Translations under genes and position numbers: made by a program
Virus record (IMG/VR): IMGVR_UViG_3300023174_000288
Span: 1 to 43,862 of that record
Reading direction: 5' to 3' (one strand)
DNA from: a virus
DNA length: 43,862 nucleotides
Notes under the pieces: model-generated
Seen by the model: the letters and a program-made list of their open reading frames with translations, nothing else
What the model was told of the DNA's origin: nothing
The model's database searches: none
Shown: positions 1 through 43,862 of the stretch, piece by piece
Layout: each line of letters opens with the position of its first letter
Position numbering within the stretch: position 1 is the first letter of the stretch

Positions 1-375
1 ACAACTAGCAAAGTTTCGACAAAAAAATTAGCGGTAACAGACACCACTGTTTCTACAGGTACTTCAACTGGAGCATTAACGGTATCTGGGGGATTAGGGG
101 TCGCCGGCAATATCAATGTAGGCGGAGCAATAACAGCGACCAGTGTTTATATCGGGCCATGGGCATTAAGTACAGCAAGCGGGTCAGTCGCCGTTCAATA
201 CTTTGGAAATAGTCTAGGATCAATTAATACAATTAATCTTGCTACCGGAACCACCGCTACCATAACTAGTAGCGTAATTACGATACAAACAGTAAATACT
301 CTATTAAATATCGACGGCGGATTTGCCAACAGTGTTTATCAAACCGCAGAAATCGTTTCCGGCGGAGGAGCATAA
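1..375 (+). CDS. Tail fibre-type structural protein, C-terminal part
   Basis: The open frame enters from the left edge and ends at TAA 373-375, giving 124 residues of a longer protein. It contains the module S-T-G-A-L-T-V-S-G-G-L-G-V-A-G-N-I-N-V-G-G, which also recurs several times in the next gene, so the two proteins share repeat architecture. The rest is Ser/Thr/Gly-rich with short hydrophobic strands, as in beta-structured phage fibres. A GGAGG just before its stop probably serves as the ribosome site of the following gene. The assignment as a fibre or fibre-associated virion protein is inferred from the shared repeat and the neighbour; the N-terminus is not seen. Confidence 0.7.
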   Translation, partial: TTSKVSTKKLAVTDTTVSTGTSTGALTVSGGLGVAGNINVGGAITATSVYIGPWALSTASGSVAVQYFGNSLGSINTINLATGTTATITSSVITIQTVNTLLNIDGGFANSVYQTAEIVSGGGA

Positions 376-381
376 AGAAAA

Positions 382-3300
382 ATGGCATATAAAATACAAC
401 TTAGAAGAGACACGGCAGCAAATTGGACCGCGGCTAACCCTACATTATCACAAGGCGAACCCGGACTAGAAACTGATACAGGTAAAATAAAATACGGTGA
501 CGGAACCACGGCCTGGACCAGTCTTGCTTACGGTGGTAGCGCCGCATCGGCAACCACTGCTACTAACATAAGTGGTGGTACCGCCGGACAATTAAATTAT
601 CAAAGTGCCCCAGGTGTAACAGGGTTTGTTGGCCCGGGCACAGCAGGACAACTATTGGTCAGTGCCGGAACCAGCGCCCCTACATATACCAACACCGGCA
701 GCATACAGGTTGGATTTGCTACTACGGCTGGATCATTTTTATCGGGTGCTGTATTAACTGTTAATAATTCTACAGCAGCCACTAGCACCACAACCGGTGC
801 TTTACAGGTAATTAATGGCGGTGCTGGCATCGGCGGTAATTTATATGTTGGCGGTTCTATTATGCCAGGAAATGCCGCAGTAGATTTGGGATCTCTCGCT
901 AATCCTTTTAGAGATCTTTATTTAACTAGCGGAACATTATATGTTGGTTCACTTGCACTTAAGGCTGTTGGAACTTCGATAACTGTTTCCGGAGCATCAT
1001 TAGTCACTACATCGACATTATCTTCATCTATAGCAGCAGCGGCAAGCCTGCCAGGCGGAGTTACTGCTACAAATATATTAAACGGTACAGCAGGACAAAT
1101 AGTATATCAAACAGCCCCGGGCACAACTGGATTTGCTGGCCCAGGCACAGCAGGACAGATTTTAGTCAGCGCCGGAACCAGCGCCCCTACATATACCAGC
1201 ACAGGCAGTATCTATGTTAATCGTGCGGTAACTGCCGATTCTGCTACAGGTTCAGCCGGTAGTGTGGCCAACGCATTAACTATTGGTTCAGGTCTAAGTG
1301 GAGGTTCGTTTAACGGAAGTTCTGCAGTAACAATTACTAACCTAGGTGTAACATCTTTAACAGCAGGTGGTGGAGTAACAGTTAGTGCTTCTACAGGCAG
1401 TATAACATTAGGATTCACTACAAGTACACTGGTAACAACGGCTAGTAATTTAGCAGGTGGTACAGCAGGTTATTTTGCTTATCAAACCGGCGCTGGGGCA
1501 ACAGCATTTGCTAGCACTGCTAGTATGTATGTCGGTAATGCAGCCGTAGCCAATATCTTAAATGCAGGTAATACTAGCACACAACAAGTCGGATATGCAG
1601 CCAATTTATTATCCGGTGCTGCTGGTAGTTTACCATATCAAAGTGCTGCCAATACTACAGCATTTTTATCGTTAAGCGGAACACAAAAATCATTATTAAC
1701 AGCAGGTGCCAGCGCTCCTACATACGTAACACAAGTTCAAGCTACCAGTGGTACTGGTAGTTCAAGCGCTTCATCGGGACAAAGTTTAATTGTCACCGGT
1801 GGCGGATTAGGTGTAACTGGCGACAGTTATTTTGTTAATAATGTTGGAATTGGCGGTACATTGGTAGTATCTGGTGCTACTACATTCAGCGGATCTGTGA
1901 CTTTTAATGGTACTGCTACTAATGTTCTAAGTAGTAACACATATTATACAGATAATTTATTAGAAATACACGTTCCACCGAGCGGTGTGAATGGACAATG
2001 GACTGTAGACGACGGCAAAGACATTGGTTTTAGGTTCCATTATTATACCAATTCAACAGATACCAATGCTGCATTAGTTCTTGATAATACAACTAAAGAA
2101 CTGCATTGGTATAGTTCAGGTGCTGAAAGTGGATTAGGGGATTTTTCTAGCGCTCAATTTGGAACATTTAGAACTGGTAATATTGCTCTCACCAATACCA
2201 CAGGTTCTGCTAGCACTACAACCGGTGCGCTAACAGTAGTAGGTGGAGCTGGTATCGGTGGTGGATTATATGTTGGTGGAACGGTTACTGCTACAACATT
2301 TGTTGGTGCATTTTCCGGAACATCCTCTAAGGCCACAAATATCGTTGGCGGAACGGCAGGTCAACTGGTATATCAAAGCGCCGCTGATACAACAAGTTTT
2401 GCCGGACCGGGAACAGCAGGACAACTTTTAGTCAGTGCCGGGACCAGCGCTCCTACTTATACCAATACAACAAGTATTCAAGTAGGATATGCTGCTAATA
2501 TATTAGGCAACGGAGCAGGAAACGGGGCATTAGTATATCAAAGTGCTGCCAATACCACTGCTTTCCTTGGACAGGGATCAGCTGGTTGGTTATTGGTCAG
2601 TGCTGGTGCTGGATCGGCACCTGCATTTACCAGCACAGGTAGCATTTATGTTAACAACGCAGTTAGTGCAAATAACATTATTGGTGGTAGTAGTAATCAA
2701 ATACACTATCAAACCGGTGCCGGCGCAACCAGTTTTATAACAGCACCTGTTAGTGCCAGCACATATCTAAGTTGGAACGGTACTGCATTTGCATGGGCTT
2801 CTACAGTAGGTCCGCAAGGACCGCAGGGAGTGACCGGACCACAAGGTGTAACCGGTGCTCAAGGACCACAGGGACCACAAGGCAATACTGGCGCACAGGG
2901 ACCGCAGGGAGTCACTGGACCACAAGGACCACAGGGCAATACCGGTGCTCAAGGACCACAAGGACCACAGGGCAATACCGGTGCTCAAGGACCACAAGGA
3001 CCACAGGGCAATACCGGTGCTCAAGGACCTCAGGGACCACAGGGCAATACCGGTGCTCAAGGACCTCAGGGACCACAGGGCAATACTGGTGCTCAAGGAC
3101 CGCAGGGACCACAGGGCAATACTGGTGCTCAAGGACCGCAGGGACCACAGGGCAATACCGGTGCTCAAGGACCGCAGGGACCGGGTAGTCCATTATCTAC
3201 TCAATTTACAATAACAAATACCACGGCGGCAACTTCAACTATCACCGGTGCTTTACAGGTAGCAGGCGGTGCTGGTATCGGTGGTAATTTGTATGTCGGC

Positions 3301-4095
3301 GGAGATATTGTCAACCCTATAGCTTCTGGGAATTTAATTTTTGGTAGCAGTTCTCTTAGTCCAGGATCCCCACAGATTATATTAGGAAGAGGGTCTTCCG
3401 GCGATACAAATTCTATTAGTGCTAATCAGGGCACTCAGTATGGTGGTATTAACACTAGCCTTAGGATTCTTGCCAATGGTTCAGGTGCAATTGATCTTGC
3501 AACATATAACGTAGGGTGGGGACCAACTGGATACGGTATTGCTCTGCGTGTTAACCCTAATAGGGATGTTCAATTATTTGGAACAAGTACCGCAACCTCG
3601 ACCACCACCGGTGCTTTACAGGTAATCAATGGCGGTGTCGGTATTGGTGGAAACGCTATGGTGGGCGGGGCAATATCCGCAGGAACTGCCGCAGCAGGTG
3701 TACCAGGTGAAATTCGTGCTAGCAACGAAATCACAGCATATTATTCGGACAGACGACTTAAGGAAAATGTCCAAATCATTGACAACGCTGTAGTTAGAGT
3801 GTTATCATTAACAGGTATTACATATACACCAAATGCTCTAGCAGAATCTTATGGGTATGATAGAACTAAAAAGTTAGCAGGATTGTTTGCTGATGAAGTT
3901 AAAACAGTACTGCCGGAAGCAGTTCGTCCAGCACCATTTGATGATGACGGAGCAGGCGGAAGTAAATCGGGAGAAAATTACCAAACTGTACAATATGAAA
4001 AACTAATTCCGTTATTGGTAGAGGCTATTAAAGAGCAACAACAGCAAATTAACCAACTGCGAGAAACTGTTGCTGCCTTATCTAACAAAGGATAA
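382..4095 (+). CDS. Long tail fibre protein with collagen-like stalk and S74 chaperone
   Basis: This 1237-residue protein is probably a host-recognition fibre. The N-terminal ~50 residues ([10 protein letters not shown]...[17 protein letters not shown]) match a domain often found at the start of phage fibre and tropism-determinant proteins. Residues ~50-800 are repeated Gly/Ser/Thr-rich modules of two kinds, one centred on T-T-G-A-L[16 protein letters not shown] and one on [17 protein letters not shown]. Residues ~810-935 form a Gly-x-y collagen-like stalk. The last ~115 residues (S-D-R-R-L-K-E-N...LAGLFADEV...) look like the peptidase S74 intramolecular chaperone, which self-cleaves after trimerisation in the known family, ending in a Gln-rich coiled coil. 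GGAGGA upstream supports the start at 382. The receptor is unknown. Confidence 0.9.
631..2463 (+). repeat. Dispersed ~60-bp fibre module repeat, three copies
   Basis: Copies at about 631-690, 1138-1197 and 2404-2463 all code for a P-G-T-A-G-Q-(L/I)[12 protein letters not shown] segment. The DNA is strongly conserved, with mainly third-position changes. Each copy sits within a longer module beginning near G-G-T-A-G-Q-x-x-Y-Q. They are in-frame repeats within the fibre gene and likely sites of module exchange. Confidence 0.8.
2944..3159 (+). repeat. 36-bp tandem repeats coding the collagen-like stalk
   Basis: Six consecutive 36-bp units begin at 2944, 2980, 3016, 3052, 3088 and 3124. Each codes for [12 protein letters not shown]. 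They differ only at a few third positions (cca/cct/ccg, acc/act), and they are flanked by less regular Gly-x-y units from 2809 to 3186. Near-identical in-frame units like these can expand or contract by slippage or recombination without breaking the frame, changing stalk length. Confidence 0.95.
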
Positions 4096-4100
4096 ACATT

Positions 4101-4304
4101 GTGGCAATTTTACCAGCAACAGGGGCAGCAATAGTAATGGGCCAGGTATATACAGCATTTTCAGGTGCTGGTCATACAGCTGGTAGCAATATTAAATTAA
4201 GTGCTACACTTGGTGTTAGTTACGGCGGGAAGACATTAGGTGCTCAAATTAGTTTTTCTAGCACATTTGGTGGTAAAACAACTCCCAATGCTTATCCTAA
4301 CTAA
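4101..4304 (+). CDS. Small Gly/Ser-rich structural-type protein
   Basis: A 67-residue frame starts with GTG at 4101, with AAAGGA at 4087-4092 as the ribosome site and only 5 nt after the fibre stop. The composition (Gly, Ser, Ala, Thr, few charges; A-G-S-N-I-K-L-S-A-T-L-G-V-S-Y-G-G) resembles the beta-rich fibre region. It may be a fibre-tip or attachment protein, but I do not recognise a family. It is placed between fibre and glycosyltransferase genes on the same strand. Confidence 0.6.
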   Translation: MAILPATGAAIVMGQVYTAFSGAGHTAGSNIKLSATLGVSYGGKTLGAQISFSSTFGGKTTPNAYPN

Positions 4305-4315
4305 AATGGTTAACA

Positions 4316-4786
4316 ATGAAAAAATTAAACGTAGATTACATCCTATCACAAGTCCCAGCTGGCCCCAGCCGCTGGGAATTGGACAATATTGTTTATAATG
4401 ACAGAACAATAAACCCAGAAACACTGCTAGCATTTTTACATAGAATTCAAGTTCTTCGAAATGAATATGAACCTTCGGAAGAAAAGGCAGCAGAATTGGC
4501 TATCCTTGAAGAACTAGCAGAAGATTTAGATCAAGACGAATGCTTAGAAATACTCAGCAAAGATGATGATATTGTAAGACAAAATTTTATCGAAAATCTA
4601 GCTCGTCGTGGTGCTATTGAAGTGCTGTGTAAAGAAAAGGTCAGCGAAGAAACCATGAACATGACCTGTAAACTCAGTCCAAGTGACTTTATCCTTACTG
4701 CTAAAAGAACACAAGACTTGATTAATTCCATTAGAGAATTAGTTATACAAGGAGAGACTTTAAGCAGAGATGTGGCGGGTGCATGA
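4316..4786 (+). CDS. Conserved-looking hypothetical protein, acidic and helical
   Basis: The 156-residue product is not recognised. It is Glu/Leu/Asp-rich and probably alpha-helical, with an acidic stretch (E-P-S-E-E-K-A-A-E-L-A-I-L-E-E-L-A-E-D) at about residues 46-65 and a second helical region near the end. There is no signal peptide or membrane segment. Its stop overlaps the next start as ATGA at 4783-4786, so it is translationally coupled to the glycosyltransferase and probably expressed with it. A chaperone or assembly role for the fibres is possible from position only. Confidence 0.65.
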   Translation: MKKLNVDYILSQVPAGPSRWELDNIVYNDRTINPETLLAFLHRIQVLRNEYEPSEEKAAELAILEELAEDLDQDECLEILSKDDDIVRQNFIENLARRGAIEVLCKEKVSEETMNMTCKLSPSDFILTAKRTQDLINSIRELVIQGETLSRDVAGA

Positions 4787-5436
4787 AAAAAAGTGTGTTT
4801 GCCACAAGTCAATGGTCGATTAAAAAAAGCAAACTGGCAATACTAGTTCCTACTAGAGATTTACTACACAGTGCTCACGCACTATGTCTTACTGAGATAG
4901 TTAAACTAAACACTATGAATGGTATAGACACACAGGTTATTATGGATGCCAGCACCATTCTTCTTACACAGAGAGAACGCCTTGCTACGTTTGGTAGAGA
5001 TACTGGAGCAGAATATCTACTGTGGTTAGACAGCGACATAGTTGCTCCTGCCAGCACCGCATTGCGATTGTTGGCTCATAAAGAGCCCATTGTAGCCGCT
5101 AATTATATCAGACGACAATTGCCTGCTAAAGGTGTTGCCTATGAATCAATTGGAAATTGGGAAGATCCCTTACCTTTTGAGACTAGGGATGAATTAGTTC
5201 CTGTGGAAGGTGTAGGCATGGGCTGTATGCTGATGCGAGCAGATATATTTGACAGTATTCCTAAACCGTGGTTTGAGTTTGGGTGGAGCCCCGAAAGCAA
5301 TGATCATCTTGGTGAAGATATGATACTTTGCCAAAAAATAGCACAGGCAGGATACACTGTTAAGATTGATACTAACCTTAGTATGGAATTAAGACACCTC
5401 GGAACCTGGGCGTTTGGTCCAGATTTGTTAAATTAA
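4783..5436 (+). CDS. GT-A type glycosyltransferase (family 2-like)
   Basis: The 217-residue protein looks like a compact GT-A fold nucleotide-sugar transferase. It has an N-terminal beta strand with L-A-I-L-V-P-T-R (residues 18-25), then L-W-L-D-S-D-I-V-A-P with the metal-binding D-x-D at D83/D85, an acceptor-side region (V-E-G-V-G-M-G-C-M-L-M-R) and a C-terminal G-E-D-M-I-L-C motif typical of the catalytic base region. Such phage enzymes modify DNA, virion proteins or host surface sugars; which applies here cannot be told. The start overlaps the upstream stop by 4 nt. Its 3' end overlaps the convergent Nudix gene by 9 bp. Confidence 0.8.
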   Translation: MKKSVFATSQWSIKKSKLAILVPTRDLLHSAHALCLTEIVKLNTMNGIDTQVIMDASTILLTQRERLATFGRDTGAEYLLWLDSDIVAPASTALRLLAHKEPIVAANYIRRQLPAKGVAYESIGNWEDPLPFETRDELVPVEGVGMGCMLMRADIFDSIPKPWFEFGWSPESNDHLGEDMILCQKIAQAGYTVKIDTNLSMELRHLGTWAFGPDLLN

Positions 5437-5868
5437 GTCTAATAATACTTCTAATTTTGCTCGTATTGTCTTATTATTGAAACTATTTTTAACACCTTGG
5501 TGTAATGGCTTAGGCCACGAGTTATAATTGCACCAAGCATATCCCTCATGCTCACTGTTTAATGTGGGAATAAATTCTTTATCTACTAATAATACATAGG
5601 TATTGTATTGAAAGTGCTGATCATTACTGGTAAACAGTTCTAACGGCACTATTTTTCTCACAGTGGGAGTACGTCCTACTTCTTCTTGTGTTTCTCTTAT
5701 TAGTGTATCTACTGGAGTACTATCAGCAGGCTCTTTTTTACCTCCCACTAATCCCCAAGTACCTGCTGTTTTTCCTGAACTACGCAATAATAATAAAAAA
5801 CGGCGAGTGTCTTTAGAAAGAAATAGTCCGCCACTGCATACAATACGATTTACAGTACTAGTCGCCAT
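5428..5868 (-). CDS. Nudix hydrolase
   Basis: The product hydrolyses a nucleoside diphosphate linked to another moiety, as in T4 NudE-type proteins; the substrate is not predictable. The Nudix box is visible as G-G-K-K-E-P...R-E-T-Q-E-E-V-G (R58, E59, E62, E63 from the chosen start). The spacing between the first Gly and R-E is one residue longer than the usual box, and the first conserved Glu is shifted. I chose ATG at 5868 (MATSTVNR, 146 residues) because it leaves a short 19-bp overlap with gene 15; in-frame ATGs at 5907 and 5922 would overlap it more. It is last in the minus-strand 14-15-nudix run. Confidence 0.85.
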   Translation of the reverse strand: MATSTVNRIVCSGGLFLSKDTRRFLLLLRSSGKTAGTWGLVGGKKEPADSTPVDTLIRETQEEVGRTPTVRKIVPLELFTSNDQHFQYNTYVLLVDKEFIPTLNSEHEGYAWCNYNSWPKPLHQGVKNSFNNKTIRAKLEVLLDLI

Positions 5869-7247
5869 AGAGCTTTGTCGTAAACCCCCTCGAAACTCTT
5901 GCTCCATGATCCTTGATTCCATTTGTATTGAACACCTGTATACGAATTAGTTATGTAAATTACACTGGTAGCAGTAGTAGAATCGAATATAATATTCCAT
6001 TGGCTACCATCCCATTCTATAATATCGTTAGCGTGAGCCTGTGGATCGGAGTTATCTGAATTTTTCCAAGCATCTGGACCGTCGTATCCTGTCTCCCCAT
6101 ATAGGTCATTTATATTAAGGTCTTCTAAGATCAAATATCTAGTGCCACTAACTCTACCACTGGGGTTAAATGTTTCAGGATTGATGATAGCATCCACTGT
6201 TCCTCTACCACTAATAATGGTATTGGTAGGTATAGTGTCGCTGTCAATGTTTAATGCCATACGTCTTTCGTCTACTGGATCAAGACTAATATAGGCAACT
6301 ATTTCTGTGCCATCATCCTTCTTTAATCTTATTTGACTGATACCTGCTTTAAATGATCCTGGATATAAATCTAATATACTACGCCAAGAATTTTGATATG
6401 AAGGAACAGTGAGATCTATAAAATCATTTTGTCCATTTTGTGCTATCAAGGTAGCAACATTGTTCATTACTAATAAATCAAAGTCTCCCGGTGTTACTAC
6501 AACATTGAGCAGTGTATCTCCTAGTGATTCTAACACAGCATCAGCATTGCTATAGTCATCTCTAATAACTCCTTGTTCTACACTGAATGCTGTGGTAATA
6601 ATTTTGGTAATAATACCTAACTTCTTGACCTTAACTGGCGGTGTAATCCACACATGAGTATCAAACACCATATTCAATATATCTATGTTTTGTTCTAATC
6701 CCTGAGGTACAGTTTGACTTGTCCATGTCTGGCTCTTGAGAGTCAGTACACTAATACTGGTCCAATCAATATAATTGTCAGTTGTTTGTAATTCTAAACT
6801 GGGATTGAACAATACTGCTATCTGTTCCCATAGTTGTAGTTTTTGATCAGTATTGGTAGTCCAGAGATCTGCAGCAAATTCAGCAAGATATGGAACAGGC
6901 ATCATACGTTCTACTGTATAATTACTACCTTGAGTGTTTAGATATTGATTACCGGCTGCATCTACTGCACGTTCTCTAATATTAACTGTGCTAACAAATG
7001 TAGGTTCCTGCATCCTAGCACGATCATATTGAAGATCTTTAATATAACAAGCAATAAAAGGTGCGCTAGGAATAGCGTTTTCACTGTTTTTATTCAATAT
7101 TTGAGATACCTGACGATCCATATCACCGTATCGCACAGGAACACGAGTCAATTGTCCCTTGGCATCTTTCACACTGAAGTTGCTCATGATGCGCATGAAC
7201 TGAGATAGATATCGTCTTACTTGGCCATCATAAAAGAAATCACTCAT
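5850..7247 (-). CDS. gp15: Tail sheath stabiliser and completion protein gp15
   Basis: T4 gp15 caps the tail tube and sheath and joins the tail to the neck. The N-terminus here (F-F-Y-D-G-Q-V-R-R-Y-L...M-R-I-M-S-N-F) follows the T4 gp15 start closely, and residues ~120-225 retain the block with P-V-P-Y...Q-L-W-E-Q-I and the W-I-T-P-P region near residue 220. At 465 residues it is much longer than T4 gp15 (272); the extra C-terminal ~200 residues include W-x-x-G-S-W-like strands, probably surface decorations. The start is 1 nt after the gene 14 stop, so the two are co-transcribed. Confidence 0.88.
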   Translation of the reverse strand: MSDFFYDGQVRRYLSQFMRIMSNFSVKDAKGQLTRVPVRYGDMDRQVSQILNKNSENAIPSAPFIACYIKDLQYDRARMQEPTFVSTVNIRERAVDAAGNQYLNTQGSNYTVERMMPVPYLAEFAADLWTTNTDQKLQLWEQIAVLFNPSLELQTTDNYIDWTSISVLTLKSQTWTSQTVPQGLEQNIDILNMVFDTHVWITPPVKVKKLGIITKIITTAFSVEQGVIRDDYSNADAVLESLGDTLLNVVVTPGDFDLLVMNNVATLIAQNGQNDFIDLTVPSYQNSWRSILDLYPGSFKAGISQIRLKKDDGTEIVAYISLDPVDERRMALNIDSDTIPTNTIISGRGTVDAIINPETFNPSGRVSGTRYLILEDLNINDLYGETGYDGPDAWKNSDNSDPQAHANDIIEWDGSQWNIIFDSTTATSVIYITNSYTGVQYKWNQGSWSKSFEGVYDKALWRLVL

Positions 7248-7248
7248 T

Positions 7249-8454
7249 TTAATTATCCGCCTTTGGACGCAATGCTTTACTTAGTGCCTGACGCTCCGGA
7301 ACTACTTCGCCGTTGATTGTAGCGGTAGTATTATTATTGATAAAGGTCATTTTCTGTGTCTTCTTAACCTGTTGTCCAGCATATGCTCCACTGGCGGTAT
7401 CGTCATTTCCTAGATTATTCAGTGTCATTCGCACATTATCTTCAAATTTTATCCAATGTCTACCATCATATCTATATAGCCTATTGGGCAAATAGTCTGT
7501 TCTTAAATAAAATTGTCCTTTAATAGGTGTAGATGGGAAAGATATACCAAATCCATATGCTGCTCCGTTAGGAGGAATCCCATCATCACTGAGATAATTC
7601 AAATAGTAATTTTTATTTGGAGTTTGTAATACCACACTAGCATCTAATACTTCTAATTCGGTACTGGCATCGGCATATTCTGTGCTGGCATCGGCAACAT
7701 TAACTAATCCTGATTCTCTAGTAGGAACAACATACAAATTTGTTGTATTGTATCCACTGCTAGGAGCATCTTTTTCTGCCTCTGCAATGATTTGATCATT
7801 AATTTCAATACTGCGTTGATAGGAACTGAGCAGATCTTTTAATGTACTACCATTGCCTGCCCCAGCATCACTCTCCAGTATTTCTTTAAACTCTTGACTA
7901 TCCACCATAGGCACACATTTAGCACGAAGCAAATGCGGATACCATGTTTGACTAAATCCTGCAGCAGGGCGACTAACATCCTGTATAACATAAAATCGTT
8001 TTAATGCTACCAAGTTATTATCCAGTGCGTATTCATCTTTGAGGTGTGGTAATTCTATTACATCCCCTGGCATGACTTTTCTTTGAATTGTATCCACGGT
8101 ATTACGCAAATGGAAATGAATCAAGATGTTATCATTCTGTAAAAATAATCCAAATTGACTTAAATTAAAATCCAAGTCCTGCATGGTGTAGATACAGCGC
8201 ATAACATAAACATCGGGGTCATAATGTCTATCTCTGTTTTCCATAAAAATCACATCCTGAATTCCTAGTTCTGGAATAGGATTGGTATTCACAGGAGTTC
8301 CTGGGGTGCTGGCTCCTTCAAGTGGATCAACTGGTCCTAGATATTTGTGTAGGTAAACGTCGGTTCCACCTACTTGAAATTCTTCGTTGATGATACGATC
8401 TAAGAAACGAAAATCTTTTCCTTTCTCCGGGCGGTATAAACTGAGTCTTGGCAT
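7249..8454 (-). CDS. gp14: Neck protein gp14
   Basis: gp14 completes the head-tail connector in T4. The match lies in the N-terminal half (R-I-I-N-E-E-F-Q-V-G-G-T-D-V-Y-L-H-K-Y-L-G and later V-M-P-G-D-V-I-E-L-P-H), with a longer C-terminal part than T4 gp14 (256 residues). I chose the ATG at 8454 (MPRLSLYR, 401 residues) over the upstream in-frame ATG at 8484, because a late-promoter octamer AATAAATA on the minus strand (8469-8462) lies 7 nt before it; the upstream ATG would lie before that promoter. The C-terminal region carries a near-repeat A-D-A-S-T-E. Confidence 0.85.
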   Translation of the reverse strand: MPRLSLYRPEKGKDFRFLDRIINEEFQVGGTDVYLHKYLGPVDPLEGASTPGTPVNTNPIPELGIQDVIFMENRDRHYDPDVYVMRCIYTMQDLDFNLSQFGLFLQNDNILIHFHLRNTVDTIQRKVMPGDVIELPHLKDEYALDNNLVALKRFYVIQDVSRPAAGFSQTWYPHLLRAKCVPMVDSQEFKEILESDAGAGNGSTLKDLLSSYQRSIEINDQIIAEAEKDAPSSGYNTTNLYVVPTRESGLVNVADASTEYADASTELEVLDASVVLQTPNKNYYLNYLSDDGIPPNGAAYGFGISFPSTPIKGQFYLRTDYLPNRLYRYDGRHWIKFEDNVRMTLNNLGNDDTASGAYAGQQVKKTQKMTFINNNTTATINGEVVPERQALSKALRPKADN

Positions 8455-8461
8455 AGTCTTG

Positions 8462-8469
8462 TATTTATT
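8462..8469 (-). promoter_or_regulatory. T4-type late promoter for gene 14
   Basis: Minus-strand AATAAATA matches the T4 late-promoter consensus TATAAATA at seven of eight positions. It lies 7 nt before the gene 14 start chosen at 8454. It nearly abuts the divergent late promoter of gene 13. Confidence 0.6.
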
Positions 8470-8471
8470 AG

Positions 8472-8479
8472 TATAAATA
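8472..8479 (+). promoter_or_regulatory. T4-type late promoter for gene 13
   Basis: A perfect TATAAATA is followed by 5 nt and then the ATG of gene 13 at 8485. In T4 the octamer spans about -13 to -6, so transcription is predicted to start on the A of the ATG, giving a leaderless message. No Shine-Dalgarno sequence is visible. Confidence 0.75.
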
Positions 8480-8484
8480 TTCAT

Positions 8485-9243
8485 ATGAGCGACTCCTTAA
8501 CCGAAAGACAACAAGTTATAGAATATATTCAAAGTATGCTGGGCGGCAGCATGGTCGATGTTGAATTAGAACCCAAAGATTACAACATTGCCATAGATCG
8601 CGCCCTGACTAAATTTCGACAACGCAGCAGCAACAGTGTTGAAGAAAGTTTTGGATTTATTACTACCATAACCGATACCAACGATTATATCATGCCGAAG
8701 GAAGTAATGGGTATTCGACAGTTATTTCGTCGCAGTATTGGTAGTCGCACAGGTGGCGGCGATGGTGGTAGTTTGTTCGAACCATTTAATCTAGCCTACT
8801 CTAATACCTATTTGCTAACATCTACTCATATGGGCGGGTTGGCTACCTATTACGCATTTGCCAGCTATCAAAAACAAGTAGGTAAAATGTTCGGTAGTGA
8901 TATCAATTTTACATTTAACCAGACTACCAAGTTGTTGACGCTAATGCAGCGTCCTCGCAATGAGGAAGAATTACTAGTTTGGATGTATAACTATCGTCCA
9001 GACTTTAATTTACTACAAGACCCGCAAGCAAGACAGTGGTTATATGACTACAGTTTGGCCACTTGTAAACTTATGTTAGGCGAGGCACGTGAAAAATTTG
9101 CCAGTATTGCCAGCCCACAAGGTTCTACACAGTTAAATGGTGCTGCTCTCAAAGGTGAAGGCAAGGCTGAAATTGAAGTTCTTGAGCAAGACCTAATCAA
9201 CTACAAGGACGGCGGAACCCCTCTTACCTGGGTAATTGGCTAA
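8485..9243 (+). CDS. gp13: Neck protein gp13
   Basis: gp13 acts with gp14 to join the filled head to the tail. The 252-residue protein has the family pattern: an N-terminal helix with D-V-E-L-E-P-K-D-Y-N-I-A-I-D-R-A-L (residues ~25-41), a central beta region with Y-I-M-P-K-E-V-M-G-I, and a C-terminal helix ending in D-G-G-T-P-L-T-W-V-I-G, typical of T4-like gp13. Its start codon sits head to head with the gene 14 region. Unlike in T4, genes 14 and 15 lie on the opposite strand. Confidence 0.88.
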   Translation: MSDSLTERQQVIEYIQSMLGGSMVDVELEPKDYNIAIDRALTKFRQRSSNSVEESFGFITTITDTNDYIMPKEVMGIRQLFRRSIGSRTGGGDGGSLFEPFNLAYSNTYLLTSTHMGGLATYYAFASYQKQVGKMFGSDINFTFNQTTKLLTLMQRPRNEEELLVWMYNYRPDFNLLQDPQARQWLYDYSLATCKLMLGEAREKFASIASPQGSTQLNGAALKGEGKAEIEVLEQDLINYKDGGTPLTWVIG

Positions 9244-9250
9244 ATTGTAA

Positions 9251-9279
9251 TTGATTTTTTAACTAGACTGTAATATAAT
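9251..9279 (+). promoter_or_regulatory. Sigma70-type promoter for gene 1
   Basis: TTGATT (9251-9256) and TATAAT (9274-9279) are separated by 17 bp. A GGGAG ribosome site follows at 9293-9297. This is a host-like early promoter in a window otherwise dominated by late octamers, fitting early expression of a nucleotide-metabolism gene. Confidence 0.75.
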
Positions 9280-9302
9280 ATTGCTATCTAATGGGAGAGC
9301 AT

Positions 9303-9998
9303 ATGATTATCGGTTTTGTAGGGTTTATCTCAGCCGGCAAAGACACAGCAGCAGACTACCTTGTAAATTATCATCAATTTAGGCGAGATAGTTTCGCCAG
9401 CACACTGAAAGACGCTGTAGCAGCAGTATTTGGATGGGATAGGACACTGCTAGAAGGTCGTACCAAAGAAGCCAGAGAATGGCGAGAACAAGTTGATACA
9501 TGGTGGTCATTGCGTTTAGGTATAGCTAATCTTACTCCTAGATGGATTCTACAATATTGGGGAACAGAAGTCCTACGTGGAGCGTTCCACGACGAAATCT
9601 GGATTGCCAGTTTAGAAAATAAAATGCGCAAAACACGTGATAATATTGTTATTAGCGATGTGCGTTTTCCCAATGAGATTACGGCGATTAAAAATGCCGG
9701 TGGAAAGGTAATTAGAATTAAACGCGGGCCAGAACCTGAGTGGTATTATCACGCTGAAAATTATAATAAAGGCCCAAATGGAAATATGGGATGGGCACTT
9801 GGTCGTAAACGACTTGAAGATCTAGGAATCCATGCCAGTGAAACTGCCTGGATCGGTCAACCCATCGATCTTGAAATTGATAATAATGGATCTATCGAAG
9901 ACCTGTTTACCACATTAGAATCAGTGGTTAAAAATCGGGAGTTAAATCGCCCTGACGCCAACGCACTCCATCTTGATGAAGTGTTCGCTGGCAATTAG
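9303..9998 (+). CDS. gp1: Deoxynucleoside monophosphate kinase (T4 gene 1)
   Basis: The enzyme phosphorylates dNMPs to dNDPs for phage DNA synthesis. A P-loop G-F-I-S-A-G-K-D lies at residues 7-14, followed by D-T-A-A-D as in T4 gp1. Downstream blocks I-L-Q-Y-W-G-T-E and I-V-I-S-D-V-R-F-P-N-E are typical of this family. I chose ATG 9303, preceded by GGGAG at 9293-9297, rather than the ATG at 9291, which would swallow the ribosome site. Length is 231 residues, close to T4 gp1 (241). The last ~71 bp overlap the convergent zinc-finger gene. Confidence 0.93.
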   Translation: MIIGFVGFISAGKDTAADYLVNYHQFRRDSFASTLKDAVAAVFGWDRTLLEGRTKEAREWREQVDTWWSLRLGIANLTPRWILQYWGTEVLRGAFHDEIWIASLENKMRKTRDNIVISDVRFPNEITAIKNAGGKVIRIKRGPEPEWYYHAENYNKGPNGNMGWALGRKRLEDLGIHASETAWIGQPIDLEIDNNGSIEDLFTTLESVVKNRELNRPDANALHLDEVFAGN

Positions 9999-10263
9999 CA
10001 CAGACTGTTTTAAGATTGATAATTCTATTGTTGGTTAAGTTGCCATCAACATAAAAGACATTAAAAACCTCCGGGTGGCGACTTTTAAACCCGCAGCGAT
10101 CACACTGGTCTCTTTTCTTATAACCTGACAATACCCATAGTGGTTTGGATTTTTCTAAACCACGAGCACAGTGGTCGCACTGGCTTCTGTAAAAGACACG
10201 CCCTTCTTTGCGGTAGTTAACGGCTACCGGACGTTGTTGACATTTCTTACATAATTTACGCAT
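9928..10263 (-). CDS. HNH-like zinc-binding protein
   Basis: This 111-residue basic protein has four CxxC pairs (C5/C8, C29/C32, C54/C57, C88/C91). Its C-terminal half reads Y-V-D-G-N-L-T-N-N...N-L-K-T-V-C-A-N-C-Q, which has the layout of an HNH endonuclease core, but the first catalytic His appears replaced (Y71-V-D73) and the last His is not at the usual place. It may be a degenerate homing-type nuclease or a zinc-ribbon DNA-binding protein. Its 3' end overlaps gene 1 by 71 bp on the other strand. A minus-strand late octamer lies upstream. Confidence 0.8.
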   Translation of the reverse strand: MRKLCKKCQQRPVAVNYRKEGRVFYRSQCDHCARGLEKSKPLWVLSGYKKRDQCDRCGFKSRHPEVFNVFYVDGNLTNNRIINLKTVCANCQRTLHQDGVRWRQGDLTPDF

Positions 10264-10294
10264 ACGACTGCCCTTTTTGTGCCCTTTTCATATG

Positions 10295-10302
10295 TATTTA
10301 AC
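10295..10302 (-). promoter_or_regulatory. Probable late promoter for the HNH-like gene
   Basis: Minus-strand GTTAAATA lies 31 nt before the ATG at 10263, with AAGGG between them as a possible ribosome site. It diverges from the sheath promoter at 10325. Confidence 0.5.
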
Positions 10303-10324
10303 CTAGAGATTTTTTAATATAGTG

Positions 10325-10332
10325 GCTAAATA
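10325..10332 (+). promoter_or_regulatory. Late promoter for the tail sheath gene
   Basis: GCTAAATA is followed 33 nt later by the gene 18 start. The predicted leader contains AGGAG at 10352-10356. This gene therefore has a normal leader with a strong ribosome site, unlike many other late genes in the window. Confidence 0.6.
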
Positions 10333-10365
10333 ATATGAAGTAAATCCATCAGGAGATCATACAAA

Positions 10366-13353
10366 ATGGCTACACTACAATCACCAGGCACGCTCGTAAC
10401 AGTAATTGACGAGAGTTTTTATACTCCGGCTGCTCCGGGAACCGTTCCTATTTTATTCGTTGCTACAGCACAAGACAAAACCAATCCAAGTGGCGGAACC
10501 GCGCAAGGCACCACAGCGGCTAATATCGGTAAAGTATATGTTATTACTAGTCAGCGCGATTTAGTAGATACATTTGGAACTCCAAGATTTTATACCGATG
10601 CCGCTGGAAATCCAATCCACGGCAACGAATTAAATGAATATGGTCTACAGGCAGCATACAGTTTATTAGGTGTAAGTTCACGTGCTTACATTGCTCGTGC
10701 CGATGTTGATCTAGGACAGCTAACTCCAACAACTGCTATTCCAAAAGGTAGTCCAGTTGCTGGTACATACTGGGTTGATAGCGATAACAGTCTATACGGT
10801 ATATTTGAGTGGGACCCAACATTAAAAAGCAACAAAGGCGACTTTGTTCCTATAACTCCGTTAATAATTGATGATACTAATGTAGATACGGTTACTAATG
10901 ATGGTAAGACTCCGGTTGCTGGAAGATTAGACGAAGCAGTTGGCGATTACGCTATGGTTGTAACTGCTGACAATGAAAATACACTATGGTACAGATCTAC
11001 TTCTTCTTGGCAAGTAGTGGGCGGTGCTAATTGGATAAATTCTGCCTCTACTACTACTAACAAGACCCTAAAAATCAGCCCCCATACTGACTATCCAGAT
11101 TTCACTTCTACAGCCACTCATACAGGTAGTGTTTGGATTAAAACAACAACTCCGGGCAATGGAGCAAATTGGAGTGTAAAATATTACAGTGGTTCGACTC
11201 AGACCTGGAGCACAGTATCTGCTCCAATCTATGCCAGTACACAACAAGCCCTACAAAAGCTAGACTTTACCGGTGGCGGAAAGAATCTAACAGTGGGCAC
11301 TTTGTTTATCGAATCCAATTATGATCACGCAACTAATCCAGTTGCCGACTTTAAATTATGGAGACGGAACGGATCCGGTGCTACTGTTGTAACCAGCCCT
11401 GCCGCAACTACAACCAGCAGTGTTGCTACACAAAAATTTACTATTAGAGAAACATTAGCCAGTGGCACAGGTTGGGGGCCCACTGTAGAGATCACCGTTG
11501 CTCCTTGGACAACTGGGGCAAAGAATAGTGTTGCTAAGAATGCTGCGACAGCTATTATTGCTTCAACATTGACTAACATCTCTGCGTCCTACAACGATAC
11601 CACTAACAAATTAACAATCAGTCATTTATTAGGTGGTGATTTTGAATATAAAGACGGAGCAGGAACACCACTAAACAATATCGGTATTAACACCGGCACA
11701 GGAATAACCAATGTGTATGCTTCTCCGGATAGCGCATTTGATTACCTAGCTTCTAACTGGAAGCCATTAAGCTATCAAGCTAAGACCACTGCCCCGTATA
11801 CTACACCAGCAGATGGAAAACTTTGGTACGATGTTAACTTAGGTGAAGTTGATATTATGGTCCATACTGGAACCAATTGGTCTGGATACTTAAATGCTTA
11901 CCCGGACACAGATCCAGCTGGCCCAATTGTATCTGCGCTCGAGCCTACTACACAAAGTGATGGCACAGATCTAGCTACAAATGATATTTGGGTCAGCACT
12001 GCCGATACAGATAGATATGGTAAAGATGTATATGTCTATGATGCTGATTCAAAGACTTGGAATCTACAAGATACCACAGATCAAAGCAGCCCAGATGGAT
12101 GGGTATTTGCTAATGCTCGTTGGAGTACAGCAGGAGCCGATGAAGATCCGGCAACTATTGTAAATCTATTGTCTAGTAATTATGTAGATCCAGATGCTCC
12201 TGATCCTGACTTGTATCCAAAGGGTATTAGATTATGGAACTTACGCCGCTCAGGATATAATGTTAAAGAATATATGGTTGGCGCAATAGATGTTAATGCC
12301 AACAATGTTAGATATGACAATGAAAGTATGGAAGGTTATAACCCAAATCGCTGGACCTGTGTAAGCGGCAACAACGAGGACGGTAGCGGAGTGTTTGGTC
12401 GACTAGCTCAGAGAAAGTTTGTTGTTAGCGGACTAAAATCTTTCATCGATACAAACACCGCAATTAGAGATACCGATACACTAACATTCAACTTAATTGC
12501 CACACCTGGATACCCAGAGACTATTGCTAATATGGTTGCATTTAATACAGATATTGGTCAAACAGCATTTGTAGTCGGTGATACACCATTTAGACTAGCA
12601 CCTAATGCCACCGATCTAGCAGCTTGGGGTAAAAACACTGCTAAGGCCTATGACAACGGTGAAGATGGATTGGTTACACACGATAATTATTTAGGTGTAT
12701 TCTATCCAAGCGGTTACACTACAGATAACACAGGTAAGAATATTGTTGTGCCAGCAAGCCATATGATGTTACGCACCATTACTAACAGTGATGCTAAGAG
12801 CTATCCTTGGTTCGCACCAGCAGGAACACGCCGGGGCGGCGTCGATAATGCTACATCCGTAGGATATATTACAGGTGAAGGCGAATTTAAAACAGCAGCA
12901 CTATATCAAGCGTTGCGCGATGTAATGCAAAATCCAACTGATAAGATTGCTATCAATCCTATCGCTACGTTGCCCGGTGTTGGACTAGTTAACTTTGGTC
13001 AACAGACTCGTGCCAGTGAGGCCAGTGCATTGGATCGTATTAATGTAGTAAGACTTGTAGCATATCTACGTAGACAATTAAGTATATTGGCCAAGCCATT
13101 CTTGTTTGAGCCTAATGATACACAGACACGTAGAGAGATCAAATCTGCTGCTGAAAGTCTATTAATTGAGTTGGTAGGCCAACGTGCTCTATATGACTTT
13201 ATTGTGGTGTGCGACACTACCAATAATACTCCTGCAAGAATTGACCGTAGTGAACTTTATATGGATATTGCTATTGAACCAGTTAAGGCTGTAGAGTTCA
13301 TCTACATCCCATTAAGAATCAAGAATACTGGTGAAATTGCTGCCGGAAAATAA
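10366..13353 (+). CDS. gp18: Tail sheath protein gp18, enlarged
   Basis: This is the contractile sheath subunit. The N-terminus (S-P-G-T-L-V-T-V-I-D-E-S) and the last ~150 residues (A-S-E-A-S-A-L-D-R-I-N-V-V-R-L...L-Y-M-D-I-A-I-E-P-V) are typical of T4 gp18. The protein has 995 residues, against 659 in T4. The excess lies at about residues 125-585 and consists of repeated Trp-containing beta elements such as K-L-W-Y-D, D-I-W-V-S and S-V-W-I-K, which probably form decoration domains on the outside of the sheath. A good AGGAG ribosome site precedes the start, as expected for an abundant protein. Confidence 0.93.
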   Translation: MATLQSPGTLVTVIDESFYTPAAPGTVPILFVATAQDKTNPSGGTAQGTTAANIGKVYVITSQRDLVDTFGTPRFYTDAAGNPIHGNELNEYGLQAAYSLLGVSSRAYIARADVDLGQLTPTTAIPKGSPVAGTYWVDSDNSLYGIFEWDPTLKSNKGDFVPITPLIIDDTNVDTVTNDGKTPVAGRLDEAVGDYAMVVTADNENTLWYRSTSSWQVVGGANWINSASTTTNKTLKISPHTDYPDFTSTATHTGSVWIKTTTPGNGANWSVKYYSGSTQTWSTVSAPIYASTQQALQKLDFTGGGKNLTVGTLFIESNYDHATNPVADFKLWRRNGSGATVVTSPAATTTSSVATQKFTIRETLASGTGWGPTVEITVAPWTTGAKNSVAKNAATAIIASTLTNISASYNDTTNKLTISHLLGGDFEYKDGAGTPLNNIGINTGTGITNVYASPDSAFDYLASNWKPLSYQAKTTAPYTTPADGKLWYDVNLGEVDIMVHTGTNWSGYLNAYPDTDPAGPIVSALEPTTQSDGTDLATNDIWVSTADTDRYGKDVYVYDADSKTWNLQDTTDQSSPDGWVFANARWSTAGADEDPATIVNLLSSNYVDPDAPDPDLYPKGIRLWNLRRSGYNVKEYMVGAIDVNANNVRYDNESMEGYNPNRWTCVSGNNEDGSGVFGRLAQRKFVVSGLKSFIDTNTAIRDTDTLTFNLIATPGYPETIANMVAFNTDIGQTAFVVGDTPFRLAPNATDLAAWGKNTAKAYDNGEDGLVTHDNYLGVFYPSGYTTDNTGKNIVVPASHMMLRTITNSDAKSYPWFAPAGTRRGGVDNATSVGYITGEGEFKTAALYQALRDVMQNPTDKIAINPIATLPGVGLVNFGQQTRASEASALDRINVVRLVAYLRRQLSILAKPFLFEPNDTQTRREIKSAAESLLIELVGQRALYDFIVVCDTTNNTPARIDRSELYMDIAIEPVKAVEFIYIPLRIKNTGEIAAGK

Positions 13354-13355
13354 TA

Positions 13356-13363
13356 GGTAAATA
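13356..13363 (+). promoter_or_regulatory. Probable late promoter for the tail tube gene
   Basis: GGTAAATA begins just after the sheath stop and is followed by AAGGAG (13373-13378) and the gene 19 ATG at 13386. It would allow tube protein synthesis independently of the sheath. Confidence 0.45.
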
Positions 13364-13385
13364 ATAAGAATAAAGGAGCATCCAG

Positions 13386-14021
13386 ATGCCAATCGCAAGT
13401 TTAAATAGATTTACAGTGCCATTATCAACAAATCAAAGTAGCAATACTCAAGGTTTGTTGATGCCGAAACTGAGATATCGTTTTCGTGTTACGTTCGATA
13501 ATTTTGGAGTTGCCGGCGCACCCAGTACAGAAATGACCAAACAGGTTATGAACGCAGGAAGACCTGACGTAAGTTTCGAACAAATCGCATTAAAAGTTTA
13601 TAACAGCACTGTTAAATTAGCAGGACGTCATAGTTTTGCTGATACCAAAGTAGTTCTACGTGACGATGTTACAGGCGCGGTTACTAGAAAGGTCGGTGAA
13701 CAATTACAGAAGCAATTTGATTTCTATGAGCAAAGTGGCGCAGCATCGGGTGTTGATTACAAGTTCAGAATGCGTGTTGAAATTACCGATGGTGGTAATG
13801 GTGCTTACGAACCAACCAGTTTAGAAAGTTTTGAATTCTTAGGATGTTTTATTAAACAGGCAGCTTATCAAGGTGGCGACTATAACAGCAATGATCCAAT
13901 GGATATTTCATTAACCATCAGTTACGATAACGCTATCCAACTAAATCGTCCAGGCGGAGATCGCACTGGATTAGGTGTAGATGTAGGACGCACAATCCGT
14001 ACATTGGCACTGGGCGGTTAA
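13386..14021 (+). CDS. gp19: Tail tube protein gp19
   Basis: The 211-residue protein forms the inner tail tube. It shows the gp19 layout: a short N-terminus, R-Y-R-F-R-V-T-F-D-N-F, then R-P-D-V-S-F-E-Q and the conserved L-A-G-R-H-S-F strand pair, and near the end D-I-S-L-T-I-S-Y-D-N-A-I. T4 gp19 has 163 residues; the extra length is mainly at the N-terminus and the C-terminal tail. AAGGAG lies 7 nt before the ATG. It is followed by a strong intrinsic terminator. Confidence 0.92.
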   Translation: MPIASLNRFTVPLSTNQSSNTQGLLMPKLRYRFRVTFDNFGVAGAPSTEMTKQVMNAGRPDVSFEQIALKVYNSTVKLAGRHSFADTKVVLRDDVTGAVTRKVGEQLQKQFDFYEQSGAASGVDYKFRMRVEITDGGNGAYEPTSLESFEFLGCFIKQAAYQGGDYNSNDPMDISLTISYDNAIQLNRPGGDRTGLGVDVGRTIRTLALGG

Positions 14022-14040
14022 TAAATCGTTTTTATCAAAC

Positions 14041-14069
14041 AAGGCCTGGCTTAAAAACCAGGCCTTTTT
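14041..14069 (+). terminator. Intrinsic terminator after the tail tube gene
   Basis: AAGGCCTGG and CCAGGCC form a GC-rich stem around a short A-rich loop, followed directly by TTTTT. It separates genes 18-19 from the next late unit. Confidence 0.9.
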
Positions 14070-14074
14070 ATTTG

Positions 14075-14082
14075 ACTAAATA
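14075..14082 (+). promoter_or_regulatory. Late promoter, predicted leaderless start
   Basis: ACTAAATA sits directly behind the terminator and 5 nt before the ATG at 14088. Predicted transcription start falls on the A of the start codon. No ribosome-binding sequence is present. Confidence 0.6.
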
Positions 14083-14087
14083 TTAGT

Positions 14088-15188
14088 ATGAGTAATGCAT
14101 TTACAAATTTCTTAGGTGGTATAGCTGGCGGATTGTTAGGCAAGAGCGATGGTGATCTCAGAGATTATCAACATGCCAATCGCTTGTATGTTCAAAATAA
14201 CTACGATCGAGCCCCTAAGGTAGGGTTTTTATATTTTGTAAATTTTAATATTAATAAAGAAATTATCAATAAATTAGATCCTGCATATATAACAAGGGGT
14301 CTTAATGATATAGGATTTTTGGCTAAAAAAGTCGATCTTCCTAGATTTAAAATCAGCACTGAAACACTCAATCAATACAACAGAAAAACTGTTATACAAA
14401 CCAAGATCTCATATCAAGATATCAACATTGATTTCCACGATGACAATAATGATGCCACTACAAATCTCTGGAAAAACTATTATAACTATTATTACGTAGA
14501 TGGCAAATACGGACAAACCAAAGCAGCAGATGGAAGAATTTTAGAATTTACAGATACAAAATACGGTGTTAATGACTTTGCATATGGTTTAGATAATTTT
14601 CAAAATGCAAGTTTTTTTGACAGTATAGATATCTATATATTGCATAAAAAACGTTTTACACAAATTACATTGATTAATCCAAAAATATCCGATTGGAATC
14701 ATGATAGTTTAAGTCAAGAAGAATCAGGCAAAATATTAGGTAATAAAATGACCTTGGCATATGAAGGTGTTGTATATAGACAAGGTAAAATCAAGAAAAA
14801 CGATGCATCTGGAAGGTTTAGTGCTGTATATTACGACAATACCCCGAGCCCACTAGGAACAGGCGGCAAAGGAGTATTAGGCGCAATTGCCGGTGCCAGT
14901 GATATATTTGGCGAAGATGGAACGCTGGCCAATGCCAAAACACCACTAGATTTTTTAGGTGTTGCATTACAAACAAAAGATTTAGTAAAAAGCGTTAGTC
15001 AGCTTAATAAAGCAGGATTAAGACAAGAAGGTTATAGCATATTATCCGGGGCATTGGGTAATATAGTAGCAACAGGTAATCAACCTAACAGTGTTAAAAA
15101 TGATATCAACACTGGACTAACCATTGCCGGAACTGCGGTACAAGAAACTTATATTAAAGCCAAGGCTGTAATTTTTCCAAGAACATAA
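14088..15188 (+). CDS. Tail tube-like baseplate protein (gp48/gp54-type candidate)
   Basis: The 366-residue protein has a tube-fold-like core: P-R-F-K-I-S-T-E-T-L near residues 84-93, followed by an I-S-Y-Q-D-I-N-I-D-F strand, then S-I-D-I-Y-I-L-H-K-K-R-F-T-Q and M-T-L-A-Y-E-G-V-V-Y. This order recalls the tube domains of T4 gp19 and of the tube-initiating baseplate proteins gp48 (364 residues) and gp54 (320). The N-terminus is Gly-rich, and the C-terminal ~110 residues (after V-L-G-A-I-A-G-A-S-D-I-F-G) are low-complexity helical. The choice between gp48 and gp54 is not possible by eye. It follows the tube gene under its own late promoter. Confidence 0.65.
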   Translation: MSNAFTNFLGGIAGGLLGKSDGDLRDYQHANRLYVQNNYDRAPKVGFLYFVNFNINKEIINKLDPAYITRGLNDIGFLAKKVDLPRFKISTETLNQYNRKTVIQTKISYQDINIDFHDDNNDATTNLWKNYYNYYYVDGKYGQTKAADGRILEFTDTKYGVNDFAYGLDNFQNASFFDSIDIYILHKKRFTQITLINPKISDWNHDSLSQEESGKILGNKMTLAYEGVVYRQGKIKKNDASGRFSAVYYDNTPSPLGTGGKGVLGAIAGASDIFGEDGTLANAKTPLDFLGVALQTKDLVKSVSQLNKAGLRQEGYSILSGALGNIVATGNQPNSVKNDINTGLTIAGTAVQETYIKAKAVIFPRT

Positions 15189-15191
15189 AAT

Positions 15192-15566
15192 ATGGCAAAT
15201 ATCTATAGTAACCTTCCAATAAAAACTACAACCAATCAAAATGCTACTATATTGGCATTTGATACTTATTACGAAAAACCTCTCGAATTAGATACCAACA
15301 CATTCGAAGCAATGAAATCATTCTTTACCGGTAGAGGATTTGAAGTCAGTGCTGCTGAGTCAGTGGTTTTAATTATAATTAAACAGGCCAAGAAAGACAG
15401 ATATAATCCTATGGAGATATTGGACACTCTAAAAGGATTAACCAATGTAGAGATCAGCGCATTGGTGTCTGAAATTGTTAACAACAATAGAATAAAAACC
15501 AGTTTCTTAGGATATGGACTGGCTTTTGAGCCCACAATTGAGGTAGCAAGAAATATTCTACCATGA
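15192..15566 (+). CDS. Conserved-looking virion assembly protein, unknown
   Basis: The 124-residue product has no recognised domain. It has helical segments, N-V-E-I-S-A-L-V-S-E-I-V near the C-terminus, and K-T-S-F-L-G-Y-G. Its start is 3 nt after the previous stop, and its own stop overlaps the gp4 start as ATGA at 15563-15566. It is therefore part of a tightly coupled structural run, consistent with a tail or head completion role, which I infer only from position. Confidence 0.65.
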   Translation: MANIYSNLPIKTTTNQNATILAFDTYYEKPLELDTNTFEAMKSFFTGRGFEVSAAESVVLIIIKQAKKDRYNPMEILDTLKGLTNVEISALVSEIVNNNRIKTSFLGYGLAFEPTIEVARNILP

Positions 15567-16009
15567 GTTTAAAATTCAGTCAAGGAATTTTTACACCCAA
15601 AAACCCTGAAAAATATGTAGGGTCTCGACTGCCATACTGCCGCAGCAGTTGGGAAACTACCTTCTGTATGTTTTGCGATAACAATCCTAGTATTCAACAA
15701 TGGGCCAGCGAACCAGTAAAAATACCCTATCGTGATCCATTAACTGGTAAACAAACTGTTTATGTTCCAGATTTTTTAATATCCTACATAGATCGTAATC
15801 AAAAGAAGCACGTAGAAATGGTAGAAATCAAACCGGCCAACCAAACACTAAAAGAACGTGTAGGAAAGAATCCATATAACCAAGCACAGTTTGTTAAGAA
15901 TCAAGCAAAGTGGGCATCGGCAGCGGCATGGTGTCAACAACAAGGAATAAAATTTAGAGTAATAAATGAATCGGATATTTTTGTCGGAGCCGCAGGTAAA
16001 AAAAGATAA
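15563..16009 (+). CDS. gp4: Head completion protein gp4 (gp50)
   Basis: T4 gp4 acts in head completion and has a TnsA-like nuclease fold. The 148-residue protein matches it in length (150) and pattern: K-N-P-E-K-Y-V-G then Y-C-R-S-S-W-E-T-T-F near residues 24-33, W-A-S-E-P-V-K-I-P-Y, V-P-D-F-L (catalytic Asp position), E-I-K-P, and K-W-A-S-A-A-A-W-C-Q-Q-Q-G-I-K-F-R-V near the end. The D...E-x-K arrangement is that of a PD-(D/E)xK nuclease. It is translationally coupled to the preceding gene. Confidence 0.9.
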   Translation: MSLKFSQGIFTPKNPEKYVGSRLPYCRSSWETTFCMFCDNNPSIQQWASEPVKIPYRDPLTGKQTVYVPDFLISYIDRNQKKHVEMVEIKPANQTLKERVGKNPYNQAQFVKNQAKWASAAAWCQQQGIKFRVINESDIFVGAAGKKR

Positions 16010-16017
16010 TTAAAATT

Positions 16018-16494
16018 ATGACTAAACGACTAGAAGAAATCTTAAACATTGAACCCGATACCAAGCCCTATATTGATCCTAAGGATGTTCCTCCACCTGC
16101 TCCTATTATCAGTCTAGAAGATCGCCTAGAAGAATTTGATAAAATTGCCGCCGCATTACCTAGAGTTAAGGGACTCGGTGATATAAGTGATGCCGAACTA
16201 GACGCACTAGCAGGCAAAGCAGAACAGGCCTACGACGACCTAATGGATTTAGGAATGAATGTAGATCCACGATTTGGTGCTCGTATGTTTGAAGTAGCAG
16301 CACAAATGATGAATGCTGCCATTACAGCCAAAACTAATAAGATTGATAAAAAACTAAAGATGGTTGATCTACAGTTGAAGAAGTTGGCTATAGAGAAAAA
16401 ACACGGTGGAGACAGTGCCACTGTAGAAGGCGAAGGATACATACTTACAGATCGCAACAGCATCTTGGAAAAACTTAAGAATTTGAATAAATAA
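16018..16494 (+). CDS. gp16: Terminase small subunit gp16
   Basis: gp16 recognises DNA and regulates the large terminase during packaging. The 158-residue protein has the T4 gp16 size (164) and organisation: an acidic, Pro-containing N-terminus, a central pair of helices (E-V-A-A-Q-M-M-N-A-A-I-T-A-K-T-N-K-I-D-K), which in T4 form the oligomer core, and a polar C-terminal tail. Sequence similarity is weak, as usual for this family; the call leans on organisation and on its place two genes before gene 17. Confidence 0.75.
   Translation: MTKRLEEILNIEPDTKPYIDPKDVPPPAPIISLEDRLEEFDKIAAALPRVKGLGDISDAELDALAGKAEQAYDDLMDLGMNVDPRFGARMFEVAAQMMNAAITAKTNKIDKKLKMVDLQLKKLAIEKKHGGDSATVEGEGYILTDRNSILEKLKNLNK
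16486..16493 (+). promoter_or_regulatory. Possible late promoter inside the 3' end of gene 16
   Basis: AATAAATA overlaps the gene 16 stop codon and lies 8 nt before the ATG at 16502. It would give a leader of about 3 nt. It could be chance, because AT-rich Lys/Asn/stop codons easily make this string. Confidence 0.4.
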
Positions 16495-16501
16495 CTACAC
16501 T

Positions 16502-17089
16502 ATGAAAACATTCAAAGAATATCTATCTGAAGGTAAAAAACAATACGATTTTCGTGTTAAAATCGCAGGTGATGTCACTCCTGCCCAAGAAGATCAACTA
16601 AAGTCACTATTGGGTAGATATACGCTCAGTGGTTTTAAGAAAACTACTAAAACACCTATTCAAGAATTACCGCTGGATTTTCCACACGTTAAAAATGCTG
16701 AAGTTAATATCTATGAAGTTACATTAGACTATCCTACTACACAATATGAATTAACTGAATATCTCAGTGCAGAACTTGGATGTGGTAAGCAGCATTTGGT
16801 TGTGCGTCGTCCGGGCGAGCCCAGTGAAGAATATCAGGAACCGGTTGAGAAGCGTGAAGGTGCGTTGCTAAACGACCCTGATTACAAAGAAGCAGGAACA
16901 CCTCAGTTTGAGGATTATTACGGCGACAAATACAATAGTGGATTTGTTAAAGAATTAAATGATCTACTAAAATTAGAGCGTAAGGCTAGAGGTGAGCAGA
17001 TCCCTACAGAAGGCACTGTTAAGTACAGCACCGATAGTGATGGCAACACAGCCAGTATTTTAAAAACTGCTCCCGATCCAAGGAAATAA
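16502..17089 (+). CDS. Putative head internal protein with capsid-targeting N-terminus
   Basis: The 195-residue protein begins M-K-T-F-K-E-Y-L-S-E, close to the T4 capsid-targeting sequence M-K-T-Y-Q-E-F-I-A-E that directs internal proteins into the prohead and is then removed by protease gp21 after (L/I)-x-E. The remainder (F-R-V-K-I-A-G-D-V-T-P-A-Q-E-D-Q...L-S-A-E-L-G near residue 93) looks like a small alpha/beta domain of unknown function, followed by an acidic, Pro-rich tail. Packaging into the head is therefore plausible: it could be a core component or an injected protein. It lies between the two terminase genes. Confidence 0.7.
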   Translation: MKTFKEYLSEGKKQYDFRVKIAGDVTPAQEDQLKSLLGRYTLSGFKKTTKTPIQELPLDFPHVKNAEVNIYEVTLDYPTTQYELTEYLSAELGCGKQHLVVRRPGEPSEEYQEPVEKREGALLNDPDYKEAGTPQFEDYYGDKYNSGFVKELNDLLKLERKARGEQIPTEGTVKYSTDSDGNTASILKTAPDPRK

Positions 17090-17093
17090 AATT

Positions 17094-18725
17094 ATGCAAA
17101 TGATCGATCTAATGCAAAGATTGGCCGAATTAGACGCCGGCAATCCTAATGTAATTCGCGAAGGCCAGGATAGTCCTACTCTACAACAATTAAAGGCTAT
17201 GCTACAGAAATATAGCGGCACACCATTTATATTTCAACTAAACAAACGTATTGCCGACCAACAGTGGAGAGAGGCCAACGGTAAAGGTGATCCAGTTGAT
17301 GCTTCCGGCCGTCCAGTTCCTGTGTTAAGCCCTGAAGAATTTCAAAAAAAATATCCTACATACCTTAAAACGGGAGAAAAACCTGCTCCTGCTACAGATG
17401 GAAAGAAAAACTGGTTAGTTACACCCGATGAGGCAAAAGCATCTCAAGATGCAGAAGCAGCAGCACAATTTACACTAAAAGAAAATGCCGAACTGGCCGA
17501 ATGCGGCATGATGCCCATGCCTGGCATGGGAGGACAACCTCACACTCCTGCCAGTATTTCTATGACAGCTAACAGTGGTCCAGAACTCAGTGGCATGCTA
17601 GCAGATATTATGAAACTGGCCGGTGTTCATCAGGTTGAGCCAGCACATCTAGGCATAGAACACGAACCAGCTGTGCTAACTGCCGAACCTTCTATGGATC
17701 TTGACCACGATCATAGCAACGGCGAAATCATGCGCAGTGTAATGGACAAAATGAATCCAGACATGGACGACGAGGAAGAAACAGACGAAGGTATGTGGGA
17801 TAATAGTCCAGCAGATACAGAACCACCAGCACCCTTTGATGCTAATGAATTTGCTCATCGTGAGAATCAACCTGGTCAAGGTGATCGTATGGACGGCGAC
17901 AAACCTAAAGGGTTTCCGACCATGGAAGAACAGTTGATGGCAGACTGGAAACAGTTTATGACCGAAGGTGTGGCGGAAGGCGAAGATTGGACCGGGTCAT
18001 TGTATGATCCCGACTGGTTACCAAAAGGTAAAAAAAAACCTAAACTATCCGATATAAAAGTAAAATTCCCTCCCAAAAAACAAGAACCTAAACAGCAAGG
18101 TGTGGAACCTAAACAGCAAGGTGTGGCGGGAGGATCTAAGAGTACAAAAACATACAATGATGGCATTGAGGACTCAATCGAACTACTGAAAACTTTGAGT
18201 GGTAATAGTATTGACTACATCATCGATCGGTTGCAAGATTATCAATACGCATATGAGAAGAAGCATGGTGTGGCGAAAGGCACCGGGCGTATGGAAACAT
18301 ACAATGATGGCATTGAGGACTCAATCGAACTACTGAAAACTTTGAGTGGTAATAGTATTGACTACATCATCGATCGGTTGCAAGATTATCAATACGCATA
18401 TGAGAAGAAGCAAGGTGTGGCGGAGGCTGCTAAATGGCGTCATGACGATTTAGAAGATAAGACCTGGCGTTCAGCAGATTGGGACGATGGTGATTTATCC
18501 CCAGGAAAAATACAGATTGATCGTCATGGAAAAGATGTAGATGATTCTGGAGATGAACTAAACGCTCGCCCGGGAATGTGGGGCGGAAAGTATAAGCGTA
18601 TGACTAAAAAAGGCACGCCTACTCAGCATGAACTTGGTATGCAAAATAATACCAAGATGCGTATGAAAATGCAAAACAAACAAGGTGGATTGACTGGACC
18701 CAAAGGTAGACTACCTGAAGAGTAA
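17094..18725 (+). CDS. Modular acidic protein with Gly-Val-Ala-bounded repeats, putative virion protein
   Basis: I do not recognise the 543-residue protein as a whole. It is acidic, Met/Pro/Gln-rich and apparently disordered in the middle, with L-M-Q-R-L-A-E-L near the start, D-I-M-K-L-A-G-V at about residue 175 and D-E-G-M-W-D-N-S at about 232. From residue ~290 it is built from segments bounded by (Q/E/H)-G-V-A, including two almost identical 49-residue units (Y-N-D-G-I-E-D-S-I-E-L-L...). The stop at 18723-18725 falls exactly in front of another G-V-A unit. An AAGGA precedes the ATG at 17094. Its position between terminase genes and the motif shared with the 20403-22631 protein suggest a head or core component. 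Confidence 0.7.
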   Translation: MQMIDLMQRLAELDAGNPNVIREGQDSPTLQQLKAMLQKYSGTPFIFQLNKRIADQQWREANGKGDPVDASGRPVPVLSPEEFQKKYPTYLKTGEKPAPATDGKKNWLVTPDEAKASQDAEAAAQFTLKENAELAECGMMPMPGMGGQPHTPASISMTANSGPELSGMLADIMKLAGVHQVEPAHLGIEHEPAVLTAEPSMDLDHDHSNGEIMRSVMDKMNPDMDDEEETDEGMWDNSPADTEPPAPFDANEFAHRENQPGQGDRMDGDKPKGFPTMEEQLMADWKQFMTEGVAEGEDWTGSLYDPDWLPKGKKKPKLSDIKVKFPPKKQEPKQQGVEPKQQGVAGGSKSTKTYNDGIEDSIELLKTLSGNSIDYIIDRLQDYQYAYEKKHGVAKGTGRMETYNDGIEDSIELLKTLSGNSIDYIIDRLQDYQYAYEKKQGVAEAAKWRHDDLEDKTWRSADWDDGDLSPGKIQIDRHGKDVDDSGDELNARPGMWGGKYKRMTKKGTPTQHELGMQNNTKMRMKMQNKQGGLTGPKGRLPEE

Positions 18726-18734
18726 GGTGTGGCG
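17967..18734 (+). repeat. Dispersed GGTGTGGCG boundary motif of in-frame modules
   Basis: GGTGTGGCG (Gly-Val-Ala) occurs at 17967-17975, 18120-18128, 18267-18275, 18414-18422 and 18726-18734, and as the variant GGTGTGGAA at 18099-18107. Within the coding region it is always preceded in frame by a Gln, Glu or His codon (caa, gaa, cat). The last copy lies just outside the gene, preceded by the stop codon TAA. Confidence 0.85.
18148..18422 (+). repeat. 147-bp direct duplication within the modular gene
   Basis: Positions ~18148-18275 and ~18295-18422 are identical over about 128 bp except for one base (t/a before GGTGTGGCG). The period is 147 bp (49 codons). The near identity, including third positions, points to a recent duplication or ongoing homogenisation. 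Confidence 0.93.
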
Positions 18735-18761
18735 AAAGATTAAAAATTTATAGTCTCATCC

Positions 18762-18787
18762 AAAAAGCCTCTTCGGAGGCTTTTTTT
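18762..18787 (+). terminator. Intrinsic terminator with TTCG tetraloop before gene 17
   Basis: AAAGCCTC-TTCG-GAGGCTTT forms a perfect stem with a stable tetraloop, followed by a T run. It closes the 14088-18725 transcription unit. Confidence 0.92.
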
Positions 18788-18788
18788 A

Positions 18789-18796
18789 TGTAAATA
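18789..18796 (+). promoter_or_regulatory. Late promoter for the large terminase, predicted leaderless
   Basis: TGTAAATA lies directly behind the terminator and exactly 5 nt before the gene 17 ATG. It matches six of eight consensus positions. There is no ribosome-binding sequence between promoter and ATG. Confidence 0.55.
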
Positions 18797-18801
18797 AAAT
18801 T

Positions 18802-20388
18802 ATGGCCAAGAAAGAAAACGAATACAAACTGGTTAAAACACCATACAGTCAGATTCAATATACTGAACAGATGATTGAAGAACTGGCGAAATGTAAGGAC
18901 CCTGTCAACGGGCCGCATTACTTCCTAGACAATTTCTTCTATATACAACACCCAGTTAAGGGTAAATTAAAATACGAAGCATTTGAATATCAACGCAGAC
19001 TGATTGACAGTTATCACAATCATAGATTCAATGTAAATCTACTACCAAGACAAACAGGTAAAACCACTACAGCAGCCGGTTATCTACTGTGGTATGCTAT
19101 GTTTGTAGATAACAGCACCATACTAGTAGCAGCACATAAGCACACAGGCGCTCAAGAGATCATGTTGCGTGTTCGATATGCTTACGAACTGTGCCCTGAT
19201 CATATTCGCGCAGGTTGTACCAGTTATAACAAACAAAGCATTGAGTTTGATAACGGCAGTCGTATTGTAGCGCAGACCACTACAGAAACAACTGGTCGTG
19301 GTATGTCATTATCACTACTATACGCAGACGAGTTTGCGTTCGTGCCGCCTAACATCGCTAGTGAATTCTGGACCAGTATTTCACCTACGCTGGCCACTGG
19401 TGGTAAGGCTATTATTACCAGCACCCCTAACAGCGACGAAGATCAGTTCGCACAGATATGGCACGAAGCCAATAAACGATTTGATGAACATGGCAACAGC
19501 ACAGAAGTAGGCAAAAATGGATTCTTCCCATTCAAAGCACACTGGAGCGAACATCCTGAACGTGATGAAGAATGGGCCGAAGTTGAACGCAGTCGTATTG
19601 GCGAAGAACGATTTAGGCGAGAGCATGAATGTGAATTTTTGGTTTTCGATGAAACACTTATCAGCAGTATTAAATTGGCCGGTATAGAAGGCCGTGAACC
19701 TATAATGAAAATGGGTCAATGTCGTTGGTATAAAAAGATCAATCCTAAACACACTTATCTAGTAGCACTGGATCCTAGTCTCGGAACAGGTGGCGATCCT
19801 GCGGCTATACAGATTATGGAATTACCCAGCTTTGATCAAGTGGCAGAATGGCATCATAACCTTACTCCTATACAAGGACAGGTAAGAATACTGAGAGATA
19901 TTTGTAATCATATTAATAGCGAGTGTGCAAGAAAAGGTGTTACGCCTAGTTTATATTACAGCATTGAAAACAACAGTGTAGGTGAAGCAGCATTAGTGGC
20001 CATGGAAGAAATAGGCGAGGAAAGTGTTCCTGGATTATTTCTCAGTGAACCAGTTAAACGTGGTCATGTGCGTAGATTCCGCAAAGGATTCAATACTACA
20101 CATACCAGCAAAATATCAGCCTGTGCTAAATTAAAGCATTTAATTGAAAGCAATAGAATGACTATCAATAGTAAGCCTCTGATCAGTGAGCTTAAAACTT
20201 ATGTTGCTAAAGGTATTAGTTTTGCTGGTAAGTCCGGAACTAATGATGACTTGGTTAGCAGTGTATTGCTGGCTATACGCATGGCCATGACACTGCAAGA
20301 ATGGGATCCTAGTATATACGATAAACTAAGAGAAGAAGCCGAGGACGAGTGGATTATGCCCATGCCTATATATGTAAATACATTTTAA
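18802..20388 (+). CDS. gp17: Terminase large subunit gp17
   Basis: gp17 is the ATP-driven DNA-packaging motor and headful nuclease. In the 528-residue protein the Walker A is R-Q-T-G-K-T-T (residues 83-89), Walker B with catalytic Glu is L-L-Y-A-D-E (172-177), and the coupling motif is T-S-T-P-N. The RNase H-fold nuclease domain starts at L-V-A-L-D-P-S (Asp324) and has a late conserved Asp in G-T-N-D-D-L-V-S-S. It is somewhat shorter than T4 gp17 (610). It has its own terminator and promoter upstream, separating it from gene 16 by two other genes, whereas 16 and 17 are adjacent in T4. Confidence 0.96.
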   Translation: MAKKENEYKLVKTPYSQIQYTEQMIEELAKCKDPVNGPHYFLDNFFYIQHPVKGKLKYEAFEYQRRLIDSYHNHRFNVNLLPRQTGKTTTAAGYLLWYAMFVDNSTILVAAHKHTGAQEIMLRVRYAYELCPDHIRAGCTSYNKQSIEFDNGSRIVAQTTTETTGRGMSLSLLYADEFAFVPPNIASEFWTSISPTLATGGKAIITSTPNSDEDQFAQIWHEANKRFDEHGNSTEVGKNGFFPFKAHWSEHPERDEEWAEVERSRIGEERFRREHECEFLVFDETLISSIKLAGIEGREPIMKMGQCRWYKKINPKHTYLVALDPSLGTGGDPAAIQIMELPSFDQVAEWHHNLTPIQGQVRILRDICNHINSECARKGVTPSLYYSIENNSVGEAALVAMEEIGEESVPGLFLSEPVKRGHVRRFRKGFNTTHTSKISACAKLKHLIESNRMTINSKPLISELKTYVAKGISFAGKSGTNDDLVSSVLLAIRMAMTLQEWDPSIYDKLREEAEDEWIMPMPIYVNTF

Positions 20389-20396
20389 CATAAATA
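20389..20396 (+). promoter_or_regulatory. Late promoter for the 742-residue protein
   Basis: CATAAATA overlaps the end of the terminase gene region and is 6 nt before the ATG at 20403. Predicted leader length is 0-1 nt, and no ribosome site is seen. Confidence 0.6.
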
Positions 20397-20402
20397 ACAG
20401 TT

Positions 20403-22631
20403 ATGAAAGCCATTCAGATAATCAGTCAAGATGTATTTGACAAAGTTCGCAGTCGTTTCAGTAATTTAGAAATGGGCGACGAGACCGGTGCTGTGACCAT
20501 TGATCCGGCACAAGCACGTTTTTTTGATTTTGACTTTATTCACGAAGGTAATAACCTAGGTCGTGTCAGTATCAGTCTAAATGATCTAGGTAGTCTCAAA
20601 GTTTATTACAGTCAAGGTATTACAGAAAATCAAGATGATCCCCTCAAACAGACTTGGTACGATTTCTTAAAAGAAATGCGTTTCTTTGCCATGCGTAGAC
20701 TGTTGAGATTTGATACTAGAGACATTGCCAAAAACAACCTTGACAAAAATGATTTCCAGCATCTAGCTGCGACCCAAGGCCCTAAGGAAGAAGAACCTAT
20801 GAACACCGTAAATGAAAGCCGTTGGAACCACAAGAGTTCGCGCAAAACCAGCCGTGCTGTCCAAGGACGCACTGAAGTCATTGTAAGACATCACAAACCA
20901 GTAGACGAAGATTTTGCTGGTTCGCGTAGCCAACGTAAAAACATCAAGGCAATTTTTATTCAAAATAGAGATGGTGAGCGTTTTAAATATCCGTTCATCC
21001 ATCCAGCAGGCGCATTTGCCATGGCGCAACACGTAGATCACGGTGGCATCCCACATGACCCAGCAGGCCGTGCTATTATTAAAATGAGCGAGGAAATTGC
21101 TCAACTAGGCGAATTTCAAAGAAAAGTTCAACATCAAACACTACACGACGACGCTACAGGAATAAAAGAAAGGGCTGTAGGCCGACTTACAGAATTAAAA
21201 TCGAAAATTGCTGCAATAGGCAAGCGTCAATATTATGAAAATTGGTTAGCAGAATTTAACGAGCAAGAACAATTAGACGACGACATGATGGAACTTGATG
21301 CTGTCACAATGGAAGACTATAAGAGTAAATTTACACAGAAAAATTTCCAAGAAGAACTTACACAATATTTCCCATTAATACATCGCATCATGAGCGAAAA
21401 GATTGAATTAGAAGATCTAGTCAAAGAAGAAGATGATACAGAAGATGAAGAAGATGACAAAGAAGTTAAAGAAAGCATATTTAAAGAATTTGAAGATTGG
21501 GCAGACGCAACAGAACGCGGCGAACTGACTGACGATCAAGTTGAGGCAATCAAACAGGCATTAGAGCAACTACCCGAACCATTGCAATTAGGCCCCAATG
21601 GAGAAACAGCCATTAACTTTTTTAGCGAACTAGGCTTAGATGACGAAGAACTAAATCAAAATTTTGAAGATGAGGCAAGAATTGATAGTGAAGCAGATCC
21701 AATGGAAGATGTATTTGTTCCTTGGGCAAAAGAAAATCAACCCAGCTTATTAGATAAACTAGGCATTAATTATACAGATAAAGAAGGCGAATCACCTGAA
21801 CCTGCGGCAGCAGTTGGAGCAGAACAACCGGCTCCGGCACCTGCCGCACCACCTGCTCCGGAGCCAGGTACAGAGCAGCCTACCGCAGAAATGACACAAC
21901 CGGAAGGCCGTGGCACCGCTACGGTCCATGGTATCATGTCGGCAGAGAATGATGAAGGTATGTGGACCAACAGCACCATGACAGCAGAAAGTCGATCGGG
22001 TATGGTTCAAAAGATTGCCGAAATCGTTAAGAGTCGTTTTAATGAAGACAATCCCGATGTGGGCGCATTTAGAGATCCAGAGAACATTGCCACTGAAGTT
22101 AAGAAAGAAATTTCTGAAAAATACGGCGAAGAAATGGGAGAACGTGCTCGAGAAATGGCCGAGCAATTTATGGAAAAACTCACACGACGTTGGGCTAAAA
22201 AACACGGCAAAGTCAATGATGTAGATGGACTGGCTCGTATCAAAGAACTCAGCGGAATGCCCGCTGAACCAGAAATGGACGAAGGCGCAATGAGCGAAAG
22301 AGATATTGATTTCCAAAATGACCTACCTGAAATGATTGCTGCACTCAAGAGCAAAAAGGTTAATGCCGGAGATATGCGTCGCCATTTTGGCAGCAGTTGG
22401 AAGCACTTAGTCGGTATGACACCTACATTTGCTGGTAAGAATCCTACCAGATCTGAAATATTAAAAACAGCAATGGAAATGCAAAGCGAGTACGAACCGG
22501 CGGATCCATATGCTGATGATTACGCCCCTGGTCATGGCGACGGTGCCCACGATGATATGGACAGTGCATTTGATCAAGCACGTGAACGTGGCGAAATGGA
22601 AAGCATGTTGAAGTTGGCCGGATTGAAATAA
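20403..22631 (+). CDS. Large acidic putative virion protein
   Basis: The 742-residue protein is not recognised. Residues ~1-115 look globular (F-F-D-F-D-F-I-H-E-G...M-R-F-F-A-M-R-R-L-L-R-F-D-T-R-D). Residues ~130-330 are basic then helical. The middle (~345-430) is very acidic, and residues ~480-515 are a Pro/Ala/Glu linker. It then carries D-E-G-M-W-T-N-S at about residue 517, shared with the 17094-18725 protein, and ends in E-S-M-L-K-L-A-G-L-K, resembling L-A-G motifs in two other window proteins. A late promoter and its position after gene 17 suggest a structural or core function. A terminator-like hairpin follows it. Confidence 0.65.
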   Translation: MKAIQIISQDVFDKVRSRFSNLEMGDETGAVTIDPAQARFFDFDFIHEGNNLGRVSISLNDLGSLKVYYSQGITENQDDPLKQTWYDFLKEMRFFAMRRLLRFDTRDIAKNNLDKNDFQHLAATQGPKEEEPMNTVNESRWNHKSSRKTSRAVQGRTEVIVRHHKPVDEDFAGSRSQRKNIKAIFIQNRDGERFKYPFIHPAGAFAMAQHVDHGGIPHDPAGRAIIKMSEEIAQLGEFQRKVQHQTLHDDATGIKERAVGRLTELKSKIAAIGKRQYYENWLAEFNEQEQLDDDMMELDAVTMEDYKSKFTQKNFQEELTQYFPLIHRIMSEKIELEDLVKEEDDTEDEEDDKEVKESIFKEFEDWADATERGELTDDQVEAIKQALEQLPEPLQLGPNGETAINFFSELGLDDEELNQNFEDEARIDSEADPMEDVFVPWAKENQPSLLDKLGINYTDKEGESPEPAAAVGAEQPAPAPAAPPAPEPGTEQPTAEMTQPEGRGTATVHGIMSAENDEGMWTNSTMTAESRSGMVQKIAEIVKSRFNEDNPDVGAFRDPENIATEVKKEISEKYGEEMGERAREMAEQFMEKLTRRWAKKHGKVNDVDGLARIKELSGMPAEPEMDEGAMSERDIDFQNDLPEMIAALKSKKVNAGDMRRHFGSSWKHLVGMTPTFAGKNPTRSEILKTAMEMQSEYEPADPYADDYAPGHGDGAHDDMDSAFDQARERGEMESMLKLAGLK

Positions 22632-22660
22632 TTAGGCTATTTTGAGGTTGCGAGATAAAT

Positions 22661-22697
22661 AAAAGTAGCGTATACTTACGTATATGCTACTTTTTTC
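22661..22697 (+). terminator. Hairpin with T run before gene 32
   Basis: AAAAGTAGC-G-TATA and TATA-T-GCTACTTTT pair around a short loop, followed by further Ts. It probably ends late transcripts from 20403-22631. It also lies ~65 nt upstream of gene 32, where an RNA structure could take part in leader control, so both roles are possible. Confidence 0.75.
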
Positions 22698-22760
22698 TTT
22701 TAGTCAGTGGGCTAGAAGAAATGGCATAAAATTAGGCATAAACATTAAGGAGAATATATT

Positions 22761-23747
22761 ATGGCTACTCTTGCAGAAATTCGCGCTAAACTTCAACAAT
22801 CCAGTCAGCAAACCGTTAGCACTGGAGACAACGCAATTTATCCACATTGGAATATCCAAGACGGACAAACTGCTACCGTTCGATTCCTTCCGGACGCAGA
22901 CTCAAACAACACTTTTTTCTGGGTTGAACGCAACCTAATTAAACTGCCTTTTGCCGGCGTTAAAGGCGAAACTGGTGGTAAACCTGTACAGGTCCAAGTG
23001 CCTTGTATGGAGATGTGGGGCGAGACTTGCCCTATTCTTACCGAAGTTCGTCCATGGTTCAAAGACAAGAGCCTGGAGGAAATGGGTCGTCGCTATTGGA
23101 AAAAGAAATCATATCTGTTCCAAGGCTTTGTAGTTGACAGCAAACTGGTCGAGGACAAGACTCCAGAAAATCCCATCCGTCGCTTTATCATCGGTAGCCA
23201 AATCTTTAACATTGTTAAGAACGCACTGATGGACAGTGAGATTGAAGAACTGCCCACCGACTATGTTCGTGGACTGGACTTTAAGATCGTTAAAACCAGC
23301 AAAGGTGGCTATGCTGACTACAGCACAAGCAACTGGGCTCGTCGTGAACGTGCTCTAAATGAAGCAGAACAGGCTGCTATTAAACAGTATGGTCTGTTTA
23401 ATTTGTCAGACTTCCTGCCTAAAAAGCCAGGTGCAGTTGAACTCAAAGTCATGAAAGAAATGTTTGAAGCATCAGTTGACGGTGAAGCATTTGACATGGA
23501 TCGATGGGGTGCTTACTTCAAACCCGCAGGTATGGGTGGTGGCGGTACTGCTACCGGTTCCAAAGGTGGGGCAGCAGTAGAGGACACTGACATCCCTTTT
23601 GAGGCTGCGGCAGCAACACCCGCTAAAGTTGTTGCTACACCGAAACCAGTAGTCAAGGAAGAAGAGCCTGCTGCTGAATCGGGTGCCGAAGCCAGCAGTC
23701 GTGCCGCAGACATTATTGCTATGATTCGCAAACGCCAATCAACTTAA
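22761..23747 (+). CDS. gp32: Single-stranded DNA-binding protein gp32
   Basis: gp32 coats single-stranded DNA in replication and recombination. The 328-residue protein has a short N-terminal cooperativity arm, an OB-fold core with T-A-T-V-R-F-L-P-D and R-P-W-F-K-D...Y-W-K-K-K-S-Y-L-F-Q-G-F, and a Pro/Ala/Glu acidic tail from ~255 for partner proteins. Only Cys82 and Cys90 of the T4 zinc site are visible in V-P-C-M-E-M-W-G-E-T-C-P-I; the T4 C-x2-C is not kept, as in many distant relatives. AAGGAG at 22747-22752 precedes the start. The gene opens the replication region. Confidence 0.95.
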   Translation: MATLAEIRAKLQQSSQQTVSTGDNAIYPHWNIQDGQTATVRFLPDADSNNTFFWVERNLIKLPFAGVKGETGGKPVQVQVPCMEMWGETCPILTEVRPWFKDKSLEEMGRRYWKKKSYLFQGFVVDSKLVEDKTPENPIRRFIIGSQIFNIVKNALMDSEIEELPTDYVRGLDFKIVKTSKGGYADYSTSNWARRERALNEAEQAAIKQYGLFNLSDFLPKKPGAVELKVMKEMFEASVDGEAFDMDRWGAYFKPAGMGGGGTATGSKGGAAVEDTDIPFEAAAATPAKVVATPKPVVKEEEPAAESGAEASSRAADIIAMIRKRQST

Positions 23748-23759
23748 TAGGAGATTGAT

Positions 23760-23969
23760 ATGACTAAAAAAACAATCTCTACCATTGGCGATAAACTTGC
23801 CAAAGTATGCGATTCATTCAGTGTTAACATGTACGACAATGGCTACTTGTTTGAAATCTCAGGCCGTGATGAGGATGGGGACTATAAGTCTGTAAAGATT
23901 ATAGTCAGTGATTTATCACAACTGACTGCTCTAGTACAAGAAGCCACAGAAATGCCAAGGGACGACTGA
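23760..23969 (+). CDS. Small conserved-looking protein between gp32 and UvsX
   Basis: The 69-residue protein is not recognised. It alternates beta-type segments (S-F-S-V-N-M-Y-D-N-G-Y-L-F-E-I-S-G-R and Y-K-S-V-K-I-I-V) and ends in a short acidic helix, so it is probably a small alpha/beta protein. AGGAG precedes the ATG, and the uvsX start follows 1 nt after its stop. Its position between gp32 and UvsX suggests an accessory recombination role, but this is inference. Confidence 0.7.
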   Translation: MTKKTISTIGDKLAKVCDSFSVNMYDNGYLFEISGRDEDGDYKSVKIIVSDLSQLTALVQEATEMPRDD

Positions 23970-23970
23970 T

Positions 23971-25023
23971 ATGGGTAAGGCTTTTGATATTACAAAATTT
24001 CGCAAAAGCCTTACCAAGTCTATCGAAGGACTTGGTATTGGTTTTAATGATCCTACTGATTGGGTAAGCACAGGTAACTATGCTCTTAACTACTTGATCA
24101 GTGGGGACTTTTTCAAAGGAATTCCACTGGGCAAAGTCACTGTGTTTGCTGGTGAAAGTGGTGCTGGTAAGAGTTATATCTGCTCCGGCAACATTATTCG
24201 TCACGCACAAGAACAAGGCATTTATGTTGTTCTTGTAGATACAGAAAATGCTCTAGACGAAAAATGGCTACTAGATTTGGGCGTGGATACTAGCGAAGGT
24301 AAACTGCTCAAACTCAATATGGCAATGATTGATGATGTGGCAAAAACCATTCATGAGTTTATGAAAGAATACAAGGTCATGCCCGAAGATGAGCGTCCTA
24401 AAGTTCTTTTTGTCATTGACAGTTTGGGAATGTTGTTGACTCCGACAGATATTAATCAGTTCGAAGCAGGTGACTTAAAAGGCGACATGGGTCGTAAACC
24501 CAAAGCACTGACGGCACTGGTTCGCAACTGTGTTAATATGTTTGGTAGTTACAACGTAGGAATGGTTTGTACCAATCATACCTATGCCAGCCAAGACATG
24601 TTTGATCCAGATGATAAAATTTCAGGTGGTCAAGGATTTGTCTATGCTTCCAGTATTGTTGTTGCTATGAAAAAACTCAAACTCAAAGAGGATGAGGATG
24701 GCAACAAAGTCAGTGATGTTTTAGGCATTAGATCGGCCTGTAAAATCATGAAAACTCGTTATGCTAAACCTTTTGAAAGTGTTCAGGTTAAAATTCCCTA
24801 TTCAACCGGAATGAGTCCCACTAGTGGGCTTGTTGATCTTTTTGAAAAGATGGGGATCTTGACAAAGAGCGGAAATAAGCTACAATATGTTAGCAAGAAG
24901 ACCGGGGAAATCAGCAGTGAATTCCGTAAAAACTGGACAGAAGATAAATTAATGACAATCATGTTGGAATGGGATAATTCGATTGTAACCAGTCCTGTAA
25001 CTGCCGAAGAAATTGAGGAATAA
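23971..25023 (+). CDS. uvsX: UvsX recombinase (RecA-like)
   Basis: UvsX forms filaments on gp32-coated DNA and performs strand exchange for recombination-dependent replication. The 350-residue protein has Walker A G-E-S-G-A-G-K-S (residues 61-68), the E-N-A-L-D-E block with catalytic-type Glu (~92), Walker B V-L-F-V-I-D-S-L (~146-153), and the C-T-N-H-T-Y loop region followed by S-G-G-Q-G. The length is close to T4 UvsX (391). It follows the small gene directly and is followed 3 nt later by an acidic small gene. Confidence 0.96.
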   Translation: MGKAFDITKFRKSLTKSIEGLGIGFNDPTDWVSTGNYALNYLISGDFFKGIPLGKVTVFAGESGAGKSYICSGNIIRHAQEQGIYVVLVDTENALDEKWLLDLGVDTSEGKLLKLNMAMIDDVAKTIHEFMKEYKVMPEDERPKVLFVIDSLGMLLTPTDINQFEAGDLKGDMGRKPKALTALVRNCVNMFGSYNVGMVCTNHTYASQDMFDPDDKISGGQGFVYASSIVVAMKKLKLKEDEDGNKVSDVLGIRSACKIMKTRYAKPFESVQVKIPYSTGMSPTSGLVDLFEKMGILTKSGNKLQYVSKKTGEISSEFRKNWTEDKLMTIMLEWDNSIVTSPVTAEEIEE

Positions 25024-25026
25024 AAA

Positions 25027-25284
25027 ATGGAAGAAGATCTAATCATTGAAATTTGGGACACTTTTAAAGAATATGTTCCAGAAAAAAATCGTGATAATGC
25101 CGCATCGCATTTTGTCGATTTTCTCATCGGTCGTGATGTAGAAATGAGTGTAATTGAAGGCTTGTCTGGCTTTGATCCTCACCTTGATACTGCCATTGAA
25201 ACTGTTATCAACGAAGAAAACGGTTACGATAGCGATAAAGATGAAGACGATGATTGGGAATACGAGGAAGATGAGGATTATTGA
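25027..25284 (+). CDS. Small acidic protein after UvsX
   Basis: The 85-residue protein has a helical N-terminal domain (I-W-D-T-F-K-E-Y-V-P...A-A-S-H-F-V-D-F-L) and a very acidic C-terminal tail ending D-W-E-Y-E-E-D-E-D-Y. I know similar small acidic proteins as conserved unknowns of T4-like phages. The tail could mimic DNA or bind gp32/UvsX partners; nothing proves it. Its stop TGA shares a base with the next ATG. Confidence 0.7.
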   Translation: MEEDLIIEIWDTFKEYVPEKNRDNAASHFVDFLIGRDVEMSVIEGLSGFDPHLDTAIETVINEENGYDSDKDEDDDWEYEEDEDY

Positions 25285-25739
25285 TGACTTGGTATAGCCG
25301 AGTTAGTAGAGATATCGCACACCTTCCAGACTGTTTAACTTACTTTTACAACGAACTAGATAAGGCCCGCCAAGAAGTCAAAATCCACGGTATTGTGGAG
25401 CGGGCTTCGGCGGCCTTGCCTGGTATTGTTGAACATAGATTTAATCAACTTCAAGAAATTGAGGCTGTGCTAGAATATCTTAACATCGAACTACGCCGTG
25501 TACGATCTAAAGCATTTAGAAAGTATTTGGAAAACTATCAACGAGCCCTCAGTAGTAGAGATTGTGAAAAATACGTGGAGGGCGAAGCAGATGTAGTTGA
25601 TATGGAAAAAATTATCAACGAATTTGCCATGCTGAGGAACCAATGGTTGGGCATTATCAAAGCGTTGGATATCAAAGGCTACCAGATCAACAACATTATT
25701 AAACTTAGAGCCGCCGGACTTGAAGACATTGCTCTTTAA
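25284..25739 (+). CDS. Conserved helical protein, possible UvsY-like mediator
   Basis: I chose the ATG at 25284 (TGATG overlap with the upstream stop); the TTG at 25281 adds one residue and is unlikely. The 151-residue protein is entirely helical and basic/acidic mixed: H-R-F-N-Q-L-Q-E-I-E-A-V-L-E-Y-L-N-I-E and R-N-Q-W-L-G-I-I-K-A-L-D-I-K-G-Y-Q-I-N-N-I-I-K-L-R. The size and the C-terminal pattern (W...D-x-I-K-G-x-x-I-x-x-I-x-x-x-R) resemble T4 UvsY, the mediator loading UvsX, and it sits close to uvsX. I would treat that as a suggestion only. Confidence 0.65.
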   Translation: MTWYSRVSRDIAHLPDCLTYFYNELDKARQEVKIHGIVERASAALPGIVEHRFNQLQEIEAVLEYLNIELRRVRSKAFRKYLENYQRALSSRDCEKYVEGEADVVDMEKIINEFAMLRNQWLGIIKALDIKGYQINNIIKLRAAGLEDIAL

Positions 25740-25757
25740 ACAACTCTACTGTATAAT
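25729..25757 (+). promoter_or_regulatory. Sigma70-type -10 with possible leaderless start for the HARP-like gene
   Basis: A perfect TATAAT at 25752-25757 lies 6 nt before the ATG at 25764. The -35 region 17 bp upstream, TTGCTC (25729-25734), matches only the TTG half of the consensus. The predicted start of transcription coincides with the A of the ATG. Confidence 0.5.
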
Positions 25758-25763
25758 AAACAA

Positions 25764-26954
25764 ATGAATATTGAAGATCTTGTGATTTTTTCTGTTAGAA
25801 ACGGCATCCCGTTAAATTCTTGGGACAGTCGTCTAGTGAACAGTATATACGAACAGATCATTTTTAAAAATAGCCTGACCGAAAAGCAAGGCGCTGCCAT
25901 GGTAAAGATTCTAAAACGATACCAATCAGCGATTTCTGCTCAAGCAGGTCAGGATATTTCACAATTTTTGGAAAATCCCTCATATCGCTTGGGTATTAGA
26001 AAAGTCAACACGATCAAACGCATCACCATAGTTGATCACGATCAATACGGTAAAGCAGTGCAGGTAGAATTTCCATTCGATCAAAAAATTATTGAATCCA
26101 TTAAAGATAAAAAAAACATTAATCATGCAGGTCAATGGAATTCTGAAAAAAAATCCTGGATTTTTCCCCTAAGCGAATATAGCATTGCACATTTGACAAA
26201 AATTGCCCAAGAAAATGCATTTGAAATGGACACAGAATTTAGTTCCTATGCAGAACAATATAATACAATTGTCAAAAACATAGAGCAATACATACCCATA
26301 CTAGTGGCAGAAAATGATGGGGTAAAAATTCGCAATTTTGATGAAAAATTGGTGAATTTTTCGCCTGAAAATATACTAAAATCTGTCTTTGAGGCAAGAA
26401 AATTAGGAGTTTTGACCTGGGGCGAAAACATTGAGGAATACCTTAAAACCGACGATATTAGCGAAACCACTAGAAATTTCTTAAAAAGCGATCCCAGTGA
26501 AGATTTCCATATCAACAGTGAAAAATATGACATTTTTTCACTGGCTGACATTGTGATCAATATGACGCCAACACTGTTTATTATTCCCGGTGGCAGCGAA
26601 TTGGAAAAATTACAGGCCTGTTGCGAATTCTTAAAAAATATCGGAATTGATTCGAGTAAAATTAGTGTGATGTTTAGACTACCAAAAGAAACCCACGAAA
26701 ATTTCAATAATTTTGTGAAAAATTCCGGTTTGAACAATCCTATCACAGATACTACCTGTGCTGTGTTTGTTAGCGGCAAGTTTCCTAAACCTGTACTTAA
26801 ATCTGGAATTAAATTTCACACAGTGATCAATTTAGGCTTTGATAACGTGCATTACAGCCTGAGAGATTTTGTGAAAAATCACGAAAATTTGGTATACTAC
26901 ACCGAAAAAATCAACCCCAAGCAAATGGAATTTACATGGCTTCTTGCAAAGTAA
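25764..26954 (+). CDS. HARP-like domain protein coupled to UvsW, no visible ATPase motif
   Basis: The 396-residue protein has a segment at about residues 98-150 (V-E-F-P-F-D...I-E-S-I-K...W-N-S-E-K-K-S-W-I-F-P-L) that resembles the HARP domain of SMARCAL1-type annealing helicases. The N-terminus contains L-T-E-K-Q-G-A-A-M-V-K-I-L-K-R-Y. The last ~130 residues (T-L-F-I-I-P-G-G-S...I-G-I-D-S-S-K-I-S-V...H-T-V-I-N-L-G-F-D-N-V) resemble a RecA-like helicase lobe, but I find no Walker A or DExx motif. Its 3' end overlaps the uvsW start by 19 bp, implying coupled translation and probably a joint function at replication forks. Confidence 0.7.
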   Translation: MNIEDLVIFSVRNGIPLNSWDSRLVNSIYEQIIFKNSLTEKQGAAMVKILKRYQSAISAQAGQDISQFLENPSYRLGIRKVNTIKRITIVDHDQYGKAVQVEFPFDQKIIESIKDKKNINHAGQWNSEKKSWIFPLSEYSIAHLTKIAQENAFEMDTEFSSYAEQYNTIVKNIEQYIPILVAENDGVKIRNFDEKLVNFSPENILKSVFEARKLGVLTWGENIEEYLKTDDISETTRNFLKSDPSEDFHINSEKYDIFSLADIVINMTPTLFIIPGGSELEKLQACCEFLKNIGIDSSKISVMFRLPKETHENFNNFVKNSGLNNPITDTTCAVFVSGKFPKPVLKSGIKFHTVINLGFDNVHYSLRDFVKNHENLVYYTEKINPKQMEFTWLLAK

Positions 26955-28396
26955 TAATCAAAGACGAAGTCAATGTTAAGATTGAAAATCTCGATCTTGA
27001 CACTCGTAAAGCACTGGTCAAAAAATTCAAATATGAAGACCCTAGTGCCCGTTTTCGCCCCAGTTTTCGCCTGGGTCGCTGGGATGGCAGCATCAGTTTC
27101 TTTGGACTGGGCGGAACCACTTACATGAGCATGTTGCCCCAAGTATTAGAGTACCTAGAAGGTCGAAATTTCTACATTGAACTGGAAGATCACCGCAGTG
27201 CTATCAACCTGGATTTTGAGGCTATTGACACTGATTTTTGGGGGGATCTGACTTGGCCAACCGGACATCGTTTTGCTGGACAACCTATCAGATTACGTGA
27301 AGATCAAGTGGATGTTATCAATATGTTTCTCAAACATCCACAATGTATTCAAGAAATTGCTACTGGTTTTGGCAAAACCATTACTACCGCAACTCTGAGC
27401 AAAATCTGTGAAAAATTCGGTCGTACAATTACCATTGTTCCTAACAAAAGTCTAGTGGAACAGACTGAAGAAGATTTTATTAATTGTCGTTTAGACGTAG
27501 GAGTTTACTACGGAGACAGAAAAGATCTAGATCGAACTCACACAATCTGCACTTGGCAAAGTCTTAATATTTTAGACAAAAACAGCAAGAATTATGACGA
27601 CATTGCCGCCTTCAAATTAGAAGAATTATTAGACAATGTTCAGACAGTTATGGTGGATGAAGTCCATATGGCCAAGGCAGAAGTGTTGAAAAACCTACTG
27701 ACTCGCAACTTGTCGCAAACCCCGATCAGGTGGGGATTGACTGGAACTATTCCCAAGGCTGAACACGAATTTCAAGCCATCAAAGCCAGTCTAGGCGAAG
27801 TGGTAAATCGTGTTCAAGCACATACATTACAAGAGTCCGGAGTGCTGAGTCAATGTCATGTAAATATTGTTCAGACTGCCGAATGGAAAGAATTTCGTAG
27901 CTATCAAGAAGAATTAAAATACCTGGTCTGTGATGAAGTCAGAATGACTTATATTGCTGGATTAATCAGTCGTATTGCGGAATCTGGTAATACGCTGATA
28001 CTGGTAGACAGAATTGAAAGTGGTAAGTTTTTGGTTGAAAATTTACCAGATAGTGTTTTTGTATCCGGCGAAGTCAAAACAAAAAACAGGAAAGAACACT
28101 ATGACGAAATCAAAACTGCCGACAATAAAATTATCGTGGCCACTTATGGCGTTGCTGCCGTCGGTATTAATATTCCCAGGATTTTTAATTTGGTCCTGTT
28201 GGAACCAGGAAAAAGTTTTGTGCGAGTTATTCAAAGCATTGGACGAGGAATTAGAAAAGCCGACGACAAAGACTTTGTACAGATCTGGGACATAACAGCC
28301 GCAGCCAAATACGCAAAACGGCATCTCACAGATCGTAAACGCTTCTACAAAGAAGCACAATACCCCTTCACTATTGAAAAAGTAAAATACCAATAA
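26936..28396 (+). CDS. uvsW: UvsW helicase
   Basis: UvsW is a superfamily 2 helicase that unwinds branched DNA and regresses stalled forks. In the 486-residue protein the N-terminal DNA-binding domain holds R-F-R-P-S-F-R-L-G-R-W-D-G (residues ~39-51), then the Q-type region R-L-R-E-D-Q, Walker A A-T-G-F-G-K-T (142-148), D-E-V-H (241-244), G-L-T-G-T motif III, and motif VI I-Q-S-I-G-R-G-I-R. Its length matches T4 UvsW (~500). The start lies inside the preceding HARP-like gene. Confidence 0.95.
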   Translation: MASCKVIIKDEVNVKIENLDLDTRKALVKKFKYEDPSARFRPSFRLGRWDGSISFFGLGGTTYMSMLPQVLEYLEGRNFYIELEDHRSAINLDFEAIDTDFWGDLTWPTGHRFAGQPIRLREDQVDVINMFLKHPQCIQEIATGFGKTITTATLSKICEKFGRTITIVPNKSLVEQTEEDFINCRLDVGVYYGDRKDLDRTHTICTWQSLNILDKNSKNYDDIAAFKLEELLDNVQTVMVDEVHMAKAEVLKNLLTRNLSQTPIRWGLTGTIPKAEHEFQAIKASLGEVVNRVQAHTLQESGVLSQCHVNIVQTAEWKEFRSYQEELKYLVCDEVRMTYIAGLISRIAESGNTLILVDRIESGKFLVENLPDSVFVSGEVKTKNRKEHYDEIKTADNKIIVATYGVAAVGINIPRIFNLVLLEPGKSFVRVIQSIGRGIRKADDKDFVQIWDITAAAKYAKRHLTDRKRFYKEAQYPFTIEKVKYQ

Positions 28397-28397
28397 C

Positions 28398-28901
28398 ATG
28401 CAAATACTCACCCTTGAGAACAAACTGTTCAGCCTAAATGATTTACCAGACGAGATTGAAGAAGATCTACGTTTCGCTGTGCTAGACAACAGCGACAGCA
28501 GCAATCCTGATCATTTCTTCATCCCCCTAATATTTCTTGAAAGTTTTACAGGACCAGCAGTTGTGCTGAAAATTGGAGATCATGAGTTGGCCATGCCGTT
28601 AGACTGGTGTACTATTGTAGGAGATCCCGAAGGCCCGGAAATGGAAGTGCTACCACTGACCAGTTTAAACGATCGCGGGTTCAAGACATTTTGTTTCAAT
28701 CCATTAGGCAGTTATAGACCGGAGTTTCTTGACATTGACATTATCGATGTTTATCAAGATGTTAAATGGTATTTTCCTAAGATGAAACCGGGACAATTGC
28801 TGTGTACACCACTGCATCCTGGTCCTAACCCAACTTGTGCATATTTTGTCAAAGAAGTTAGCCGTCAAAGCGAACTAGTCAGTTATTCGGCCTGTTGGTA
28901 G
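28398..28901 (+). CDS. Conserved-looking hypothetical protein
   Basis: The 167-residue protein is beta-rich with no recognised domain: L-E-N-K-L-F-S-L-N-D-L-P at the start, H-E-L-A-M-P-L-D-W-C in the middle and W-Y-F-P-K-M-K-P-G-Q-L-L-C-T-P-L-H near the end. I believe similar proteins are common in T4-like phages of aquatic bacteria as unknowns. It begins 1 nt after uvsW and ends 1 nt before the next gene, so it is co-expressed with replication genes. Confidence 0.7.
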   Translation: MQILTLENKLFSLNDLPDEIEEDLRFAVLDNSDSSNPDHFFIPLIFLESFTGPAVVLKIGDHELAMPLDWCTIVGDPEGPEMEVLPLTSLNDRGFKTFCFNPLGSYRPEFLDIDIIDVYQDVKWYFPKMKPGQLLCTPLHPGPNPTCAYFVKEVSRQSELVSYSACW

Positions 28902-28902
28902 T

Positions 28903-29148
28903 ATGAAATACGTGTACGAAAGCCCGGACAACGGCGAGACTGTGTATAAAAGAAAGGTTGGCGAAACAGAACGAGAATTGCACTCGGTGAGCGAACGAAG
29001 AAAAAACTTAATCAACGAAATACGAGAAAATCAATTGTGGGGTGATATTCATCGAGCAGCCCTAACCAATCCTGCTTTACAAGAAGCCCTGGATCGTGTT
29101 AAAATAATATACTACTTGAGTAAAGACAATGGCCGCGGCAAAACTTGA
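28903..29148 (+). CDS. Small basic protein, unknown
   Basis: The 81-residue protein starts with a beta hairpin (K-Y-V-Y-E-S-P-D-N-G-E-T-V-Y-K-R) followed by a charged helix (S-E-R-R-K-N-L-I-N-E-I) and A-L-T-N-P-A-L-Q-E-A-L. No family is recognised. Its 3' end overlaps the next gene by 20 bp. The tight packing in the replication cluster supports a real gene. Confidence 0.65.
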   Translation: MKYVYESPDNGETVYKRKVGETERELHSVSERRKNLINEIRENQLWGDIHRAALTNPALQEALDRVKIIYYLSKDNGRGKT

Positions 29149-29593
29149 TATCAAACGTGAACTATCAGCAGTGGATAATAGAAACTATGATTTCTATAAC
29201 AACCTCACCGACGAAGAAAAACGAGCATTCAGTCCTTATATACTGATGCGTTATGTGTCAAATACCACAGGTGATCGTGATATACAAGAATGGTATTTAG
29301 AAAATACCAATGAATTTGTCAATAAAAATCATTGGACTCTAAGCAAAAATCACAAGGGTCTACTGTGGAAATTGTTTGCTGCCACAGGCGGCGGATCATC
29401 AACCTATCATCCTTATCTAGCAGGAAGTAAAAAAGAAAAAGTCAGTAAATTTGAAAATTTACTAGCTGAAATGTATCCTGCTAAAAAGATAGAGGATATC
29501 AAACTATTGGCCAGTCTAATGACCGCAGAGGATCGACTGGAACTGTTTGATAACCTAGGATTTGATCGTAAACAACGCAAAGAATATGAGTGA
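29129..29593 (+). CDS. Conserved phage protein, possible clamp-loader small subunit
   Basis: The 154-residue protein is helical: Y-D-F-Y-N-N-L-T-D-E-E-K-R-A-F-S-P-Y-I-L-M-R-Y-V near residues 20-43, then N-K-N-H-W-T-L-S-K-N-H-K-G-L-L-W and a basic C-terminus. The opening pattern (Y-D-F-Y...F-S-P-Y...R) resembles proteins I associate with the distant gp62-type clamp-loader subunits of marine T4-like phages, but the match to T4 gp62 itself is not visible, and no gp44 partner lies in the window. Function therefore remains open. It overlaps both neighbours. Confidence 0.6.
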   Translation: MAAAKLDIKRELSAVDNRNYDFYNNLTDEEKRAFSPYILMRYVSNTTGDRDIQEWYLENTNEFVNKNHWTLSKNHKGLLWKLFAATGGGSSTYHPYLAGSKKEKVSKFENLLAEMYPAKKIEDIKLLASLMTAEDRLELFDNLGFDRKQRKEYE

Positions 29594-30284
29594 TTTGATC
29601 TTGGCACAACCATATAAATGTGCTCATTGCAGCACCAGTTTTATGAAAGAACGAACTCTCATGGCTCATATGTGTGAGAAGAAACGTCGCGCTATGCAAC
29701 GAGATGAAAAACGTGTACAAGCAGGGTTTATGGCATTTAATCGCTTTTGGCAATTGACCCAAGGTGCTAAAAAACCCAAGACCTACGAAGAATTTTGCGA
29801 TAGCAGCTATTACAACGCCTTTGTAAAATTTGGCAGTTTTATTAACAATGTCAACCCACTATATCCGGATCGTTTTGTAGACCATGTGATTAAGAGTGGG
29901 GTTAAATTAGATCATTGGTGTAGAGATGAACTGTACGACACTTACCTATATGACATGATAAAAATTGAACCAGTAGAAAGTGCAGTAGAACGCAGTTTAA
30001 AAACTATGATGGAATGGGGAGACGAACAAAAGGCAGAATTTGCACATTATTTCAATTACGTTAGCCTGAGTCGGGCAGTACACGATATACGTAATGGAAA
30101 TATCAGTTGTTGGCTTATATTAAATTCGGCCAGCGGCAAAGAAATGATTGGCAATATGAGCGACGAGCAACTGGAAATGATTGCTCCTGCTTTTGATGTG
30201 CCTTATTGGATTAAGAGATTTAGAGAATTACCGGCAGATGTTGCCCTAGTACGAGAAATTTGTGAAGAGGTAGGAATTAAATGA
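29586..30284 (+). CDS. Zinc-finger protein, unknown function
   Basis: I chose ATG 29586, overlapping the previous stop by 8 bp; the upstream in-frame start at 29562 is a TTG and improbable. The 232-residue protein starts with a single CCHC-type zinc finger: Y-K-C-A-H-C (C12, C15) ... M-A-H-M-C (H28, C30), followed by a basic K-K-R-R. The rest (~200 residues) is a helical domain with F-V-K-F-G-S-F-I-N-N-V and G-V-K-L-D-H-W-C. DNA or RNA binding is likely from the finger; the remainder is unrecognised. Its stop overlaps the cupin start as ATGA. Confidence 0.75.
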   Translation: MSDLILAQPYKCAHCSTSFMKERTLMAHMCEKKRRAMQRDEKRVQAGFMAFNRFWQLTQGAKKPKTYEEFCDSSYYNAFVKFGSFINNVNPLYPDRFVDHVIKSGVKLDHWCRDELYDTYLYDMIKIEPVESAVERSLKTMMEWGDEQKAEFAHYFNYVSLSRAVHDIRNGNISCWLILNSASGKEMIGNMSDEQLEMIAPAFDVPYWIKRFRELPADVALVREICEEVGIK

Positions 30285-30637
30285 GATTAGAAGGTTTTGT
30301 AGAAAAAGGTTGGGGACACGAATTAATTTGGGCTACCAACGACAAGTATTGCGGAAAACTGCTGAAGTTTGACAAGGGTGCTAAATTCAGTATGCACTTT
30401 CACGCTGTAAAAGATGAAACTTGGTATGTGCTAGATGGACGGTTTGAAGTTCGTTGGATTAATACAAAGAACGCTACTACAGATAGCCGCACACTGATGC
30501 CCGGTGATACTTGGCGTAATGAACCATTGTTGCCACATCAGGTGATCTGTATCGAAGAAGGCACCATTATCGAAGTCAGCACACCAGACAGTGTGGAAGA
30601 CAATTATCGTGTGGGCAAAGGCGACAGTCAACAATAA
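30281..30637 (+). CDS. Cupin-domain protein
   Basis: A single cupin barrel of 118 residues. The metal-binding set is visible: H39-F-H41-x4-E46 in M-H-F-H-A-V-K-D-E-T-W-Y and H86 in L-L-P-H-Q-V. The sequence context (K-G-W-G-H-E-L near the start and W-Y-V-L-D-G) is like the C-terminal cupin of type II mannose-6-phosphate isomerases, but without a nucleotidyltransferase domain. A role in sugar or nucleotide-sugar metabolism is possible; no partner enzyme is adjacent. It overlaps the zinc-finger gene by 4 nt. Confidence 0.85.
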   Translation: MRLEGFVEKGWGHELIWATNDKYCGKLLKFDKGAKFSMHFHAVKDETWYVLDGRFEVRWINTKNATTDSRTLMPGDTWRNEPLLPHQVICIEEGTIIEVSTPDSVEDNYRVGKGDSQQ

Positions 30638-30638
30638 A

Positions 30639-31205
30639 ATGGATATTGATATCGATTTTGCTGATCGTAATAGTGTGCTGGAAATTATCCAGCACATTCC
30701 GGCCAGTCTTGATGGCAGTAAACGACACAATACCGGAGTGTATTGCCACGAGATACCTGTCAATCCATTAACAGGAACAGCCAGTATTGATTATAAAACT
30801 GCTGAAGAACGGGGATACTTTAAGATAGATTTCCTCAATGTTAATGTTTATAAAAATATTAAAAATAGTCAACACTTAGAAACACTAATGGAAACCGAGC
30901 CTCTATGGGATTTATTGGAACAAGATGAATTTGTTAACTTGCTATTCCACGTTAGCGGCCACGGAAATCTATTGCGTCAAACCCGACCACGCACTGTAGA
31001 ACAACTGGCCGCAGTATTGGCAATGATTCGTCCTGCTAAGAGATATCTAGTAGGACAAGATTGGGATACCATATTAAATGAAGTATGGACTAAACCCACT
31101 AATGATGATTATTATTTTAAGAAATCCCACGCATTAAGTTATGCCATGGTAGTTATAGTTCATATGAACTTGATCTGCGAAAGCATTAGCCACGAGTACT
31201 CTTAG
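30639..31205 (+). CDS. Miniature DNA polymerase III alpha (DnaE)-like protein
   Basis: I chose the ATG at 30639, 1 nt after the cupin stop, giving 188 residues. Motifs follow C-family polymerases in order: D-I-D-I-D-F at residues 2-7 (matching the catalytic P-D-x-D-x-D-F), R-H-N-T-G-V at 29-34, F-K-I-D-F-L at 61-66 (third catalytic Asp, D64), L-F-H-V-S-G-H-G-N-L-L at 102-112 (like V-F-Q-x-E-x-x-G-M), P-R-T-V-E-Q-L-A-A-V-L-A-M-I-R-P at 117-132, and F-K-K-S-H-A-L-S-Y-A at 160-169 (like F-N-K-S-H-A-A-A-Y). The PHP, thumb, clamp-binding and OB regions are absent. Polymerase activity is uncertain at this size; an accessory or interference role is equally possible. Confidence 0.78.
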   Translation: MDIDIDFADRNSVLEIIQHIPASLDGSKRHNTGVYCHEIPVNPLTGTASIDYKTAEERGYFKIDFLNVNVYKNIKNSQHLETLMETEPLWDLLEQDEFVNLLFHVSGHGNLLRQTRPRTVEQLAAVLAMIRPAKRYLVGQDWDTILNEVWTKPTNDDYYFKKSHALSYAMVVIVHMNLICESISHEYS

Positions 31206-31569
31206 GTATTCTAACCAACTGAATACTTTTTCTCTTTACTCGTTTTTCTGCTATTTCGCTGAGATTTACAGTGGGACCAAAAACTATTTCAACATCTTTA
31301 CTGTTGAATGTTTTTATGGCATAACGAAACGCTGTCATTTCACTTTTTAAGAAAATGTTTATGGGTATTCGCCTATTGCTTTCCCACCACCAAACTTCGC
31401 CCAGTTCGAGAAATTGATTTTTAGCATCAATATCTTTAATCACTGCAATATCATATATGCTGGCCACATACGAATCGAAATTAATAATAATTCCTACATA
31501 TTCTGTTTCGTTGGATTTAATACAGGATACGAATGGATAGTTGTGTTGAAACTGGTTGTGTAGACTCAT
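31186..31569 (-). CDS. Conserved-looking hypothetical protein
   Basis: The 127-residue minus-strand protein has E-Y-V-G-I-I-I-N-F-D-S-Y-V-A-S-I-Y-D-I-A-V-I-K-D near residues 23-46, then L-G-E-V-W-W-W-E-S-N-R-R-I-P-I-N-I-F and a basic C-terminus. No domain is recognised; a mixed alpha/beta fold is likely. It overlaps the DnaE-like gene by 20 bp tail to tail. It stands divergently from the structural gene at 31592, with only 22 bp between the two start codons. Confidence 0.7.
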   Translation of the reverse strand: MSLHNQFQHNYPFVSCIKSNETEYVGIIINFDSYVASIYDIAVIKDIDAKNQFLELGEVWWWESNRRIPINIFLKSEMTAFRYAIKTFNSKDVEIVFGPTVNLSEIAEKRVKRKSIQLVRIPKSTRG

Positions 31570-31578
31570 TGATTAAAG

Positions 31579-31586
31579 AATAAATA
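31579..31586 (+). promoter_or_regulatory. Late promoter, predicted leaderless, for the 347-residue structural gene
   Basis: AATAAATA lies exactly 5 nt before the ATG at 31592. No ribosome-binding site is present. It places a late structural gene inside the replication cluster. Confidence 0.65.
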
Positions 31587-31591
31587 CCGTT

Positions 31592-32635
31592 ATGCAAAAT
31601 TTGCCAATCTATTTATATGCCAATCAGTTCGATGTAATATTAGATTTGGATGCTGGCGTACAGGGAGTCAACCGGATAATGTATCAACGAGACCTTAATA
31701 TTCAAAAAGGCATCAAAAATCAAGTTCGAATACAATTTAAAAACAGCGATCAAAAGAAAATTGCTGTGTCAAATACTGCCACCTATGTATTCAGTCTGTT
31801 TGATGCTGTTAATCGTAGACTACTAATAGAAAAACCACTAACTGTTCTCGACGACAGTCAAACCATTTATACCAGTGCTACACAGTCAGATATTGGCACA
31901 GCATTGAACTTTAGCGATACTTCTGCGTTGACCATAGGACAGACAGTTACCGGTTATGGTATTGCTGCCAATACTGCTATTGTAGGTATTACCACTACTA
32001 CTGTTACTCTTAATCGCAGTACTATTTTTCCTGTGTCATCCGCAACAGGTCTAACGGTTTGTACACCGGGACTAAAGGGCGTGGGGGAATTGGTTCTTAA
32101 CGAAAGCGATACTATGGATCTTGACATCAGCGAATATCAATTCACTGTGAAATATCAAGATCCTGCAGATGGCACTTATTTGCCTGCTTATGCCAACACC
32201 TACTATGCCGTGGCAGGACAACTAAAAGTATTACAAGATATCTATCCTGTACTACAACCCAGCCAAGAAATAGTCAGTTTTAATCAGAGTTTTAATGCTG
32301 ATTCTAATCTGTATGAACACAAGAGTGGTAATATCTACGCTTATCCGGAATTCAACAGCAATGCTGGTCTACACACAGTGGCCATGTATATGAGTGCGTA
32401 TCGCGGGACTGTTTATATACAGGGCACACTGGACAATAGTCCTTCCAGATTTGGTAGATATGCAACCTTGGCTACCAGAACTTACAACGGATATTCGGGC
32501 ATTGATTATGTCAATTTTAACGGTGTGTACACCTATGTGCGTATCATGTATGTGCCTGCTGTTGCTCCGGCAGAGTCAACTAACGATAATCCTACTTTCT
32601 TCGGAAGTTTTGACAAAGTCCTGTACAGATGCTAA
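31592..32635 (+). CDS. Putative baseplate/fibre-associated structural protein
   Basis: The 347-residue protein starts with a beta region (R-D-L-N-I-Q-K-G-I-K-N-Q-V-R-I-Q-F-K-N-S-D) that resembles N-terminal domains of phage upper baseplate or fibre-adaptor proteins. Residues ~90-155 are Thr/Ser-rich repeats, and the C-terminal ~150 residues have aromatic beta strands (T-V-A-M-Y-M-S-A-Y-R-G-T-V-Y-I-Q-G-T-L), like a carbohydrate-binding or discoidin-like jelly roll. Structural function is inferred from composition and the late promoter. It is flanked by replication genes. Confidence 0.7.
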   Translation: MQNLPIYLYANQFDVILDLDAGVQGVNRIMYQRDLNIQKGIKNQVRIQFKNSDQKKIAVSNTATYVFSLFDAVNRRLLIEKPLTVLDDSQTIYTSATQSDIGTALNFSDTSALTIGQTVTGYGIAANTAIVGITTTTVTLNRSTIFPVSSATGLTVCTPGLKGVGELVLNESDTMDLDISEYQFTVKYQDPADGTYLPAYANTYYAVAGQLKVLQDIYPVLQPSQEIVSFNQSFNADSNLYEHKSGNIYAYPEFNSNAGLHTVAMYMSAYRGTVYIQGTLDNSPSRFGRYATLATRTYNGYSGIDYVNFNGVYTYVRIMYVPAVAPAESTNDNPTFFGSFDKVLYRC

Positions 32636-32643
32636 AATAGCAT

Positions 32644-33639
32644 GTGGACTTCTCAACTACAATATTATCTCTAATCCCGGGCCGCCGTAAAACTACACCC
32701 AGTGGGTGGATCAGTTTTGACGCCGTTTGCTGTCATCATATGGGCCAAGCACCAGATACTCGCAGTCGAGGAGGTATATTAACAACACCAGAAAGTGGGT
32801 TTCAATATCACTGCTTCAACTGCGGATTCAAGGCTGGCTGGAGCCCAGGACGATTACTGACCACCAATACCAAACGACTTTGCCAATGGTTAGGTATGGG
32901 GTCTGATGATATCAGCAAACTAAATCTCGAATTGATGCGGCAACAGCAAAAGACCGCACCTGCGCTAAAAAGTTTAGCAAATCTCACGCTGGAAGATCGA
33001 GAATTACCATCAGATACTCGCACACTAAAAGAATGGGCACAAGCAGATCTCCCAGAGCCAGTTGTAAAAATGTTTGAATATTTGGTTATGAGGGGTATGG
33101 ATATTGATTGGTATCCTTGGATGTGGTCTCCGGCCGATGGGTACAGAGATAGACTGATTATACCATTTTATCACGAAAAAAGAACAGTAGGATTTACTGC
33201 CCGTAAAATTACACCAGGTAAACCAAAATATCTCAATGTGAGCCAACCTGGATATGTTTTTAATCTTGACGCACAAACTGCCAATTACGATAGGAAATAT
33301 TGTATAGTTGTAGAAGGACAGTTTGATGCCATTGCTGTGGACGGTGTGGCCATAATGACCAACGAAGTCAGCAAAAATCAAGCAGCAAGAATTACTGCGT
33401 TAAATAGAGACACTATTGTTGTACCTGACCAAGATGCCGCAGGTGCTGCTATGATTAAATCCGCACTGGACCACAATTGGTCAGTCAGTATTCCCCCGTG
33501 GGGAGAAAACATTAAGGACGTTGCCGATGCTGTGAAACAATACGGTAGGCTGTATACAATGGCCACCATACTACACTATAGAGAAACTAACCCAATAAAA
33601 ATTCAACTGTTATATAAGAAACTGTCTAATGCCAATTAA
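32644..33639 (+). CDS. gp61: DNA primase gp61
   Basis: gp61 makes RNA primers with helicase gp41. The 331-residue frame starts at GTG 32644, since no in-frame ATG fits before the zinc region. A zinc-ribbon is visible as C-C-H-H (from ~29) and Y-H-C-F-N-C-G-F (~57-64). The TOPRIM core shows V-V-E-G-Q-F-D-A-I-A (~222-231, catalytic Glu) and V-V-P-D-Q-D-A-A-G (the D-x-D region). The length matches T4 gp61 (342). It overlaps gene 41 by 11 bp, reflecting the primase-helicase partnership. Confidence 0.92.
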   Translation: MDFSTTILSLIPGRRKTTPSGWISFDAVCCHHMGQAPDTRSRGGILTTPESGFQYHCFNCGFKAGWSPGRLLTTNTKRLCQWLGMGSDDISKLNLELMRQQQKTAPALKSLANLTLEDRELPSDTRTLKEWAQADLPEPVVKMFEYLVMRGMDIDWYPWMWSPADGYRDRLIIPFYHEKRTVGFTARKITPGKPKYLNVSQPGYVFNLDAQTANYDRKYCIVVEGQFDAIAVDGVAIMTNEVSKNQAARITALNRDTIVVPDQDAAGAAMIKSALDHNWSVSIPPWGENIKDVADAVKQYGRLYTMATILHYRETNPIKIQLLYKKLSNAN

Positions 33640-35071
33640 AACCGAAAAACCCAACTACGAAATCGAAGTTCAGAAAGTTTTCCTAGAACTGTTCCTCGGC
33701 GATGCTGAAACATTTATGCGTTGCCAAAACATTTTTGATCCAGAAAATTTTGACCAACGACTGCGTAAGCCTGCGGAATTTATTACCAAGTACGTTGACG
33801 AATATAGGGTTATGCCCGAAGTGTCTATTGTCAATGCCAACTGTGGTACCAATTTTGAAAAAGTCAGTGTACCAAAAGAAACCTATGAATGGCTAATGGA
33901 TCACTTTGAACAATTCAGCAGACATCAGGCATTGGCAAGGGCCATTTATGCCAGCGCTGATCTACTGGAAAAGGGCGATTACGGTCCTGTGGAACGCCTG
34001 GTCAAAGACGCAATGCAGATCAGTTTGAATAAAGACATGGGCACTGACTATTTTGAAGACCCTAGAGAACGACTTACCCGACTGAAAGACGGAAATGGAC
34101 AAGTCAGTACCGGTTGGCCCACTATAGATAAAAAACTCTATGGCGGTTTCAACCGCGGAGAACTGAATATTTTCTGTGCAGGATCTGGTGGTGGTAAAAG
34201 TTTATTCCTTGCCAATCTTGGTATAAATTGGGCATTGGCTGGATTGAATGTACTGTATCTAACTTTCGAACTTAGTGAAGGTTTGGTCAGTATGCGACTG
34301 GATAGTATGACCACAGGTATTGCAACTCGTGAGATTTTTAAAAGTATCGATGACGTTGAACTCAAAGTAAAAATGATGGGCAAACGTGCAGGAAATCTGC
34401 AGGTCAAGTATATGCCCAGTGGTAAAAATTGTAACGATATTCGCGCCTATTTAAAAGAATATCAGGTCAAAAAAGGTGTAAAACCTGACGTTTTGTTAAT
34501 AGATTACTTGGATTTGATGATGCCTTTAAGCGTGAAGGTCTCGCCCAGTGATCTGTTTGTTAAAGACAAATATGTGTCAGAAGAGATCCGCAACCTGGCA
34601 ATGGAGACACAATGTGTCACAGTGACAGCCAGTCAGTTGAATAGATCGGCTGTGGAGGAGATCGAATTTGATCACAGCCATATCAGTGGTGGACTCAGTA
34701 AGATCATGACAGCAGACAATGTGATCGGTATCTTTACCAGTCGTGCTATGAAAGAACGTGGTCGTTATCAAATACAGTTTATGAAAACTCGCAGCAGCAG
34801 TGGTGTGGGTCAAAAGGTGGATTTGGAATTTAACTTGGACACACTGCGTATTACAGACCTAGGTGAAGAAGCCAGTGAACCCAGTTTCCGAGAACAACAG
34901 GCAGCCAGTGTAGTGAATAATCTCAAACGCACCAGTGTAGTTACCACTGCCAGTAATGAATCAGATGACATTGACCCTAATGCAGGATCTGGATTCCGCA
35001 GACCCATAGCCAAAGCGTCGGCCCCGCTGATTCGTTCTATGATGACTAAATTAAATCCTGAAAAGGATTAG
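33629..35071 (+). CDS. gp41: Replicative DNA helicase gp41
   Basis: The 480-residue protein is a DnaB-like hexameric 5'-3' helicase. The N-terminal ~140 residues form the helical partner domain. The RecA core follows: G-S-G-G-G-K-S (Walker A, ~residues 185-191), F-E-L-S-E-G-L (catalytic Glu region), V-L-L-I-D-Y-L-D-L-M (Walker B, ~288-297), T-A-S-Q-L-N-R (sensor) and a basic finger R-G-R-Y-Q-I-Q-F-M-K-T-R. The acidic C-terminal tail resembles the gp59/gp61-interaction region of T4 gp41 (475 residues). Confidence 0.96.
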   Translation: MPIKTEKPNYEIEVQKVFLELFLGDAETFMRCQNIFDPENFDQRLRKPAEFITKYVDEYRVMPEVSIVNANCGTNFEKVSVPKETYEWLMDHFEQFSRHQALARAIYASADLLEKGDYGPVERLVKDAMQISLNKDMGTDYFEDPRERLTRLKDGNGQVSTGWPTIDKKLYGGFNRGELNIFCAGSGGGKSLFLANLGINWALAGLNVLYLTFELSEGLVSMRLDSMTTGIATREIFKSIDDVELKVKMMGKRAGNLQVKYMPSGKNCNDIRAYLKEYQVKKGVKPDVLLIDYLDLMMPLSVKVSPSDLFVKDKYVSEEIRNLAMETQCVTVTASQLNRSAVEEIEFDHSHISGGLSKIMTADNVIGIFTSRAMKERGRYQIQFMKTRSSSGVGQKVDLEFNLDTLRITDLGEEASEPSFREQQAASVVNNLKRTSVVTTASNESDDIDPNAGSGFRRPIAKASAPLIRSMMTKLNPEKD

Positions 35072-35634
35072 AAATAACAGTTAACTAAAAACTTAGTACT
35101 TTGCTCAATTGCTGCTTGCCATTGATCATCCGGGTGTGTTAGAAACACCGTTTCGATATCGGCTGGAACTACTTGCCATCTGTAAGGAACCGGGCATTCG
35201 GCGTATAATTTAGGATCTAACATTTGATTTAATAGAGTATTGTCCCACCACCAATATCCGGCACAGGCTCTGAAATGATCAGGTCCTTGATCACGAGCAA
35301 TGGCTACTAACACACTAATATCATTGGTGACTCCAATGTCTTCAGTCAGCTTGACCGTGCTGGACGTTGTCCAATCTAAACTGTGTATCATATGTATCTT
35401 AGCGGTGTTGGTATTACCACCATAAAACACAGGATGACTGGAATTAAAATTTACACCAAGATTTTCACCAATTGCAGCTAGATCTAATTCCGGATTAACT
35501 CTATTGATATGAATTCCTATGGCCATGTTCTCCCCGTGTGTGGCCACTAGAATAACCGAATGATCTCCAAGATCATCCCGGGGATTGTTGGGATTTGACA
35601 CCAATAGGTGCCCTAAATAATTTCTCTTAATCAT
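35068..35634 (-). CDS. YqgE/AlgH (UPF0301)-like protein
   Basis: The 188-residue protein follows the YqgE/AlgH pattern throughout: G-H-L-L-V-S-N-P at 8-15, D-H-S-V-I-L-V at 24-30, M-A-I-G-I-H-I-N-R at 37-45, P-V-F-Y-G-G-N-T at 68-75, a late C-A-G-Y-W-W-W near 127 and W-Q-V-V-P-A-D near 153. The bacterial family is of uncertain function, sometimes tied to transcription control. I chose ATG 35634 because a minus-strand ATTAAATA lies 5 nt upstream; ATG 35640, with AGGA before it, is an alternative adding two residues. It is convergent with gene 41, overlapping by 4 bp. Confidence 0.8.
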   Translation of the reverse strand: MIKRNYLGHLLVSNPNNPRDDLGDHSVILVATHGENMAIGIHINRVNPELDLAAIGENLGVNFNSSHPVFYGGNTNTAKIHMIHSLDWTTSSTVKLTEDIGVTNDISVLVAIARDQGPDHFRACAGYWWWDNTLLNQMLDPKLYAECPVPYRWQVVPADIETVFLTHPDDQWQAAIEQSTKFLVNCYF

Positions 35635-35639
35635 AAACA

Positions 35640-35647
35640 TATTTAAT
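35640..35647 (-). promoter_or_regulatory. Late promoter for the YqgE-like gene
   Basis: Minus-strand ATTAAATA is exactly 5 nt before ATG 35634, the same spacing as at gene 13. An AGGA upstream of it would only be transcribed from another promoter. Confidence 0.5.
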
Positions 35648-35650
35648 CCT

Positions 35651-35658
35651 AATAAATA
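35651..35658 (+). promoter_or_regulatory. Late promoter for the nucleotidyltransferase gene
   Basis: AATAAATA lies 7 nt before ATG 35666. It forms a divergent pair with the YqgE-like promoter, only 3 bp apart. Predicted leader is about 2 nt. Confidence 0.55.
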
Positions 35659-35665
35659 TAAGTCT

Positions 35666-36367
35666 ATGAAATTAACACAGGTCATTGCTCCGGCCGTAGA
35701 GCTGCATAACACTCTTAATCCTAAAATATGGACAGGTCAAAACCTACGACCCGAAGTACGATCTGCACTGATAAAAATTGCTAGATCATTTCAGAAATTT
35801 GTCGACATTCCGTTTGAGATTGAAGATCTTATTGTTACCGGCAGCAATGCCAACTATACCTACACAGAACACAGCGATCTTGATCTACACCTTATTGTAG
35901 ATCTTAACAGAGTTGAATGTGCTAGAGAAGCTGAAGAACTTTTTGATACTAAGAGACTGTTGTTCAAACGTGAACACGCAATCACTATACGAGATATACC
36001 CGTAGAGATCTATGTGGAAAATCTCAACGAACCGGTAAAAGGCGCAGTGTACAGCTTATATAAAAATCAATGGATAACACCACCTGAACAACAAGAAGAA
36101 CCCGACGTAGACTTTGCTGCTGTGGAACGTATGACTCGTATATGGGGTAGATTAATTCAACGTGCTGTCATACACGCACACCTACCAACCTGTGAACGAC
36201 TAATGGAACTGTTACGCAAATACAGACGCATGGGATTAAACACACCAGACGGTGAATTTAGCAAAGGAAATCTAGTCTATAAGAGCTTACGCAATAGCGG
36301 CAGTGTAGAAGCGCTGGCCGTGATGTTAGACCGCTTACACGATCAAAAACTAAGTATTAGTCAATAA
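35666..36367 (+). CDS. Nucleotidyltransferase (polymerase beta-like fold)
   Basis: The 233-residue protein has the NTase signature: I-V-T-G-S-N-A-N-Y at 57-64 (G59-S60), followed by H-S-D-L-D-L-H-L at 69-76, with metal-binding D71 and D73. A third carboxylate is likely Glu114 in I-P-V-E-I-Y. The C-terminal ~110 residues are helical and basic, without a recognised domain. It could transfer a nucleotide to RNA, protein or a small molecule; the target is unknown. It is followed 18 bp later by a nucleotidase gene. Confidence 0.82.
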   Translation: MKLTQVIAPAVELHNTLNPKIWTGQNLRPEVRSALIKIARSFQKFVDIPFEIEDLIVTGSNANYTYTEHSDLDLHLIVDLNRVECAREAEELFDTKRLLFKREHAITIRDIPVEIYVENLNEPVKGAVYSLYKNQWITPPEQQEEPDVDFAAVERMTRIWGRLIQRAVIHAHLPTCERLMELLRKYRRMGLNTPDGEFSKGNLVYKSLRNSGSVEALAVMLDRLHDQKLSISQ

Positions 36368-36385
36368 TACCAAGGACTAATACAC

Positions 36386-36916
36386 ATGCCCACACTATAT
36401 ATTGACATGGACGGTGTCGTTGCCGACTTTGACGCCAAAGCCCGAGAAATACTTAAAGATTGCGACTTTGATACAGTTGCCGAACGATGGCCCGACGAAG
36501 GTTGGAACCGTATTCGCGACTACCCTCATCTCTATAGATCATTACCCAAAATGCCACAGGCTGATCAATTAATGGCCCTAGCTGAACGCTTTCGTGATGA
36601 ACTGGGATGGGAACTGTATATGCTTACAGCCATTCCCAGACTAAATGACGTACCTGACTGTTTTTGGGACAAAACAGAATGGATGCGAGAACACTATCCC
36701 AATGTTGCTGTAAGATTTGGACCTTATAGTGATGACAAACAATACCACTGTCGTCCAGGCGACATACTAGTGGATGATCGCAGCGCTAATTGCGGTCAAT
36801 GGCGTAGCAGTGGCGGTCATGCTGTACAGGTTAGAACAGGCGAATACGACCTGGCTATTGCTGAGTTAGGAGACCTGTTTAAAATGGAACGACTGCGATT
36901 AAAAGAAAAGTTCTGA
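36386..36916 (+). CDS. 5'(3')-deoxyribonucleotidase (HAD superfamily)
   Basis: This 176-residue enzyme probably removes phosphate from deoxynucleotides. HAD motif I is I-D-M-D-G-V-V-A-D-F-D (nucleophile Asp7, acid Asp9), motif II is L-T-A-I-P (Thr81), and motif IV is D-I-L-V-D-D-R (Asp130/131), with K96 in D-K-T-E-W as the likely motif III Lys. The W-P-D-E-G-W region matches the cap of the mitochondrial-type dNT family. AAGGA precedes the start. It fits with the dNMP kinase as control of the nucleotide pool. Confidence 0.88.
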   Translation: MPTLYIDMDGVVADFDAKAREILKDCDFDTVAERWPDEGWNRIRDYPHLYRSLPKMPQADQLMALAERFRDELGWELYMLTAIPRLNDVPDCFWDKTEWMREHYPNVAVRFGPYSDDKQYHCRPGDILVDDRSANCGQWRSSGGHAVQVRTGEYDLAIAELGDLFKMERLRLKEKF

Positions 36917-36920
36917 TACG

Positions 36921-36928
36921 AATAAATA
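36921..36928 (+). promoter_or_regulatory. Late promoter for the 657-residue protein
   Basis: AATAAATA is followed by AAAAAGG and then ATG 36950. This promoter leaves a leader of about 16 nt with a weak ribosome site. Confidence 0.55.
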
Positions 36929-36949
36929 CTAAAAAGGTTTTGTAATTAT

Positions 36950-38923
36950 ATGAATCTCGAAGATCTTAATTCTATTATTCGATTAGCAGGTATTAAACGG
37001 AATATTTCCGAAGATGGTATGCCTACCCCAGGATATGACGGCAGCGGTAATCGATTAAAAACAGGACCTGAGGTAAAACCAACTCCTTTAACTAGTACTG
37101 ACGGTAAACCTGTTGGTACATCGACTCCCGGTTTAAATGTAAACGAACCACAACCAGCAGCAACACCGGGATTAGGAAATGCACCTGCCCCAGCAAAACC
37201 GGATGCTGTTGGTTCTAACAAACCCGAGGTTGCACCCGCTAAGGTTTCAACGCAAGCGGTCAATTCTCCTAAGATTGATATTCAAACAATAAATCCGGCT
37301 GGTCAACAATCAGGGGCAGCACCGGAAGCAGGCACATCTAGAGTCGATCCTGATGTACAAGCACAAGTAAATAGGCTAAGAGCCGAGTATAATAATTCAT
37401 CAGGGACAGTAGCACCCGAACCGGCACCAGCAGCAACATTACCCCCGGGTGTTAATCCAGAAAATGGAATACAACAGTATACCCCAGTTGACTATTCAAA
37501 AGATAAACTTAAAGAACCTCCGGGGGCAGCTAAGAAAAAAGTATTAGCACCAGTTGATCCAGATTTACAAGCCGTTCAAAAAGTTCTATCGGGAATAGAT
37601 CCTAAATATAAAGAACTACTCGGGCCATACGGAGCAGATGGTAGAATAGGAAAATATACTCGAAACGCCTTGGCCCAATATATCAAAGATGTTCCTAGTG
37701 CAAAAGAACATGACGTACTGAAACCTATACTTACAAAATATGGAATAATAGCATCGGGACCTACACCTGCATCGGGTGCAAGTGGAGAATCAACCCCTAG
37801 TACATTTTCACAAGATGCTGCCGAAAGAAAAGCAGCTATGAAAAATGCAGCGGCAGCGGCATCAACAGCGCCATCAACAGCGCCATCGGGGCCAGCAGTA
37901 TCACCGATACCGACATCAGCACTGCCGCCTGGCCCATCTGGAGCAATAGTGCCAGGTTCGTTAACACCGGGATTAGGAAATGCACCTGCCCCAGCAAAAC
38001 CGGCAGCGGCAACACCGGCAACGACCCCGGCAGCGGCGCCAACGACCCCGGCAACAGGAGGGTCTGCTAAAGAAGTTCGTCAACGCATACAATCACTAGC
38101 TGACAAATATAAGGTATCTGAATCGAGATTGACCCCGGTTGGTCAAATACAGAAATTTCGACAATTGGTAGATGAAGCAGAAGCCGAAGCCATAGCCGCA
38201 GAAAAAAAGGCAAAAGCAACACCATCGACTCCGGCAAAATCAGCAGCGGTAACAACACCGGCAAGTACTACCAACCCACCAACAACAACAGAACCAAAAT
38301 TAGGAAATGTAGAACCCGTAGCAGGAAAGCCAGAACTAAAATTAGGAAATGTAGAACCCGTAGCAGGAAAGCCAGAACCAAAATTAGGAAATGTAGAACC
38401 TGTAGGAACACCACCGCCAAAAGCAGGTACTCCGGTTCCAGGAACCCCAGGATATGAATTTACCGGAGAGGTAGATGCCAAAGGTAGACCAAAAGCAAGA
38501 AAAATAATCGTACCACCGGCGGCAATAGAAGCCGAAGTAACAGCAGCTCAACAGGCTGGAAAACTAGGTCTTAAACAAGCACTTCCTAGAGTATTAGGAA
38601 TGACCACCCGTGCGGTATCATTTGCACTTGGGTGGAGAGTAGCGGCTGCGTATGCGGCAATGGAAGCCATTTCATGGATGTATGATTGGGCCGCTGAAAA
38701 CGGCGGTAGAGTTAATATCAGTCGCGAAGATATGGTACAATTAGGCAAAGATAAACAAGCTCTCGAGACACTGGCCAGTAACAAAAATCTCACTCCGGAA
38801 GAACAAAAAGATGTAGCAGCATCAATGGAACAAATGGCTAGGCTACTGGCCAATAGTGAAAGCATTGAAAGCGCATGGGCTAAGGTAGGAATTCCTGGTC
38901 GCTCAGGAGCACCTAAACAATAA
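36950..38923 (+). CDS. Low-complexity putative virion protein with peptidoglycan-binding-like domain
   Basis: The 657-residue protein begins with N-S-I-I-R-L-A-G-I (residues ~7-15), a motif echoed in two other window proteins, then a long Pro/Ala/Thr linker. Residues ~203-245 (D-L-Q-A-V-Q-K-V-L-S-G...G-A-D-G-R-I-G-K-Y-T-R-N-A-L) look like a PG_binding_1 peptidoglycan-binding repeat. More low-complexity linker follows, then three 14-residue tandem repeats (~450-487). Residues ~553-582 are a hydrophobic helical stretch, possibly membrane-associated (F-A-L-G-W-R-V-A-A-A-Y-A-A-M). A cell-wall or entry role is inferred. A late promoter precedes it. Confidence 0.7.
   Translation: MNLEDLNSIIRLAGIKRNISEDGMPTPGYDGSGNRLKTGPEVKPTPLTSTDGKPVGTSTPGLNVNEPQPAATPGLGNAPAPAKPDAVGSNKPEVAPAKVSTQAVNSPKIDIQTINPAGQQSGAAPEAGTSRVDPDVQAQVNRLRAEYNNSSGTVAPEPAPAATLPPGVNPENGIQQYTPVDYSKDKLKEPPGAAKKKVLAPVDPDLQAVQKVLSGIDPKYKELLGPYGADGRIGKYTRNALAQYIKDVPSAKEHDVLKPILTKYGIIASGPTPASGASGESTPSTFSQDAAERKAAMKNAAAAASTAPSTAPSGPAVSPIPTSALPPGPSGAIVPGSLTPGLGNAPAPAKPAAATPATTPAAAPTTPATGGSAKEVRQRIQSLADKYKVSESRLTPVGQIQKFRQLVDEAEAEAIAAEKKAKATPSTPAKSAAVTTPASTTNPPTTTEPKLGNVEPVAGKPELKLGNVEPVAGKPEPKLGNVEPVGTPPPKAGTPVPGTPGYEFTGEVDAKGRPKARKIIVPPAAIEAEVTAAQQAGKLGLKQALPRVLGMTTRAVSFALGWRVAAAYAAMEAISWMYDWAAENGGRVNISREDMVQLGKDKQALETLASNKNLTPEEQKDVAASMEQMARLLANSESIESAWAKVGIPGRSGAPKQ
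38296..38409 (+). repeat. Three tandem 42-bp repeats
   Basis: Units starting near 38296, 38338 and 38380 code for K-L-G-N-V-E-P-V-A-G-K-P-E-(L/P); the last is incomplete. They are almost identical, which suggests recent expansion of a linker. Confidence 0.9.
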
Positions 38924-38926
38924 ATA
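38919..38926 (+). promoter_or_regulatory. Possible late promoter at the end of the 657-residue gene
   Basis: AATAAATA overlaps the stop codon and lies 8 nt before ATG 38935. It may be chance because of the AT-rich stop context. Confidence 0.4.
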
Positions 38927-38934
38927 AATGTACC

Positions 38935-39714
38935 ATGAAAAATCCAGCTAACCAAATCGCACAACTACGAGATATCTTAACTGTATTAGAAAATTCTAAC
39001 ACTGTTCAACCATTGAATGAACTAAGAAGACCGGGCTTGGCAGCAAAGGCTATCGGTTATGGAAAACAGTTTTTTGGTAATCTCGTTAAAGCAAATGTTA
39101 AAAATCCAGTGCCAGCGGCAGCGACAGGTTGGGAAGGTGTAAAAAAATTCGGTAGAGCAGTAATGGGTTTGGCCGCAACATACAATGTTGCTCAACTGCT
39201 TAAGGATCTTGATAACAACGACACCGACGCTGCAACAGCACACGGATTAAACGCATTGTTAGATGTCTTGGGAATGAAAAATTTAGGACTAGCAGTCGCC
39301 GTGCCAACCGTTACAAGTTTGTATAAATGGTGGAGAGGTACACCTTTAACCGATGAAGAAAAAGAATGGTGCGACAAGATGGCCCAGTACTACTATAAAA
39401 CTCTTAAAAGAGCACCAAAGCCCGACGATAAAGAAGTAATAGACTTAAAATTCTTTAAACGAATTAGCAATACATACAAAGAACTTGAAAAAGAATATGG
39501 TAAAGTAGCATCAGACAATCCATTGGATCCAAGCGGGGCACAGGCAGGTCCGAGTGGAGCAGAAAAACCAGCGGCCAGTACAACTACAACACCAGCAGCA
39601 GTAGCACCAACAACGACAACAACATCAGGCCCGACAGACCCTTCAACAGCAGAATTGAAAAAAAATGCCGGGATTACTGCTCCCACTAGCCCATTTGATG
39701 CACTGAGAAAATAA
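38935..39714 (+). CDS. Putative virion protein with hydrophobic helices and Thr/Pro/Ala tail
   Basis: The 259-residue protein has a helical N-terminus, then hydrophobic stretches (A-V-M-G-L-A-A-T-Y-N-V-A-Q-L-L at ~75-89 and G-L-A-V-A-V-P-T-V-T-S-L-Y near 120), a charged region with K-E-W-C-D-K-M-A-Q-Y-Y, and a low-complexity Thr/Pro/Ala/Ser tail. It resembles the C-terminal part of the upstream 657-residue protein in plan (hydrophobic helices plus Pro/Thr linker), so the two may work together. No family is recognised. Confidence 0.65.
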   Translation: MKNPANQIAQLRDILTVLENSNTVQPLNELRRPGLAAKAIGYGKQFFGNLVKANVKNPVPAAATGWEGVKKFGRAVMGLAATYNVAQLLKDLDNNDTDAATAHGLNALLDVLGMKNLGLAVAVPTVTSLYKWWRGTPLTDEEKEWCDKMAQYYYKTLKRAPKPDDKEVIDLKFFKRISNTYKELEKEYGKVASDNPLDPSGAQAGPSGAEKPAASTTTTPAAVAPTTTTTSGPTDPSTAELKKNAGITAPTSPFDALRK

Positions 39715-39715
39715 A

Positions 39716-39979
39716 TTAATCTTCTAACACACCAAACCGCAATAGAAACATACTGACCGCGGGCTCCCAACGAAAACTTACAGCACATAGATCACTATGT
39801 GCCAAACTCCACCCGGCCCACGTCCATTCACACCAATGTCGACCTACCGAAGTCTCTAACCAGGTCTGTACACAATCTACCGCAGCAACCCAATCTTGAT
39901 TACCACGTGTATATACACGCGGCCACGGCGCTACAGCACGATAAGGCAATTCCGGATGGCGATCCCATAACATGTTCAT
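39716..39979 (-). CDS. Small Trp-rich protein, unknown
   Basis: I chose ATG 39979 (87 residues), since a minus-strand late octamer lies exactly 5 nt before it; an upstream in-frame ATG at 40039 is without such support. The product is rich in Trp and Cys: D-C-V-Q-T-W-L-E-T-S-V-G-R-H-W-C-E-W-T-W at the centre (in pieces) and F-R-W-E-P-A-V-S-M-F-L-L-R-F-G near the end. I associate this pattern with small unknown proteins of aquatic T4-like phages. It is convergent with the previous gene, 1 bp apart. Confidence 0.6.
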   Translation of the reverse strand: MNMLWDRHPELPYRAVAPWPRVYTRGNQDWVAAVDCVQTWLETSVGRHWCEWTWAGWSLAHSDLCAVSFRWEPAVSMFLLRFGVLED

Positions 39980-39984
39980 ACAGA

Positions 39985-39992
39985 TATTTAAT
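39985..39992 (-). promoter_or_regulatory. Late promoter for the Trp-rich gene
   Basis: Minus-strand ATTAAATA sits 5 nt before ATG 39979. There is no ribosome-binding site; a leaderless message is predicted. Confidence 0.5.
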
Positions 39993-40020
39993 CCGGCACA
40001 CACACATAAGGGCCAACACA

Positions 40021-40046
40021 AGCGCAGCGCGAAGCGCAAATTTTTT
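40021..40046 (+). terminator. Possible terminator between divergent genes
   Basis: GCGC...GCGC pairs can form around AGCGCGAA, followed by AAA and six Ts. The stem is short, so this is weak. The GCGCAAATTTTTT end recurs at 40743. Confidence 0.3.
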
Positions 40047-40111
40047 CCGTGACAATTTTATAAACCACCATATCACATCTACCCACCATATCACATCTAC
40101 CCACTCCATAC

Positions 40112-40119
40112 TATAAATA
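40112..40119 (+). promoter_or_regulatory. Perfect late promoter for the 141-residue structural gene
   Basis: TATAAATA is followed by AAAGGA (40125-40130) and ATG 40143. The predicted leader is 18 nt with a ribosome site. A direct repeat CCATATCACATCTACCCA (two copies, ~40067-40102) lies just upstream. Confidence 0.75.
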
Positions 40120-40142
40120 CTACAAAAGGAAACCAACCCACT

Positions 40143-40568
40143 ATGACACAACCATACAATATACGATTTGACTCAGGAATTACAATTGGACACGGCATTA
40201 CTGCTGGCACAGGTGGTGGTACCTACGGAACACCCGGCATAGACGGCTCCTTGGGCTATACAGAAATTGCTGGTCCAGTGATTCCCGGCAATCAACTGGA
40301 AGATGGCACTGCTACACCTAACGATCCTATAGGATTTACTATTAATAACCAATACGCTACCGGCGTTGCTATTGTTAACTTGTCAGCCAGCAACCAAACA
40401 TTCTTTGCTACATACGGAACAGGCATTAAAACTGTACAATGGGGCCCGGGCAGCTCAGTGGCCTACAGCATAGTAAACTTGGTAACTAACAATAGCAGTT
40501 TGTTAATATTCTATATACAAGGACAAAGTGGCTCAGCAACCTACAACTATCCATTTACATTTACTTAA
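40143..40568 (+). CDS. Small beta-rich structural-type protein
   Basis: The 141-residue protein is Gly/Thr/Asn-rich with alternating beta strands (I-T-I-G-H-G-I-T-A-G-T-G-G-G-T near the start; V-A-Y-S-I-V-N-L-V and L-L-I-F-Y-I-Q-G-Q-S-G near the end). No domain is recognised. The perfect late promoter and composition suggest a virion or fibre-tip protein. A 34-codon frame follows 13 nt later. Confidence 0.7.
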   Translation: MTQPYNIRFDSGITIGHGITAGTGGGTYGTPGIDGSLGYTEIAGPVIPGNQLEDGTATPNDPIGFTINNQYATGVAIVNLSASNQTFFATYGTGIKTVQWGPGSSVAYSIVNLVTNNSSLLIFYIQGQSGSATYNYPFTFT

Positions 40569-40581
40569 GGAACACAAAACT

Positions 40582-40686
40582 ATGTACGCAACACAACAAC
40601 AACAACCTCAACCAATTACACCAACAAAAAATCCTGGTGACCCTGGCTTCTGGGAAGATATGAAAAAATTAAAACCTAAAGTATAA
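40582..40686 (+). CDS. 34-residue small protein
   Basis: A short frame starts at ATG 40582 with AAGGA upstream, 13 nt after the preceding stop. It codes for a Gln-rich start (Q-Q-Q-Q-P-Q-P) followed by N-P-G-D-P-G-F-W-E-D-M-K-K-L-K-P-K-V. The ribosome site and position in a compact late unit favour a real peptide, though the evidence is thin. Confidence 0.45.
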   Translation: MYATQQQQPQPITPTKNPGDPGFWEDMKKLKPKV

Positions 40687-40731
40687 AATATATACACTCA
40701 CTCACAAACCCAACCTCTATACACAACACTG

Positions 40732-40756
40732 AAAAAATTACTGCGCAAAATTTTTT
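40732..40756. terminator. Bidirectional A/T stem between convergent genes
   Basis: AAAAAATT (40732-40739) and AATTTTTT (40749-40756) are perfect inverted repeats around a 9-nt loop. This places a T run at the 3' side on both strands. It lies between the plus-strand small gene and the minus-strand transglycosylase, where a shared terminator is expected. Confidence 0.5.
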
Positions 40757-40776
40757 AACCCCAAAATATAAAACAG

Positions 40777-41397
40777 TTAGGCCTTTTTAACGGACACAGG
40801 TGTATTATTGGTAGCAGCAGCAACTTGTGTGGGCTTGGACTTGCCTGTACCAAACCCAGCTAGATCAAACCAACGATTTATGATTTTGGGCACATAGGCC
40901 TGCGTTTCTCGGGGCAACTTGGTAATGTCCGATCCAGCCGCTATCCAACGATTGGTTGCTCCTGGTCCCATATTGTACGCTACTGCCGCAGTTTCAGCAT
41001 CACCATACTTTTTTAACAACGTGTTGAAATAATCACGCCCTACTCGCTCTAACTCAGCAGGACTGTTGTCTACTGCTGGACGTACTCCATACCCAGGATC
41101 CTTCAATGTGCGAGGCATGGTCTGCATACTGCCCACTGCTCCTACACGACTGACAGCATCCGCACGACCTCCACTTTCAACATCCCGCACAGCAGCTAAT
41201 AAATTGGGATCGGCAGCGGGAGACGTAGTTGTTGTTGTTGTTGTTGTAGGAGTGGATATTTGCGCCATGGCACGCTCACTGGCTCTGGCACCTGACTCAT
41301 CGCCGGCTGCTCGTTGACGACTGGCCTGCGTCTTTAATGCTTGCAACTGTGCTGTGACATTTGCAGATTGCTCTGTAATAAGTTCAACAATTCTCAT
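40777..41397 (-). CDS. Lytic transglycosylase (SLT domain)
   Basis: This enzyme cleaves peptidoglycan between MurNAc and GlcNAc, for entry or lysis. The SLT core is visible: V-R-D-V-E-S-G-G (catalytic Glu74), G-S-M-Q-T-M-P at ~89-95, and A-V-A-Y-N-M-G-P-G at ~138-146. A Thr-rich linker (eight Thr in a row, ~51-58) separates it from a charged helical N-terminus. I chose ATG 41397 (206 residues), just behind a late octamer. The first residues M-R-I-V-E-L-I-T-E resemble a capsid-targeting peptide, which would favour packaging in the virion and use in DNA entry. Confidence 0.88.
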   Translation of the reverse strand: MRIVELITEQSANVTAQLQALKTQASRQRAAGDESGARASERAMAQISTPTTTTTTTTSPAADPNLLAAVRDVESGGRADAVSRVGAVGSMQTMPRTLKDPGYGVRPAVDNSPAELERVGRDYFNTLLKKYGDAETAAVAYNMGPGATNRWIAAGSDITKLPRETQAYVPKIINRWFDLAGFGTGKSKPTQVAAATNNTPVSVKKA

Positions 41398-41405
41398 AGT
41401 AGAAT

Positions 41406-41413
41406 TATTTATA
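41406..41413 (-). promoter_or_regulatory. Perfect late promoter for the transglycosylase
   Basis: Minus-strand TATAAATA lies 8 nt before ATG 41397. The predicted leader is about 3 nt, without a ribosome site. Confidence 0.7.
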
Positions 41414-41424
41414 TAATACAACAA

Positions 41425-41671
41425 AGCAGGACCTGAAAGGGGACCCGAGGGGTAGAGCTAGCCCAAAAAAATTGCTGCGCAAAAGAAAGCAGAAGTGGAG
41501 ATCTAGATCACCGGGGTTTTAATCTAAGTCGAGTTTTTTACACGGTGGGATTATTTTGAAAGGTTTTTGGGAGATTTTAGCAAGCAAGTTGTTGTTTTTT
41601 TACAACACTTGTGTATGTATACCCAACCCCCCTCACCCTGTTGCCAGAATCCCACACCCCGGCACCCTACG
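41425..41671. other. Intergenic stretch without recognised gene
   Basis: About 250 bp between the transglycosylase promoter and the GIY-YIG promoter contain no convincing frame. A third copy of CTGCGCAAAA occurs at 41475-41484. The right part has T runs and C-rich tracts. I see no tRNA-like fold. Confidence 0.5.
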
Positions 41672-41700
41672 TTGACAGTCTGACCCACCTGCTGTATTAT
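41672..41700 (+). promoter_or_regulatory. Near-consensus sigma70 promoter, leaderless GIY-YIG start
   Basis: TTGACA (41672-41677) and TATTAT (41695-41700) are 17 bp apart. The ATG at 41707 lies 6 nt after the -10 box, so transcription is predicted to start on the A of the start codon. It is the strongest early-type promoter in the plus strand here. Confidence 0.8.
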
Positions 41701-41706
41701 ACGCAT

Positions 41707-42060
41707 ATGGATACAGCACACACACCCACCAAAGCAGCCGCTCGCAAGAAGCGTAGCGATCGCAATCACATCATTTACGAACTGATCGTAAATGGTCTCA
41801 ACTACATTGGTGTTACAGCAAAGACTGAGTCTACTGTAATGCGCAGTGTGCAAGTCCGTGCTAACAAGCATTGGTATCGTGCGCAGAAGGAAAACAAAGA
41901 CTGGAGTCTTTGTGTAGCATTGCGTGAGTTAGCCAGCAAAGAGCAGATTGAGATCCGTGTGCATGAGATTGTGCGTGGTAAGGCTGCGGCGCACCGGCGT
42001 GAAGTAGAACTGCGCCGTATGATTAAGCCTGTGCTGAATACTGATGTGCGTGGTGATTAA
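41707..42060 (+). CDS. GIY-YIG family nuclease
   Basis: The 117-residue protein is a compact GIY-YIG domain: I-I-Y at 22-24 and Y-I-G at 33-35 form the signature; R51, E99 or E101, and N111 in K-P-V-L-N-T-D correspond to the conserved Arg, Glu and Asn. The H-R-R-E-V-E-L stretch is typical of aquatic phage versions. It might be a free-standing homing endonuclease or act in host DNA breakdown. I chose ATG 41707 because it lies exactly behind a sigma70-type promoter. It overlaps the convergent operon by 4 bp. Confidence 0.85.
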   Translation: MDTAHTPTKAAARKKRSDRNHIIYELIVNGLNYIGVTAKTESTVMRSVQVRANKHWYRAQKENKDWSLCVALRELASKEQIEIRVHEIVRGKAAAHRREVELRRMIKPVLNTDVRGD

Positions 42061-42260
42061 GACTTTTTAATAGTCACACGCGGGGTAAAAATAACCAGTA
42101 TAACTGCCCCTGCCAGTGCTGTTTCCCATGTGTAGGGAATGATATGATTGGGCCACAGTGTGGCTCCAAATGTATTAATAGTCCAGGGTATGATCCATCC
42201 TGCTGCCAGTAGCAGACCGGCGCAGGCTACCAGCGTAATTACAGACAGCACAACCTTCAT
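42057..42260 (-). CDS. Small two-span membrane protein
   Basis: The 67-residue protein has two hydrophobic segments (V-V-L-S-V-I-T-L-V-A-C-A-G-L-L-L-A-A-G-W at 2-21 and A-L-A-G-A-V-I-L-V-I-F at ~48-58) with a short loop and a basic C-terminal end (I-K-K-S). It could be a holin-like or host-membrane protein, but no family is recognised. Its start overlaps the upstream stop (ATGA). It is the last gene of the AAA+ operon. Confidence 0.7.
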   Translation of the reverse strand: MKVVLSVITLVACAGLLLAAGWIIPWTINTFGATLWPNHIIPYTWETALAGAVILVIFTPRVTIKKS

Positions 42261-42484
42261 ACTGTGACCTCTGGTAGGTGATCGGTATCCGGATCTGTTG
42301 CTGTAGGATCCCTTTCACTGCGAACAATATAGCCAGCCAATCGTTGGTCTGCTCGGCGACGGCTTAGGGCCGATCCTACAGCATAGATGCGTGGGTAATG
42401 GTGTTGGCAATAACTTGAATCGGTTAAGGATTGGTGATTGCATCCTTCGCCCTGCCCAATCCATTGGCAGTTGGTGAATTTCAT
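42257..42484 (-). CDS. Small Cys/His protein
   Basis: The 75-residue protein has a probable zinc-binding N-terminal half: C6-x(8)-C15-x-H17...C26-x2-H-H (C-Q-W-I-G-Q-G-E-G-C-N-H and S-Y-C-Q-H-H-Y). The second half is basic then acidic. Similar small proteins occur in aquatic T4-like phages. It overlaps both neighbours by 4 nt in the same operon. Confidence 0.7.
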   Translation of the reverse strand: MKFTNCQWIGQGEGCNHQSLTDSSYCQHHYPRIYAVGSALSRRRADQRLAGYIVRSERDPTATDPDTDHLPEVTV

Positions 42485-42741
42485 GATTCATCCTCTTGTT
42501 TTAGTTGGCGGATGATGCGATTACGCTCAGCTTCTTTCATATTAACTATCAACTCAATACCTGCTTCCATTCCCGCGCTGTGTGCTAGGAACTCCATTAA
42601 TAGTGTTAAGGCTATGATTGATCCCAGTGCCCAAAAGTGTTCGCCACCGAGATCAAGTCCTAGTACATACAGGGTGAATATCATAGTCAACAAGGCGGCC
42701 AGCCTCGCTACTTGCCTGCCGCCAAAGTTGATCTGGATCAC
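42481..42741 (-). CDS. Small two-span membrane protein after the AAA+ ATPase
   Basis: I chose GTG 42741: a GGAGG lies 7 nt upstream inside the end of the ATPase gene, and the GTG follows its stop by 1 nt. The frame extends upstream to an ATG at 42816, which would overlap the ATPase by 74 bp and has less support. The 86-residue product has two hydrophobic segments (L-A-A-L-L-T-M-I-F-T-L-Y-V-L-G-L and W-A-L-G-S-I-I-A-L-T-L-L-M-E-F-L) and a charged C-terminal helix (N-M-K-E-A-E-R-N-R-I-I-R-Q-L-K-Q-E). Confidence 0.72.
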   Translation of the reverse strand: MIQINFGGRQVARLAALLTMIFTLYVLGLDLGGEHFWALGSIIALTLLMEFLAHSAGMEAGIELIVNMKEAERNRIIRQLKQEDES

Positions 42742-42742
42742 C

Positions 42743-43606
42743 TTATGCCCTCCGCATGCAAGTGGTACGAGCCATTGCTTGCCAGTTGGTAGGAAAGCCG
42801 CCGCGCAGGTCTGCAATCTTCAATACCATACGCAGGCTGAGTTCACGCAGTCGATTTTGGTTCTCGTCAATAAACTCAACGATCTCGTCTTTGGCAATGT
42901 CGGTAAGGTTGTCCCTATCGTCCAGCATGCCGCCCTTAACGATCTGTTTGATACGTAGGATCTTCTCCCTATTGGTATCCATCTGTAGATCAATGTAGTG
43001 GCAGCGTGACTCTAATGCGTCCAAGTGATCACGCAGTTTCTTAGACTTGATGTGTTCAAACTTGATATTGGTAATAAAGATGGCACTGCCGCAGAACTCA
43101 AAGCGATTAGGAATGCCTTCGCTTCTTAGGATACGACTATCTGTGTTCCAGCTGATAAAGCGTCGACGACTCGAGTCTAGTGCGCCCTTAAGGATGTTAA
43201 GGCTGAGGTCTTCCAGTAGGATACTGTCGCAATCGTCGAATACAACCACATTGCCTTTGGCACTGAATTCAAATAGTTTGCCATACAGCCCGATCGCTGA
43301 CATAGCGCCTTTAACGATCTCAAACTTGGGTTTGCGTTCGGCCAGTTTATTGAACAGGTCATCCTTTTGTAGGACAGCTTCAACGTTGTGTGATTTGCCC
43401 ACGCCTGGAGGACCGGATACGATCATTGCGCGAATATCGCCTGCCTTAACGGCTTTGGTCATATCGGTAAGGATATCAAAGCGTTCTGCCAATCGTGTCA
43501 GGATTTGTTCGTCAGTCTCACGTGCTACTTCGCGTTCGCGTCGACGGATAGCTTCAGTATCGAATTCAAGTACTGTTGAGCCTTTAGTGGATTTTGCTGT
43601 TGCCAT
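42743..43606 (-). CDS. AAA+ ATPase
   Basis: The 287-residue protein has an N-terminal charged helix, then an AAA+ core: Walker A G-P-P-G-V-G-K-S (65-72), Walker B V-V-F-D-D-C-D (121-127), sensor-1-like F-I-T-N-I (~175-179) and a C-terminal helical lid (R-L-R-E-L-S-L-R-M-V-L-K-I-A-D-L). Phage ATPases of this style are common in aquatic T4-like phages but of unknown role. It heads an operon with two membrane proteins, so it may remodel or deliver proteins at the membrane. A sigma70-type promoter lies upstream, so it is probably early. Confidence 0.85.
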   Translation of the reverse strand: MATAKSTKGSTVLEFDTEAIRRREREVARETDEQILTRLAERFDILTDMTKAVKAGDIRAMIVSGPPGVGKSHNVEAVLQKDDLFNKLAERKPKFEIVKGAMSAIGLYGKLFEFSAKGNVVVFDDCDSILLEDLSLNILKGALDSSRRRFISWNTDSRILRSEGIPNRFEFCGSAIFITNIKFEHIKSKKLRDHLDALESRCHYIDLQMDTNREKILRIKQIVKGGMLDDRDNLTDIAKDEIVEFIDENQNRLRELSLRMVLKIADLRGGFPTNWQAMARTTCMRRA

Positions 43607-43637
43607 AATGTGTGTTATCTCTAATGTTTAAAAGCGT

Positions 43638-43666
43638 AGTATATGCTTATTTACACAGGTTGTCAA
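43638..43666 (-). promoter_or_regulatory. Near-consensus sigma70 promoter for the AAA+ operon
   Basis: On the minus strand TTGACA (43666-43661) and TATACT (43643-43638) are 17 bp apart. The -35 box lies within the last codons of the upstream gene. The predicted start is near 43631, giving a ~25-nt leader before ATG 43606. Confidence 0.8.
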
Positions 43667-43862
43667 TGACGTCTTTAGCCAAATCTACATCTTCGTGTGT
43701 TTGGATTTCATCGTCGTAGTGTGCGGCAACCATGAGTTGATATACTGTGTAGGCTGGGTCGCCAAAAAAGTCAATCACTGTCTTGACTTCGTCTTCGTTT
43801 TGGCAATCCCACAGCGTATCGGCCAGTTCCTGTTGGAATTGGGTCAGTCCGTGGATTTCCAT
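43647..43862 (-). CDS. Small acidic protein, unknown, at the window edge
   Basis: The 71-residue frame begins with an ATG exactly at the last base of the window (minus strand), so it might extend further upstream, although M-E-I-H-G-L-T-Q-F reads like a natural start. It is acidic and helical (F-Q-Q-E-L-A-D-T-L-W-D-C and V-Y-Q-L-M-V-A-A-H-Y-D-D-E). No family is recognised. It lies upstream of the AAA+ operon, and its 3' end carries the operon's -35 box. Confidence 0.65.
   Translation of the reverse strand: MEIHGLTQFQQELADTLWDCQNEDEVKTVIDFFGDPAYTVYQLMVAAHYDDEIQTHEDVDLAKDVIDNLCK

Follow-up and report, generated by a model that had tools for sequence, protein, structure and literature searches.

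The window analysed here, the whole of a 43,862-base virus record in IMG/VR, carries one allele of a cassette system that is widespread in T4-like phages, and this cassette system is well supported. Its joints were either one 18-nt sequence, CAAGGTGTGGCGGAAGGC (Q-G-V-A-E-G), or resembled diverged copies of it, and it is at these joints that cassettes come and go, duplicate and change order, far more quickly than their sequences diverge. The best reading, and in our judgment probably the correct one, is that of a shufflable, protease-processed polyprotein of head cargo whose joint is conserved in DNA as well as in protein. The cleavage of the joints by a protease and the packaging of the cassettes in the head are what we infer from sequence patterns.

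The array gene and its stop codon

The window encodes T4-like tail sheath, tail tube, terminase, single-strand binding protein, UvsX and UvsY. Its array lies in a virion-type gene of 543 codons on the plus strand (17094-18725), defined by its open reading frame and translation, with orthologues in the corresponding position in L249, L298 and L299. A native part is followed by three cassette types, one of them duplicated, and then by the changed stop. The N-terminus MQMIDLMQRLAE (17094-17129, plus strand) ends in Phi-x-E (hydrophobic-x-Glu) and is a putative capsid-targeting sequence, by comparison with MKTYQEFIAE at the N-termini of T4 ipII and ipIII. The neighbouring virion-type gene at 16502-17089 (plus strand; PHROG virion structural protein, E 0.00068; 34% to PA5oct gp282) starts with MKTFKEYLSE-G, like the T4 capsid-targeting sequence. 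Downstream on the same strand lie a terminator-like hairpin (18762-18787) with the same core in L298, L299 and L249, the gene for the terminase large subunit (18802-20388), which provided a syntenic anchor, and a virion structural gene (20403-22631) with a site near 20795-20809 (VNE-SRWN) that is empty in the window but occupied in L242 by about 1.3 kb of array.

The core GGTGTGGCG occurred five times in the window, always on the plus strand (at 17967, 18120, 18267, 18414 and 18726), whereas shuffled windows had 0.16 on average and never more than 2. Four copies are in frame within the gene, after GAA, CAA, CAT and CAA, respectively. Joint 1 (17967-17975) follows the insertion site FMTE (17955-17966), which is the Phi-x-E end of the native protein according to orthologue ends and the L298 alignment. 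After joint 1 comes GAA (Glu), and joint 4 (18414-18422) is also followed by Glu; joints 2 (18120-18128) and 3 (18267-18275) are followed by Gly and Lys, respectively, without Glu. Cassette 1 (17976-18119; EGEDWTGSLYDPD...KQQ) matched L127 at 63.8% over 94 amino acids, in another order there. Translation and repeat comparison identified cassette 2b (18276-18413) as a duplicate of cassette 2a (18129-18266; YNDGIEDSIELLKTLSGN...), with 18295-18408 equal to 18148-18261 (114/114). The duplicated unit spans 147 nt (18115-18261 and 18262-18408) and is 92% identical; all 12 differences fall within its first 33 nt, around the joint, and the other 114 nt are identical, so that it was not a simple joint-to-joint duplication. 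Cassette 3 (18423-18722; EAAKWRHDDLEDKTW...GPKGRLPEE) matched L126 at 72% over 107 amino acids and L127 at 89% over 38.

The first-pass annotation had taken the stop TAA (18723-18725) for a changed boundary codon, with G-V-A-K-D as the older C-terminus, and both proposals were borne out. The fifth joint (18726-18734), an exact match that is now untranslated, directly follows the stop without a change of frame, and from it the sequence reads GVAKD and ends at TAA. Cassette 3 has two homologous loci in the collection, and both carry Gln CAA at the position of the stop: L127 reads ...GGLTGPKGPLPKQ-CAA-GGTGTGGCG, with the window's cassettes present but arranged in a different order, and L126 reads ...GGLTGPKGMLPEE-CAA-GGTGTGGAGG. 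Of 392 cores from 197 loci, only this fifth one of the window had a stop immediately 5' of it. We take the stop to be a mutated joint boundary codon, formerly Gln CAA.

Syntenic array-free relatives end with F-Phi-x-E and two further residues (FVTE-TR* in L298, FVTE-NR* in L299 and FISE-NN* in L249). Judging from these ends, the C-terminus before the mutation was Q-GVA-KD*, with K-D-stop (AAA GAT TAA, 18735-18743) as the native end of the gene, the counterpart of TR*, NR* and NN*. L298 runs collinear with the window, the two being 85-91% identical as DNA, and its alignment breaks at 17965 of the window and picks up at 18760. Together with the ends of the relatives, this gap places the window array (17967-18734) between FMTE and the native KD*. 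The array is flanked on both sides by a GVA joint, and the GVAKD tail is a joint plus the native end. No homologue was found with the same end and no GVA remnant; the array-free relatives end at the array start. The array was inserted between FMTE and KD*, and the present stop arose afterwards, when the CAA of the last joint underwent a C-to-T change.

A survey of orthologues by an N-terminal pattern kept 33 distinct proteins (an earlier pattern had found 12); none was found for 56 loci, many of them cut by contig ends. Fourteen of the 33 end 0 to 2 residues past an anchor resembling [YW]KxF-Phi-x-E, and P1 in these empty C-terminal sites was E in 11 and G in 3. Different tails were found in 13 others, and 6 were without the anchor. 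Five further array genes end 4 to 11 codons from a GVAE joint, so such ends recur. Read-through of the window stop, whose product would differ by six residues only, found no support.

The joint in viral DNA and the exchange of cassettes

The motif is not confined to the window, since the 18-mer was found in at least 120 stretches of viral_contigs (IMG/VR), as was the 14-mer AAGGTGTGGCGGAA. The reversed 18-mer gave no match in viral_contigs, and a synonymous 18-mer in commoner codons, expected from codon usage to be about 7 times commoner, gave 8. Likewise, GGTGTGGCGGAA had 87 matches in 32 large records chosen from the loci, against 0 for the backward control. In the first loci and the window, the longest open frame reads 206 of 216 cores as GGT GTG GCG, and 77 of the 85 core spacings below 2 kb were multiples of three; the 10 cores outside that frame reflect a minority of loci drawn from the 14-mer that are chance matches. 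All 98 sites in a further 74 loci were in this frame. Shuffles, the codon expectation and the reversed and synonymous controls together ruled out chance or codon bias as the origin of the motif. An origin in hosts was also considered and rejected: the 26 matches in genome_contigs were single, came at a G+C of 0.53 to 0.74 and in inconsistent frames, and were chance-like. Nor did they form arrays, as they did not cluster and a second core was present in 4 of the 26 loci only.

From 197 viral loci, the window included, we retained 213 ORFs whose cores are in frame, with 526 recognisable joints, which generalises the GVA-bounded modules that the first-pass annotation had described in this one gene. 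The cassettes are strung in frame in virion-type genes, with a median length of 79 residues. The 310 internal cassettes fell into 235 families, 50 of them with at least two members. When ORFs of different loci were compared as DNA, 385 of 1,864 internal ends of homology blocks lay at a joint in both ORFs, 38 times more than at random (mean 10.1, maximum 18); because the blocks are not independent observations, we rely on the size of the effect. Seventy blocks ran from joint to joint. We then paired homologous internal cassettes that came from different loci, were less than 98% identical and had both neighbours readable, which gave 98 pairs. The left neighbour was common in 3 pairs, the right in 1 and both in none, so that a neighbour was shared in 4 of the 98. 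Between the neighbours L199 and L231, which are 96% identical, a 318-nt unit lying between two joint copies has been exactly gained or lost. These data agree with the earlier suggestion that modules duplicate or move without breaking the frame.

The joint is also uniform as DNA. Of the GVA[EK] occurrences beyond one per ORF, 71 of 103 were spelled GGTGTGGCG, compared with about 1% expected from codon usage. Third-position identity was 0.87 at the joints where that of the cassettes was 0.45 (n=39), and 0.84 where it was 0.56 (n=72), against 0.44 expected at joints for independent codons; the two joint values are conditioned on recognisable joints. Without this condition, the exact core was present in 47 of the 168 partners that made up the most diverged class, 63 had no joint (at least 7 mismatches), and partners with up to 6 mismatches had a third-position identity of 0.84. 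The unconditioned comparison is weaker and agrees with the conditioned one. Since the third positions of joints are alike though the cassettes are saturated, the joint is kept, or re-supplied, as DNA. Joints shared between diverged phages were tried as a direct test of a constraint on DNA and set aside as uninformative, since there were only 26 spanned joints and the third-position identity of their flanks was about 0.98 overall. Another reading would be that tail or adhesion proteins undergo ordinary domain shuffling and retain QGVAEG only for the sake of protein structure. It would suit the virion-type genes; with synonymous encodings rare and third positions alike at joints while those of cassettes are saturated, we find it hardly credible.

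The repeated joint may serve homologous recombination of the UvsX/UvsY type, by which cassettes would be exchanged and the joint itself kept uniform as DNA; this step is suggested by the exchange patterns. Alternatively, the joint could be recognised by an enzyme dedicated to moving cassettes, either a site-specific recombinase or a homing-type nuclease, as in integron or homing systems. A near-invariant 18-nt joint across diverged phages and the exact 318-nt difference between L199 and L231 are what such an enzyme would produce. However, the joint is not palindromic, the window array has no cassette-borne inverted repeat, an unsystematic search found no enzyme gene linked to the arrays, and some empty sites have only Phi-x-E without GVA DNA. 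We therefore consider a dedicated enzyme quite improbable. Between 17000 and 18800 of the window, inverted repeats lie close together only in the terminator-like hairpin that follows the gene, and the two other pairs are 15 nt long and 281 to 421 nt apart. Integron-type cassettes, by comparison, have a palindromic attC-like site and an integrase, and the window joints have no inverted repeat.

As for the content of the cassettes, 60 proteins compared with Pfam matched 16 families, mostly with 1 to 3 members each, including GNAT, ParB_N, deaminase and NT5C, and DUF6321 in 6. None of the 60 matched a PADLOC defence model, and the window cassettes had no match in the PDB. An ADP-ribosyltransferase guess is not claimed, because the pLDDT of two AlphaFold models (52 and 38) was too low. 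A 'structural protein' (T4 GC0119) of the cultured cyanophage Synechococcus phage S-E7 (L286, 3047-4636) has array cassette types, for example, KDACYHKVKSRYxVWPSAYASGALVKCRKKGA, which are there without GVAE joints.

Protein sequence at joints and empty sites

Beyond the first-pass annotation, the comparison brought out the extent of the DNA conservation and a second property of the joint, a retained hydrophobic-x-Glu that is like a prohead-protease site. Among 93 diverged joints (up to 4 mismatches, core not exact; a codon-shuffled control gave 1 site), Glu was kept in 91 and a hydrophobic V, M, I or L in 92. In the same joints, the second base of the Gly codon was changed in 23, and the Ala codon had often become one for Glu, Thr, Ser or Val. 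Joints outside the window that had not been used for ascertainment kept Glu in 166 of 172 cases.

Sites without an array were examined in pairs of filled and empty loci. From 95 candidates, 42 non-redundant joints were retained, in frame and inside an ORF, each flank being 60 nt or longer; the inside-ORF rule left out the window/L249 pair, which was counted apart. The empty site had [VILM]xE in 33 of the 42, compared with 7.3 expected. This was true of 16 of 18 empty joints with a GVA edge, and of 17 of 24 without any GVA edge (4.6 expected). D, Q, K, R, S, T, G, A and others were not in excess at P1 of these sites. Examples are LME-DWQK in L027, filled in L094, and VMKE-NFADG in L204, filled in L046.

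The Phi-x-Glu of the joints resembles the cleavage sites of T4 gp21, which is described as cleaving after L/I-X-E (PMC9026906), with the reservation that Val at P3 lies outside the published gp21 motif. We propose that the joint may be the cleavage site of a gp21-type prohead protease. Joints 2 and 3 of the window, followed by Gly and Lys, should then not be cut. If the joint is a cleavage site, a new cassette would be best tolerated there and would become extra, independent cargo.

A simpler view is that the joints are neutral recombination scars in fast-evolving virion proteins, with GVAE as a permissive, flexible and uncut linker. DNA uniformity and rapid re-ordering need no protease, and Glu is lost at the two window joints. 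Yet neutral scars should lose Glu like Gly and Ala, which is contrary to the retention of Glu and of the hydrophobic residue in the diverged joints, and joints lacking a GVA edge are still mostly [VILM]xE. Weighing both sides, we regard neutral scars as unlikely.

Relation to the phage head and to known systems

In T4, the first ten residues of IPIII are described as directing proteins into the head (PMC9026906). We looked for similar features in the array genes. [LI]xE was present within the first 17 residues of 72 of 137 array ORFs (65 were without it), compared with 185 of 915 others, and a strict capsid-targeting-like pattern in 25 of 145 array ORFs, compared with 65 of 1,119 others. Where N-termini read M[KR]xx[ED]hh-x, the next residue was E in 115 of 163, with I (68), L (24) or V (23) at P3. 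Starts like MRAxEF[IVL]xE, similar to capsid-targeting sequences, were also found on many genes without GVA joints, several per genome and with variable codons. Such array-free genes were seen, for example, in L007, L016, L044, L063, L081 and L240, and they may be further head cargo of a single cassette. In the window, the sequence from 41397 downwards on the minus strand (MRIVELITEQSAN...) also has a capsid-targeting-like N-terminus, and what follows it looks like a lytic transglycosylase.

Genes of the head itself were sought in 28 large array-bearing records, a chosen subset of the loci. Pfam Peptidase_S77 was found in 8 and had no match in 20. In all 8, scaffold and capsid genes adjoin the protease gene, and the capsid N-termini offer LxE-S/A/N sites. 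One contig with S77 (G024, the contig of L112) belongs to the window's nearest relative and also carries the L298 segment, an empty site at 85-91% to the window. No protease, scaffold or capsid gene was identified in the 43.9-kb fragment that forms the window. PA5oct gp281 and gp282, at the places of the window genes starting at 17094 and 16502, are annotated as structural proteins by ESI-MS/MS; since the 17094 product and gp281 share little sequence, the evidence from gp281 is positional.

A motif [KR]LAG[LVI] was noted in the window at 17610, at the end of the gene at 20403-22631 and at the start of that at 36950-38923, as well as in the scaffold genes beside S77. The window forms (MKLAGV, MLKLAGLK and IIRLAGIK) resemble the scaffold C-terminus KRLAGL/RKLAGL. 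The core motif of this scaffold-like C-terminus was mildly enriched (1.8 versus 0.74 per 10,000 residues).

The head-cargo polyprotein would work as follows. The N-terminal targeting peptide would lead the chain into the prohead core, where it would be cut into separate internal proteins, and these, once freed, may be delivered with the DNA. In often having a short N-terminal M[KR]..Phi-x-E peptide, in their Phi-x-E sites, and in the T4-type protease, scaffold and capsid genes of the 8 records, the arrays are like the T4 internal head proteins (IPI, IPII, IPIII and Alt). The T4 proteins are separate single genes; here, in contrast, one gene strings many cassettes together and has the sites in between, P3 is often V, and the joint is fixed as DNA. 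We also put forward, as an idea slightly too bold to be called probable, that T4-like and jumbo phages draw on one pool of in-frame cargo cassettes, whose joint carries a dual code: an address for DNA recombination that serves diverged phages alike, and a site for the maturation protease that frees the cassettes inside the capsid. If so, virion payloads would be re-assembled like beads on a string, faster than sequences diverge, and a cassette dropped at a joint would become an injected protein.

Conserved junctions for module exchange are known from polymorphic toxins, in which a sequence such as VENN in CdiA marks the exchange and one C-terminal module changes. In the arrays, by contrast, it is entire chains of internal cassettes that change, and the junction is conserved at the DNA level. 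Rickettsia palindromic elements are short in-frame insertions into protein genes. Unlike them, the arrays have no palindrome, and their diverse cassettes mostly show no relation to one another, with the joint alone in common. Iyer et al. (2017, PMC5512222) describe the polyvalent proteins of phages and conjugative elements, long phage proteins made up of several domains in mosaic order, for which packaging and injection have been proposed. The arrays similarly combine several domains variably in each polypeptide, beside terminase and structural genes. Effector domains known from polyvalent proteins include metallopeptidase, ART and ParB-like domains. However, the array cassettes are small and mostly unlike Pfam domains; as far as it goes, the description of polyvalent proteins contains no common joint sequence, and it assigns autoproteolysis to a metallopeptidase domain (PMC5512222), which was not seen in the arrays (no metallopeptidase was found in the 60 proteins compared with Pfam). 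Searches of open-licence papers brought up nothing about the GVAE-joint system apart from PMC5512222, and such absence is weak evidence.

If it holds, the head-cargo reading accounts for the renewal of injected phage proteins: the payload would be modular and processed by a protease, and its units would share a joint, much as in cassette systems but within single genes. GVAE joints and Phi-x-E N-termini would then give a sequence handle for unannotated head-cargo proteins in environmental phages, and it would become testable whether the DNA identity of a short linker drives intragenic exchange between distant phages.

A different interruption was observed in the terminase large-subunit gene of L298, which is broken by about 1.1 kb (L298:6338-7453) at window position 19630-19632. 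Rfam found no intron in this insert. Its open frames (CITGNSIISVKW... and ...NHRFYANDILVKN-C) look to us like a split intein, with a frame between them that we take to be an HNH-type endonuclease.

Follow-up and report, generated by a model that had tools for sequence, protein, structure and literature searches.

Why should a phage with a T4-like replication cluster encode a protein of 188 residues that carries the motifs of bacterial C-family DNA polymerases? The question is raised by a single gene (Table 1) in a 43,862-base stretch of viral DNA (IMG/VR record IMGVR_UViG_3300023174_000288), hereafter the window. With relatives of 286-490 kb, this stretch is presumably one piece of a larger, uncultured phage genome. 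The original prediction, made from the letters of the DNA, had left the choice between a minimal polymerase, a repair nucleotidyltransferase and a decoy of the host holoenzyme. All of the motifs that it quoted are found in the protein in the order claimed, and the size is indeed about one sixth of that of DnaE (188 aa versus ~1160 aa). We regard as the probable answer a minimal C-family polymerase built from two proteins that dock and extend primers, of which this one forms the C-terminal half. Translation from an in-frame GTG at 30591 would lengthen the product to 204 aa; we favour the ATG at 30639 because relatives begin within a few residues of DIDIDF.

Table 1. Features of the window, with positions counted from its first base
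Feature	Positions	Strand	Remark
Protein between UvsY and UvsW	25764-26954	+	396 aa; zero PHROG or Pfam matches
UvsW-type helicase	26936-28396	+	Upstream end of the conserved neighbourhood
Cupin	30281-30637	+	118 aa; directly upstream of the C half; phrog_7851 'cysteine dioxygenase', Pfam Cupin_2; detected in just 12 of 48 loci
C half of a predicted split minimal Pol III alpha	30639-31205	+	188 aa; metal-binding palm strands and reduced fingers
DIDID codons (D2-x-D4-x-D6)	30642-30656	+	E. coli DnaE D401/D403/D405; invariant (n=66); M. tuberculosis DnaE 415-424 by motif correspondence; Taq 462 is the start of the fold alignment
KID codons (K62-x-D64)	30822-30830	+	E. coli K553/D555; invariant (n=66)
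H164 codon (FKKSHA)	31128-31130	+	E. coli DnaE H760; invariant; aligned to E. coli 752-767
Convergent small gene, phrog_11637	31186-31569	-	Kept in 46 of 48 loci; overlaps the end of the C half
DnaG-type (gp61-like) primase	32644-33639	+	
DnaB/gp41-like replicative helicase	33629-35071	+	
Gene close to DnaB	35666-36367	+	Weak NTP_transf_2 / MTPAP-like match (E 0.001-0.002); possibly a second nucleotidyltransferase

The C-family (DnaE) homology that had been predicted is upheld by phage profiles and predicted fold together. In a PHROGs profile search, residues 1-182 matched positions 7-194 of the 197 in phrog_11778, annotated 'DNA polymerase', with an E-value of 3.6e-65. The family to which the full-length DnaE of Streptomyces and Bacillus phages belongs, phrog_405 (annotated DnaE-like Pol III alpha), shares the palm and finger motifs and matched at E 1.9e-6. 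Single-sequence profile matches are decisive for these phage families only: searches of Pfam, NCBIfam and PDB sequences were by themselves weak (E 0.003-0.3), and neither polc of NCBIfam (E 0.0034) nor DNA_pol3_finger of Pfam (E 0.03) reached the cut-off. A tRNA hydroxylase also came up weakly among PDB sequences (E 0.08) and was dismissed because the fold search gave it no support.

The structural comparison that the original prediction had called for places the C half on the palm and fingers of DnaE. Its AlphaFold model (pLDDT 93.6, pTM 0.81) aligns to Taq DnaE 462-841 over 184 of 188 residues (3.8 Å, Z 9.7) and also fits E. coli 401-781 and Geobacillus PolC 972-1299, with Z 9.0-9.7 across the three enzymes. 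Every one of the 15 best-matching solved structures is a Pol III alpha or a PolC (Z 6.1-9.7), and unrelated folds score Z 3.5 or lower. What the C half shares with bacterial DnaE (E. coli, Taq) is the palm strands, the DxDxD and KxD motifs and the steric-gate His. In contrast, about half of Taq 462-841 is without a counterpart in the C half, and the PHP, thumb, HhH, clamp-binding motif and OB parts are all missing from the 188-aa chain. The thumb's place in DnaE is taken by a spacing of just 23 residues between D6 and H30, and the fingers are reduced to 27 residues between P132 and F160, versus about 114 in DnaE. This loss of the thumb and of roughly 87 finger residues was counted against a polymerase reading. 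In DnaE, R390 and finger arginines contact the dNTP, and the missing finger segment is presumably where DnaE has further arginines of this kind.

The residues of the predicted active site are strictly conserved. Across 66 distinct C halves, D2, D4, D6, H30, G33, P40, K62, D64, L66 and L83 never vary, nor do W90, P117, L123, I130, R131, P132, K134, H164 and Y168. In M. tuberculosis DnaE the K62-x-D64 motif finds its counterpart in KMDFL, and K62 itself we take to be the E. coli palm lysine, K553. H164 corresponds to E. coli H760, the proposed steric gate of DnaE (PMC8485763). The catalytic aspartates are present as predicted, and it is the make-up of the trio that needs correcting: the metal-binding residues are most likely D2, D4 and D64, equivalent to E. 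coli D401, D403 and D555, which are absolutely conserved in the C-family (PMC3919608), while D6 is the equivalent of D405, a residue conserved in DnaE and replaced by Asn in PolC (PMC3919608). Because these four residues match their E. coli counterparts, including the DnaE-specific D405, the protein resembles DnaE rather than PolC. The register of DxDxD was set from three sources: correspondence of the motifs, the alignment with M. tuberculosis DnaE and the fact that the Taq alignment begins at 462. One local E. coli alignment is off by two residues.

A protein one sixth the length of DnaE, whose partner was termed 'truncated' by early authors (PMC5259590), might look like a truncated pseudogene, or like a full-length dnaE broken up in assembly. 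The conservation data refute this and leave the idea virtually no chance. About 60 phage records and 160 IMG/VR matches agree in the length and both ends of the C half, and no leftover parts of dnaE adjoin it. Comparisons with close relatives give dN/dS of 0.03-0.13, which together with the invariance in the 66 C halves indicates strong purifying selection with fixed catalytic residues. A tblastn search with the C half recovered 61 phage records at coverage of at least 80%; those among the matches listed are mostly jumbo phages (RaK2, 121Q, GAP32, CBB, PA5oct, Atu_ph07, Munch, SCTP-2, XacN1, Vibrio 2.275.O), and IMG/VR holds hundreds more homologues. Identity between the window C half and those of isolate phages is 35-53%. 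As to the suggestion that such relatives might be unannotated, not all of them are: some already carry labels such as 'DNA polymerase' and 'DnaE-like DNA polymerase III alpha'.

Among the bacterial and archaeal matches inspected, true relatives of the C half occur only on three MAG contigs (L289, L290 and L291, assigned to MAGs of Natrialbaceae, Rickettsiales and Pacearchaeota), which are probably jumbo-phage DNA misbinned into MAGs. A cellular origin was rejected, as the other inspected matches (L341, L292) sit in ORFs of >1500 codons; L341 is a PHP-containing, clearly full-length DnaE, and the remaining bacterial and archaeal matches follow the same partial pattern at 28-33%.

In the sequenced relatives, the rest of the predicted active site lies on another gene. 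This N half is a separate gene of ~175 aa (for example Atu_ph07 gp316 and CBB_328, which match PF07733 at E about 1e-8 over profile positions 18-95 of 260) with a GxGRGS triphosphate loop that is invariant in 70/70 cases; the Arg of GRGS is E. coli R362, counted from the alignment. It terminates in '...xEFL', directly ahead of the DxD motif that opens the C half. A stand-alone mini-polymerase is rejected because half of the palm, with the triphosphate-binding GRGS loop in it, is encoded by this second gene in relatives. Matches to PF07733 in relatives are N halves, most of which start near profile position 12-22 and end near 100; besides these, the search for a complete Pol III in relatives gave none, only one sub-threshold PF07733 match. 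Matches of phrog_405-type DnaE span a short stretch of the N-half query only.

The N-half model of a relative (L120; pLDDT 91.1) aligns through residues 74-173 to E. coli 278-393 (2.4-2.8 Å, Z 9.7-11.1), and its VIA list of fold matches consists of Pol III enzymes in every row. Set beside the E. coli 401-781 coverage of the C half, this means that the two models cover adjacent, non-overlapping parts of the DnaE core, and PDB-sequence profile alignments are consistent with that coverage. Residues 1-73 of the N half (L120:3004-3222) have no DnaE counterpart in the fold alignment and may form a new partner-binding domain.

The two halves also keep company across genomes. Exactly one N half was found in 14/14 C-half records of 286 kb or more, and of the 11 N-half records that reach 200 kb, 9 have a C half, with 15-224 kb between the two genes in named sequenced phages. 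No fusion turned up among 181 C-half and 105 N-half loci, and in none do both halves fall within the few kb of flank covered; together with the wide spacing of the genes, this was weighed against a two-protein polymerase. So were searches that failed to turn up the N half in the 164-kb fragment of a close relative and, by tblastn with two queries, in the 43.9-kb window; other short C-half fragments lack it too. Its absence from the window is as expected of a fragment, and the window's own phage is expected to carry it elsewhere. Distance matrices of the two halves correlate at r = 0.86 over 22 genomes, a value reached by 0/9,999 permutations; this is consistent with joint inheritance, and common vertical descent alone could produce it.

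The same observations bear on the proposed decoy, a catalytically dead mimic of host Pol III alpha that would poison host replication, for example by binding clamp, tau or epsilon. Heavy domain loss would suit such a protein, as would the disappearance of some C-family contacts: where E. coli has R390, all 70 N halves carry Glu or Asp, a change likewise counted against a polymerase. However, the host-contacting parts of DnaE (clamp-binding, HhH, OB, CTD, PHP) are precisely those absent, whereas phages of hosts from Agrobacterium to Klebsiella all keep the metal-binding trio of Asp, the palm Lys, the GRGS motif and the steric-gate His without variation. Mimicry also needs no obligate second half. 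Because the partner-binding parts were lost while the chemistry was kept, we consider a decoy highly improbable, and this part of the original prediction is not sustained.

The gene neighbourhood is that of replication, as the original prediction had it. Of the 48 C-half loci that span at least 10 kb, 46 have primase and DnaB downstream and 39 have UvsW upstream, and the window, with UvsW, the C half and then primase-DnaB, has this same conserved layout; its gene cluster also includes UvsX and UvsY. Among N-half loci of 6 kb or more, a clamp loader falls within the 3-4 kb flank in 55/65. These synteny counts place each half in replication neighbourhoods of T4-type jumbo phages. The claim that a B-family polymerase coexists with the protein was confirmed in 15/15 relatives tested, including the 164-kb contig of an 87%-identical relative, and an A-family polymerase appeared in 0/15 genomes or records tested. 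Among the genes examined in the window, itself a fragment, no B-family polymerase was seen.

With a B-family replicase already in all relatives tested, the halves might instead form a non-processive nucleotidyltransferase, acting in the recombination-dependent replication of T4-type phages (UvsX/UvsY/UvsW) by Pol X-like gap-filling, end-trimming, repair or some NTP-using transfer. Their small size, the want of thumb, clamp and proofreading modules, and the presence of UvsX, UvsY and UvsW in the cluster speak for this main rival. However, the template-binding fingers and the invariant steric gate H164 have been kept, which suggests a templated dNTP polymerase, and the neighbours are primase, helicase and clamp loader. 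We judge it unlikely.

We therefore return to the two-protein polymerase as our preferred reading. The homology of both halves, their complementary coverage and co-occurrence, the invariance of the active site and the replication context are shown by computation; docking, catalysis and a role beside the B-family replicase we infer. Hypothetically, the C half would supply the three metal-binding Asp, the palm Lys, much reduced fingers and the steric-gate His, and the N half (PF07733) would bring the helices of the palm together with the GRGS loop that binds the triphosphate. Docking would take place at the loop where the chain is split (E. coli DnaE ~393 to ~401) and would rebuild one Pol beta-like active site; this palm-fingers site could then extend DNA primers beside the B-family replicase. 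Because thumb, clamp-binding, proofreading and OB parts are all lacking, processivity would come from partners, such as the primase-helicase, the clamp loader or the B-family polymerase. Labour may be divided with the B-family replicase through primer handover, lagging-strand patches or repair. A bolder version, to which we would give an even chance, is that this is the smallest C-family polymerase known, in which two unlinked gene products share an active site to form a thumbless, dedicated second polymerase beside the B-family replicase; its recruitment would fall to the primase-helicase and the clamp loader of the phage.

The window protein is a further member of an already published system. 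A split minimal Pol III was described in 'group 2.2' jumbo phages by Iyer et al. 2021, who proposed the same two-half polymerase model (PMC7824862), and the N half had been noted earlier as a truncated alpha subunit (PMC5259590) and as a Pol III alpha subunit (PMC6102473). The window protein is like that system and phrog_11778 in size and motifs; the division into an N (NTP-binding) and a C (Mg/template-binding) half in distant genes and a coexisting B-family polymerase are common to the relatives. Nothing essential differs, the present member lying on an uncultured-phage fragment in which no N half was seen. In the literature searched, we found no biochemical test of the 2021 proposal. What is new here is the exact position of the split, in the loop that precedes DxD, the invariant catalytic residues and steric gate, the one-to-one pairing and co-divergence of the halves, their synteny with clamp loader and primase-helicase, and confident models of both.

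A conserved split point and two confidently modelled halves make the 2021 proposal directly testable. If active, the N and C halves would reveal the smallest set of parts that a bacterial-type replicase needs, and that two chains are able to make up its active site. It would also follow that some T4-type phages run two unrelated polymerases.
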